From contig CANGBT010000003.1 of NCBI GenBank assembly GCA_947452135.1, forward strand, positions 1 through 60,332: a stretch of DNA of 60,332 nucleotides, in the 5' to 3' direction. The stretch comes from Burkholderiales bacterium (GTDB lineage Bacteria > Pseudomonadota > Gammaproteobacteria > Burkholderiales > Burkholderiaceae_C). The translations under genes and the position numbers were made by a program. Position 1 is the first letter of the stretch; each line of letters begins with the position of its first letter. Under the pieces are notes generated by a model, which saw only the letters and a program-made list of their open reading frames with translations, did not search any database and had not been told where the DNA came from. Positions 1 through 60,332 of this stretch are shown here, piece by piece.

Positions 1-2
1 CC

Positions 3-1238
3 ATGGAGTTCAAGGTCATCAAGCTCGACCGCAAGCGCAACAACGTCGTGTTGTCGCGCCGCGCTGTGGTCGAAGCCTCGATGGGCGAAGAACGCGCCAA
101 GCTGCTGGGTACGCTGGCCGAAGGCTCCATCGTCAGCGGCGTGGTCAAGAACATCACCGAATACGGTGCGTTCGTGGACCTCGGCGGCATCGACGGCCTG
201 CTGCACATCACCGACATGGCTTGGCGTCGTGTGCGTCACCCAAGCGAAGTGGTGCAAGTCGGGCAAGAACTGCAAGCCAAGATCCTCAAGTTCGACGCCG
301 AGAAAAACCGCGTTTCGCTGGGCATCAAGCAACTGGGCGACGACCCTTGGCATGGCGTGGCTCGCCGTTACCCGAACAGCACGCGTCTGTTCGGCAAGAT
401 CACCAACATCGCCGACTACGGCGCATTTGTCGAAATCGAACCGGGCATCGAAGGCCTGGTGCACGTTTCGGAAATGGACTGGACCAACAAGAACATCGCT
501 CCGGCCAAGCTCGTGGCGCTGGGCGACGAAGTCGAAGTCATGGTCCTCGAGATCGACGAAGACAAGCGCCGCATCAGCCTGGGCATGAAGCAGTGCAAGG
601 CCAATCCTTGGGAAGAGTTCTCTTCCACCGTTCAGCGCGGCGACCGCGTCAAGGGCCCCGTCAAGTCGATCACCGACTTCGGCGTGTTCGTTGGCCTGGC
701 TGCTGGCATCGACGGTCTGGTTCACCTGTCCGACCTGTCGTGGCACGAGCCAGGCGAAGCGGCTGTTCGCAACTACAAGAAGGGCCAGGAAGTCGAAGCG
801 ATCGTTCTGGCCGTCGACGTCGAACGCGAGCGCATTTCGCTGGGCATCAAGCAACTCGACAGCGACCCGTTCACCACCTACACCTCGACCAATGACCGTG
901 GCGCCATCGTCACCGGCCATGTCAAGACGGTGGATGCCCGTGGCGCTGAAGTGCAACTGGCCGATGACGTGACCGCCTACCTGCGCGCTTCTGAAATCAG
1001 CCGTGACCGCGTGGAAGACGCACGCAACGTGCTCAAGGAAGGCGACGAAGTCAACGCCCTGATCATCAACGTCGACCGCAAGACGCGTTCGATCCAGTTG
1101 TCGATCAAGGCCAAGGACAACGCCGACAACCAAGAAGCGATGCAGCGCCTGTCGCAGTCGAGCGAGCGTGAAAGCGCTGGCACGACGAGCCTGGGTGCCC
1201 TGCTGCGCGCCAAGCTGGACAACCAGAGCAACACCTGA
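3..1238 (+). CDS. rpsA: 30S ribosomal protein S1, 5'-truncated by the window edge
   Basis: Repeated S1/OB-fold units ([34 protein letters not shown]..., repeated) and synteny with ihfB downstream. Confidence 0.97.
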
Positions 1239-1281
1239 GTTCCAGCAGGTGCCGACCGCCATGGACGGAACCAAAGAGGGA

Positions 1282-1611
1282 ATGACCCGCTCGGATCTCG
1301 TGGGTCAGCTTGCAGAGCAATTCGACAAGCTGACCCACCGTGACACCGAGTTCGCGGTCAAGACCATCATCGATGCGATGTCCGACGCACTCGCGCGCGG
1401 GCACCGTATCGAGATTCGTGGCTTCGGCAGCTTCTCGATCAACCGCCGCCCTCCCAGGGTGGGGCGCAACCCCCGTTCGGGTGAGCAGGTGGTGGTTCCC
1501 GAGAAGCTCGTCCCCCATTTCAAGCCGGGCAAGGCGTTGCGCGAGGCGGTCGACGCCAACCTGCCTGCCGATGAGGCCGTACTGGATGTCACGGGGCGAT
1601 CTGCGTCCTGA
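1282..1611 (+). CDS. ihfB: Integration host factor subunit beta
   Basis: [14 protein letters not shown]...[30 protein letters not shown] is the HU/IHF family signature; follows rpsA. An alternative ATG lies at 1261. Confidence 0.95.
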
Positions 1612-1665
1612 GCTTGCCGTACCGGCATCCGGGTCCATTGACTCGATGGACCCTGTGGAGTCTCC

Positions 1666-1974
1666 ATGCGCGTGATCAGCTGGGTCTTGCGCGCCTTCAT
1701 CTTCTTCGCGCTGTTCGCGTTTGCGCTGAACAACCAGCACGAGGCCAGCGTGCGCTGGTTCTTCGGCTACCGCTGGGCGGCCCCGATGGTCTTCATCGTT
1801 CTGGCGGCCTTCGGTCTGGGATGCGCATTCGGCGTGCTCGCCATGGTGCCCAGTTGGTGGCGCCACCGTCGCGTGGCCAGACGCATGCCATCGGCGCCCG
1901 TCGAACTCGACACGCCCGCCACGGCCAAGGGCGCCGCGTTCGTACCGGAACACCCTCCACGTGATGGACTTTGA
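1666..1974 (+). CDS. lapA: LapA-domain (DUF1049) inner membrane protein
   Basis: Two hydrophobic segments (FIFFALFAFALNNQ..., MVFIVLAAFGLGCAFGVL) and position before lapB. Confidence 0.8.
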   Translation: MRVISWVLRAFIFFALFAFALNNQHEASVRWFFGYRWAAPMVFIVLAAFGLGCAFGVLAMVPSWWRHRRVARRMPSAPVELDTPATAKGAAFVPEHPPRDGL

Positions 1975-3121
1975 TATTCAGTGGTTGTTGCTGGGCCTGC
2001 CCATTGCCTTTGCTCTGGGCTGGCTGGCGTCTCGCATGGACATCCGCCAGCTCAAGGGTGACCAGCGTGAAACTCCCAAGGCCTATTTCAAGGGCCTGAA
2101 CCTGCTGCTCAACGAACAGCACGACAAGGCAATCGACGCCTTCATCGAGGCCGTTCAGCAAGACCCGCACACCAGCGACCTGCACTTCGCACTCGGTAGC
2201 CTGTTTCGCCGGCGCGGCGAGTACGAACGAGCGGTACGGGTGCACCAACACCTGCTCAGCCGCGCTGACCTTCCGCCCGCCGAGCGGGAACGCGCCCAGC
2301 ACGCCTTGGCCCAGGACTTCATGCGCGCCGGGCTGTTCGACCGCGCCGAGGCTGCGCTGCGCGCGCTTGAAGGCACGGCCTACGACACCGATGCCCGGCT
2401 GTCTCTGCTGACGCTGCATGAGCGTTCGCGCGACTGGCGTGCTGCCGTCGACGATGCGCTCAAACTCGAGCGCGGCAGCACCGGCTCGTACGCGTCACGG
2501 ATCGCTCATTACTGGTGCGAACTGGCGCTGGAGGCCGACGCCAAACAACATCGTGATGACGCCGACAGCGCGCTCAAGCGCGCCCGCGACGCCGCGCCCC
2601 AATCCGCAAGGCCGCTGGTGATGGGTGGCCGCAGACTGGCGCGCCAGGGTCACCACGCCGAAGCGCTGGCCGCCTGGGATGAACTGCTGGTGGCCCACCC
2701 GGTCAGCTTCAATCTGGTGGCCGGCGACTACGCGCAAAGTGCCATCGCCTGTGGCTCGCAAGACGCAGCCCGTTTGCGGCTGCTCGCGCTGCACCACAAG
2801 AAGCCGAGCATCGACCTTCTCAACGCCATCGGACTGCTCGATACCGATGTGGCGTCGCGGCTTGATCGCTCGCGCACGCAGTTGTCACTTCTGCCCACGC
2901 TGTCGTCGGCTCAGGCGGTGTTGCGCGAACACGAGACGTCGTCCACCGCCTTGCTGCCTGCTGATATCGAGGCTCTGAATGTCATCGTCGGCCGCGCAGC
3001 CAAGGCCGGACAGCGCTACCGCTGCGCTGCCTGCGGCTTCGAGGCACAAACCCACTACTGGCAATGCCCGGGTTGCCTGGGCTGGGACACCTACCCGCCG
3101 CAACGCGTCGAAGAGTTGTGA
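1964..3121 (+). CDS. lapB: Lipopolysaccharide assembly protein LapB (TPR plus C-terminal rubredoxin-like CxxC motifs)
   Basis: N-terminal TM, TPR repeats, C-terminal YRCAACGFEAQTHYWQCPGCLGWDTYPP. Confidence 0.92.
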   Translation: MDFDIQWLLLGLPIAFALGWLASRMDIRQLKGDQRETPKAYFKGLNLLLNEQHDKAIDAFIEAVQQDPHTSDLHFALGSLFRRRGEYERAVRVHQHLLSRADLPPAERERAQHALAQDFMRAGLFDRAEAALRALEGTAYDTDARLSLLTLHERSRDWRAAVDDALKLERGSTGSYASRIAHYWCELALEADAKQHRDDADSALKRARDAAPQSARPLVMGGRRLARQGHHAEALAAWDELLVAHPVSFNLVAGDYAQSAIACGSQDAARLRLLALHHKKPSIDLLNAIGLLDTDVASRLDRSRTQLSLLPTLSSAQAVLREHETSSTALLPADIEALNVIVGRAAKAGQRYRCAACGFEAQTHYWQCPGCLGWDTYPPQRVEEL

Positions 3122-3129
3122 GTCTGCGC

Positions 3130-4899
3130 ATGGATCGCAGCGAATCGACCGAGCTCTACCTGCGCATCCTCAGGCGTGTGCGCCCGCACTGGAAAACCTT
3201 TGCGCTGGGCATCGTCGCGATGGTCTGCTACGCGATCACCGAGACCGCCTTGCCGGCCTTGCTCAAGGAACTGCTCGACGGCAGCTTCGTCAAGCGCGAC
3301 CCGACAGCAACCTACAAGACGCCGCTGATGCTGGTGGGGCTGTTCCTGGCGCGCGGCATCGCCGACTTCGCACACGTGACCAGTCTGAACTCGGTCGCCT
3401 GCAAAGTCATCCTGCAGCTTCGCATCGACATGTTCGAGCGGTTGCTGCATCTGCCAGCGAGCCATTTCGACCGCGAGCCCAGCGCGGTGCTGATGTCCAA
3501 GCTGACCTACAACGCCCAGCAAGTCAGCCCGATCATCACGGCGTCGCTGATCACGATCGTCAAGGACGGTCTGTGCATCGTCGGGCTGCTGGGCTACATG
3601 CTCTATCTCAACTGGCAGTTGTCGCTGGCGTTCTTCACCGTACTGCCCGTGATCGCCTACGGCATTCGCTCGGTCAGCCGGCGCCTGCGAGGCCTGAGCA
3701 AGGGCCAGCAATCGTCGATGGGCACGATGTCGCACGTCATCGACGAGGTCATCGGCGGACACCGCGAAATCAAGATTTTCTCAGGCGAGGCCTATGAATC
3801 GCAGCGCTTCTATCAGGTGGCCAACGCGCTGCGCCGCTACACGATGAAGGCAGTCACCACCTCGGCCTTGAACGGGCCGATGGTGCAGTCGATCGCAGTG
3901 CTGGCGCTGGCGGGCATCGTCTACTACGCGTCCGTTCAGTCGCAAGGCAATCAGCTCACGGTGGGCGGGTTCGTCTCGTTCTTCGGGGCCATGGCGCTGA
4001 TGCTGGCTCCGATCAAGCGGCTGTCGAACATCAATGAGGTGCTGCAACGCGGTCTGGCCGCGGCCGCCAGCGTGTTCGAAATCATCGACACGGCCAACGA
4101 GCCTGATGCCGGTCAGCGCGTGCTGGGCCGGTCCACCGGCCATCTGCAGTTCGAGGGCGTCGGATTTCGCTACCCCAAGGCGGATCGCGATGCGCTGGTC
4201 GACATCTGCCTGGATATACGCCCTGGCGAATCGGTGGCGCTGGTGGGTGCGTCGGGCAGCGGCAAGTCGACCTTGATGTCGACCATCCCGCGTTTCCACG
4301 CGATCGACAGCGGCACCATCCGGCTCGATGGCGTCGACATCTGCGAGCTGAGCCTGGCCGATCTGCGCGCCAACATCGCGCTGGTCACGCAAAACGTGGT
4401 GCTGTTCAACGACACCGTGGCGGCCAACATCGCCTACGGAATCACCAACACGGCCACCGAGGCCGACATCATTGCCGCCGCCGAGGCCGCACACGCGATG
4501 GAATTCATCCGCGAACTGCCGCAAGGCCTGGCCACGCAAATCGGCGAAAACGGAGCCCGTCTGTCGGGCGGTCAGCGTCAACGCATCTCGATCGCACGCG
4601 CGCTGCTCAAGGACGCGCCGATCCTGCTGCTCGACGAAGCCACCTCGGCACTCGACACTGAATCGGAGCGTCTGGTGCAAGTGGCCATCGACAACCTCAA
4701 GCGCGGTCGCACCACGCTGACCATCGCGCACAGGCTATCGACCATCGCCAACGCCGACCGCGTGGTGGTGATGGATCAAGGGCACATCGCCGAGATCGGC
4801 ACGCACAGCGAACTGCTCGCACAAGGCGGCATCTACTGCCGACTGCATCGCATGCAGTTCGGTCAGGCCGATGCGGCGACAGCAGGCATCGAGGGCTGA
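3130..4899 (+). CDS. msbA: Lipid A export ABC transporter permease/ATP-binding protein
   Basis: ABC transmembrane region plus Walker A (GASGSGKST), signature LSGGQRQRISIARALLKDAPILLLDEATSALD. Confidence 0.93.
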   Translation: MDRSESTELYLRILRRVRPHWKTFALGIVAMVCYAITETALPALLKELLDGSFVKRDPTATYKTPLMLVGLFLARGIADFAHVTSLNSVACKVILQLRIDMFERLLHLPASHFDREPSAVLMSKLTYNAQQVSPIITASLITIVKDGLCIVGLLGYMLYLNWQLSLAFFTVLPVIAYGIRSVSRRLRGLSKGQQSSMGTMSHVIDEVIGGHREIKIFSGEAYESQRFYQVANALRRYTMKAVTTSALNGPMVQSIAVLALAGIVYYASVQSQGNQLTVGGFVSFFGAMALMLAPIKRLSNINEVLQRGLAAAASVFEIIDTANEPDAGQRVLGRSTGHLQFEGVGFRYPKADRDALVDICLDIRPGESVALVGASGSGKSTLMSTIPRFHAIDSGTIRLDGVDICELSLADLRANIALVTQNVVLFNDTVAANIAYGITNTATEADIIAAAEAAHAMEFIRELPQGLATQIGENGARLSGGQRQRISIARALLKDAPILLLDEATSALDTESERLVQVAIDNLKRGRTTLTIAHRLSTIANADRVVVMDQGHIAEIGTHSELLAQGGIYCRLHRMQFGQADAATAGIEG

Positions 4900-5997
4900 G
4901 TGGGATCGCCCCCCCACGCCGCCCATGGCGGCGGCGACCAAAGCGAAACACCGCGCATCCTGATCATCCGCTTGAGCGCGATCGGCGATGTGGTCATGGC
5001 CAGCGGCCTGGTGCCGGCACTGCGTTCGCGCTGGCCTCAAGCCCATGTGGCGTGGATGATTGAGCCGGCCGCAGTGCCCCTGCTGGCGCACAACCCGCGC
5101 GTCAATGAGCTGATCGTGTGGCCACGCGACGAGTGGCGACAACTGTGGAGCGAGCGTCGCCTCATCACGCTGGCGCAGCGCATGCTGGCCTTGCGCCGCA
5201 CGCTGCGCGATGGCCGCTTCGATCTGGTGCTCGATTTGCAGGGATTACTCAAAAGCGCGCTGTGGAGCTGGCTCAGCGGCGCGCCCAGGCGCATCTGCCT
5301 GATCGGCCGCGAGGGCAGCCATCTTCTGGCCACTGAGCGGGTGAACCCCGTGCCCAGCGGCAGCGCCAAGCGCATGGGTAACGAATACCGCTACCTGGCC
5401 AGACACCTCGGCGCCGACGAGGGTGCATTTGTGCCCGATCTGGCCGTTGGACACGCTGCTCTCGACAACGCGCGCGAAGCGCTTCGCAGCGAGGGCATTC
5501 AGCGTTCCGCGCGTCCTTACGCGGTGCTTTGCCCGTTCACGACGCGACCGCAAAAGCACTGGTTTGAAGACCGTTGGAGCGCCCTCGCCCACCGCCTGAG
5601 TCAGGCCGGCTGGACCCCGGTGCTGCTGGGTGGGCCCGGCGACCGGGCTGCGGCCGAGCGAATCGCCGCAGGCGCACCCGGGATCGTCAACCTGACCGGC
5701 AAACTCAAGCTCGACGCCAGCGTCGCAGCGATCTCCGAGGCCGCGCTGCTGATCGGCGTGGACACCGGTCTGACCCACATGGGCAGCGCGTTGAAGGTTC
5801 CCACGGTAGCGCTGTTCGGCTCCACGTGCCCCTACCTCGACCCCATGGCGCCGCGCAGCAGCGTGCTCTACGAAAAGCTCGCTTGCTCGCCGTGCCGGCG
5901 CCACCCGACCTGCTCGGGTCGGTTCGATTGCATGCGCTCACTCGAAGTCGAGCGCGTGATGGCCGAGGCCCTGCGCGTGTCGGCGCCGACCGACTGA
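4900..5997 (+). CDS. waaC: Glycosyltransferase family 9, heptosyltransferase I-like
   Basis: ILIIRLSAIGDVVMASGLVPALRSRWPQAHVAWMIEP and GVDTGLTHMGSALKVPTVALFG. Confidence 0.85.
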   Translation: MGSPPHAAHGGGDQSETPRILIIRLSAIGDVVMASGLVPALRSRWPQAHVAWMIEPAAVPLLAHNPRVNELIVWPRDEWRQLWSERRLITLAQRMLALRRTLRDGRFDLVLDLQGLLKSALWSWLSGAPRRICLIGREGSHLLATERVNPVPSGSAKRMGNEYRYLARHLGADEGAFVPDLAVGHAALDNAREALRSEGIQRSARPYAVLCPFTTRPQKHWFEDRWSALAHRLSQAGWTPVLLGGPGDRAAAERIAAGAPGIVNLTGKLKLDASVAAISEAALLIGVDTGLTHMGSALKVPTVALFGSTCPYLDPMAPRSSVLYEKLACSPCRRHPTCSGRFDCMRSLEVERVMAEALRVSAPTD

Positions 5998-6000
5998 CCG

Positions 6001-7041
6001 TCAGGCCGGCCGGATGACCCGCGAGACAGCCTGCAAGGCGTCACTCACGCTGACCTGAGCCACGCTGGGCGCGATCAGACTGTCAATGGCCGGGTCGTGG
6101 CAAGGCAGGCGGCGGTGCCCCAGTATCAGCACCGTGGGCACCTCGCAAGCCGCGGCCACGTGGAGCATGCCGGTATCGTTTCCGATGCACACGCGGCAAT
6201 GGCTGGCCACCGCCGCGCTGTCCAGCACGCTGGGGGGGCTCATGATCCGCAGGTGCTCCCTCAGATCCGGACGGATCTGGGACTCGATCCTCTCGAGAAT
6301 CTGACGCTCTGCTCGGCCACCCAGACAAACCACCGCGCATCCAGAAGCCAGAAGTTCAGAAGCCAGGGCCGCGAAATTTGAGGCGCCCCAGTCTTTCACC
6401 TTGTCGGATGCGCCCACGACGAAGACGGCTCGACTTTCGGGCAGTGACGCGAGCTCTTTCGACCACTTGGCGCTGAGCTCTGCGGGCACGCTCAGCCTGG
6501 GAACCAGCGGTCCGGCACAAAAGCCGTGACCCATCATCAATTCCGTCGCCCACATGTAATTGGTGATGCACGGCCCGGCGTAAGGCTTGATGAATGGTTT
6601 TCTGTTGAGAAACAGCCTCTGCAGGAAACTAACCCCAAACCCGCCATACCCAATCCGGATCGGGATACCAGCCAAGTACGCGAGGAAGCTGTATCTCAAC
6701 CGATCACCAAAGATCACCATTCTTTCAAAATCATGGGATCTGACCTGAAGGATCAACGAGATGTAACCCCAAAAACCCCGATGCTTGCCACGGGCATCAG
6801 ACTTCCTGCCTCGCTCATAAACAATGATCTCGGAGAGCCATTCAACACCACGCAAGAGATCCACTGCGCAAGCGGATGATTGTGCAATCAGAACGATCTT
6901 TCCATCCTTGCTTTTCTGGGCCACGGCTTCGAGGTATGGCAACCTGAAGACCAGATCACCAATCCCCAGGTCATGCTGAAAAACCACCGTGCGCGGGCGA
7001 TTATCGGCAACCTGAGCAGATTGAATTTCAGACAGTGTCAC
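6001..7041 (-). CDS. Glycosyltransferase family 9 (heptosyltransferase-like)
   Basis: FQHDLGIGDLVFRLPYLEAVAQ and CIGNDTGMLHVAAACEVPTVLILG. Confidence 0.8.
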   Translation of the reverse strand: MTLSEIQSAQVADNRPRTVVFQHDLGIGDLVFRLPYLEAVAQKSKDGKIVLIAQSSACAVDLLRGVEWLSEIIVYERGRKSDARGKHRGFWGYISLILQVRSHDFERMVIFGDRLRYSFLAYLAGIPIRIGYGGFGVSFLQRLFLNRKPFIKPYAGPCITNYMWATELMMGHGFCAGPLVPRLSVPAELSAKWSKELASLPESRAVFVVGASDKVKDWGASNFAALASELLASGCAVVCLGGRAERQILERIESQIRPDLREHLRIMSPPSVLDSAAVASHCRVCIGNDTGMLHVAAACEVPTVLILGHRRLPCHDPAIDSLIAPSVAQVSVSDALQAVSRVIRPA

Positions 7042-8323
7042 TTCGGGACTCCGGATTTATTTCAGCGTGACGCAACCCCCCGGCAGATATGCCGAGAAAA
7101 AGCGTATACACCATCGCATGCAACGTCATGCCAAACATCGAATCCGTCAAGGAGTAGGTGATCATCGCAGTGAATGTGATGAGGCCCATCACACGAAAAA
7201 TCATCCCGTTTGATTCATTTTCCTTGGCCCCGGCAAGAAACCACCCCACGCCACCCACCCAAAGCGTTGCCAACGCCAGCAGGCCCAACAACCCGAGCTT
7301 GGCGGCCGTCGTGATGATCTCGCAATGGAGATGCTTGAACCCGATGGTCTCGAGGTCGGGATGGGTCAAACCCGCTTCAATTCGGTGATGGAGAAATTCC
7401 TTGAAGCCCGAGAACCCCAAGCCAGTCCAGGGCGCCGAGCGAAATGCATCGATCCCGGCCACCCACATGTCCAGGCGAGTGTCGAGAGAGCCGATGCTGT
7501 CACCGCTTTTCCAGATTCCTGGCCTCGAGAAATAGTGCTGAACCTCGGTGACGCCAAGGTCCACCCGTTGACCAATGCCTGGAATCAAAGTGGCGCCACC
7601 AAGGACCAGAACCGCTCCGATGACACAGGCCCGCCATGAAACCGGCCTGTTTTTCGGGCCGAAAAACTTCCAGAACAACAACACGAACACTGGAATGGCG
7701 ACCCAGCCGCCGCGTGTTCCCGATGCCACAGAAGAAAACACTCCCGCGATCAACCCCACCAAACACAAAGCTTTCAGCCATTTGGACGCCCGCAAGGCAG
7801 CCCCGGAAAAAACCACGATCGATCCCAGCACCCCAAAAAGCAGAGCGAAATTACCGAACGGGATGGGGCTTGATACAGATGACCCGCTGACTCGACCGAC
7901 GCCATCGGAAATCTGAACGAAAGATTCAAAACCGGCGAACAACACGCCAATGGAGACGGACACCAATAACGCCAATGCCGAAACCCCACAGGATCTGACA
8001 ACCCAGAAAATAGGAACGGCCAACAGTAACCGAACCACTTTATCGAGCAACCTGTATTCAAAATCGGATGGCGCCATTTTGAAAAAATAGGCCAAAGGTA
8101 GAGCTGCCATCACGATGAACCAGCAGCCGTCACGCCATGAAAATGGCGCGTCCTTGCTTTTATTTATCGCCGTATAAATGATCGAAAAGATGGCAAGAAA
8201 AAATACAGCAAATCCAAGCGCAGAGTGAGCAATGAAAAAAATTGAAGCACCAATTCCCGCCACAAAAGAAATCAATACTTTTGCAACAGGAAAATCTTGA
8301 GCTCTGCCTACACTGGAAAACAT
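7028..8323 (-). CDS. O-antigen ligase family (Wzy/WaaL-type) polytopic membrane protein
   Basis: Multiple hydrophobic segments; large loop with TGLGFSGFKEFLHHRIEAG...HLHCEIITTAAKLGLLGLLA as in WaaL/Wzy_C proteins. Confidence 0.8.
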   Translation of the reverse strand: MFSSVGRAQDFPVAKVLISFVAGIGASIFFIAHSALGFAVFFLAIFSIIYTAINKSKDAPFSWRDGCWFIVMAALPLAYFFKMAPSDFEYRLLDKVVRLLLAVPIFWVVRSCGVSALALLVSVSIGVLFAGFESFVQISDGVGRVSGSSVSSPIPFGNFALLFGVLGSIVVFSGAALRASKWLKALCLVGLIAGVFSSVASGTRGGWVAIPVFVLLFWKFFGPKNRPVSWRACVIGAVLVLGGATLIPGIGQRVDLGVTEVQHYFSRPGIWKSGDSIGSLDTRLDMWVAGIDAFRSAPWTGLGFSGFKEFLHHRIEAGLTHPDLETIGFKHLHCEIITTAAKLGLLGLLALATLWVGGVGWFLAGAKENESNGMIFRVMGLITFTAMITYSLTDSMFGMTLHAMVYTLFLGISAGGLRHAEINPESRSDTV

Positions 8324-8492
8324 GAATTAACCTGCTCGCATCTCGTTCAGTAGAAAACCATACACCTCTGGGGAGATGAGCGGTTGCTGAAGATCATGGC
8401 GCCATGACTTGAAATAGCCTGCATCACTGCACGGTATGGCAAAATATTAGCAGGCGATTTTGCCACATGGATAACCAACGATTTCGACAAAC

Positions 8493-8843
8493 ATGATGAC
8501 GACTACCGAAACTGGACTGCAATACGAAGACACCACCACAGGCTCAGGGGCCGAAGCCGTTGCGGGTCGGCACGTCAGCGTGCACTACACCGGCTGGCTC
8601 TACAACGATGGTGTCAAGGGCACCAAGTTCGACAGCAGCAAGGACCGTGGCGATCCGTTCAGCTTTGCGCTGGGTGCTGGACAGGTGATTCGCGGCTGGG
8701 ACGAAGGCGTCCAAGGCATGCGCGTGGGCGGCACCCGCGTGCTGGTGATTCCGGCACAACTGGGCTACGGCGCTCGTGGCGCGGGCGGGGTGATCCCGCC
8801 CAACGCGACGTTGATGTTCGAAGTCGAACTGCTGGGCGTCTGA
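8493..8843 (+). CDS. FKBP-type peptidyl-prolyl cis-trans isomerase
   Basis: [53 protein letters not shown]...[25 protein letters not shown]. Confidence 0.95.
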
Positions 8844-8873
8844 CAGCTCTAGCCGCCAGACACCCAGTACGCG

Positions 8874-10322
<1,449 letters not shown>

Positions 10323-10735
10323 TGCATTGCTTTCAAGAATGCGGTGCCAACGCTGCGCTCAGGCGCAACGCCAAAAGGCACCGGCCGGTTTTCAAGAACC
10401 GGACAGGTCAGGTCGCCAGGAGAACGTTCGCGAGGGAACAGTCAAAAGCGACGGCATCGCCGCCAACCGTTGCCTGAGGTGCCGCGGTGGCACCTGCTCA
10501 GCGAAATCAGGACCTGCCTCACGTGAAAGCGTGGGAAGACCCGAAGGAGGTCAGAGGGGATGAACGAACAACGTTCACACGGGCAAAAAACCTAGATGAG
10601 CCTGTGAGAGCGAAGCCCTAGAGTCTACCCTGATACAGCGCGGAGCGGTGGCCTTTTTGCGTGGCCATTCATGGATCGGCAAACCGCCTCGGGTCATCGC
10701 ACAGTATCCTCGCCAACCGTCTTTCAGCAGCACCC

Positions 10736-11185
10736 ATGGCCGGCATCCACATCACCGACATCGAGTCCGCCATCAACTGGTGGCGCGACCGCTCGCCCTC
10801 GCCCGACGGCATCACGGCGTGCTCCGAGGTCCGCGCTCTGGCCGAGGTCTACGCGCTGATGGTCTGCCACCACGAGAGCGAATGCGACGACCGATCCATG
10901 CCGTCCAAGGCGATCACAGCATGGCTGGGCTGGTACGCCACCACGCCCGATGCGCCATGCATCGCGATCTGCTCGACCAGCCAGGGCGACAGCGTGTGCA
11001 AGGGTTGCGGCCGTTTGTTCGACGAGGTTCAGAACTGGCCAGTGATGACCCCGGCCGAAAAGCGCGTGACCTGGCGGCGCATCACCATGGAAGGCACCGC
11101 CTGGCGTTTCAACCGCTACGCCGAGCGGGCACGCGAGGCCATCGGCCAGCCGGTACCGGCAGCGCCGCCGGAGTCGGGTTCTTGA
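10736..11185 (+). CDS. DUF3717 / DUF1289-like protein
   Basis: HITDIESAINWWRDRSPSPDG... plus CIAICSTSQGDSVCKGCGRLFDEVQNWPVMTPAEKRVTWRRI. Confidence 0.7.
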   Translation: MAGIHITDIESAINWWRDRSPSPDGITACSEVRALAEVYALMVCHHESECDDRSMPSKAITAWLGWYATTPDAPCIAICSTSQGDSVCKGCGRLFDEVQNWPVMTPAEKRVTWRRITMEGTAWRFNRYAERAREAIGQPVPAAPPESGS

Positions 11186-11721
11186 CCGCAGCGACGCGTT
11201 TGGAGCCCATCGGCTACGCCACTGCATCGACCTGGCTCGGCCAGGCTCTCGTTGCTCAAAGCGAACTGGGCATCTGTGCCATCTTGCTGGGCGACGACCC
11301 CGAGGTGCTGGTCAGCGACCTGCAGCGCCGCTTCCCGCGTGCGGTTCTCACCGGCGCCAACCCCGCGTGCGCGCAGCACATCGAACCGCTCGTCGGATCA
11401 ATGGACACCGGCGCGAGGCCCACCTCCGTGTCCCTTGATCTGCGCGGCACCGCCTTCCAGCAGCGGGTATGGCGCTGCCTGCTCGGCATTCCTTCGGGCC
11501 GCACCGCGAGCTACACCGACATCGCGCTGCGAGTGGGCTCGCCACGCGCGGTGCGCGCCGTGGCCCAGGCCTGCGGCGCCAACCCGGTGGCGGTGGTCGT
11601 GCCCTGTCACCGTGTTGTCGGCAAAAACGGCTTGCTGACGGGCTACCGCTGGGGTGTGGATCGCAAACGCGCGCTGCTCGAGCGCGAGGCCGCTCAAACG
11701 CACCTCACACCATCGATCTGA
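11182..11721 (+). CDS. ogt: Methylated-DNA--[protein]-cysteine S-methyltransferase (Ogt/Ada C-terminal type); TTG start overlapping the upstream gene
   Basis: GTAFQQRVWRCLLGIPSGRTASYTDIA...NPVAVVVPCHRVVGKNGLLTGYRWGVDRKRALLERE (PCHR active-site motif). Confidence 0.9.
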   Translation: MTAATRLEPIGYATASTWLGQALVAQSELGICAILLGDDPEVLVSDLQRRFPRAVLTGANPACAQHIEPLVGSMDTGARPTSVSLDLRGTAFQQRVWRCLLGIPSGRTASYTDIALRVGSPRAVRAVAQACGANPVAVVVPCHRVVGKNGLLTGYRWGVDRKRALLEREAAQTHLTPSI

Positions 11722-11737
11722 GCCCGGCGCCTGCAGC

Positions 11738-12667
11738 TCAGCCGAACAGTTCGGCGTAGCTCGCAGAGGCGGTTCCGAATTTGCCCACCACGATGCCGCC
11801 GGCGCGGTTGGCGTGGGGCATCGCCTCGCGGGCATCGAGGCCGGCGGCCAGCAGCACCGCCATGGTCGCAATCACGGTGTCACCTGCGCCCGTCACGTCG
11901 AACACCTCGCGCGTTTGTGCAGGCTGATGCGCGGCACCGCGCTCGTCAAACAGCGTCATGCCATCTTCCGATCGCGTCAGCAACAGCGCTTGCACGCGCA
12001 GCCCGGCACGCAGCGCCTGAGCGCGCTCGGCGAGCTGGGACTCATGGCTCCAAGAGCCCACCACCTGAGCCAGTTCAGCGCGGTTGGGCGTGATCACCGA
12101 GGCCCCGGCGTACCGCTCGTAGTCGGTGCCCTTGGGGTCGACCAGCACCGGTTTGCCAGCCGCACGGGCCGATTCGATCATCCGGGTGATGTGAGTCAAG
12201 CCACCCTTGCCGTAATCCGAGAACAGCACCGCGTCATGCGAGGGCAACTCGTGCTCGAAGGTCTCGAGCATCCTGCTCAGCACTTCGTGATCGGGCTCGT
12301 TTTCAAAGTCGATGCGCAGCAGTTGTTGTGATCGCCCGATCACACGCAACTTGACGATCGTTCGCAGCCGTTCGTCCTCGCCCAGTCGGGCGTCGATGCC
12401 CTGCTGCTCAAGGAGCAGCTTCAGGCGGGCGGCGGGCTCGTCGGTTCCAGCCACAGTGAGCAGCGTCACCTGCGCACCCAGCGTCTTGACGTTGAGTGCC
12501 ACGTTGGCGGCACCGCCCAGACGCTCTTCCTCGCGGGTCACGCGCACCACGGGCACCGGTGCCTCGGGCGAAATGCGATCCACCGCGCCGTGCCAATAGC
12601 GGTCGAGCATCACATCGCCCACCACCAGCACACGGCATTTCGCCAGTTCCTGCGGTGTGGGGATCAC
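11738..12667 (-). CDS. rfaE1: D-glycero-beta-D-manno-heptose-7-phosphate kinase (RfaE domain I, PfkB family)
   Basis: VLVVGDVMLDRYWHGAVDRISPEAPVPVVRVTREEERLGGAANVA and DVTGAGDTVIATMAVLLAAGL. Confidence 0.93.
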   Translation of the reverse strand: MIPTPQELAKCRVLVVGDVMLDRYWHGAVDRISPEAPVPVVRVTREEERLGGAANVALNVKTLGAQVTLLTVAGTDEPAARLKLLLEQQGIDARLGEDERLRTIVKLRVIGRSQQLLRIDFENEPDHEVLSRMLETFEHELPSHDAVLFSDYGKGGLTHITRMIESARAAGKPVLVDPKGTDYERYAGASVITPNRAELAQVVGSWSHESQLAERAQALRAGLRVQALLLTRSEDGMTLFDERGAAHQPAQTREVFDVTGAGDTVIATMAVLLAAGLDAREAMPHANRAGGIVVGKFGTASASYAELFG

Positions 12668-12971
12668 AGGTGCGCTTTCGGCGCGCCGGCCAGGCCGGGC
12701 TGTAAGGGGTGAGCGGTCGCGATCGGACTCATGGGGGGCCTTGCTGTGGCGTTTGCGGTGCTCGGGGTTATATCAATCCCGCCGCCCCCCTCTTCAGGGG
12801 GATGCGCACAAGGACCGCATCGGCCGCTGTCTCCCCGCAAGACACGACCATCCCCCCGCCGGGTGCCCCCTCGCTGGGGAGAGCCAAAAACAGCTCGCGT
12901 CTCCAGAATTTCTCCCAGGCCGACAAGCCAACGGCGCGGCCTGAACCTCAACCTCAACACTGGAGAACATC

Positions 12972-13328
12972 ATGATTCGCACACTCTTCGTCCTGCTCAT
13001 CGCCGCCTTCGCCCTGAGCGCCCACGCTGCCGTGGACGTCAACAAGGCCTCGCAAGCCGAACTAGAGACCATCAAAGGCATCGGCCCCAGCATGTCCGGG
13101 CGCATGCTCGAAGAACGCAAGAAGGGCTCGTTCAAGGACTGGCCCGACATGGTCGGGCGCGTGAAAGGCATCGGCCAGGGCAACGCGGGCAAGTTCGCCG
13201 CCGATGGCCTGACGGTCAACGGCTCGGGCTTCAAGCCCGAACTGCTCGCGTCCAGCAAAGGTGGCAGCCGGGCGGACAAGAAGCAAACGGCTGACGCCGC
13301 GCACGACATGGCGACATCGAGGAAGTGA
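12972..13328 (+). CDS. ComEA-family helix-hairpin-helix protein with N-terminal signal peptide
   Basis: MIRTLFVLLIAAFALSAHAAVDVNKASQAELETIKGIGPSMSGRMLEERKKGSFKDW. Confidence 0.88.
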   Translation: MIRTLFVLLIAAFALSAHAAVDVNKASQAELETIKGIGPSMSGRMLEERKKGSFKDWPDMVGRVKGIGQGNAGKFAADGLTVNGSGFKPELLASSKGGSRADKKQTADAAHDMATSRK

Positions 13329-13350
13329 GCCGCCCGACCCCGGGTTCACA

Positions 13351-13373
13351 GCCCCGCTGCGGCGGGGCTTTTT
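13351..13373 (+). terminator. Rho-independent terminator downstream of comEA-like gene
   Basis: GCCCCGC-TGCG-GCGGGGC followed by TTTTT. Confidence 0.85.
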
Positions 13374-13569
13374 CGTCTTGCCCGACCAAACCCTTCATCG
13401 ACGGGTTGGCAGCGATGGCGGCAACCGGCCAGCGCCAAGCACCCTAGGGATTAACAGCCCGCGAAGCCAGCAGATCAGCGCCAGAATTTGAGCGTTCTGG
13501 CTGGCCGCCGCAGGCCGCGCCGGATCGGCCTGGCGTTCGGCCCCACCAGCAACTCAAACGGAATCGACA

Positions 13570-14018
13570 TGACCGAATACGAGTACAGCTCGATGATGAA
13601 TTTTCTGGACAGGCTGGTTCACACCCGAACCGAAGCCAAGGACCTGACCGCGGAGCGGCGCATCAAGCAAGCGCTCGAGCGCCAGCCTTTTTCGGCCTAC
13701 TTCCTGGTCCAGAGGGCCATGACCCTTGAGATGGCTCTCGACGCGGCGCATGCCAGGATCAAGGAGCTCGAAGGTCAGCCTTCGAACCCCGCACCGGCCC
13801 CGGAGTTGTCGCAGTTTCTGGGCGCGGGCGCAGCGGTCTGGGGAACGGGCCTCGACGAGCCCGCTCCACCCAAAGCCCAACCCACACCGTCTGTCAAGCA
13901 AGATGCCCCGAACCTCACCACCGAGGACAAGTCCATCGAGTTCATCGCCAACAACGCACGGGCCATCTGGGTCGGCATCGGCTTGCTGGGCTTGCTGGCG
14001 GTGATCTTCAAACGCTGA
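13570..14018 (+). CDS. DUF2076-like protein with C-terminal hydrophobic segment
   Basis: MTEYEYSSMMNFLDRLVHTRTEAKDLTAERRIKQAL...PFSAYFLVQRAMTLEMAL...IWVGIGLLGLLAVIFKR. Confidence 0.6.
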
Positions 14019-14027
14019 GGGCCCGCG

Positions 14028-14411
14028 TTGACCACCGCCTGCCCCTGCGGCACCGCCCTGCCCTACGCCGAGTGCTGCGGCCGATTTCACTCGGGTGCGC
14101 TGCACCTGCTTGCGCCCACGGCCGAGGCACTGATGCGCTCGCGCTACAGCGCCTACACGCTGCGACTCGACGACTACCTGCTCGCCACCTGGCACCCGAG
14201 CACCCGCCCGACCACGCCCTTTCACCACGAGAGCGGCCTGCGCTGGCTGGGCTTGCAGGTGCTGCGCCACGACAACATCGACGCCGATCACGCGCAAGTC
14301 GAGTTCGTGGCCCGCAGCAAGCTCGGCGGACGCGCCCATCGCTTGCGCGAACTCAGCCGCTTCGTGCGTGTAGACGGCCGGTGGTTCTACCTGGATGCTC
14401 TGCCCGAGTGA
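14028..14411 (+). CDS. YchJ family (UPF0225, SEC-C motif) protein
   Basis: [57 protein letters not shown]. Confidence 0.9.
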
Positions 14412-14451
14412 GAATCCCGCTCGTTGCCGGCAACTCAAAGGATGGACCCAT

Positions 14452-15162
14452 ATGGGCGCGCAGTGGAAAGCAAAGCACAAGGACCTGGCCGCCAACGCCA
14501 AGGGCCGGCTGTTCGGAAAACTGGCCAAGGACATCATGATCGCCGCGCGCCACGGCGCCGACCCGGCAGCAAATTCGCATCTGCGACTGGTCATCGAACA
14601 AGCCCGAAAGGTCTCGATGCCCAAGGAAACCCTCGAGCGCGCGATCAAGAAGGGCGCCGGTCTGACCGGCGAGACAGTCCACTTCGATCACGCCATGTAC
14701 GAAGGCTTCGCGCCGCACCGCGTGCCGGTGATGGTCGAGTGCCTGACCGACAACGTGAACCGCGCCGCCTCGGAAATGCGCGTGCTGTTTCGCAAGGGCC
14801 AGCTCGGCACCTCGGGTTCGGTGTCGTGGGACTATGACCACCTCGGCATGATCGAAGCCGAGCCCGCTGCGGCCGGCGCCGACGCGGAGACCGCGGCCAT
14901 TGAAGCCGGCGCTCAGGACTTCGAGGCGGCCGAGGGCGGCGTCACGATGTTCCTCACCGACCCCACCGATCTCGATCTGGTCAGCCGCGCGCTGCCGGCA
15001 CACGGCTTCACGGTGTTGTCGGCCAAGCTGGGCTACCGCCCCAAGAACCCCGTCGATCCCGCCAGCCTGAGCGCCGAACAGCTCGAAGAGGTGGAAGCCT
15101 TTCTGGCTGCGCTCGATGCAAGCGAGGACGTGCAGCACGTCTACGCCGGCTTGCAAGGCTGA
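14452..15162 (+). CDS. YebC/PmpR family transcriptional/translation regulator
   Basis: [68 protein letters not shown]. Confidence 0.94.
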
Positions 15163-15231
15163 GCCTTGCCCCATGCCGGCCTTTCAGCCGGCTCCACGCA
15201 GACCGATGACTCCACACACCAGCCCATTGCC

Positions 15232-15480
15232 ATGACCGAATCCGTCCTCAAGCCCCCTCTGCCCGACCACCTGTCCATTGACCCTCGCAGCCCGCATCAC
15301 GTGGCCGCTGTGTTCGAGCAAGACATCGGCATCCGCTTCAACGACAAGGAGCGGTTCGATGTCGAGGAGTACTGCATCAGCGAAGGCTGGATCAAGGTGC
15401 CCGCGGGCAAGGCGGTCGACCGCAAGGGCCGACCCCTGCTGATCAAGCTCAAGGGAACGGTCGAAGCGTTCTACAAGTAG
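15232..15480 (+). CDS. DUF3297 family protein
   Basis: LPDHLSIDPRSPHHVAAVFEQDIGIRFNDKERFDVEEYCISEGWIKVPAGKAVDRKGRPLLIKLKGTVEAFYK. Confidence 0.8.
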   Translation: MTESVLKPPLPDHLSIDPRSPHHVAAVFEQDIGIRFNDKERFDVEEYCISEGWIKVPAGKAVDRKGRPLLIKLKGTVEAFYK

Positions 15481-15492
15481 CCAGCAACAGGC

Positions 15493-16305
15493 TCACAGCG
15501 GCGCAGGTGCGCCGAACACGAACGCGTCCATCGACAGCACGGCGTAGGTCACGCCGCCCTCGATGACCGCGACCGGCCCCATCGGCTGCGCGGCGCCCGC
15601 GGCCACGAGCAGCGGCCAGAAGTGCTCGGCCGTCGGATGGGCACGTCGTGCGTGCGGCGCCAGCGACAGCGCCTGGCGCAGCCGTTCGCCATCGCCGCTC
15701 AACGCAGCGCTGCGTATCCACTGTGAAAACTCCACTGCGTAATCGGCGGCGCGCCCTTGGCCGAAATCGACCTCGGACAGGTTGTGCGTGAGGCTGCCCG
15801 AGCCCACGATCAGCACGCCCTCGTCGGCCAGCGGCGCCAGCGCCTGACCCAGGGCCCAGGCGCCATCTGCGTCCAGCCGTGCCGGCAGTGACACCTGGAA
15901 CACGCTCACATCGGCCTGCGGATACAGGTGCATCAAGGGCACCCAGGCGCCGTGGTCCAGTCCGCGGTGCGCATCGACGTCGGCGGGCCAACCCGCTGAT
16001 TGCAGCAACTCGACAGCGCGCCGTGCCAGCGCCGGATGACCGGCCACCGGGTAGCGGATCGCCTTGAGCGCCGCGCCGAAACCGCCGAAGTCGTGGATCG
16101 TTTCGGGCTGCGCCGAAGTGCCCACGCGCAACACCGGCGTCGTCCAGTGTGGCGACACCACCAGCACTGCCGCCGGTCGTGGCAGCGCCTGACCAAGCGC
16201 CGTGAGCCGCGGCCCGAGCAAGCCGGGTTCAAGCGCGAAGGTCGGTGCGCCGTGGGAGATGAACAGGCTGGGCAAACGCGATGTCATGGTGATGGGCTGC
16301 GTCAA
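15493..16305 (-). CDS. 4,5-DOPA extradiol dioxygenase family (YgiD-like)
   Basis: LFISHGAPTFALEPG..., VSPHWTTPVLRVGTSAQPETIHDFGGF, RGLDHGAWVPLMHLYPQADVSVFQVSL. Confidence 0.92.
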   Translation of the reverse strand: MTQPITMTSRLPSLFISHGAPTFALEPGLLGPRLTALGQALPRPAAVLVVSPHWTTPVLRVGTSAQPETIHDFGGFGAALKAIRYPVAGHPALARRAVELLQSAGWPADVDAHRGLDHGAWVPLMHLYPQADVSVFQVSLPARLDADGAWALGQALAPLADEGVLIVGSGSLTHNLSEVDFGQGRAADYAVEFSQWIRSAALSGDGERLRQALSLAPHARRAHPTAEHFWPLLVAAGAAQPMGPVAVIEGGVTYAVLSMDAFVFGAPAPL

Positions 16306-16330
16306 GGTTCACAGTTCGCCCGCAAGGCGC

Positions 16331-20602
<4,272 letters not shown>

Positions 20603-20807
20603 CGCTTTGGGGCCTCATGACGGGGTTTGCCGGTACGACAGTGTCCACCACGTCACGAAGCGCCCGCCACGGGTATGCCCTTCGGCGCTCAGTTTGATGC
20701 GATCCGCATCGCCGAACGCGCAAAGCACATGCCGCCGGCCGGGGGCAAACGGGCGGCAAATCCCTGAGCACATTCGAGATCCGGTCCGATAAACTGGCTG
20801 CGCGTGT

Positions 20808-20883
<76 letters not shown>

Positions 20884-20974
20884 CCAAGTTTTTGTCCCGC
20901 AAGGACTTTTTCAAAATCAAAGCGTGAACCGCCCCGGTTTTTGAGGAGGCTCCAACTCTTTAGAAGATGGAGCC

Positions 20975-21216
20975 ATGAACAAGTCAACGAAGTCCTCACC
21001 CGAGGTCCGCGAGCGGGCAGTGCGGATGGTGCAAGAGCACCGCGGGCAATACCCATCGCTGTGGGCCGCGGTCGAATCGATCGCCCCGAAGATCGGCTGT
21101 GTGCCGCAAACGCTGCTGGGCTGTGTCCAGCGCCATGAGATCGACAACGGTGTGCGCGCCGGCGTCACCACCGCCGAGACTCAACGCGTCAAGGAGCTCG
21201 ACCGCCGACTCAAGTC

Positions 21217-21220
<4 letters not shown>
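20975..21220 (+). CDS. IS3-family transposase OrfA (helix-turn-helix)
   Basis: [55 protein letters not shown]; lacks the usual C-terminal extension toward OrfB. Confidence 0.75.
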
Positions 21221-22086
<866 letters not shown>

Positions 22087-22193
22087 TTTAAACCAAACAG
22101 CCTCCATGAATCCCGGGGCGGTTCAGCCACCAACTGGCAGACCCCCTCGTTGGAGTGACCTATCAGTTGAGCAAACACCACGAGGTTTCTCTC

Positions 22194-23558
22194 ATGTTGA
22201 AGACTATCTCCTTGTTAATCGTTGCTGTGCTGTGTCTTGGTTTGGGCGGGTGTGGCGGCGACGGCCAGCCTGCGACCGGCGCTCCGCAATTCGACAACGG
22301 CGTGACTGCCGGCAGATCGTCGCTCTCCATCCCGTATGGCCCTGGGGGCTACGTGACGTCGGCGGACTGGTACTTCCCGCCCCAGGCTGACGGCACGGTC
22401 TCGGCCAAAGGCGTCGTCTGGCTCCAGCGCGGCGACACGGCGGGCTTGGCCGCGCTGGCGGCCCAGATCGCAGGCCAGACCAACAGCATCGTCGTGGTGC
22501 CTGTGATCAGTTCCTTCGAGATTCCGACCCAGCCGGGGCGATATCTCGGCAGCGCGGCGATGCAGCAGGCGGTCGCCGACATGATGCTCGGTGACCGTGT
22601 GGCGCTCGGCACGAGCGCGACCGCCGCCGGCTATCCGGGCGTGCTGCCCAAGCGGATCCTGTTTGCCGGTCAGCTCACGGGAGGCGGTTTCGCCGCCGAG
22701 GTGGCCGCACGCACCGTCGACAACGGCGCCGCCGCAAATCTGCTGGGCGTGGTGATGTTCGACGGCGTGGCCAGCCCGGACCAGTTCCCCGCTTCGCTCG
22801 CCAAGCTCGACTCCCTGGGCATCCCGCTCTACCAGATCGCCTCGCCGCCGCAGGCCGCGAACAATTGGGGCAGCACCACGGAACAGCTCGTGGCCCTCCA
22901 CCCCGACCAGTTCGTCGGCGTTCAGCTCGATGACGGCAGCGCCATGAGCGCCGCGATCACGCTCGCCACTGGCTGGATCGGCGACATCTACGAAGGGCGC
23001 GGGCCCACTGATCCCGTCTACGGCATCTACGGCAATCCCAACGACGGCGTCTATGTCCAAAACAAGCCGATCGTGATGGGCGAGACGGGGGTCACCGTGC
23101 TGCCCGCACCGCCGCCGGTTGACATCGCTCAGTACTTGGGCACGTGGTACGAACAGGGCAGCGTGAAGCAAGACCCATCCGTCGTGCTCGTCAACGTCAA
23201 AGCGGTCTACACGTACCAGCCCGGCGGCAGCATCACGGTGGAGAATTCCGGCAACACCTCCGGACCCAGCGGCCCGGAGTGGAGCATCACCGGGTCAGCG
23301 GTGCCGGTCAACGTGTTCAACACCCGCCTCAACGTGAGCTTCTCCGGCGAGCCCAACCGGAACGAGCCGGGCAACTACTGGATCCTCGACTACGCCCCGG
23401 ACTACAGCTGGGTGATCGTCAGCGACGCAAACGGAACGTCGGGCACCATCCTCACCCGTGAGCGGTTCCCCTCTGAGGCCGCGTACAACGCGCGTGTGGC
23501 ACGGGCGTATCGGTTGGGTGTGCGGGGCACCATCACCCCGACCGCGCAGTACCCCTGA
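22194..23558 (+). CDS. Putative lipoprotein: alpha/beta-hydrolase-like domain fused to a C-terminal lipocalin (Blc-like) domain
   Basis: Signal peptide with lipobox (LIVAVLCLGLGGC); C-terminus IAQYLGTWYEQGSVKQ...NVKAVYTYQPGGSITVENSG...YWILDYAPDYSWVIVSDANGTSGTILTRE resembles bacterial lipocalins. Confidence 0.7.
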   Translation: MLKTISLLIVAVLCLGLGGCGGDGQPATGAPQFDNGVTAGRSSLSIPYGPGGYVTSADWYFPPQADGTVSAKGVVWLQRGDTAGLAALAAQIAGQTNSIVVVPVISSFEIPTQPGRYLGSAAMQQAVADMMLGDRVALGTSATAAGYPGVLPKRILFAGQLTGGGFAAEVAARTVDNGAAANLLGVVMFDGVASPDQFPASLAKLDSLGIPLYQIASPPQAANNWGSTTEQLVALHPDQFVGVQLDDGSAMSAAITLATGWIGDIYEGRGPTDPVYGIYGNPNDGVYVQNKPIVMGETGVTVLPAPPPVDIAQYLGTWYEQGSVKQDPSVVLVNVKAVYTYQPGGSITVENSGNTSGPSGPEWSITGSAVPVNVFNTRLNVSFSGEPNRNEPGNYWILDYAPDYSWVIVSDANGTSGTILTRERFPSEAAYNARVARAYRLGVRGTITPTAQYP

Positions 23559-23626
23559 TCTTCCCGCGTCTGCGCGGACTGGCAAAACAGCGCGCTCAGT
23601 TGCGATTGATTTGCCGTAAGCTGCAT

Positions 23627-23704
23627 GCTCGTTGTAGTGCACCTGTGCCGCAGCATCCCTTGACGTGGTGGGGGTCGTTGGTTCGAGTCCAATCGCGCCT
23701 ACCA
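23627..23704 (+). pseudogene. Decayed tRNA-Val(GAC)-like gene; 3' half intact, 5' half degenerate
   Basis: CTTGACGTGGTGGGGGTCGTTGGTTCGAGTCCAATCGCGCCTACCA has a good T-arm (GTTGG TTCGAGT CCAAT) and ACCA, but no 5' AGGCGCG to pair with CGCGCCT. 5' half keeps only scattered similarity (GTAG..CA.CTG) to the tRNA-Val(GAC) I recall. Confidence 0.55.
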
Positions 23705-23710
23705 GGTATC

Positions 23711-23745
23711 AGCCCCGGTTCTCATGTGAGAGCCGGGGCTTTTTT
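23711..23745 (+). terminator. Rho-independent terminator directly after the tRNA-like remnant
   Basis: AGCCCCGGTTCTC-ATGT-GAGAGCCGGGGCT followed by a T run. Confidence 0.85.
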
Positions 23746-23997
23746 GTTGGGCGACGCCGGAGGTTTGCGCCGTGCGTGGGGCCGGCACGATCGCTTGCAG
23801 TCGATGGCACTTGTCCCTGAGCGGGGCGGTGTTGACCTTCTTGCAAAGCGATCTTGATCAATGGGCGCTTCCGGGACCTGGGCCCGGCTGACTACAGTCC
23901 CGCTTCGGTAACACCGGGAGCTGAGACTGATGAACCACGAGTTCAAGGCGTCACACGAATCGCCGCATTCGCTGCGGTCGGCGGCTCGGGTGCTCTG

Positions 23998-24816
23998 ATG
24001 GACCCGCGCTCGTACCTTTTCGTGCCGGGTGACCGGCCTGAGCGGTTCGCGAAGGCCTTGGCCTGCGGTGCCGATGCGGTTGTGATCGATCTGGAAGACG
24101 CCGTCTCCCCCGCAGCAAAGGACGCTGCGCGCAGCAGCCTGCAAGAGTGGCTCGCCCGGCTGGGTGCTGACAAACCGCCCAAACCGGTGGTCGTGCGCGT
24201 CAACGCTTCTGACACTGCTTGGTTTGAGGATGACCTTCAAGCCTGCGATGCAGCCGCCGTCAGCGCGATCATGGTGCCCAAAGCCGAGCGCGCCGACGAG
24301 TTGAGCCGCATCGCTGCGTTGCAAGGCAAACCGCTGATTGCGTTGGTGGAAACAGCAGCCGGGTTTGACAACCTGCGTGCGGTGGCCTGTGCGACTGGCG
24401 TTCAGCGGTTGGCGTTCGGGTCCATCGACTTCCAACTGGACATGGGCATTTCGGGCGACGGTGATGAGCTGCTGCTGTTCCGCTCGCAAATGGTGTTGAT
24501 GTCTCGCGTGGCCGGACTTGCATCGCCGGTCGATGGGGTGAGCACCTCCATCTCGGATGCGCAGGCGGTTCTGGACGAGGCTCATCGCGCCCGGCGTCTG
24601 GGTTTTGGCGGAAAGCTCTGCATTCACCCGGCGCAGGTCGATGCCGTCAACCGCAGCTTCAGCCCCGGTGCGGCCGAGATTGGCTGGGCGCAACGTGTGC
24701 TGGCTGCGGCCACCGCCGCAAACGGATCGGCGTTTGCCGTGGACGGGAAGATGGTCGACAAGCCGGTGATCCTGCGAGCCGAAGCGATCTTGCGCCAGTT
24801 GGATGGAGGCCCCTGA
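23998..24816 (+). CDS. HpcH/HpaI aldolase/citrate lyase family (CitE-like) protein
   Basis: MDPRSYLFVPGDRPERFAKALACGADAVVIDLEDAVSPAAKDAAR...GFGGKLCIHPAQVDAVNRSFSP. Confidence 0.92.
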   Translation: MDPRSYLFVPGDRPERFAKALACGADAVVIDLEDAVSPAAKDAARSSLQEWLARLGADKPPKPVVVRVNASDTAWFEDDLQACDAAAVSAIMVPKAERADELSRIAALQGKPLIALVETAAGFDNLRAVACATGVQRLAFGSIDFQLDMGISGDGDELLLFRSQMVLMSRVAGLASPVDGVSTSISDAQAVLDEAHRARRLGFGGKLCIHPAQVDAVNRSFSPGAAEIGWAQRVLAAATAANGSAFAVDGKMVDKPVILRAEAILRQLDGGP

Positions 24817-24882
24817 TCCCGTGCGTCCGGCCTGCGGATCAGCCCCGAGCTTGCCGATGTCGATGTGTTGCCAGCCGGTCGC

Positions 24883-26028
24883 TCACCCTGCGCGTCGGGT
24901 GGGCGGTTCGAGCCCCTCACGAATGGCGCTGCCGTGTTCATCGACGCCCGGGACAGAGCGGTAGCTTTCGTCGTCCCATTCGGTGATGTACGGGGTCGCT
25001 GGAAGTTCAACGACGCCGCCGTTGACTTGCATCGGCCGCGTGCGCAACTGGGGGTGGTTGATCAGGTCGTGAACCGAATTGATGGCGCCGTAGGCGGTGT
25101 GGGCTGTGGCGAGGCGCTCGACAACGTCGGCGTAGCTGAGGCTCGAGAACACGCCTTGAATCAGCGCTTCGAGCTCGATGCGGTTTCGGGTTCGTTCGGT
25201 GTTCGAGACAAACGATGGGTTGGTTGCCAGCGCCGGCTGCTGCAGCACGTGCTCACAAAAGCTGACCCATTCCCGCTCGTTCTGAATGGAAAGCACGAAC
25301 TCGCGACCATCACGCGAGGTGAACGCGCCGTACGGCGTGATGCTGGGGTGTTTGAGACCCACACGTTCGGGTGCGCCAGAGCCATAGCGCGCTTGCAGCA
25401 TGGGCACGGACATCAGTTCGGCCGCCGAGTCAAACAAAGACACCTTCACGGCGCTGCCGCGTCCGGTGCGTGAGCGCTGGATGAGTGCCTGCTGAATGCC
25501 GAGCAAGGCGTTCATCCCGGCAGTGATGTCGCAGATGGACACGCCGATGCGCCCCCACGGGCCCGGTGCGCCGCTCACGGCGACCAAGCCGCTTTCGGCC
25601 TGCACCAGCAGGTCGTAGGCCTTGAGTTCATGCAGCGGGCCCGATTCGCCGTAGCCGGAGATGTCGCAGGTGACCAGCCGCGGGTGCTTGCGGCGCAGCT
25701 CATCCGAGCCGAAGGTCAGCCGTGCCGCGGCACCGGGGGCGAGGTTCTGAATGAACACGTCTGCCGTCGCCATCAGCGCGTGCAACCTGGCTCGGGCGTC
25801 GTCTTGTCGCAGGTCGAGAGCGATGGACTCCTTGCCCCGGTTGATCCAGACGAAGTACGCCGATTCGCCGTGCACAGCGGTGTCGTATCCGCGGGCGAAA
25901 TCGCCCTCAGGGCGTTCGATCTTGATGACGCGGGCTCCGGCGTCTGCGAGGCGGCTCGTGCAGTAAGGCGCCGCAACCGCCTGCTCCAGGGCAATGACGG
26001 TCAGCCCATCGAAAGGTTTACCTGACAT
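24883..26028 (-). CDS. Class III CoA-transferase (CaiB/BaiF family)
   Basis: FDGLTVIALEQAVAAPYCTSRLADAGARVIKIERPEGDFARGYD...NLAPGAAARLTFGSDELRRKHPRLVTCDISGYGESGP. Confidence 0.94.
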   Translation of the reverse strand: MSGKPFDGLTVIALEQAVAAPYCTSRLADAGARVIKIERPEGDFARGYDTAVHGESAYFVWINRGKESIALDLRQDDARARLHALMATADVFIQNLAPGAAARLTFGSDELRRKHPRLVTCDISGYGESGPLHELKAYDLLVQAESGLVAVSGAPGPWGRIGVSICDITAGMNALLGIQQALIQRSRTGRGSAVKVSLFDSAAELMSVPMLQARYGSGAPERVGLKHPSITPYGAFTSRDGREFVLSIQNEREWVSFCEHVLQQPALATNPSFVSNTERTRNRIELEALIQGVFSSLSYADVVERLATAHTAYGAINSVHDLINHPQLRTRPMQVNGGVVELPATPYITEWDDESYRSVPGVDEHGSAIREGLEPPTRRAG

Positions 26029-26195
26029 TTCCTGTACCTGCCGATCGACGTTGAGTGAGCTTCGTTCCTCGGGGCATTCTTGAAGGCGCTAGGGAAGCCG
26101 TCTATCAGAAGTTCGGCAAGGGGGGCTTGTCCAAAATGAGTCTTCGGGAAAGTACTCAGCCCGAGGCCCGTGGTGCCTGAAGTCGCGCGTTGCGC

Positions 26196-27077
26196 TCAGG
26201 CCGTGAGGTGACTGATCAGCAACGTCAGCGAGGGTTTCGGGGGGCGATCCTTCTTCACGCACACGAGCACCTTGCGTTGTGCCCAGGGCTCGTCCATGGG
26301 CCGTACGGACAGCTTCATGCTTTCGGCCAGCACCTTGGCCGCTTCGTACGGCAAGATGCCCACGCCCATGCCGACTTGCACCATGCGGCACACGGCCTCG
26401 AAGCTGCGGACCTGGATGCGCAGGCGCAGGGCCTTTTCCAGAACGATGGCCTGCTCGGTCAGCAACCTCATCATCGACGAGCCGACCTCAAGTGCCACCA
26501 GGTCGTACTCGAGCACGTCGCTGAAGCTCCAGTTCGAGTCTCTGGCCAGCGGGTGATCCATGGGGGCAATGACCGCGAGACGGTCGGTGCGATACGGAAA
26601 CACCTCCAGCCCTTCGGTTCGCACGCCGTCGATGACGATTCCGATATCGGCCTCGCCCGCGAGCAGGCTGCGCAGGATGTCGCCGCTCCAGCGTTCCTGG
26701 ATGACCAGGCGGATGTCGGGGTTGGCCTTGCCAAATGAAGCCAAGTCCTCAGGCAGGGTCTCGGTCATTGCCGATGTGTTCGCAAGCAGGCGCAGCACGC
26801 CCTTGCGACCGGCTGCGTGGTCGGTCATCTCCGCATTCATGTCATTGAGATGGACCAGCAACGCCTTGGCGTGGCCGAGCAACGACATTCCTGCGGGGGT
26901 GAGTTCAACCCCTCTGGGCGAGCGATCGAGAAGTGGCGTCTTGAAGCGATGCTCGAGCAGTGCGATGCGTCTGCTTGCGGCCGCCACGCCGATGTGGGAC
27001 GCCTCGGCCGCCTTGCTCAGACTGCGCAACTCGGCGGCGCGGACGAACAGAGCCAGGGAATCGATGTCAGGCAGCAT
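26196..27077 (-). CDS. LysR family transcriptional regulator
   Basis: LALFVRAAELRSLSKAAEASHIGVAAASRRIALLEHRFKTPLLDRSPRGVELTPAG (N-terminal wHTH); divergent from the flavin reductase gene. Confidence 0.93.
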   Translation of the reverse strand: MLPDIDSLALFVRAAELRSLSKAAEASHIGVAAASRRIALLEHRFKTPLLDRSPRGVELTPAGMSLLGHAKALLVHLNDMNAEMTDHAAGRKGVLRLLANTSAMTETLPEDLASFGKANPDIRLVIQERWSGDILRSLLAGEADIGIVIDGVRTEGLEVFPYRTDRLAVIAPMDHPLARDSNWSFSDVLEYDLVALEVGSSMMRLLTEQAIVLEKALRLRIQVRSFEAVCRMVQVGMGVGILPYEAAKVLAESMKLSVRPMDEPWAQRKVLVCVKKDRPPKPSLTLLISHLTA

Positions 27078-27365
27078 TTCGAACCTTTTTCTGGGTGCAA
27101 AAGTATCTCACCGGGGTTGGGCGCCTCGTCACGCGAAAGTCTGGGCGTGCGACGCACCACAGCCCGTGTGGATCGACCAGGTCGCGCCGGCGTTGTGACC
27201 CAAGTTGCGCGGCCGTCTCGACCTAGGGTTTCTAGCGAGTTTGAATTCTTGATGACCTCGGTTGTCCAGAATCAGCTTCTTCCTTTCCGGCGGGTTGCCC
27301 AGAATTCCCTTCATCCGCATGGGCGGTGCACGCAGCACGGCACCGATGGCTGCAAGGAGATGGGA

Positions 27366-27947
27366 ATGAGACCGGAGAACGCGCCGACTGAGTCAGCGAG
27401 GCAAGGCGTCAGGATCGTCGGCCTGTCGGGTAATTTCGCCCGGCCTTCGCGCACACGCACGCTGGTTTCGGCCGTGCTCGACAGCGCCGCCGCTCGCGGT
27501 CTCGGATCGACCGAACTGTTCGACCTGGTGGATGCAGGCCCCGGTCTGGGTCAGGCTACCGACCGTTCGCAGGCCGACGCCCAGCTCGAAGCGGTCCTGC
27601 ACGCCGTTCAAAGCGCGGACGCGCTGGTGGTGGGAACGGCTGTCTACAAGGGCGCCTACACGGGCCTCTTCAAGCACTTTTTCGATCTGTACGACATGGA
27701 AGCGCTCGCTCGCAAGCCGGTCATCGTGACGGCGACTGGCGCGTCGCCCGGCCACGCGTCGGTGATCGACTACCACCTCAGGCCGCTGTTCCTGTTCTTC
27801 GACGCGGTGGTGGGCACGCGTGGTCTTTACGCCGTGCAGCAGGACTTCGAGTCGCCGGAGCGCTTGACTGAAGCGTTTTCACGCCGGGTCGAACGCAGCG
27901 TGGACGAACTGCAAGCCATGTTGCACGTGCCCTTGGGTCAATCATGA
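27366..27947 (+). CDS. NADPH-dependent FMN reductase (MsuE-like)
   Basis: VRIVGLSGNFARPSRTRTLVSAVLDSA...ADALVVGTAVYKGAYTGLFKHFFDLYDMEALARKPVIVTATGASPGHASVIDYHLRPLF; AAGGAG 6 nt upstream of ATG. Confidence 0.88.
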   Translation: MRPENAPTESARQGVRIVGLSGNFARPSRTRTLVSAVLDSAAARGLGSTELFDLVDAGPGLGQATDRSQADAQLEAVLHAVQSADALVVGTAVYKGAYTGLFKHFFDLYDMEALARKPVIVTATGASPGHASVIDYHLRPLFLFFDAVVGTRGLYAVQQDFESPERLTEAFSRRVERSVDELQAMLHVPLGQS

Positions 27948-28468
27948 CGAGCAACTCCACCATCGCCCCCGCGCAGATCACCGTCGAATTCAAGCAGGCG
28001 ATGCGCCGCCTGGCATCCACGGTCACGATCATCAGCACCGCTGATGCCAACGGCAACCGCCACGGCATGACGGCCACGGCGGTCAACTCCATTGCCGCAG
28101 ACCCGCCGTCATTGCTGATCTGCGTCAATCACAGCGCCAGCATCCACACGCCCTTGACGCAGCGCGGGCGCTTTTGCGTCAACGTGCTGACAACCCAGCA
28201 CGAAGAGCTGGTGGCTGCCTTCAGCGGAAAACTCAAGGGTGATGCACGCTTCGAGGTGGGCGAGTGGCGCAACGAAGGTTGCGGCATGCCCTACCTGCAC
28301 GATGCGCAGTGCAACCTGTTCTGTGACGTGGACACCGTGGTGCCGTACGGGACCCACTCGATCGTGATCGGCCGAGTGAGTGCGGTTCTGGTCGGGGAGG
28401 GCGTGTGTCCCCTGGTCTATGCGGATGGCGGACTTCGCTCGACGCAGCCACTGTGCGCAGTCGACTGA
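27944..28468 (+). CDS. Flavin reductase family protein (HpaC/RutF-like)
   Basis: FKQAMRRLASTVTIISTADANGNRHGMTATAVNSIAADPPSLLICVNHSASIHTPLTQRGRFCVNVL. Confidence 0.92.
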   Translation: MTSNSTIAPAQITVEFKQAMRRLASTVTIISTADANGNRHGMTATAVNSIAADPPSLLICVNHSASIHTPLTQRGRFCVNVLTTQHEELVAAFSGKLKGDARFEVGEWRNEGCGMPYLHDAQCNLFCDVDTVVPYGTHSIVIGRVSAVLVGEGVCPLVYADGGLRSTQPLCAVD

Positions 28469-28490
28469 CCGACGCTCTCGAGGATCCACC

Positions 28491-29099
28491 GTGAAACTGT
28501 TCTACAGCACCACCTCACCGTATTCGCGCGTGGTTCGAATCGCGCTGGCTGAAAAGGGCTTGTCGCAAGTCGAGGGCGTGCTCACCGACCCCTGGAAGGA
28601 CGCAGCCGCGTTGCTTGCGGCCAATCCCAGCGCTCGCGTTCCTACGCTGCAACTCGACTGCGGACGCTCGATCACGGAAAGCCTCCTGATCGTGATGTGG
28701 CTCGAGACACATCAGCCCGTGCCGACCCTGCTCGGTACAGACGCCAGCGCCGTGCTCTCGAAGGCCGGCGTGGCCATGGGCGCTGTCGATGCCGCAGCGG
28801 CGGTGATCATTGGCCGCAAGATGACCGATGCGTCTTTTGACGAATCGCCAGTGGGGCTGCGCCGCAGACGCTCCGTCATTCAGGCCCTGAGCGAGCTTGA
28901 GACCGAACCGCCGGCTCTGTCTGGTGGCATCCCCGACCTGTCCGTCATCGCCACGGTCGTGCTGGTCGACTACGTGCGCTTCCGTTTTCCCGGTGCCACG
29001 TGGGTGCCCGCGACCCCACGGCTGGACCGGCTGGTCGAGCAACTGCGCAGCCGGCCCTCGTTTGCCGATTCGGCTCCCCGTGACATGCCCCCCAGCTGA
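28491..29099 (+). CDS. Glutathione S-transferase family protein (GTG start)
   Basis: MKLFYSTTSPYSRVVRIALAEKGLSQVEGVLTDPWKDAAALLAANPSARVPTLQLDCGRSITESLLIVMWLE. Confidence 0.88.
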   Translation: MKLFYSTTSPYSRVVRIALAEKGLSQVEGVLTDPWKDAAALLAANPSARVPTLQLDCGRSITESLLIVMWLETHQPVPTLLGTDASAVLSKAGVAMGAVDAAAAVIIGRKMTDASFDESPVGLRRRRSVIQALSELETEPPALSGGIPDLSVIATVVLVDYVRFRFPGATWVPATPRLDRLVEQLRSRPSFADSAPRDMPPS

Positions 29100-29164
29100 A
29101 CCGTGGGGGTTTTCGAGTTTCAAGAGCCAGGCAGCCGAACCCAGTGAATTCAGGAGAGGACGAG

Positions 29165-30565
29165 ATGTCCACGATCGTTGAAGTCAGGTCACCCTTTGAT
29201 GGCGCTCACGTCGGTCAGGTGAGCGCATCGAATGCGCAAGACATCGAGCGCGCGCTGGCGACGGCCTACGCGCTCTTTCGCGACCGGCGTCAATGGCTGC
29301 CGAAGCAGCGGCGCATCGCGATCCTCAAGCGTGCCGCCGAGATCATCACGTCGCGGCGGGAGGCGATCGCCCGACAGGCGGCACACGAAGGCGGCAAACC
29401 CTACAGGGATTCGTTGATCGAGGTGGACCGGGGCATCGACGGGATCCAGATCTGCATCGATGAGCTGCGAACCAAGGGCGGACACGTGATTCCCATGGAC
29501 CTGAATGCGACATCGGCTGGCCGCGTCGCATTCACACAGTACGAACCAATTGGCGTTGTCGTCGGCGTGAGCGCGTTCAATCACCCGTTCAATCTGGTGG
29601 TGCATCAGGTTGCGCCCGCGATCGCGGTGGGCGCTCCAGTGATCGTGAAGCCCGCGCCGGCCACGCCGTTGAGCTGCAAGACGCTCATCGACATCTTCCA
29701 CGAGGCTGGCTTGCCACCCGACTGGGCGCAGATGGTCCTGCCAACCGACCTCGATCTCGCGACGCGCCTGGTGTCTGACTCGCGCGTGGGCTTTCTTTCG
29801 TTCATCGGCTCGGCGGCCGTGGGCTGGATGCTGCGATCCAAGCTGGCGCCCGGAGCGCGTTGCGCGCTGGAGCATGGTGGCGTGGCGCCTGTCATCGTGT
29901 CCCACGATGCAGACTTGGACATGGCATTGCCCCGGCTCACGCGCGGATCGTTCTGGCATGCCGGCCAGGCTTGCGTGGGCGTGCAGCGCGTGTTTTGTCA
30001 CAGCAGCGTTGCAACCGCGGTCGCCGAGGGCATCGCGCATCTCGGCGCCGGGATGGTCGTCGGTGATCCGTTGCTGGCCACGACTGACGTCGGCCCGCTC
30101 ATCACGCACAAAGAGGTGGACCGGGTCGCGAGCTGGGTCGATGCTGCGGTCGGCGGTGGCGCCAAGCTCGTGTCAGGTGGTCACAAGCTGTCGAGCAGCT
30201 GCTACGCCAACACGGTGTTGCTCAACCCCGAGCTTGATGCCGATGTGACCCGCAAAGAGGTGTTTGGCCCGGTGGTGTGCGTCTACAGCTACGACGACCT
30301 CGATGCGGCCATCGGGCTGGCGAATGACTTGCCCTATTCGTTTCAGGCAGCCGTATTCACGCGCAATGTGGACACCGCGATGCACTGCTACCGCCATCTC
30401 GACGGCACCGCGGTGATGGTGAACGAGAACACCTTGTTTCGTGTCGACTGGATGCCTTTCGGGGGCGCGCGTGCCTCCGGCCACGGCATGGGCGGCATGC
30501 CACACACCATGAGCGACATGCAGACCGAAAAGATGATGGTCTGGCGCTCCGATGCCCTGAACTGA
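29165..30565 (+). CDS. Aldehyde dehydrogenase family protein
   Basis: EPIGVVVGVSAFNHPFNLVVHQVAPAIAVGAPVIVKPAPATPLS..., FIGSAAVGWMLRSKLAPGARCALEHGG, FWHAGQACVGVQRVF, KEVFGPVVCVYSYDD. Confidence 0.93.
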   Translation: MSTIVEVRSPFDGAHVGQVSASNAQDIERALATAYALFRDRRQWLPKQRRIAILKRAAEIITSRREAIARQAAHEGGKPYRDSLIEVDRGIDGIQICIDELRTKGGHVIPMDLNATSAGRVAFTQYEPIGVVVGVSAFNHPFNLVVHQVAPAIAVGAPVIVKPAPATPLSCKTLIDIFHEAGLPPDWAQMVLPTDLDLATRLVSDSRVGFLSFIGSAAVGWMLRSKLAPGARCALEHGGVAPVIVSHDADLDMALPRLTRGSFWHAGQACVGVQRVFCHSSVATAVAEGIAHLGAGMVVGDPLLATTDVGPLITHKEVDRVASWVDAAVGGGAKLVSGGHKLSSSCYANTVLLNPELDADVTRKEVFGPVVCVYSYDDLDAAIGLANDLPYSFQAAVFTRNVDTAMHCYRHLDGTAVMVNENTLFRVDWMPFGGARASGHGMGGMPHTMSDMQTEKMMVWRSDALN

Positions 30566-30663
30566 TTCAACCCGCCCGAAAGCTGGAGTTCAAACGGGGC
30601 TGCAGGTGGGCCTCGATGTTTGTCAAAAAGCCGCCGAGTCGGCTATCCCCACTGGAGACTTTC

Positions 30664-31806
30664 ATGAGCAACGCAGATCAGCCGCAACCTCTCACCAACC
30701 CGATGGCGAGCTCGCCGAACAAGATGAAGCTCGGCGTGTTCGCCATCAACGCCCACGGCGGCTGCGCGATCACGACCGCACCCGAGGTGCACCGTGCAGA
30801 GAACTGGCGCACCAACCTCGAGACCATTCAGCTCGCGGACCGCGCCGGCTTCGAGGCTGCCATTCCGATCGGTCGGTGGCGCGGCTTCGGCGGCGAGAGC
30901 AACTTCGGCGGCACCAGCATGGAGACCTACACCTGGGCGGCTGCGATCGCTGCCTCCACCCAGCAGATCGCGACGATCAGCACCTCGCACATGCCGACGG
31001 TTCACCCCTTGTTGGCCGCCAAGCAGGCGGCGACCATCGATCACATCGGCGGCGGGCGGTTTGGCCTCAACATGATCTGTGGCTGGTTCGGTCCCGAAAT
31101 GCGCATGTTCGGCGGCAGCATGATGGAACATGACGAACGCTACGACTTCGCCGATGACTGGCTGTCCGTGGCCCAGGAAGCGTGGACGAAGGAGGGCTAC
31201 TTCGACCACAAGAGCAAGTATTTCAATCTGGTGCAGGCCTTTGCCGAGCCCAAGCCGCTGAACCGGCCTTTCCTCATCAATGCAGGGGGTTCACCGCGCG
31301 GAAAACGCTTTTGCGCCCAACACTGCGACGCGGCTTTCCTCATCCTGGGTTCGCACGACCTGGAAGGCGTGAAAAAACAGGTGCGCGGTTACAAGGATCT
31401 GGCCAAAAACGAGTTCGGCCGTGACATCAAGGTCTGGTGTTACTCCTACGTGTCTGTGGCCGAGACGGTGGAAAAGGCCAAGAAGTACGTGGACCGTTAC
31501 GCGCTCGAGTATGGCGATGACCAGGCCTGCGAGAACATCGTGAAGGAGCTCGGCATTCAGACCGGCATCTTCACGCCGGAGCAGGCCGATCAGTTCCGTT
31601 ATCACTTCAAGGCGGGATGGGCAGGCTTCCCGCTGGTCGGCACCCCTCAGATGATGGTCGACCATCTCGGGATGCTCACCGAGGCTGGCGTCGATGGTGT
31701 TTGCCTGAGTTGGCTGGACTACAACAGCGGGATCAAGCAGTGGAACGCCGAGGTGATGCCGCTGCTCGAAAAAGCCGGTCTGCGCCAACCGTACACGCCG
31801 GTGTAG
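30664..31806 (+). CDS. LLM-class flavin-dependent monooxygenase, RutA/SsuD-like
   Basis: MKLGVFAINAHGGCAITTAPEVHRAENWRTNLETIQLADRAGFEAAIPIGRWRGFGGESNFGGTSMETYTWAAAIAASTQQIATISTSHMPTVHPLLAAKQAATIDHIGGGRFGLNMICGW. Confidence 0.88.
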   Translation: MSNADQPQPLTNPMASSPNKMKLGVFAINAHGGCAITTAPEVHRAENWRTNLETIQLADRAGFEAAIPIGRWRGFGGESNFGGTSMETYTWAAAIAASTQQIATISTSHMPTVHPLLAAKQAATIDHIGGGRFGLNMICGWFGPEMRMFGGSMMEHDERYDFADDWLSVAQEAWTKEGYFDHKSKYFNLVQAFAEPKPLNRPFLINAGGSPRGKRFCAQHCDAAFLILGSHDLEGVKKQVRGYKDLAKNEFGRDIKVWCYSYVSVAETVEKAKKYVDRYALEYGDDQACENIVKELGIQTGIFTPEQADQFRYHFKAGWAGFPLVGTPQMMVDHLGMLTEAGVDGVCLSWLDYNSGIKQWNAEVMPLLEKAGLRQPYTPV

Positions 31807-31906
31807 TCAGTTCGCCAAACGTCAGTTTGCCGGCCGGCCGTCAGCCAGGCGGCACAGCGTTTTTGCACGGGTGGGCCCGAATCCAACCTTGCAAGTCAGT
31901 TTTCTG

Positions 31907-31937
31907 CCCCGACTCTCAGGAGAGCCGGGGTTTTTTT
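31907..31937 (+). terminator. Rho-independent terminator after the monooxygenase gene
   Basis: CCCCGaCTCTC-AG-GAGAGcCGGGG followed by TTTTTTT. Confidence 0.8.
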
Positions 31938-32056
31938 CTTTGGGCCACGGTGCGGGGATGTATTCTTCCTGCGGCGCAAATCCTTGCTTTACGGTGGGTC
32001 TGCCAAACCCGTCTCCCGGGTCTGACACTGTCGACTTATCAACCATTTACTGACGC

Positions 32057-33169
32057 ATGGAACAGGCAATCATCTGGTCAATTCCGCTGCTGGGTCTGGC
32101 AGCGCTGATCGAATTCATCTTCAGCCGTGTGCGCGGCAGAAAAACCTACCGCGGCAACGACACGCTGGCCAGCTTGAGTCAGGGGCTGATCAGCCAATTG
32201 GTCTTCGTGTGCACGCCTTTGCTGCAGATTGGCATCTACGCGATGGTGTTCACGTCCCTCGGGTACCAGGTGGATTCGCCGTTCTGGTACTCATGGAAGG
32301 GCATCGTGATCGCGGTGCTGATGTTCGATTTTTGTGAGTACTGGTTGCACCGTGTCGGCCATGAGGTCGCCGTTTTCTGGGCCGCCCACGTGGTGCACCA
32401 CCAAAGCGAAGAACTCAACATCTGCACCGCGCTGAGGCAGGAAAGCCAGAACGCGGTGCTCGGCTGGCCGTTTTATTTACCGATGGCGATTGCGGGTGTG
32501 CCACCCGAGTTGTTCGGGTTCTCTTTTCTGGCTGTTCAGTACTACCAGATCTGGGCGCACACCGATCAGGTCGGCAAGCTGGGCTGGCTTGACGGCGTGA
32601 TCACTACGCCTTCGAGCCACCGCGTTCATCACGCAGTGAACGATTGCTACATCGACCGCAACTACGGTGGGTTGCTCATGCTGTGGGATCGTCTGTTCGG
32701 CACCTATGCGGTGGAGACCGAGCGCTGTGTGTTCGGCACGCGCACGCCGGTTCGCAGCTTCAACCCGATCAAGGCGATCACTCAGGTGTATGCCGATCTG
32801 GCCAGGGACGCCTGGCACACGCGGCGCTGGCAGGACAAGTTGCGGGTCTGGTTCATGCCACCGGGCTGGCGTCCTGATGATGTGGCCAAGAGGTTTCCTC
32901 ACCCGCCTTTCGATCCGAACCGGGAAAGCTACAACCCGCCCGCCACCACAACCGCGTTGGTGGTGGCCACGGTGCTGTTTTTGGCGATTGCGGCAGGCAG
33001 CGGCATCTTGCTGTGGGATGCCGAGAACATGGATGCCGGCCCGCGTGCCTTGTGGGTGGCCTTGCTGATTGGCGGCTTGTGCGTGGTCGGCGAGCTGATC
33101 GACGGTCGCCGCTTCGGTCTGCCGGGGTGGTCGCCCCGGGCCGAGCGCAAGAACGAACCGGCGAGCTGA
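32057..33169 (+). CDS. Sterol desaturase / fatty acid hydroxylase superfamily membrane protein
   Basis: His-box motifs: FDFCEYWLHRVGHEVAVFWAAHVVHHQSEELN...HTDQVGKLGWLDGVITTPSSHRVHHAVNDCYIDRNYGGLLMLWDRLFGT. Confidence 0.9.
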   Translation: MEQAIIWSIPLLGLAALIEFIFSRVRGRKTYRGNDTLASLSQGLISQLVFVCTPLLQIGIYAMVFTSLGYQVDSPFWYSWKGIVIAVLMFDFCEYWLHRVGHEVAVFWAAHVVHHQSEELNICTALRQESQNAVLGWPFYLPMAIAGVPPELFGFSFLAVQYYQIWAHTDQVGKLGWLDGVITTPSSHRVHHAVNDCYIDRNYGGLLMLWDRLFGTYAVETERCVFGTRTPVRSFNPIKAITQVYADLARDAWHTRRWQDKLRVWFMPPGWRPDDVAKRFPHPPFDPNRESYNPPATTTALVVATVLFLAIAAGSGILLWDAENMDAGPRALWVALLIGGLCVVGELIDGRRFGLPGWSPRAERKNEPAS

Positions 33170-33195
33170 GCGTCATCCGCTTGTGACCAGCATCC

Positions 33196-33225
33196 AGCCC
33201 GGCCAGTGCGCCGGGCTTTTTGTTG
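33196..33225 (+). terminator. Rho-independent terminator after the sterol desaturase-like gene
   Basis: AGCCCGG-ccagtgcg-CCGGGCT followed by TTTTG. Confidence 0.75.
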
Positions 33226-33345
33226 GCTGCGGCTGGTGGGTTGATTTTTGTCATGAGCCCTTACTGCGGCCTCGCTCTCATGGAGTCGCGTCCCGTTGAC
33301 ACCGCACCCATATTGATGACAGCCCACCTGACCATCCTCGCCGCC

Positions 33346-33379
33346 CTGTCACAAAACCCTCACATTGGAGTCATACCAT
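33346..33379 (+). promoter_or_regulatory. Putative PhoB box with downstream -10-like element for pstS
   Basis: CTGTCAC-AAAA-CCCTCAC (33346-33363) is close to CTGTCAT-N4-CTGTCAC; TACCAT 10 nt downstream as the -10. Confidence 0.65.
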
Positions 33380-33475
33380 CGTGCTTGAAGCGCCGATCGG
33401 CTGGACTGTTCGATTGGTGAGCGTCCTGTGTTGCCATGCGGTTGCGGTAAATATTTCAAAACTACTGAATTGACA

Positions 33476-34513
33476 ATGAACGCAAAAAATCTTGTCCGAC
33501 CTTTGATTGCCGTTGCGACGTTTGCACTGGCAAGCTTGTCCTACGCCCAGAACGTCACTGGGGCTGGAGCCACGTTCCCGGCGCCTCTCTACGCCAAGTG
33601 GGCCGATGCCTACAACAAGGCCACCAAGGTGCAAATCAACTACCAGTCGGTGGGCTCCGGCGCCGGCATCAAGCAGATCATCTCGAAGACCGTGGACTTC
33701 GGCGCTTCCGACAAGCCGCTGACCGATGAGGAACTCGCCAAGGAAGGCCTGCTGCAGTTCCCCGCCGTGATCGGTGGCGTGGTTCCCGTGGTCAACATCA
33801 AGGGCGTGACCCCAGGCCAGATCCGTCTGACCGGTTTGCTGCTGGCCGACATCTACTTGGGCAAGATCACCAAGTGGAGCGACCCCGCCATCAAGGCGAT
33901 CAACCGCGATGTGCCTCTGCCTGACAGCGCCATTGCCGTGGTGCGCCGCGCTGACGGCTCGGGCACCAGCTTCTTGTTCACGAACTACCTGTCCAAGGTC
34001 AGCCCTGACTGGAAGAGCCGCGTCGGTGAGGGCACTGCCGTCAACTGGCCCACGGGCACGGGCGGCAAGGGCAACGAAGGCGTGTCGGCTTTCGTGCAGC
34101 GGCTCGAAAACTCGATCGGCTACGTGGAGTACTCGTACGCCAAGCAAAACAAGATGTCGTACATCCTGATCGGCAACCGCGAAGGCAAGTTCGTCGCCCC
34201 TGAGGATGACAGCTTCAAGGCGGCAGCGGCCAACGCCGAATGGAACAAGTCGTTCTACCAGGTGTTGACTGAGCAGTCCGGCGACAAGGCTTGGCCCATC
34301 ACTGGTGCTACCTTCATCCTGATGCACAAGGTTCAAGACAAGCCCGAGCAAGCCGGCAGCGTGCTCAAGTTCTTCAGCTGGGGTTACGACAACGGCGACA
34401 AGATGGCTGAGGAACTGGACTACGTCCCGATGCCCAAGGCAGTCAAGGAGATGGTGGCCAAGCAATGGACCACCATGAAGGACACCACGGGCAAGCCCAT
34501 CGCCGTGAAGTGA
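33476..34513 (+). CDS. pstS: Phosphate ABC transporter periplasmic substrate-binding protein
   Basis: MNAKNLVRPLIAVATFALASLSYAQNVTGAGATFPAPLYAKWADAYNKATKVQINYQSVGSGAGIKQIISKTVDFGASDKPL. Confidence 0.95.
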   Translation: MNAKNLVRPLIAVATFALASLSYAQNVTGAGATFPAPLYAKWADAYNKATKVQINYQSVGSGAGIKQIISKTVDFGASDKPLTDEELAKEGLLQFPAVIGGVVPVVNIKGVTPGQIRLTGLLLADIYLGKITKWSDPAIKAINRDVPLPDSAIAVVRRADGSGTSFLFTNYLSKVSPDWKSRVGEGTAVNWPTGTGGKGNEGVSAFVQRLENSIGYVEYSYAKQNKMSYILIGNREGKFVAPEDDSFKAAAANAEWNKSFYQVLTEQSGDKAWPITGATFILMHKVQDKPEQAGSVLKFFSWGYDNGDKMAEELDYVPMPKAVKEMVAKQWTTMKDTTGKPIAVK

Positions 34514-34539
34514 TTCTTCCGTTGCCTTGCGAGGCAACC

Positions 34540-34578
34540 AGCCCCTGCGGTCCCTGGGTGGACCACAGGGGCTTTTTT
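34540..34578 (+). terminator. Strong rho-independent terminator after pstS
   Basis: AGCCCCTGCGGTCC / GGACCACAGGGGCT 14-bp stem with one mismatch, then TTTTT. Confidence 0.88.
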
Positions 34579-34727
34579 GTGCCTGTGCCAGGCGCCGATC
34601 CAGCGGTTCAGATTTATCCTAAATCGACCGATAACGGCATGTGGCGGCCGGAGTTGCCAGTCGCTCGTTGTCCGTTTTCTCGTCGGCCGGACGGTTTTTC
34701 GTCAGTTCCAGCACAGGAGGCGCTGTC

Positions 34728-35870
34728 ATGAAGATCTTGCAAGCTTGCTTTCCGCGCTGTCCCGATGCGGGTGAACTGAGCGATCTGGCCACCATCGAGC
34801 CTCAACTTGTGCTGGTGTTTGGCTCGGTCGCACTGATCAGTGACCCGGGGGTTCTGCGATCTCTGCGCAGTGCTTTTCCCGAGGCGGAACTGGCCGGGTG
34901 TTCGACCGCCGGCGAGATCACCGACGATGGGGTGCTTGATGACCAGCTCGTGCTGACGGCATTGCACTTCAAGCACCCTGGCTTTGTCGTGGCAACCACC
35001 GATCTGCACGGCATGTCCGACTCTGTGGGTGCGGGTTTGCGGTTGGCTGAACAGCTCAACGCGCCCGATTTGCACAATGTCATCGTGTTCAGCCAAGGGG
35101 TGAACGTGAACGGAAGCGCCTTGCTTGAGGGCTTCGGTCAGGGTCTCGCTCCCAGTGTGAAAGTGTCGGGCGGACTGGCAGGTGACGGTGCTGCGTTCAA
35201 GAAGACCTACACGCTGTCGCGGCAGGCGGTCTCGAGCGAGCAGGTGGTGGCGATCGGGTTCACATCTGCAAACTTGGAAGTCAGGCACGCGTCGCTCCAC
35301 GGCTGGAATCCATTTGGGCCGGCGCGCGCGGTGACGCGATGCGAAGGCAACGTCCTGTACGAACTTGACGGCGCACCGGCGCTCGAGGTTTACAAGGAAT
35401 ACCTGGGCGCTTACGCGAAAGACCTCCCCGGCTCAGGACTGCTGTTTCCTTTCGAGATGCTGTCCAGCGACCACCAGACCATGGGGCTGATTCGCACCAT
35501 TCTTGCCATCGACGAGGCCGTCGGAAGCCTGACATTGGCTGGCGATATCGCCGAGGGCTGTTACCTGCGGCTGATGCACGCCACCACGGACTCTCTCGTG
35601 GATGGCGCGCATGAGGCTGCCGTGTCCGCCGGTGTCGACGGGCAGTCCAGCGCTCAGCATCTGGCGCTGCTGGTGAGCTGTGTCGGGCGCAAACTGGTGA
35701 TGGGTGCCAGGGTGGACGAAGAAGTCGAGGCCGTTACAGCCGTGTTCGGCGGCAATGTCCGCGTGGCGGGTTTTTATTCCTACGGCGAAATCAGCCCGGG
35801 GCCGCACGACTCGGTTGCCTCCGATTTGCACAACCAGACGATGACCATCACCCACTTGATGGAACGCTGA
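34728..35870 (+). CDS. FIST N-terminal/C-terminal domain signal sensing protein
   Basis: [55 protein letters not shown]...[14 protein letters not shown]...[15 protein letters not shown]. Confidence 0.88.
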
Positions 35871-35880
35871 GTCCGTACCC

Positions 35881-37755
35881 ATGAGCGACCTCGGGATCTT
35901 TGGCAACCGCGCCTTTGCGCGGCAACTCAGGCGTCATCTGGGCATTGACGGTCAGCAATCGCTCGACACGCTGATCGCGACCCTGGACGAGGCGGGTATT
36001 GAACATCCCGCGCTGGCTCGTCTGTCCGAGCAGTTGCCCAAATTCATGGCCGTGGTGGCTGACAGCTACGAACAGTTCGACCGCGACCAGGTGTTGCGCA
36101 CCCGCAGCCTGGACATCTCGTCGCGTGAGCTTCATCAGATCAACGAGCATTTACGCACCGCCACCCAGAAGGCCGAGGTCGCCAGCGCAGCCAAGTCACA
36201 GTTTCTCGCGACGATCAGCCATGAGATTCGCACGCCCATGAACGGGGTGCTCGGCATGGCCGAATTGCTGCTCGACACTCAACTGGACCCGGAGCAACTG
36301 CAGTTCGCCCGAACCATCGCGCAGTCAGGTCAGGCGCTGCTGTCGATCATCAACGACGTGCTCGACTTCTCGAAGATCGAAGCCCGAAAGCTCAGCCTGG
36401 AGCACATCGCATTTGACGTGTTCGACAGCGTCGATGAAATCGCTGCATTGCTGGCTGGCGCAGCCAGTGGCAAAGGTCTGAAGATCATCACCCGGTTTGG
36501 TACCGACCTGCCCCGATCCCTGATGGGGGACCCTGGACGTCTTCGGCAGATCCTGCTCAATCTGGCGGGTAACGCCATCAAGTTCACCCATGAGGGCCAG
36601 GTGACGATCTCGGCGGATGTCGAGGTCAGTGACGCGGCGCATGTGCAATTGCGCTTTGAGGTGATCGATACCGGCATCGGACTGGACACGAGCGCACAGA
36701 CGCAGGTCTTTGACGCCTTCACGCAGGCGGACAACTCGACGACGCGCAAGTTTGGTGGCAGTGGGCTCGGGCTGTCGATCGCCAAGCAGCTGGTGCAACT
36801 GATGGGCGGAGAGATCGGCGTGAACAGCCAGATCGGCCAGGGAGCAACCTTCTGGTTCACGGCTCGTCTTGCGCACAACCCCGACGGTCCGAAGGTGCGA
36901 AGCGAGCCATTTCCGCCAGCGGCAGCCAAAACCCAGACCGCCACTTGCAGTGCACGCATTCTGATTGCCGAGGACAACCCGGTGAACCAGCAGGTCGCGC
37001 AGTGCATGCTCGAACTGCTCGGTTATGAGGCTGATGTGGTGGCCAACGGCCGCGAAGCGCTGGTGGCTGCGCAGACCGGTGCATACGACCTGGTCTTGAT
37101 GGACTTGCACATGCCGGAGATGGATGGCCTGGAATCCACCCGGCAAATTCGTGCCTGGGAGGCCGCAGCGCGCTGCACAGAACCGCTTCCCATCGTGGCC
37201 CTGACGGCCAACGCGCTGTCCGGCGATCGTGACCTGTGCCTGGCTGCCGGCATGAATGACTACGTCAGCAAGCCGGTCTCCCGTCAGGCGCTGGGCGATG
37301 TCATCGGCCGCCATCTCGGCACTGCCGAGAGCGACGCTCCCGTCACGCAGTCGGCCACCCTGACCAGCCAATGGACACAGCCGGTGGCCTTCGATCCGCA
37401 GGTGCTGGCATCGCTGACGATGGTGGCCGACGGCACTCACCCCGGCTATGCGAACGAATTGCTCGACCTGTATTCACGAGAAGCTTCCCGTGCGCTGGGC
37501 GCCATCGATGAGGCTGCCCGTGCGGGGAACGCCGACATGGTTTTGCGTCTTGCGCACACGCTCAAATCCTCGAGCGCGGCGGTTGGTGCCATGTCCATGG
37601 CCTTCGTGACCGAGCAGCATGAGACGCTCTTGCGCGCCGGTAAACACCCTACGCACAACTGGTTGGCTGCCATGCGCAGCGAATTCGAGCGCTTTGAGGC
37701 GGCGCTCGCCGCACACCGGCAACCTGCCGTCGCGCGCCATCGAGAGTTCCGATGA
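35881..37755 (+). CDS. Cytosolic hybrid histidine kinase (HisKA-HATPase-REC-HPt)
   Basis: [99 protein letters not shown]; no obvious TM segment. Confidence 0.93.
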
Positions 37756-39878
37756 ACGCCGCCAGGCTGCTGCTGGTCGACGATGACCTCATCCTGCGCG
37801 GCATGGCCACGCAGACGCTGCGCCATGCAGGCTTCGAGGTGACGGCGGTCGACAGCGGTGAGGAGGGTCTGCGGATCTTTGCCACCGAGCCGATCGACCT
37901 GGTGCTGCTCGATGTGATGATGCCTGGGCTTGACGGGTTCGAGGTCTGCGCGCGCTTGCGCGCAACGCCTCGCGGTGCGCAAACGCCCATCCTGATGCTG
38001 ACCGGCCTGAACGACGCCGAGTCCGTCGACGCGGCCTTTCGTTGCGGCGCCACCGACTTTGTCACCAAGCCCATCAACTGGACGCTGCTGGGTCACCGTG
38101 TGCGCTACAGCCTGCGCGCAAGCGCGACCTCGGAGGCGGCGCTGCGCAGCAGCGAACACCTCGCCAATGCACAGCAACTCGCCAGGCTTGGCAGTTGGGA
38201 ATGGTCAGTTGTTCACGAAGAGCTGACCTGTTCTAAAGAGTTGCTGAACATCCTGGGCCGCACCGGCGCTGAGGTACCGGCGCTCACGGACGACGCACTG
38301 CTGGCGTACGTGCGCGAGCCGGAACGGCTGACCGTGCAGCGTGCCCGTCATGCGGCGGTGCGTGATGGGCAGTCCTACCAGCTCGATTTCTCGATCGAGC
38401 GCTCTGATGGCACGCGCCGCGTTTTGTCCGAGCAGGCCAGCGCCCGGCGCGATTCGAGCGGGCGGGTGGTGGGTGTGGCAGCCATCGCGCAAGACATCAC
38501 CGAGCGCATCGAGGCAGAGCATCGTATTCACAAGCTGGCTTTCTACGACCGTCTGACAGGGCTGGCCAACCGTCAGCTCTTCATGGACTTCTCGAAAATG
38601 GCCATCGAGCGTGCGAGGCGGTTGCATACCCTGTGCGCTGTTGTCCACATCGATCTCGACCGTTTCAAGTCCGTCAACGACGCGCTAGGCCAGAGTGGTG
38701 GTGACGCGGTGCTGCGCACCTTGGCCGATCGGTTGCAAGAGACCATCCGTCGCGCCGACCTGGCATCGACTGCGCGAATCGATCCCGAGGTGGTGGCGCG
38801 CGTTGCGGGAAACGCCTTCACGGTGCTGCTGCTCGATATTGGCAGTAATGAGCATGCAGTCCTGATCACCAAGCGGCTGCTGCAGGCGGTGGCGCAACCG
38901 CTGGATGCCGGTGCGCAGGCGCTGGTGCTCACGGCCAGTGCTGGCATTGCACTGTTTCCTCGCGACGCCAGCGACGCACAGGCCCTTGCCGAGAAGGCCG
39001 AACAGGCCATGTATGCCGCGAAGGACGCAGGCAGGGCTCAGATACGGTTTTACGACGAGGAGATGAACGCGGCAGCCCGCAAGCGGCTCACGCTCGAAAA
39101 CGATCTTCGCCGCGCGGTGCAGGACGGTGAGTTGTGCCTGTTCTTCCAGCCGCAGGTTGAAGCCGACACCGGCGTGATGCATGCCGCCGAGGCACTGATC
39201 CGGTGGCGGCATCCGAGGCGCGGCCTGGTGCCCCCCGCGGAATTCATCCCGCTTGCCGAAGAAACCGGACTCATCGTGTCGATCGGCGACTGGGTGGTGG
39301 GGGCCGTTTGCGAGGCCCTGCAGCGCTGGACGAAGTTGGGCTTCGGCACGTTCTCCGTGTCGATCAACCTGTCGACGCGAGACTTCATGGAGCAAGACCT
39401 CGTCGAGAAACTCGAGACGATGGTGCATCGGTTCGGCATCGAGGCCCAGCAGTTGTCGCTGGAGATCACTGAGACGGTCCTGATGAGTGACACTGACCGC
39501 ACCGTGGCGCGGTTGCACGAGCTGCGCGACAAGGGGTTTGGTCTGTCGATGGATGATTTCGGGACCGGCTTTTCATCCCTCAGCTACCTCAAGCGCTTTC
39601 CCGTCCACGAACTCAAGATCGATCGCTCGTTCGTTCGAGATGCCACGCGCGGTGGCCTGGACGCAGCCATCGCCGGCTCGATCATCGAGCTGGGCAAGCA
39701 GTTTGGACTGCGGGTCGTGGCCGAAGGCGTCGAGACCGCGGAGCAGGCAGCGTTTCTCGTCGAACGCGGTTGCAACACGCACCAGGGCTACCTGTATGCG
39801 CGGCCGATGCCAGCGGATGAATTTGAAGCCGCTTTGGTGAGTGGCGTCACGTTTTCTCAGGCCATGCCGGGCGCGTGA
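37752..39878 (+). CDS. REC-PAS-GGDEF(degenerate)-EAL response regulator
   Basis: [25 protein letters not shown] (REC); GGDEF domain with AGNAF in place of [34 protein letters not shown] and [28 protein letters not shown] (EAL). Confidence 0.92.
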
Positions 39879-39893
39879 CGCGCCACGACCCGT

Positions 39894-41207
39894 TCAACCG
39901 TCTGGCGAACGCCTGCGCAGGCGCTTGGCTTGAATCTGCCAGCCGGCGTGCTCGACCACGTTGGGCGTTGACATCGGCATGCGCTGCCCCAGCCAGCAGC
40001 GCGTGGCGAGCATCGAGTCGCCTGCGCTCATGCGCAGAGCTGCAGAGTCGCCCGGAAACTTCGTCAGTGCCAAGCGGATCGCGTCTTCCTGTGCGGTGTC
40101 CAGGTCGCGCGCTATGAACACCAACCGGCCCCGACCGTCCACGAATGGTCCATCCTTGGGCCATTGCGGCAAGCTGATCGACGGATAGGCCACCGACTGA
40201 ACGCACTGGATCACCTGCGGCAGGGTACTTCCCACCACGTTCATGATGCCCTTCACGCGCAACAGTTTCGAACCATGGGTGGCCAGCACCTGGCCCATGA
40301 CCAAGGAAAAGCCGAGCCACGGCACCGGATCGTCAAAGGCCACCACGAAGGTTCTGACGCCAGCGGCATGGGGAGTGGCTGATGGTGCGGCCTTGACAGT
40401 CGACTTGTCACGCCGATCCAGCAACCGTTCCGTCAGCGGCCTGCCTTCGGCTTCTTGCGGCTTGCTCGCGTCAGCTGGCATCAACCATCCCCGACCCGAG
40501 TCACCCGAGCTTTGCAGTTCGGCTTGGTGTGAAGCCTCGGCGCCGAGCCACGCGGACATGTCGGGCGCCTTGTCGGCCGTGCTGTAGACGCCGCGGCCGA
40601 ACAGGTCGCTGGCATCGATCTTCCCGTTGCGCACACGCCGCAGCGGTGCACCCGGGTTCAGTGTGTGCAGTTCGTGCTCAAGCAGCGTGATGCCATGGGT
40701 CGTCGCCTGATCACACTTGCTGATGAACAGCACGTCGGCCGCCACCACCTGTCGCAGCGCTTCTGGGTAGGCGGACAACTGAGACAGACCGTGAACCGCG
40801 GAAACCACGGTGATCACGCCGTCGCACACATGGCGTGCGGCCACGAAGGGGTCTTCCATGAGGGCGTAGATCACGGGCACCGGATCGGCCAGACCGGAGG
40901 TCTCGATGATGACGCGGGTGATTGGCGCGATGTCCCGGCGGGCGCTGCGCGCGGCCAGACCCTTCAGTGCGCCGATCAGATCGCCCTGGACCGCGCAGCA
41001 CAGGCAGCCCGAATCCAGCAGCCAGAGCTGGTCGTCGAGTTTTTCAACGAGGTGGTGATCGACACCCACCTCGCCGAATTCGTTGACCAGCACCGCGGCA
41101 CCGGCCATCTCGGGCTGCTGCATCCAGTGATTGAGCAGCGTGGTCTTGCCCGAGCCGAGGAACCCGGTGAGCAAGCTGACGGGAATGCGATCAACCGGTG
41201 CCCGCAC
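39894..41207 (-). CDS. CobW/COG0523-family GTPase (putative metallochaperone)
   Basis: RIPVSLLTGFLGSGKTTLLNHWMQ (Walker A), LLDSGCLCCAVQGDLIGAL (CxCC), CobW C-terminal region. Confidence 0.92.
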   Translation of the reverse strand: MRAPVDRIPVSLLTGFLGSGKTTLLNHWMQQPEMAGAAVLVNEFGEVGVDHHLVEKLDDQLWLLDSGCLCCAVQGDLIGALKGLAARSARRDIAPITRVIIETSGLADPVPVIYALMEDPFVAARHVCDGVITVVSAVHGLSQLSAYPEALRQVVAADVLFISKCDQATTHGITLLEHELHTLNPGAPLRRVRNGKIDASDLFGRGVYSTADKAPDMSAWLGAEASHQAELQSSGDSGRGWLMPADASKPQEAEGRPLTERLLDRRDKSTVKAAPSATPHAAGVRTFVVAFDDPVPWLGFSLVMGQVLATHGSKLLRVKGIMNVVGSTLPQVIQCVQSVAYPSISLPQWPKDGPFVDGRGRLVFIARDLDTAQEDAIRLALTKFPGDSAALRMSAGDSMLATRCWLGQRMPMSTPNVVEHAGWQIQAKRLRRRSPDG

Positions 41208-41211
41208 CGAG

Positions 41212-42096
41212 TCACTTCCCGCGCAGTGCGCTCAATCGTTCGAGGACCGATTCCGGACGCAGTCCGGCGGGGACTTCTGCAAAGTAGAACTGGCCGGGTG
41301 CGAGAGCAGGGCACCCCTCGCCGGCAGCAAAGGCGGCGCTGACATCACAACCAACCGCAGCATCGAGGCCTGAGCCTGTCGTGGTCAGTGCGGCCGAGTT
41401 GGAGATGACCGCATCGAAACTGGCCAGATCGGCTGCCGCCACGGCGGTGGACTCGGGCAGGCGCAAAGCGAGCCCCCAACGGTAGTGATGCACCACGTTG
41501 ACGATGGACTGGTAGTGCGACAGGTCCTCGGCGTTGAAGTCGGCCGCAGCACCCGGCTCCTCGAGCAGCACACCTGAAATCGCATAGGTGGACACCGAAC
41601 GCAACAAGTCGGCGATGTACATCGCGCCGTCTTCGACGTCGTCTCCAGTCATCTCCATCTCGTCGCTGCCCGTCAACTGATTGGCATGATGGATCCAGCG
41701 ACGCGGCGAGGGCAGTGCCAACACGAGCGGGGTCTGACCGCGGAGATGAGACAACACGGCCTCGACCACCTCGGCCAGAACCTGACGCGGCGCCTCGGGT
41801 TCGATCAACCTGCGCAAGGCCGTTGCCGGCCTGCGGCGCTTGTTGACCGACTCGGACCAATCGGCGTGCGAGGCGGCCCAGCTGTCGTACAGATCACCGA
41901 CTTCGAGCACCGCCACGTCGGGCTTGACCAACGCGTGAGCCTGCGAAAAGTAGGCCAGATAGTGCGCCGCACTGACCCACGGATCTCCGGCTTCGCCCAG
42001 CAAGAGGCGCTTTGCGTAGTCGGCCGACTTCAGCCACAGGCGTATTTGCCCGTTGCCTTTGGGCGACGGCAGTTGCGTGGCGAAGCCCTCGCTCAT
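41212..42096 (-). CDS. Acetophenone-carboxylase epsilon-like (~32 kDa) subunit, inferred from position and size
   Basis: 294 aa, overlaps the HyuB-like gene by 4 nt in the same operon; size and position match the fifth Apc subunit. No independent motif. Confidence 0.5.
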   Translation of the reverse strand: MSEGFATQLPSPKGNGQIRLWLKSADYAKRLLLGEAGDPWVSAAHYLAYFSQAHALVKPDVAVLEVGDLYDSWAASHADWSESVNKRRRPATALRRLIEPEAPRQVLAEVVEAVLSHLRGQTPLVLALPSPRRWIHHANQLTGSDEMEMTGDDVEDGAMYIADLLRSVSTYAISGVLLEEPGAAADFNAEDLSHYQSIVNVVHHYRWGLALRLPESTAVAAADLASFDAVISNSAALTTTGSGLDAAVGCDVSAAFAAGEGCPALAPGQFYFAEVPAGLRPESVLERLSALRGK

Positions 42097-44369
42097 GTCT
42101 TGTCTTCCAGCAAGGCCCCCAGCTGTGCCAGCCTGGCTTCCAACTCATCGATGCGCACATCCTTGGGGTTGCGCATGTAGTTCGGCTTGGGCTTGTTCGC
42201 GTCACGTGTGATGTCGGGGCTGCCGACGTACAACGTGCCGACGTCATCGCCCCAGCAACCGAAGTACTGGAAGAGTGCAGGTGGCTTGGGCTTGTTCCAG
42301 GTCTTGACGAATTCCTTGTACGGAACACCCCGAGCAATACGCGCCTTGCGTTCGGCGTCACGCAGAGCCTTCGTTTCGACAGGATCGATGACCAGAGTCT
42401 CAGGATCGAACTTGACCTTGTAAAGCCGTGCCGCCACGCCTTGTGACATCAGGCCTTCCTCGATGTCACGGATCACAGCGGCCGGATCGCGTTCCAGCAG
42501 ATCGCCATAGCCGGCGCCCGCGCCTTGCGAAATCATGAACAACTCACCGCGCTTGGAGATCTCGAAGCCCATGCCCATGTGATGGGTTGTGTAGGTCGCT
42601 TCCTCAAAAGGTCGCTCGTTCATCAGCTCGGCGATCGAGTGCTTGAACTTGTGCGGCTCGTCGAGCAGCACTTCGTAGGCGTCGACGCCCTTGATCTTGC
42701 ACAGCGGGTAGGTGCCGCAGGCATAGCCGCCGAACAGGCCCTGAATCGGCGGGATCTTGGCGCCTTGGCACACCGTCATGAAGCCCCACTGCTCGCTGTC
42801 CTTGGTGGACGCGATCATGGTGTAGCCCTGACCGCCGCGGTACTTGCCCGGGGCGATGGCGTCCATCGTCATCTTCTTGGAAACGAGCTGCAGGAACGGC
42901 ACGTCTTCTTCGTTGATTTCCTGCTCGCCGATATCGGCCATGGTGGCGAAGATGGGCGCCAAAGCATGTTCGCCGTCCATGTCCGAGCGCGCACCGCCGC
43001 CCATGCCGTTCAAGTCGGCACAAAGGTTACCAAGCAGTTCACCGTGCTGGCTGACGCCACCCCAGATGAACGTGTTGATCATGTTGAAGGTGGGGGCGTG
43101 CACCTTGGTGTACTTCTCGGGGCAGCTGTACAAGAACTTGGCCACCGCGTGCTGGCCCGCGGTGAAGCCAGTGAAGATCGACATCAGACTTTGCGAGTTC
43201 GGCGCGTCGTACGACGAGTTGACGATCGAGTGTGGATCGGTGATCACTTCGATCGGCGCAAAGGCGGCCTGACTGCGTGGCAGGTCGGGCCAGACATAGC
43301 ACAGGAACACTTGCGACAGCATGCCCTTCAGACCCGCCAGGATGGTGTTGGTGGCGCGGTTGGTGAACTCGGGGGCCGAGCCGCGGAAGTCAAAGATCAG
43401 CCGGTCACCAGTCTTGGTGAGCTGGCAGTTGATCTTGACCACGCAGTTCTCGCGCAGCGTCGAGTCCTGGATGATGTAGGTGCGCACCGTCATGTCAGGC
43501 CACTCGCTGATCCGACGTTTCACCTCGGCACGCACGTTCTCCATCGACAGGCGCAGCGTCGAGACCAACGACTCGGGGCCGTCGGTGCGCAGCGTCTCCT
43601 CGATGCGCTGCTTGATCCGCAAGCAGGCGAACAGCTTGACCTTCATGTCCTCGTACTGCAACTTGGGCTCGCGCACCGAGTTCTGCAAGAAGGTCAGGAT
43701 GTCGCGCTTGATCTGGTAGTTCTCGACGACCCGGAACGGGCACATCTTGAGGCCTTCGTCCGAAGGGCTTTCTGCCATGGATGGCATGCCGCCCGGCTCG
43801 ATGGCGCCGTTTTCGCCTTCGTGAACCGTGCAGGCCACCCAGCAGACGATCGATCCTTCGTGGAAGATCGGAACGATCATGCTTTGATCGGTGTTGTGAA
43901 TGTTGCCGTAGCGCGAGTCGTTGTGGATGAAGCCGTCGCCTTCGCGCACGCCCACCGACGGGTCGTTGACCCAGTTCTTGATGATGAACTTGATCGGGTG
44001 GTGCACCAGCGCCGAGAACACCAGCACGCCGCCCGAACTGGCAATCGCCAGATCTCCTGCCGCCGAGTAAACGCCGGTGATCAGGTCACCCCACTTGGCG
44101 CCAGGGGCGGCACCCATTTGCTCGACCATCTCGAAGCCTTCGTCGCAGCCGGCCTGAATGCGATCGCGGATCTTCGCCACCGTGCGCGCATCGCTGACTT
44201 TGGCGATGCACTCGTCTTCATACGCGCTGCGCGGCATGAGGTCGTGGTTTTGCATGATCTCGGGATCTGGCCCGAGAAACAGCGTGGTGTCGTTCAGGAA
44301 TTTCTTGATCAGTGCCACCTCGGCCGTCGTAGGCGTCTTGGCTTTGATTGGCGTTTCGTTTTCGCTCAT
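42093..44369 (-). CDS. HyuB-like subunit of an acetophenone/acetone carboxylase-type enzyme
   Basis: GDGFIHNDSRYGNIHNTDQSMIVPIFHEGSIVCWVACTVHEGENG...FDFRGSAPEFTNRATNTILAGLKGMLSQVFLCYVWPDLPRSQAAFAPIEV. Confidence 0.85.
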   Translation of the reverse strand: MSENETPIKAKTPTTAEVALIKKFLNDTTLFLGPDPEIMQNHDLMPRSAYEDECIAKVSDARTVAKIRDRIQAGCDEGFEMVEQMGAAPGAKWGDLITGVYSAAGDLAIASSGGVLVFSALVHHPIKFIIKNWVNDPSVGVREGDGFIHNDSRYGNIHNTDQSMIVPIFHEGSIVCWVACTVHEGENGAIEPGGMPSMAESPSDEGLKMCPFRVVENYQIKRDILTFLQNSVREPKLQYEDMKVKLFACLRIKQRIEETLRTDGPESLVSTLRLSMENVRAEVKRRISEWPDMTVRTYIIQDSTLRENCVVKINCQLTKTGDRLIFDFRGSAPEFTNRATNTILAGLKGMLSQVFLCYVWPDLPRSQAAFAPIEVITDPHSIVNSSYDAPNSQSLMSIFTGFTAGQHAVAKFLYSCPEKYTKVHAPTFNMINTFIWGGVSQHGELLGNLCADLNGMGGGARSDMDGEHALAPIFATMADIGEQEINEEDVPFLQLVSKKMTMDAIAPGKYRGGQGYTMIASTKDSEQWGFMTVCQGAKIPPIQGLFGGYACGTYPLCKIKGVDAYEVLLDEPHKFKHSIAELMNERPFEEATYTTHHMGMGFEISKRGELFMISQGAGAGYGDLLERDPAAVIRDIEEGLMSQGVAARLYKVKFDPETLVIDPVETKALRDAERKARIARGVPYKEFVKTWNKPKPPALFQYFGCWGDDVGTLYVGSPDITRDANKPKPNYMRNPKDVRIDELEARLAQLGALLEDKT

Positions 44370-44402
44370 GTCAGACCTCGTGTAGGGTGTTGAATGCGAC
44401 GC

Positions 44403-46547
44403 TCAGGTCGCACTGGCGCGCAGGAACCATGAGGCGCCCTGGCGCGCTGCAACGAAATTCCAGCCCGGATCAACCAGGAAGGTCGTGACCTCGGAGGCAA
44501 CGATCGCCGGACCGGTGATCTGCACGCCGGGTTCGATGGCCGAGCGGTTCCACACCGGGGTGTCGACCGGGCCTTCGTGTCCGACGAAGTGGCACTTGCG
44601 AACGCTTTCGGGCTGTGGCGGCGCGGTGCGCAGTTCAGGAGCCACTGGCTTGATGTCCTCGAACGTGATGGTCTCGTGCTCCACGAAGGCAGCCACGCGC
44701 ATGGTGTTGATGCGAATGCCGGCCTCTGGTGCCTGACTGCCTTCGCCAAAGCGCTTGCCGTAGTCGTTGGAAAACTGCGAAATGATCGACAGCACGTCGC
44801 CCGGACCGTGCACTTCGTGCTGGCCGATCACGGCCGTGGTCGTTACCAGCTGGTTGCCGTAGCGCATGTCGAGCTCGAGACGGTGCTGGATCTGGTCACG
44901 CGCGATGCCCTGCCGCAGCAGGTCCTGCGTGCCTTGCTCCTTGAGCTCGGCCACGATGCTGTTGAAACGCGAGTAGTCGTCAAAGATGTGACGCGTGTTC
45001 GAGTCGTACAGCACCATGTACAGCGACTGCTCGTGGATGTGCAACTGGTGCATGTTGCCAGCACCGACTGCCGAGAACACGGAGCTGAGCGGCGGCGCCA
45101 GGATCTTGTCGATGCCCAGGTTGCGTGCGATGCCGCAGCCGTGCAGCGGACCATTGCCGCCGTACGCCAGCATGGTGAATTCCTTGGGGTCATAACCCCG
45201 TGCGCGCAGTTCGGTGAACAGGCCGTTGGCCATGTTGTCGTCCACCTTCTCGCGAATCATCAGCGCCGCTTCGATCACCGAGCAATCGAGCTCGTCGCAC
45301 AGCGTGTCCTCGATGGCTGCGGCTGCACGCCGGGCGTTAAGGGGAATCGAGCCGCCCGCGTAGTTCTTGGCGTCGAGGTAGCCGAGCAGCAAGTCTGCAT
45401 CGGTGACGGTGGCGTTCATGCCGCCACGGTCGTAACAAGCGGGCCCCGGGTCGGAGCCGGCGCTTTGCGGGCCGCACTTCACGGTGTTGTACATGCGGTC
45501 GTAGCTGGCGATAGAGCCGCCGCCCGCACCCAGCGTGACCAGGTGAACCATCGGCACGGACACCAGCCAGCGGTCGATCACCGGGTTGAAGTCGTAGTGC
45601 TTGACGCCACCTTCCACCACGATGCCGATGTCGTAGCTGGTGCCGCCCATGTCGGTGGCCACCACGTTGCCCAAGCCAGCTTGCATGGCCAGATGCTCTG
45701 ACGCCGCAATGCCGGATACCGGACCGGAGTGGATGGTCTGCAGCGCGTCGGTGGAGTTCAACTGGGCCATGCCGCCCGAGTTGTGGATGACGAGCATCGG
45801 CTTGTCGTAGCGATGGGCGCGCAAATTCTGCTCGAGCGCCGACAGGGCGTGGTACATCGTCGAGTGCAGGTAACCGTCGACGGCAGCGGAGGTGGAGCGC
45901 ACGTACTCGCCCTTGCGACCGGCCACCTGGTGCGACAGGATGATGGGAATCGCTCCCAGCAGATGCGACGGGTACTCCTCGAACAGGATCTCTTCGATGC
46001 GCTGCTCGTGGGCGGGGTTCACCACGCTGTTGACCAGCGCCACCACGATGATCTGCGCGCCACGGTCGACCAGCGACCTGATCTGCGTGCGCACATCGTC
46101 TTCATCGAGCGGCATGACCAGCTTGCCCTCAAAGTCCAGTCGCTCGCGCACGCCGTAGATCATGTGCGCAGCCACCAGCGGCGCGGGGCGGCTGGCGTTG
46201 GGCATGTTTTGTTGGGCCAGGGTGTCGAGACCGTCGCCGTAGCCGCGGGCGCGGCTGAGCGGCACGGTGGCTTCGAAGCCGGCGGTCACCAGCATGCCGA
46301 TCTTCGGACCCTTGTGCTCGATCAGCGCGTTGGTGCCCAACGTGGTCGCGTAGCGCACCGAATCGACCTCGGACAAGATGGTCTCGAGCTCAAGCCCGAG
46401 CACCTTGTTGGCCTTGCCCAAGGCTTCGTTGAAGCCAAGCGCCAGGTTTTGATGGGTGGTGAGTGCCTTGGCCTCGATGTACCGGCCGTCCCAAACCACA
46501 AAGCAGTCGGTGAAAGTTCCACCGATGTCCACAGATATGCGTCGCAT
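44403..46547 (-). CDS. HyuA-like (ATPase) subunit of an acetophenone/acetone carboxylase-type enzyme
   Basis: MRRISVDIGGTFTDCFVVWDGRYIEAKALTTHQNLALGFNEALG...VVATDMGGTSYDIGIVVEGG...LGAGGGSIASYDR. Confidence 0.87.
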   Translation of the reverse strand: MRRISVDIGGTFTDCFVVWDGRYIEAKALTTHQNLALGFNEALGKANKVLGLELETILSEVDSVRYATTLGTNALIEHKGPKIGMLVTAGFEATVPLSRARGYGDGLDTLAQQNMPNASRPAPLVAAHMIYGVRERLDFEGKLVMPLDEDDVRTQIRSLVDRGAQIIVVALVNSVVNPAHEQRIEEILFEEYPSHLLGAIPIILSHQVAGRKGEYVRSTSAAVDGYLHSTMYHALSALEQNLRAHRYDKPMLVIHNSGGMAQLNSTDALQTIHSGPVSGIAASEHLAMQAGLGNVVATDMGGTSYDIGIVVEGGVKHYDFNPVIDRWLVSVPMVHLVTLGAGGGSIASYDRMYNTVKCGPQSAGSDPGPACYDRGGMNATVTDADLLLGYLDAKNYAGGSIPLNARRAAAAIEDTLCDELDCSVIEAALMIREKVDDNMANGLFTELRARGYDPKEFTMLAYGGNGPLHGCGIARNLGIDKILAPPLSSVFSAVGAGNMHQLHIHEQSLYMVLYDSNTRHIFDDYSRFNSIVAELKEQGTQDLLRQGIARDQIQHRLELDMRYGNQLVTTTAVIGQHEVHGPGDVLSIISQFSNDYGKRFGEGSQAPEAGIRINTMRVAAFVEHETITFEDIKPVAPELRTAPPQPESVRKCHFVGHEGPVDTPVWNRSAIEPGVQITGPAIVASEVTTFLVDPGWNFVAARQGASWFLRASAT

Positions 46548-46610
46548 TTCTTTTCCTTTCGAGCCCGCGCTGGGCGCTTGCTCACATCACTGCCGTCGTG
46601 GCGCAGTCAA

Positions 46611-47012
46611 TCAGTGCTTGTGGCCGCCAGCGGTACCCACCACGGCGGGACCGGTCACGGGTTCCTTGACCTCTTCACGCTGCGACCACTGAGCTCGCAA
46701 GGCTGGCAGATCGGGCTGCATGTCATGCAGGGGTGGATGGCCCGGGATGGCGTACTCGGTCTCGACCTGCGTGCCGCAGTTGGGGCAGTAGTACTCCAGG
46801 ATTCGCACCCACTCAGGATCCGGGCTGAAGGTGAACTTGTAGCGGTCGGGGTCGAGGATCGGCGGGTGAATCTCGCGCGGGTCGCGGTTGTGCACCAGCA
46901 TGCCCTCTTTGTAGCTCGCCGTGGCCGTGCCGATGACGTGGTCGCACACCCGGCATTCCCATTGCTCCGCGTCCAGATCGACGCGAAGGTATTCAGTCAT
47001 CAGAACCTTCAT
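46611..47012 (-). CDS. Small zinc-finger-like gamma subunit of the carboxylase
   Basis: 133 aa with two CxxC pairs (WECRVCDHVIG, YYCPNCGTQVE); 4-nt overlap with the 47009 gene. Confidence 0.72.
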   Translation of the reverse strand: MKVLMTEYLRVDLDAEQWECRVCDHVIGTATASYKEGMLVHNRDPREIHPPILDPDRYKFTFSPDPEWVRILEYYCPNCGTQVETEYAIPGHPPLHDMQPDLPALRAQWSQREEVKEPVTGPAVVGTAGGHKH

Positions 47013-48982
47013 GAACTAGCCTTTCTGTTCAACATGATGTCGCCCGCGTCACTGATGACGAAGGACCAGCCGTCCAGCACCCGGCAGGTGAAATAGTCTT
47101 CTTCGATGATGGCCGGACCGCTGGCGTGATCTCCCGCCTTGAGCGCGCTCATGCGGTAGACCGGCACGTCGATGCGACCGTCCTGTCGTGTGAGCACGTT
47201 GCGCACCCCTTCGGACAGAGCCGGCGCCAGTTCGGCAAATTTCGCGTGGGTGTCCGATTGGGCGCGCAGACGCTTCACCGCCGTCATTTCCAGTTCGACC
47301 GAGTCGGAGCTGGCGATGCCCGAGGCCAGGATGGGCACGGCGGAGAGGGCGTGGGTCGATTCCTTGCCATTGGCGTCGGTCACCACCAGTTGAGCATCGA
47401 TCTCGAAGTCATCACCGCTGCAGCCTTCGGCATACATGTCTCGAACCGCTCGCACCTTGAGCGAGGCATAGGCATCTTCCAGTGCCTCTTGCGAGACGGC
47501 GGACAGCGGCTCGCAATAGCGCTGCGAGATGTCGCAAGTGCCGATGCCGTAGGCGCTGAACACCGCAGCCATGTGTGGAATTGCGACCTGATTGATCCCG
47601 GCCACTTCAGCCACGCCGCAGGCATTGAGGGGACCCGCGCCGCCGAACGCCAGCAAAACACTCTTGGGCGAGACCTTCGTGAAACGGCACAGCTCGTCGG
47701 CGACCTTGGCCTCGAACGCACGCTCCATCTTCTGGAGTGCTTCTTCGAGCGATACGCCCAGCGGTTGGGCGATGTTGGTATTCACGGCAGTGGCCGCGCG
47801 GTCCAGGTCGAGGCCCATACCGCCACCGAAGTACGACTTCGGGTCCAGCACGCCCGAGAGCAAGCTTGCATCGGTGATGGTCGCGCTCTGGCCACCGCGA
47901 CCAAAGCAAGCCGGTCCGGGCACCGCGCCGACGCTTTGCGGCCCGATCACGATGCTGCCTTGCTCGACCTTGAAGATCGAGCTGCCACCAGCCCCCGCAC
48001 TCATGATCTCGCACAGGGGGATCGACACGCTGATCCCCTCGACGTGGCCGCGACGATCTTCAGCGACCTTGCCGTTGACGAACTGGCCGATGTCGGTGGT
48101 GGTGCCGCCAACGTCGATGGCCACCACGTCAGAAAAGCCGTACTGCCTCGCGAAGGTCTTGAGGCCTTCCATGCCGCCACGCGGACCGGAGCTGTAGGTC
48201 TTGATGGCGATGGTCTTGGCCACGCGCGACGCATCACCGTCGTTGCGGAAGATCAGCAGCGGGTTCTTGGTGCGGTACTGGCGCAGGCGGTTTTCGGCGT
48301 TGTAGAGGAACGCCTCCATGCCAGGGTGCAAGAAGGAGTTGATCAGCGCGGTCCAGGTGCGACGCACCTGATCCTTGTCGACGCTCAAGTCGCTACCGTA
48401 CAGCATGGGCACGGCGCCCAGCAGGTGGCGCGGGTACTTGCGCAGAGCGATCTTGCGGAAGGCATTTTCCGTCGACGCGAAATCGGCTCCACCGAAACTC
48501 ACCACGATGCGGCTCGCGCCTTGACCCGTCAGGGCATTGGTCGCCTTGACCACCGCCATGGCGCCGTCGGAGCCTGTCACCTGCGCCGGGTCGAGGTAGA
48601 CCACCCGGTCGCCAACCAGCGCCGCGTAGACGTCCGGATCGTGAGCGGCGAGTTCGGCTACCAGATCTGCGGCGCCAGCGTTCACGATCAGACCCAGACG
48701 TGGGCCCTTGCGCTCGCAAATGGCGTTGGTGCCCTGGGTGGTGGAGTAGCGAATGAGCTCGACTTCTTCAAGCAATCGCTTGACGTCTGGCTTGCCGTAG
48801 ACCACGCCGGAGGCCTTTTCGAGACCCTCGAAAAAGCACTTGCTCAGGTCGTAAGGCGTGGTGAGCACCTTGGTCTTCTTGACGTCTGATCCGTCAATGA
48901 TGCAGATGTCTGTCAGCGTCCCGCCGTTGTCGATGTTGATCTGTATGCCCATGGCAGAGTCCCGATGATTGGTAGTCGACAA
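47009..48982 (-). CDS. Second HyuA-like subunit of the carboxylase
   Basis: IQINIDNGGTLTDICIIDGSDVKKTKVLTTPYDLSKCFFEGLEKA...VVAIDVGGTTTDIGQFVNGKV...SAGAGGSSIFKVEQGSIVIGPQSVGAVPGPACFGRGG. Confidence 0.85.
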   Translation of the reverse strand: MSTTNHRDSAMGIQINIDNGGTLTDICIIDGSDVKKTKVLTTPYDLSKCFFEGLEKASGVVYGKPDVKRLLEEVELIRYSTTQGTNAICERKGPRLGLIVNAGAADLVAELAAHDPDVYAALVGDRVVYLDPAQVTGSDGAMAVVKATNALTGQGASRIVVSFGGADFASTENAFRKIALRKYPRHLLGAVPMLYGSDLSVDKDQVRRTWTALINSFLHPGMEAFLYNAENRLRQYRTKNPLLIFRNDGDASRVAKTIAIKTYSSGPRGGMEGLKTFARQYGFSDVVAIDVGGTTTDIGQFVNGKVAEDRRGHVEGISVSIPLCEIMSAGAGGSSIFKVEQGSIVIGPQSVGAVPGPACFGRGGQSATITDASLLSGVLDPKSYFGGGMGLDLDRAATAVNTNIAQPLGVSLEEALQKMERAFEAKVADELCRFTKVSPKSVLLAFGGAGPLNACGVAEVAGINQVAIPHMAAVFSAYGIGTCDISQRYCEPLSAVSQEALEDAYASLKVRAVRDMYAEGCSGDDFEIDAQLVVTDANGKESTHALSAVPILASGIASSDSVELEMTAVKRLRAQSDTHAKFAELAPALSEGVRNVLTRQDGRIDVPVYRMSALKAGDHASGPAIIEEDYFTCRVLDGWSFVISDAGDIMLNRKASS

Positions 48983-49131
48983 ATAACGCTCCTGGATCGC
49001 GAGGCAATCGCGAGCGGAGCTACGAATTATGCATTACGGATCAAGTGCGGGCCCCAGTAAAACCGAGGGTGACACACGTTCGAATCTGGATTACCAGCGC
49101 TTCGGTGCCCGATTTGCGACCGTGCTGAGCC

Positions 49132-49653
49132 TCAGCCCAGCAGCCCCGTTTCACGCCCCATTTCGGGGAGCGTCACCACCGGTTGCGGCTTCCAACCCTT
49201 CTTGCGGTGCTCGGCGATCACATTGGTGTAGATCCCGCCGCGCACGTACCAGCGGGCGGTGATGCGCGCGAAGCGCGGCTGGGTCACGCTCACGATGTGG
49301 CTGAGGATGTCGTTGGTGACCTTCTCATGGAAGGCGCCTTCCTCCCGAAAACTCCACATGTACATCTTCAGGCTCTTGAGTTCGACGCACAGTTCATCGG
49401 CCACCATGTCGATCACGAAATGCGCGAAGTCGGGCTGCCCGGTCAGCGGACACAGGCAGGTGAACTCGGGGATCTGGAACTGGATGGTGTAGTCGCGCTG
49501 CGGCGCCGGGTTCGGGAACACATGCAACTGCTTCGACGGTGCGGTCGGCGGGTTGGGGGGCATCGGGCGTTGCACGGGCGCCGCCTGGCCGGTGGTCTTG
49601 GTTCGGGCCTTGGAGGTCGCCTTCGCGATGGTTTTCAGTTTGGCAGCGGTCAT
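49132..49653 (-). CDS. queF: NADPH-dependent 7-cyano-7-deazaguanine reductase QueF
   Basis: [62 protein letters not shown]. Confidence 0.95.
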
Positions 49654-49709
49654 GGCAGTGGGGTTGAGCTTGGTCAAGGAGGTTGGGGCGAGGGCGTGTG
49701 GGGCTCCGG

Positions 49710-50354
49710 TCAGGGAATGCCCACGGCCTTGTGCGTTTGCACGCTGAGGCGCCATTGAGGGTGGGCCAGGCAATAGTCGATGGCCGCACGGGTGTTGCGC
49801 ATGCGCTCCAGGCCGTCCATCGGCTGCAGATAGAACAACTCGAAGTCCAGATCCGCGAACTGCTCGGGCATGGCGCCGGGCTGCGGAAACACCAGTTTGA
49901 GCTCGGTGCCGCGCGTGAGCACCAAGTCGGCGCCGGCCTTCGGGCTCACGCAGATCCAGTCGATGTCGGCAGGCGCGACTTGCGTGCCGTTGGTTTCCAC
50001 GGCGATCTCGAAGCCGTGGAGGTGCAGCGCCGCGATCAGCGGCTCGTCGAGTTGCAGCAAAGGCTCCCCGCCAGTACACACCACCAGCGGTTTGCCCAGC
50101 AAAGCGCCGGCTGGCCACAGCGATGCGATGTGTGCGGCCAGCGCCTCGGCGGAGTCGAACTTGCCACCGCCGAGGCCATCGATGCCCACGAAGTCGGTGT
50201 CACAGAACCGGCAGATGGCCTGGTCACGATCGGCTTCGCGTCCGCTCCACAGATTGCAGCCGGAAAAACGGCAAAACACCGCGGCGCGGCCGGTCTGGCC
50301 GCCTTCGCCTTGCAGTGTGTAAAACGCTTCCTTGACCGAGTACGCCATGGTCAC
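49710..50354 (-). CDS. queE: 7-carboxy-7-deazaguanine synthase QueE (radical SAM)
   Basis: [51 protein letters not shown]...[21 protein letters not shown]. Confidence 0.95.
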
Positions 50355-51436
50355 ACCGGAAGCGCCAGCACGGCGCCAGGCTCTGACACGATGGCACCGC
50401 AGCCCTCGGTTTCGTACAGATCCACCCGGTCGAGCTGCGGTAGCTGCACACGGGCGTGCTCGAAGATCCAGCGCGCCACGCTGGCGGTGTCGCAGTCGCG
50501 CAGGTCGGCAATCTCGTGCAGCGGCTGGTGGTCAAGCTGCTTGAATATCGGGTCAAACAGCGTCTTCACGTCGCCGAAGTCGATCGTCCAGCCCATCAAC
50601 GCGTCGAGCGGCGCCGACAGGTGCAAGCGCAGCGTGTAGGTGTGGCCGTGCAGACGCCGCAGCGCGCTGCCTTCGGGTGCGCGATGGAGCTGCAAGGCGC
50701 TGTCCAACGTCAGCTCCTTCCACACGCGGTAGCGCTCGCCGTCGAACAGCGCGCCGCACGAGGCGGTCTCGTACACGGTCACCCACGACAGCGCGGGCAG
50801 CACCGGCTTCAGGCGAGCCCAGATCCAGCTCGACAGCAATTCGCTGGTCGGGTTGCTCAGGCCGGTCAGGTCGTTCAAGCAGGCGTGATCGAGCTGTTGC
50901 TGCAGCGGCGCCCAGGCCGCATCAATGTCGTCATGGCTGATCGTCACTGCAGCGTCTTGATCGGCATGCAGCACCACCTCGAAGCCGTGCCCATGCATGC
51001 GGCCGCACTTGTGACCGGCAGGCACGCGCGGAAGCACATGCGCGGCCTGGAACACATGGCGTCGCCACAGATGCGCGTGGCCCACGACATCCACGTCGAC
51101 GCCACGCCTCGGTGTGCTTTGCAAGCGCAACTGTGTCGCGGTTGGCAGACCGGGCTGCTGGGCGATCCAGCGCGCCAGGTTGGCGTCGGAGGGCAACGCG
51201 ACCTGGTCATTGAGCAGCTGGTGATCGAGCGGCGCAACGGCGGCTGTCAATTCCTGATGCAGCCGCTGCACCTGACCACCTTCAAACGCCGCCCACAGCG
51301 CCGGCAAAGCGCAGCGCACTTGCGCCACAAAACCGTGGCCGTGCAGTCGGGCCGAAGGGTGACCGTCTGGTAGTTCAGCGATCTGGCGGGCTGCCTCGAA
51401 GCGGGTCGCTGCGCAGATCAGCGTGTCGATGCTCAC
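50351..51436 (-). CDS. queD: QueD-like protein with three tandem 6-pyruvoyl-tetrahydropterin-synthase (PTPS) domains
   Basis: Three HGH-containing units: [113 protein letters not shown]. Confidence 0.88.
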
Positions 51437-52188
51437 GACGCTGCGATCCCGAAGCGAGCCAACAGCGGGTCGGGCACGCCAGCCTCGGCAAAGCCCTTGG
51501 CGCGCAGCAGGCAGGAATCACAGCCACCGCACGGCCGCCCGTCCACTGCGGGGTCGTAGCAGCTGCTGGTCTGCGAATAGTCGACGCCCAAGCGCAGGCC
51601 CTCGCGGATGATCTGGGCCTTGTTCAGGTGCATCAGCGGCGCGTGAATCTTGAGTCGCTGCAAGCCTTCGACACCGGCCTTGGTGGCCAGATTGGCCATC
51701 GCCTCAAAGGCAGCGATGTATTCAGGCCGGCAATCGGGGTAACCCGAAAAATCAAGCGCGTTCACGCCAATGAAGATGTCGGTGGAGCCCAGGGTCTCGG
51801 CCCAGGCCAGGGCGTAGCTGAGAAACACGGTGTTGCGTGCGGGCACGTAGGTGATCGGAATGCCGTCGGCCATGTCATCAACCGAGCGGCCCTTGGGCAC
51901 GTCGATGTCGGCCGTGAGCGCCGACCCGCCGAACGCGCGCAAATCGATGCGCGCTACCACGTGCCGGGCCGCTTGCTGCGTGCGAACCACCGCGTCGGCT
52001 GCGCTCAGTTCGTGAATGTGCCGCTGCCCGTAACTGAAGCTGATTGCGCACGGCTCGAAACCCCGCTCGCGGGCGATGGCCAGAACCGTCGACGAATCGA
52101 GCCCCCCGCTGAGCAACACCACCGCTGGTGCGCGAATTGGCTGCGCTACTCCCGTTTGCATCCCGCTGACCCTGGTCGCTTTGAACAA
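51433..52188 (-). CDS. queC: 7-cyano-7-deazaguanine synthase QueC (start may be ATG at 52161)
   Basis: [36 protein letters not shown]...[27 protein letters not shown]...[18 protein letters not shown]. Confidence 0.96.
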
Positions 52189-52352
52189 CGGACGAGTTTA
52201 GTGGGCCGGGGAAGCCGTGCTGACCCGCATCGCGATGCGCGAGAGCGTGTGCTAACGTCATTTCGGGTTGCTTTGGCGTTGCTTTGTGTGACGCCCTTGG
52301 CATCCACTCACTCATTTTTCCCTTGGCCGCCGAGCCTACAAAGTCTTCGAAC

Positions 52353-53375
52353 ATGTCTCTGACGTTCCCTTTTTCCGCCATCGTCGGTCAAGACGAAATG
52401 AAGCTTGCGATCCTGATCGCCGCCGTCGACCCCAGCGTGGGCGGGGTGCTGGTTTTTGGCGATCGCGGCACCGGCAAGTCGACCGCGGTGCGCGCGCTGG
52501 CGGCCATGCTGCCCAAGATGCGCGCCGTCATTGGCTGCCGCTACCAGTGCGACCCGGCGTCGCCCGGCGCGGGTTGTGAATTTTGTGCGGGGCTCAAGGG
52601 CTTGGCGGGCAAGTCGCACCTGATCCCGGTGCCGGTGGTTGATCTGCCGCTGGGCGCCACCGAAGACCGTGTGGTCGGTGCACTCGATCTGGAGCGCGCG
52701 CTGTCGCAAGGGGTCAAAGCCTTCGAGCCCGGGTTGCTCGCACGTGCGAACCGCGGCTTTCTCTACATTGACGAGGTGAACCTGCTCGAAGACCACCTGG
52801 TTGACTTGCTCATCGACGTGGCCGCCTCGGGCGAGAACGTCGTCGAGCGCGAAGGCCTGAGCGTGCGCCACCCCGCGCGCTTCGTGCTGGTGGGCAGCGG
52901 CAATCCCGAAGAAGGCGAGTTGCGTCCGCAGTTGCTCGATCGTTTCGGCTTGTCCGTGGAAGTCAAGACGCCGACCGATCTGCCGTCGCGTGTCGAGGTG
53001 GTGCGCCGGCGTGATCAGTTCGAGCGTGACCCTGAAGCCTTCACCGAGCAGTGGAAGAAACAAGACGAGCGCGTGCGCCGCAGCATCACCAAGGGCAAGG
53101 CGCAGCTGTCCAAGGTGGCGGTACCCGATGCCGCGCTCGAGCGCGCCGCGCAGCTGTGCATGGCGCTCGGCACCGACGGCTTGCGTGGCGAGCTCACCTT
53201 GATCCGCGCGGCGCGCTCGCTGGCCGCCCTGGAGGGCGCCGACGCTGTGGGCGATGCGCACCTGCGGCGCGTGGCGCCTTCGGCGCTGCGCCACCGCTTG
53301 CGCCGCAATCCGCTCGACGACGCCGGCTCCACGGTACGCGTCGATCGCGCGGTGGCTGAGCTGTTCGGCGGATGA
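52353..53375 (+). CDS. bchI: Magnesium chelatase ATPase subunit I
   Basis: FPFSAIVGQDEMKLAILIAAVDPSVGGVLVFGDRGTGKSTAVRALAAMLP...LIPVPVVDLPLGATEDRVVGALDLERAL. Confidence 0.95.
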   Translation: MSLTFPFSAIVGQDEMKLAILIAAVDPSVGGVLVFGDRGTGKSTAVRALAAMLPKMRAVIGCRYQCDPASPGAGCEFCAGLKGLAGKSHLIPVPVVDLPLGATEDRVVGALDLERALSQGVKAFEPGLLARANRGFLYIDEVNLLEDHLVDLLIDVAASGENVVEREGLSVRHPARFVLVGSGNPEEGELRPQLLDRFGLSVEVKTPTDLPSRVEVVRRRDQFERDPEAFTEQWKKQDERVRRSITKGKAQLSKVAVPDAALERAAQLCMALGTDGLRGELTLIRAARSLAALEGADAVGDAHLRRVAPSALRHRLRRNPLDDAGSTVRVDRAVAELFGG

Positions 53376-55336
53376 GCGTGGCCAGCGGCCTGGCCGCTGA
53401 GCGCTGGCAGGCCGTCGCTGCACCCTTGACGGGCACTGCCCGCCACGTGGCTGCGCTGTTCGCGGTCGACCCGGTGGGCACCGGTGGTGTGGTCATCCGC
53501 GCGCTGGCCACCCCGGCGCGTGACGTCTGGCTGCAGCTGTTGCGTGACCTTCTGCCTGAAGGCACGCCCATGCGGCGGGTGCCGCTGCACATCAATGACG
53601 AGCGGCTGCTCGGCGGTCTCGACCTGGCCGCCACGCTGCAAGCGGGCCGTCCGATCGCGCAGCAAGGCGTGCTGACACTCGCCGACGGTGGCGTGGTGCT
53701 GCTGGCGATGGCCGAGCGTCTGGCCGCGGCCACCGCAGCGCGCGTGGCCGCGGTGCTCGACACGAAAGAAGTGGTGCTCGAGCGCGAAGGCTTGGCCTCG
53801 CGCCACGCCACCCGCTTTGGCGTGGTCGCCTTCGACGAAGGCCTGAGCGATGACGAGCGCATGGCGAGCGCGCTGCTCGACCGCATGGCCTTTGCCCTTG
53901 ACCTGCACCCGGTGCTCGAAGACGGCGTGGTGTCTTCGAACGAAGAACGGCTGCGCGAGCTGCCGGCTTTCACCGCCGCCGAAGTGGCCGCCGCACGCGC
54001 CTTGCTGCCGCACATCGAAGCCGACGTCGAATCCGTGCAGGCACTGGTGGCCGCCGCGCTGCAGCTCGGTGTGGATTCGATCCGCGCGCCGCTGCTGGCC
54101 GTGCGCGTGGCGCGTGCCTCCGCAGCGCTCGATGGCCGCCTGTGCCTGATCGACGAAGACGTGGCGCTCGCCGCGTCGCTGGTGCTGGCACCGCGCGCCA
54201 CGCGCATGCCGACGGCCGCACCACCCGACGATGAGCCGCAACCCGACGTCGAAGAGCCCGCCGAGTCGCAGCCTGAAGAAGCGCAGTCGCCCGACGATGC
54301 CGACGCGCCGCCACCGCCCGATTCAAACGAAGACGCGGCCGACGAATCCCCCGACGAGACCGAGCGCCAACCCACGGCCGACGACCTGGCTGAACTGGTG
54401 CTCGAAGCTGCCCAAGCCGCCATCCCGCCGGGGCTGCTGGCCGCGTTGCAATTGGGGCTGGAGCAGCGCGCGCGCAGCCAGGCTTCGGGCCGGGTGGGCG
54501 TGGCCAAGGCCAGCCAGTCGCGCGGCCGGCCACGTGGCGCGCGCCGCGGCGAACCGCGCGCTGGAGCGCGCCTCAACGTGATCGAAACCCTGCGCGCCGC
54601 CGCGCCGTGGCAAAAGCTGCGGCAAGCGGACATGGCTCGCGCGGCGCTGGCTGTCCCCGTTGCGGCAGGCAAGCGCGTCGTGCCGAATACGCCCGTGGCC
54701 CGCGTGCAGGTGCGCCGCGAAGACTTTCACATCACCCGCTACCAGCAGCGCAGCGCGACGACCACGGTGTTCGTGGTCGATGCCTCGGGCTCGTCTGCCC
54801 TGAACCGGCTGGCCGAAGCCAAGGGCGCCGTCGAGTTGCTTCTGGCCGATTGCTACGTGCGCCGCGATCAGGTCGCAGTGCTGTCGTTTCGCGGGCGCAG
54901 CGCCGAGTTGCTGCTGCCGCCCACGCGCTCTCTGGTACGTGCCAAGCGCAGTCTGGCCGGCTTGCCTGGCGGTGGCGGCACGCCACTGGCCTCGGGCATC
55001 GACGCGGCCGCAGCGCTGGGTCAGTCGATCGCAAGGCGCGGCGAAACCCCCATCGTGGTGCTGCTGACCGACGGGCGCGGCAATGTGTCGCGCGACGGCA
55101 GTCCGGGGCGCGCCAAGGCCGCTGAAGACGTCGAACTGGCCGCCCGCCAGTACCGAATGGCCGGTTTGAGCACGCTTCTGATTGACACCTCGCCGCAGCC
55201 GCAGGCGGCCGCTCAGGAGCTGGCGCGCACGCTGGGCGCGGCCTACCTGCCGCTGCCTTACGCCGGCTCGGCCGCGCTGTCGCGCGCGGTGGCGCAGGCG
55301 GGTCAGGCGGTGGCGGCTGCGTCCGTTACCCGCTGA
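53372..55336 (+). CDS. bchD: Magnesium chelatase subunit D (AAA+-like, acidic/proline linker, VWA domain)
   Basis: Acidic Pro-rich linker DDEPQPDVEEPAESQPEEAQSPDDADAPPPPDSNEDAADE; VWA TTVFVVDASGSSALNRLAEAKGAVELLLADCYVRRDQVAVLSFRG. Confidence 0.93.
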   Translation: MSVASGLAAERWQAVAAPLTGTARHVAALFAVDPVGTGGVVIRALATPARDVWLQLLRDLLPEGTPMRRVPLHINDERLLGGLDLAATLQAGRPIAQQGVLTLADGGVVLLAMAERLAAATAARVAAVLDTKEVVLEREGLASRHATRFGVVAFDEGLSDDERMASALLDRMAFALDLHPVLEDGVVSSNEERLRELPAFTAAEVAAARALLPHIEADVESVQALVAAALQLGVDSIRAPLLAVRVARASAALDGRLCLIDEDVALAASLVLAPRATRMPTAAPPDDEPQPDVEEPAESQPEEAQSPDDADAPPPPDSNEDAADESPDETERQPTADDLAELVLEAAQAAIPPGLLAALQLGLEQRARSQASGRVGVAKASQSRGRPRGARRGEPRAGARLNVIETLRAAAPWQKLRQADMARAALAVPVAAGKRVVPNTPVARVQVRREDFHITRYQQRSATTTVFVVDASGSSALNRLAEAKGAVELLLADCYVRRDQVAVLSFRGRSAELLLPPTRSLVRAKRSLAGLPGGGGTPLASGIDAAAALGQSIARRGETPIVVLLTDGRGNVSRDGSPGRAKAAEDVELAARQYRMAGLSTLLIDTSPQPQAAAQELARTLGAAYLPLPYAGSAALSRAVAQAGQAVAAASVTR

Positions 55337-55349
55337 ACGCTTCACGGGC

Positions 55350-56279
55350 ATGTCCGAACGCCTGGACTGGACGCGCGACGGGCGCGACTGGCCGCACCGC
55401 GAGGCCAGCCGCTTCGTCGAGGCCGGTGGCGTGCGCTGGCATGTGCAGCGGTTTGCGCGCGATGCGGCCGCGCCTCACTCCAGGGTACCCGCGCCACTGA
55501 TCTTGTTATTGCACGGCACGGGTGCGTCCGGCCATTCATGGATGCGCATGCTGCCGTGGCTGCGCCAGCACTTCGATGTGATGTCGGTGGACCTGCCGGG
55601 TCACGCCTTCAGCAGCCTGCCCGCAGCGCAGCAGTCCTCGCTGCCTGGCATGGCGCAAGCGGCCGGGGCGTTGCTTCAGTCGCTGTATGCCAAGCCCGAC
55701 GTGGTGATCGGTCATTCGGCCGGCGCGGCGCTGGGCGCGCGCATGTGCCTCGATGGGCACGTCACGCCGCGGCTGCTGATCAGCCTCAATGGCGCATTCC
55801 TCCCGCTGGGCGGGTTGGCCGGCGTGGTGTTTCCGCCGGTCGCCAAGGTGATGGCTGCGCTGCCGTTTGCGCCGCGATTTTTTGCGGGGCAGGCGAGCGA
55901 TCCGCGCTCGGTCGAGCGGCTGATCGACAGCACAGGCTCCACGCTCGACGCCGAGGGTCGCGCCTTCTACGCGCGGCTGGTGCGCAACCCGGGTCACGTG
56001 GCCGGTGCGCTGGCGATGATGGCCAACTGGGATGTGCAGCCGCTGCTGAGCGATCTGCCCCGCCTCGCTCCACGGCTGGTGCTGGTGGTGGCCGACAAGG
56101 ACCTGACGGTGCCGCCCGCGCAAGGCACCCGCGTGCGCTCGATGTGGCCCGACCCGTCAGCCGTCGAGCTGCACCGCTTGCAGGGCCTGGGCCATCTGGC
56201 CCATGAGGAAGACCCGGCGCAGGTGGCTGCGCTGTGCGTCGAGGCGGCGCGCGCGGCTGGCGTGCTGACGGCGAAGTGA
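55350..56279 (+). CDS. bchO: Alpha/beta hydrolase BchO-like (magnesium chelatase accessory protein)
   Basis: LDWTRDGRDWPHREASRFVEAGGVRWHVQRF...LLLHGTGASGHSWMRMLPWLRQHFDVMSVDLPGHAFSS; GHSAGAALGARM; position after bchD. Confidence 0.88.
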   Translation: MSERLDWTRDGRDWPHREASRFVEAGGVRWHVQRFARDAAAPHSRVPAPLILLLHGTGASGHSWMRMLPWLRQHFDVMSVDLPGHAFSSLPAAQQSSLPGMAQAAGALLQSLYAKPDVVIGHSAGAALGARMCLDGHVTPRLLISLNGAFLPLGGLAGVVFPPVAKVMAALPFAPRFFAGQASDPRSVERLIDSTGSTLDAEGRAFYARLVRNPGHVAGALAMMANWDVQPLLSDLPRLAPRLVLVVADKDLTVPPAQGTRVRSMWPDPSAVELHRLQGLGHLAHEEDPAQVAALCVEAARAAGVLTAK

Positions 56280-56330
56280 CCCTGGCGGAGTAGCGGCGGT
56301 CAGTTCACCGCCAGCGCCCGACGCGCTCGC

Positions 56331-57641
56331 TCAGGGCTGCACGGTGTCGATGACGATCTGCAACCCCTCGGCGCCGATCTTCACGCCGCTGACCTGACCG
56401 GACAGGTCGCCCGGGCTGGGCATCGCGTTGCCTGACTTCGAGATGCGCGCACCGACCACGACGGCCGGGAAGTTCGACAGTTTCATCGCCGGCGACATCG
56501 CCATCGAGTCGTCGAGCACGAAGGTGACCGGCAGGTCAGCCACCGTCTTGCGCACGATGGCCAGCGGCATGCGCGGGCCTTCGATCGCCTTGGCGAAGAT
56601 GAACACCGTGTCGCCGGGCGACACCTTGGCGGCCAGTTGCGGCGACAGCGTCACGCGGCCTGTCACGCGAGCATTCGCGCTGGCCGTGGTGGTCTGGCCA
56701 GATGGCGGTGGCGTCGCAGCGGTTGCAGCAGGCGGCGCGGTTGTCGGCGCACCGCTCCCCCCCGAACCACCCTGTGCGGCGCGGGCGTCCTTGATGCCTT
56801 GCTCGAGGTTGTTGGCGAAATCGCTCGCCGGGGCGGCCAGTTCGCGCGCAAGCGTCCAGTGGGCGATGGCGCGGTCGTAGTCACCCGCCTCGTAGGCCAC
56901 GCTGCCAGCCAGCGCCAGGGCCTTGAGGTTTTTCGGATCCAGCTCAAGGGCACGGGCGATCAGTTTGGCGGGCTCGCCGGCCGCGCGCTGACCCTGAAGC
57001 ACGGCCATCACGTCTGCACGATCGGCCAGCAGCGTCGCATCGTTGGGCGAGAGGGTCGTGGCGCGTTCGTAAGCCTTGGCGGCTTCGGGAAATTTCTGCA
57101 TCGCGGCGTAGGTGCGCGCGAGCAGCGTCCAGCCTTGCAGGTCGTCGGGGTTGGACTGCATGCGCTCGGCGAGTTGCTTGACGAGCCCTTCGACCTGTTC
57201 GGCGGTCACGCTGTCGGTGCTTGCGGCAGCTGGCACCGCCGCCGGTGCGCCGATCGCCGCCGGGTTGCCCAGGCGTTCATAAGCGGCGGTCGCCAGCAAC
57301 GGGATCGCCACAGCGATGACCGCCGCCGTGGCCCACGGCCGGCGCCCCACCGCACCGCTGCCGCCAGATCCGGCAGCCGCGGGTTGGGCGGTGGTTTCCT
57401 CGAGCACCCGACGCTCGATCTCCTCGCACGACACGCGGTGCTGCTCGGGGTCGATCGACCCACGAGCCAACTCGGCATTGAGTTGCGCCAGTTGATCGCG
57501 CAGGATGGCCAGCGTGGTGTGGCTCGCGGCAGCCGATGCATCGGGCGCCGCATCGGCTGGGGCGCGCCTGATCAGCGTGGGCAGCACCATGGCCAGCGCC
57601 AGCGCCATCAGCAGCGCGGTCGAGATCCAGAAAATCGTCAT
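56331..57641 (-). CDS. ccmI: c-type cytochrome biogenesis protein CcmI (TPR)
   Basis: MTIFWISTALLMALALAMVLPTLIRR..., TPR region, C-terminal VFIFAKAIEGPRMPLAIVRKTVADLPVTFVLDDSMAMSPAMKLSNFPAVVVGARISKSGNA. Confidence 0.9.
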   Translation of the reverse strand: MTIFWISTALLMALALAMVLPTLIRRAPADAAPDASAAASHTTLAILRDQLAQLNAELARGSIDPEQHRVSCEEIERRVLEETTAQPAAAGSGGSGAVGRRPWATAAVIAVAIPLLATAAYERLGNPAAIGAPAAVPAAASTDSVTAEQVEGLVKQLAERMQSNPDDLQGWTLLARTYAAMQKFPEAAKAYERATTLSPNDATLLADRADVMAVLQGQRAAGEPAKLIARALELDPKNLKALALAGSVAYEAGDYDRAIAHWTLARELAAPASDFANNLEQGIKDARAAQGGSGGSGAPTTAPPAATAATPPPSGQTTTASANARVTGRVTLSPQLAAKVSPGDTVFIFAKAIEGPRMPLAIVRKTVADLPVTFVLDDSMAMSPAMKLSNFPAVVVGARISKSGNAMPSPGDLSGQVSGVKIGAEGLQIVIDTVQP

Positions 57642-58111
57642 GAGTGGGTATCGGTGTCGGCTAGCAGTTGACGTGCACGTGCGCGGTCGGACTCGCTGAG
57701 GGCCAGCGGCGGGGTTTTCTGCCGGCCGCGGATGGCGCGCATCAGCGCAAAGGCTCCTGCGAGCAACAAGGCGAACGGTCCCATCCACAGCAGCACGGTG
57801 GTGGCGTTCAAGGGAGGCCGATAGCGCACGAATTCACCGTAGCGCTCGACCATGAAGTCGATGATCTGCCGCTCGGACTGGCCTTCGCTGAGCTTGGTGC
57901 GGATCTGCTTGCGCAAATCGACTGCCAGATCGGCATGCGAGGCGGCGATGGTCTCGTTTTGGCAGACCAGGCAGCGCAGTTCTTCAGCCACGGCCATCAC
58001 GCGGGCTTCGAGCGCGGGGTCGGCGGCGCTGTTTTGGGCCTCGGTGGCGCGGGCCAACGGGCAGGCGATGAGCACCACCAGCGCCAGAGCGATCAACCCG
58101 TTGCGCTTCAT
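57638..58111 (-). CDS. ccmH: Cytochrome c-type biogenesis protein CcmH
   Basis: EELRCLVCQNETIAASHADLAVDLRKQIRTKLSEGQSERQIIDFMVERYGEFVRYRPPLN. Confidence 0.95.
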   Translation of the reverse strand: MKRNGLIALALVVLIACPLARATEAQNSAADPALEARVMAVAEELRCLVCQNETIAASHADLAVDLRKQIRTKLSEGQSERQIIDFMVERYGEFVRYRPPLNATTVLLWMGPFALLLAGAFALMRAIRGRQKTPPLALSESDRARARQLLADTDTHS

Positions 58112-58635
58112 GAGGCCTCCAGTTGGGCCACCAGCGGCAGCAGCGTGTCGCGCAGCGACTCGGGGGTGATCGGCCCGATTTGCTTGTGTCGAATCACGCC
58201 TTGCTTGTCGATCACGAAGGTCTCGGGCACGCCGTACACCCCGTAATCGATGCCGACCAGGCCCTCGGTGTCCGACAGCGAGGTCACGTACGGATCGCCC
58301 GACTTGCGCAGCAGGCCGAGGGCGTCCTCGCGCTTGTCCTTGTAGTTCAGGCCGTAGACCTTGACGGTGCCGGTCTTGGCCAGCTCGACCAGCAGCGGGT
58401 GCTCCTGCCGGCATGCCACGCACCACGAGGCCCACACGTTGAGCAGCCAGACCTGACCGCGCAGGTCCTGCGTCGACATCATTTGCTCGGGCGCATCGAG
58501 ACGCGGCAGCTTGAAGGCTGGCGCGGGCTTGTTCACCAGCGGCGAGGGCACTTCATGCGGGTCGCGGTTCAGGCCCACGGCCAGAAAGCCGGCGAGCACC
58601 AGAAAAATCACCAGTGGCAGCAGATAGCGCTTCAT
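58108..58635 (-). CDS. ccmG: Thiol:disulfide interchange protein CcmG/DsbE
   Basis: DLRGQVWLLNVWASWCVACRQEHPLLVELAKTGTVKVYGLNYKDKREDALGLL. Confidence 0.94.
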   Translation of the reverse strand: MKRYLLPLVIFLVLAGFLAVGLNRDPHEVPSPLVNKPAPAFKLPRLDAPEQMMSTQDLRGQVWLLNVWASWCVACRQEHPLLVELAKTGTVKVYGLNYKDKREDALGLLRKSGDPYVTSLSDTEGLVGIDYGVYGVPETFVIDKQGVIRHKQIGPITPESLRDTLLPLVAQLEAS

Positions 58636-60332
58636 GCCGGCGGCGCTTCCCGGGACAGAGAAGTCGCAGCGGGCAGCGACTGTGGAACCACCGGGGACAC
58701 AGCGCGCGGCACCACGGGCGCCGGCACCTTTCGGGTCCGGTAGCGCCTGTCCAGCACCGCCAGCACGCCGCCGAACGCCATGAGCAGGCAGCCCAGCCAG
58801 ATCAGGTTGACCAGCGGCTTGTGATGCACGCGCACGCTCCAGGCGGTCGCACTCACGGGCTCACCGAGCGCCACGTACAGGTCGCGCGAGATGCGGCGGT
58901 CGATGGCGACTTCGGTCATCGGCGAGCGCGTCACGGTATAGATGCGCCGCTCGGGCCACAAGGTGGTGACCGGCTTGTCGCCCTGAGTGACCAGGATCGA
59001 GGCCTGCGCCGCCACGTAGTTGGGCCCCTTGATCTCGCGCACGCCGTGCAGCGTGAAGGTGTAGCCGCCCACGGTGGTGGATTCGCCTGCGGCCATGCGC
59101 ACGTCGGCCTCGCTTTGAAAACCGCTGACCACCGTGACGCCGAGGATGAACACCGCCACGCCCACGTGGGCCAGCAGCATGCCGTAGTAGCTGCCGGCCT
59201 GCGACGCGAATCGCTCGCCCCAACCCACGGCGGGGTGCGCGGCGATGCGGCTGACCAGATTGAGCACCGCGGTGCTGGCGATCCACGCGGACAGCAGCAG
59301 GCCAAAGCCGATCATCGGCGTCCAGTGGCCCAGCACCAGCGGCGCGACCAGCGCCGAAGCCAGGCTCACGCCAAATGCCCAGCGCAGCTTGCGCGCGAGC
59401 TCCATCGCCGTGGCCTGACGCCAGCGCGTCAGCGGACCCACGCCCATCAGGAACAGGGCTGGCGCCATCAGCGGCACGAACACCGAGACGAAGTAGGGCG
59501 GGCCCACCGAGATCTTGCCCATGCCCAGCGCGTCGAGCACCAGCGGGTACAGCGTGCCCAACAGCACCGCCGCGGCGGCCACCACCAGCAGCACGTTGTT
59601 GGCCAACAGCATCGACTCGCGCGAGACCAGATCGAAGCTGCCGCCCATGCCCACCTTGGGCGCGCGCCATGCAAACAGCAGCAGCGAGCCACCGACCACG
59701 AACACCAGAAAGCTCAGGATGAAGATGCCGCGCGCCGGATCGGACGCAAACGCGTGCACCGAGCTGAGCACGCCCGAGCGCACGATGAACGTGCCCAGCA
59801 GTGACAGCGAAAACGCCAGGATGGCCAGCAGCGCCGTCCACATCTTGAAGCCGCCGCGCTTTTCGGTGACGGCCAGCGAATGGATCAACGCCGTGCCCAC
59901 CAGCCAGGGCATGAACGAGGCGTTCTCGACCGGATCCCAGAACCACCAGCCGCCCCAGCCCAGTTCGTAATAAGCCCAGAAGCTGCCCAGCGCGATGCCG
60001 CAGGTCAGGAAGCACCACGCCACCGTGGTCCACGGCCGCGACCAGCGCGCCCAGGCGGCATCAAGCCTGCCCGACAGCAGCGCAGCAATCGCAAAGGCAA
60101 ACGCCACCACGAAGCCGACGTAGCCCATGTAAAGCATGGGCGGGTGGATGACCATGCCCGGGTCTTGCAGCAAGGGGTTCAGATCGCGGCCATCGGGTGC
60201 GGCGGGCAACAGACGCTCGAACGGGTTCGACACGAACAGCGTGAACCGCATGAAGCCGCAGCTCACCAGCCCCATCACCCCCAGCACACGCGCCACCGTG
60301 GGCTCGTCGAGCTGCTTCGAGAAGATCGACAC
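58632..60332 (-). CDS. ccmF: Heme lyase CcmF, N-terminus beyond the window edge
   Basis: YELGWGGWWFWDPVENASFMPWLVGTALIHSLAVTEKRGGFKMWTALLAILAFSLSLLGTFIVRSGVLSSVHAFASDPARG. Confidence 0.95.
   Translation of the reverse strand: MSIFSKQLDEPTVARVLGVMGLVSCGFMRFTLFVSNPFERLLPAAPDGRDLNPLLQDPGMVIHPPMLYMGYVGFVVAFAFAIAALLSGRLDAAWARWSRPWTTVAWCFLTCGIALGSFWAYYELGWGGWWFWDPVENASFMPWLVGTALIHSLAVTEKRGGFKMWTALLAILAFSLSLLGTFIVRSGVLSSVHAFASDPARGIFILSFLVFVVGGSLLLFAWRAPKVGMGGSFDLVSRESMLLANNVLLVVAAAAVLLGTLYPLVLDALGMGKISVGPPYFVSVFVPLMAPALFLMGVGPLTRWRQATAMELARKLRWAFGVSLASALVAPLVLGHWTPMIGFGLLLSAWIASTAVLNLVSRIAAHPAVGWGERFASQAGSYYGMLLAHVGVAVFILGVTVVSGFQSEADVRMAAGESTTVGGYTFTLHGVREIKGPNYVAAQASILVTQGDKPVTTLWPERRIYTVTRSPMTEVAIDRRISRDLYVALGEPVSATAWSVRVHHKPLVNLIWLGCLLMAFGGVLAVLDRRYRTRKVPAPVVPRAVSPVVPQSLPAATSLSREAPPA

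Follow-up and report, generated by a model that had tools for sequence, protein, structure and literature searches.

Five genes on the minus strand of the window (the whole 60,332-nt stretch of DNA analysed, from a Burkholderiales bacterium) were found at the lengths and in the order described in an earlier, sequence-only reading (Table 1). The 4-nt overlaps it had claimed for two junctions lie at 47009-47012 (alpha'/gamma) and 42093-42096 (beta/epsilon). According to the ORF list, the gene order alpha'-gamma-alpha-beta-epsilon is that of apcABCDE. Pfam assigned alpha', gamma, alpha and beta to Hydantoinase_A, Acetone_carb_G, Hydantoinase_A and Hydantoinase_B, respectively, with E values from 6e-39 (gamma) to 4e-73. 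Given these matches, and since almost all of the 80 public loci with enough flank show this five-gene order too, the operon is not a chance arrangement. The 294-aa epsilon protein, for which no family had been recognised, gave no match in the Pfam search. Although the five genes are real, a sixth had been overlooked: a gene coding for a COG0523/CobW GTPase begins 4 bp past epsilon, on the same strand and within the same gene run. No CoA ligase, thiolase or alcohol dehydrogenase was found beside the operon among those ORFs of the 60 kb window that were annotated. For these ORFs, the earlier statement that neither a benzoylacetate-CoA ligase nor a 1-phenylethanol dehydrogenase lies nearby also holds; it is the CobW gene, and not a benzoylacetate-CoA ligase, that follows epsilon in the operon.

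Table 1. Genes of the carboxylase-type operon, with positions in the window
Feature	Position	Strand	Description
alpha' subunit	47009..48982	minus	ApcA-like HyuA-type ASKHA kinase, 657 aa, TTG start
gamma subunit	46611..47012	minus	133 aa, zinc-finger-like Cys20/23/76/79
alpha subunit	44403..46547	minus	ApcC-like HyuA-type kinase, 714 aa; presumed ketone activator
beta subunit	42093..44369	minus	HyuB type, 758 aa; metal site D95/H158/D161/H183
epsilon subunit	41212..42096	minus	ApcE-like, UROD/TIM-barrel fold, 294 aa
COG0523/CobW GTPase	39894..41207	minus	437 aa, GTG start; GCxCC motif (GCLCC here); proposed metal-delivery partner

Elsewhere in the window, a c-di-GMP signalling operon (34641-39878, plus strand) converges on the carboxylase operon. 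It codes for a FIST-domain sensor, a hybrid histidine kinase with an Hpt domain and a receiver-PAS-GGDEF-EAL protein, and is kept in a related locus (L032). A 361-aa ORF with three PTPS (QueD-type) stretches (50351-51436, minus strand) sits between queE and queC. Further away, a 1423-aa protein (16331-20602, minus strand) joins an amino acid permease-like part to a histidine kinase and two receiver domains, a CbrA-like layout.

Subunit homology and conserved sites

For each of the four core subunits, the closest relative in the PDB was its own partner in acetophenone carboxylase (Apc), well before acetone carboxylase (Acx). The best match of alpha' was ApcA (5l9w_b, 1e-85; second best, 6e-64), with which it also grouped in a tree (support 98/92). 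Gamma matched ApcB (5l9w_C) at 1.5e-29 and Acx gamma at 1.5e-9; alpha matched ApcC (5l9w_B) at 1.5e-161 and its Acx counterpart at 1.6e-86; the best match of beta was ApcD (5l9w_A, 1.1e-83). The ATP motifs of alpha and alpha' were invariant or almost so in about 70-75 relatives (NGGTLTD, DVGGTTTD and AVPGPA were kept across 70 rows for alpha'), and the family alignment showed the RER(L/V)D fingerprint in alpha. The four Cys of gamma were invariant in 75/75 relatives, and the metal tetrad of beta (D95, H158, D161 and H183) in 78/78. The beta metal ligands of Apc and caprolactamase are likewise Asp-His-Asp-His (PMC5214803, PMC8453981), whereas the first ligand is Glu in acetone carboxylase (PMC8453981), as was also seen in its alignment with the window beta. 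Acetone carboxylase was rejected as an identification on the grounds of the five subunits, not three, and of Asp95, not Glu, at the metal site.

Some features depart from Apc. Two of the three residues proposed for the Apc bicarbonate site are changed in alpha' (E248 to S264, K281 to D297); with these two absent, the subunit may have an altered role. Beta has a conserved C-terminal tail past the segment that aligns with ApcD. The NCBIfam models for ApcA to ApcD scored far under their cut-offs (345/1250, 126/250, 578/1500 and 319/1500 bits, respectively).

ApcE is the most divergent Apc subunit (PMC5214803), and neither the single epsilon sequence nor a 52-row profile of its family matched any PDB sequence. 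A literature search on ApcE provided nothing helpful. The AlphaFold model of epsilon reached a pLDDT of 85.8 with nine sequences and 94.4 with 50. When it was compared by Foldseek with 350,542 PDB chains, the top three matches were the ApcE chains of 9fou, followed by uroporphyrinogen decarboxylases (UROD fold; TM about 0.6). A sequence bridge was provided by the epsilon of locus L027, which lies beside a near-canonical Apc cluster and matches 9fou at 5e-11. Comparison of the 52-row profile with one canonical epsilon by hhalign gave E = 0.22; with a three-member ApcE set the probability was 67%, a suggestive value that was then checked against a background of 5,153 ORFs. All 25 best places obtained for an ApcE profile (made from 9fou segments, L113 and L027) in these 5,153 ORFs were taken by epsilons of the window's family, and the reverse profile, of family epsilons, ranked L113 first (2.6e-5). 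Given the Foldseek matches, the L027 bridge and the profile ranking, the 294-aa protein is a homologue, if a remote one, of ApcE and has a UROD-like barrel. Its proposed place as the fifth Apc subunit is thus borne out, and the Apc-type composition suggested earlier agrees with gene order, best PDB partner per subunit, metal site, motifs and the epsilon-ApcE homology.

Distribution, neighbouring genes and metal supply

A scan of GTDB contigs found 325 beta relatives, 80 of which were kept; the clade is thus widespread, with at least 325 GTDB loci. The five-gene order extends from Pseudomonadota to Rhodococcus plasmids and a haloarchaeal plasmid (Halorientalis), and culturable carriers include Azotobacter vinelandii, Xanthobacter and Rhodococcus jostii RHA1. 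The operons of the linear Rhodococcus plasmids pRHL2 and pDK2 (L112 and L137), from two strains, are nearly identical; their beta is 51.7% identical to the window beta, and they offer a convenient genetic system. At a beta threshold of 1e-60, only 6/369 sampled genomes of the class passed, and the operon was absent from all other sampled members of the window's family; this sporadic occurrence fits horizontal spread. The location is kept in the closest relatives, whose operon likewise adjoins queF and, in L032, the c-di-GMP signalling genes as well; somewhat more distant relatives have neither neighbour. Searches of viral contigs led to nothing, and searches of the literature found no assay of any clade member and gave no lead on this gene cluster.

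The CobW protein matched the Pfam domains cobW (1e-40) and CobW_C (8e-14), and scored under the cut-offs of the CobW, PRK11537 (YjiA-type) and ZigA equivalog models. A CobW gene was found within about 10 kb in 36 of the 42 complete loci of branch I, to which the window belongs, and in 0/11 of branch II (marine gammaproteobacterial loci); a ZIP transporter gene follows epsilon in five of the six branch I loci without CobW (the loci are related, and these counts are not independent events). The GCxCC motif was present in 43/43 CobW proteins. The gene may follow epsilon immediately, lie farther downstream or sit upstream on the opposite strand, a variety of positions that argues against simple inheritance of one arrangement. 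The GTPase would load or safeguard a metal, probably zinc, of beta or gamma. A GTPase dedicated to this task would be a novelty, as acetone carboxylases reportedly take up Mn or Fe unaided by chaperones (PMC10865871).

The genes around related loci suggest a pathway. Apart from the window's own group, the nearest relative found in whole genomes is L019 (beta, 69%), where genes for an AMP-forming CoA ligase, a thiolase and two zinc alcohol dehydrogenases come after the operon. A ligase and a thiolase occur in 10 of the 11 complete branch II cases, and one alcohol dehydrogenase family in 6/11. About a quarter of the branch I loci have the A and B subunits of a 3-oxoacid CoA-transferase, and sometimes a thiolase; in an Acidovorax locus this is a BktB-type beta-ketothiolase, above the model cut-off. 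These neighbours point to a route from ketone to 3-oxoacid, then to 3-oxoacyl-CoA and thiolysis. The window's own genome has separate acetone-carboxylase-type alpha and beta genes, beside which (contig C39) lie a sigma-54 regulator, a CoA ligase and a thiolase; contig C52 codes for the B subunit of a 3-oxoacid CoA-transferase. The C39 genes (L018) are also adjoined by UbiD, a GST and a HEPN_AbiV protein, an AbiV-like gene being odd inside a catabolic cluster.

The relatives also have signs of sigma-54 control. A GAF sigma-54 regulator, about 60% identical to the one beside the acetone-carboxylase-type genes of the window's own genome, was found in 28/42 complete branch I loci and 8/11 complete branch II loci. 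Upstream of alpha', -24/-12 promoters were detected in 55 of 69 loci (L035 and L089, whose genes are incomplete, being left out), compared with roughly 7-9 expected from base shuffles. Within the stretch covered, the window's own subclade showed neither the regulator nor the promoter, so control there differs.

Substrate pocket and proposed reaction

In a maximum-likelihood tree, the window alpha fell inside a 26-row clade with 100/100 support. This clade is itself firm, although the deepest joins of the tree are uncertain because of long branches. It leaves out ApcC of Aromatoleum, which pairs (100/100) with the alpha of L027 in genome G489, and AcxB, which pairs (100/100) with the second copy in the window's own genome; caprolactamase (CapA) and N-methylhydantoinase form a branch of their own (98/96), outside the window clade. 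The check by phylogeny called for earlier thus placed the subunits, as judged from alpha, outside the hydantoinase clades.

Seven residues of ApcC are the proposed lining of its acetophenone pocket: L81, F281, N282, P285, I333, Q344 and T345 (PMC5214803). The window alpha has T72, I272, H273, P276, I324, H335 and L336 at these positions; five of the seven therefore differ (L81 to T72, F281 to I272, N282 to H273, Q344 to H335 and T345 to L336), with P285 and I333 kept. Except for one I324V, this pocket was invariant among 74 relatives; it reads T-I-H-P-I-H-L, versus L-I-V-P-M-A-M in Acx. Together with the alpha' site and the beta tail, we read the changed pocket as a sign of a different substrate, not of function loss. 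Several gammaproteobacterial genomes (L020-L026) hold two divergent copies of the family, and in L020, L021 and L023 one copy type has Tyr at the position of H335, which suggests that different substrates may be used inside one cell.

These results bear on whether the operon encodes a strict acetophenone carboxylase, converting acetophenone to benzoylacetate. The subunits, their order, the metal site and the ASKHA motifs are the same, and several relatives are, by name, aromatic-hydrocarbon strains. This reading is nonetheless unlikely, and so is acetophenone as the substrate: the pocket differs, the window alpha lies in a clade apart from EbN1 ApcC, no CoA ligase is adjacent and none of the four NCBIfam Apc models comes near its cut-off (L027, which does pair with ApcC, is also under it). 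In addition, G489 has a copy of the window's family besides L027, and L027 is accompanied by an ApcE homologue of its own and by a PaaK-like ligase. The identification as a strict acetophenone carboxylase was rejected on the pocket and the clade.

An ATP-dependent amidohydrolase of the hydantoinase, oxoprolinase or lactamase type, with recruited extra subunits, would account for the hydantoinase/oxoprolinase folds of alpha and beta; further, caprolactamase has the same Asp-His-Asp-His tetrad and depends on bicarbonate (PMC8453981). Hydantoinases, however, are two-gene systems lacking gamma (PMC5214803), CapA and N-methylhydantoinase keep to their own branch, the matches of beta to CapB (6.6e-19) and hydantoinase (4e-21) are much weaker than that to ApcD, and the neighbours of relatives are thiolase, CoA ligase or CoA-transferase genes, making this reading very improbable. 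Hydantoinase or oxoprolinase as such was rejected by the alpha tree and by gene number, gamma being present.

On the whole, the operon probably encodes an ATP-dependent ketone carboxylase of Apc architecture, whatever the identity of its substrate, which would let bacteria use the ketone as food. What the data show directly is the composition, gene order, homology, conserved motifs, distinct clade and pocket, and co-occurring genes; the carboxylation reaction, the substrate and the part of CobW in metal supply are inferred. A core of alpha, alpha', beta and gamma, with a separate epsilon, would make a 3-oxoacid from a methyl-type ketone and bicarbonate. On the model of Apc, alpha would phosphorylate the enol form of the ketone, alpha' would activate bicarbonate, the two activated compounds would be joined close to the Asp-His-Asp-His site at which beta binds its metal, and epsilon would be required for the active state. 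The 3-oxoacid would then be turned into a CoA thioester, which a thiolase would cleave; in this organism these enzymes would be encoded elsewhere in the genome.

The substrate had rightly been left open in the sequence-only reading; what lies beside the relatives' operons, together with the altered pocket, now favours a ketone that is probably not acetophenone. Since thiolase, 3-oxoacid CoA-transferase and BktB genes lie near the operons of relatives, an open-chain methyl ketone is favoured, and an aliphatic one other than acetone, such as butanone or a longer 2-alkanone, is tentatively proposed. Acetone is not a likely substrate because the genome has the separate Acx-type alpha and beta, an enzyme by which it is probably already served. 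MMPL, DUF1302, DUF1329 and YCF48 genes, a set discussed as a 'nanopod' for transport of hydrophobic compounds (PMC13101534), are present in about a fifth to a quarter of the complete branch I loci, which suggests that some members act on a hydrophobic substrate larger than butanone. A bulky ketone with one or more rings, imported via such a DUF1302/DUF1329/MMPL system, or a carbon acid that is not a ketone, would be in line with these genes. Most loci lack them, however, and thiolase and 3-oxoacid CoA-transferase suit an open-chain 3-oxoacid better than a ring, so there is little probability in this alternative to the aliphatic methyl ketone.

It is possible, if rather doubtful, that the clade forms a functionally new class of ketone carboxylases, acting on a new substrate, having a remodelled alpha' site and, in one branch, served by a COG0523 GTPase dedicated to metal supply. 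Such a class would be widespread in Bacteria and occur in one haloarchaeon. It would include an enzyme that depends on a chaperone although its relatives are reported to load metal unaided, the GTPase supplying a catalytic or structural metal. The 2017 structure paper counted a single characterised enzyme in the Apc branch (PMC5214803). The sister clade provides a route to the substrate range of biotin-independent ketone carboxylation, and allows asking what the UROD-like epsilon does and testing a client for an orphan COG0523 GTPase.

Comparison with known systems

The two-subunit CapAB and HyuAB enzymes (caprolactamase, hydantoinase and oxoprolinase) resemble the window's proteins in having homologous folds of alpha and beta and an Asp-His-Asp-His site, but they hydrolyse rather than carboxylate and lie far off in the tree. 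AcxABC (5m45/5svb) has homologous alpha, beta and gamma subunits, and many relatives have a sigma-54 regulator resembling that by the Acx-type genes of the window's own genome. Acx, however, has three subunits and lacks alpha' and epsilon, its gamma is about 35 aa longer, and Glu occupies its metal site where the window beta has Asp95. The window's CobW protein resembles metallochaperone GTPases of the COG0523/CobW/ZNG type in its cobW and CobW_C domains and its GCxCC motif; it differs in being tied to a carboxylase operon and in scoring under the equivalog cut-offs.

The closest known system is ApcABCDE of Aromatoleum aromaticum EbN1 (5l9w, 9fou). The window's proteins are distant from it in sequence and form a separate, well-supported clade with another substrate pocket and changes in the alpha' active site; beta is about 70 aa longer, CobW is part of the operon and a CoA ligase is not adjacent. 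The two nevertheless share the five subunits and their gene order, and the Apc proteins are the closest solved relatives of each core subunit; they also have in common the metal tetrad, the gamma Cys4, the ATP motifs, the RERxD fingerprint and the UROD-like epsilon fold.
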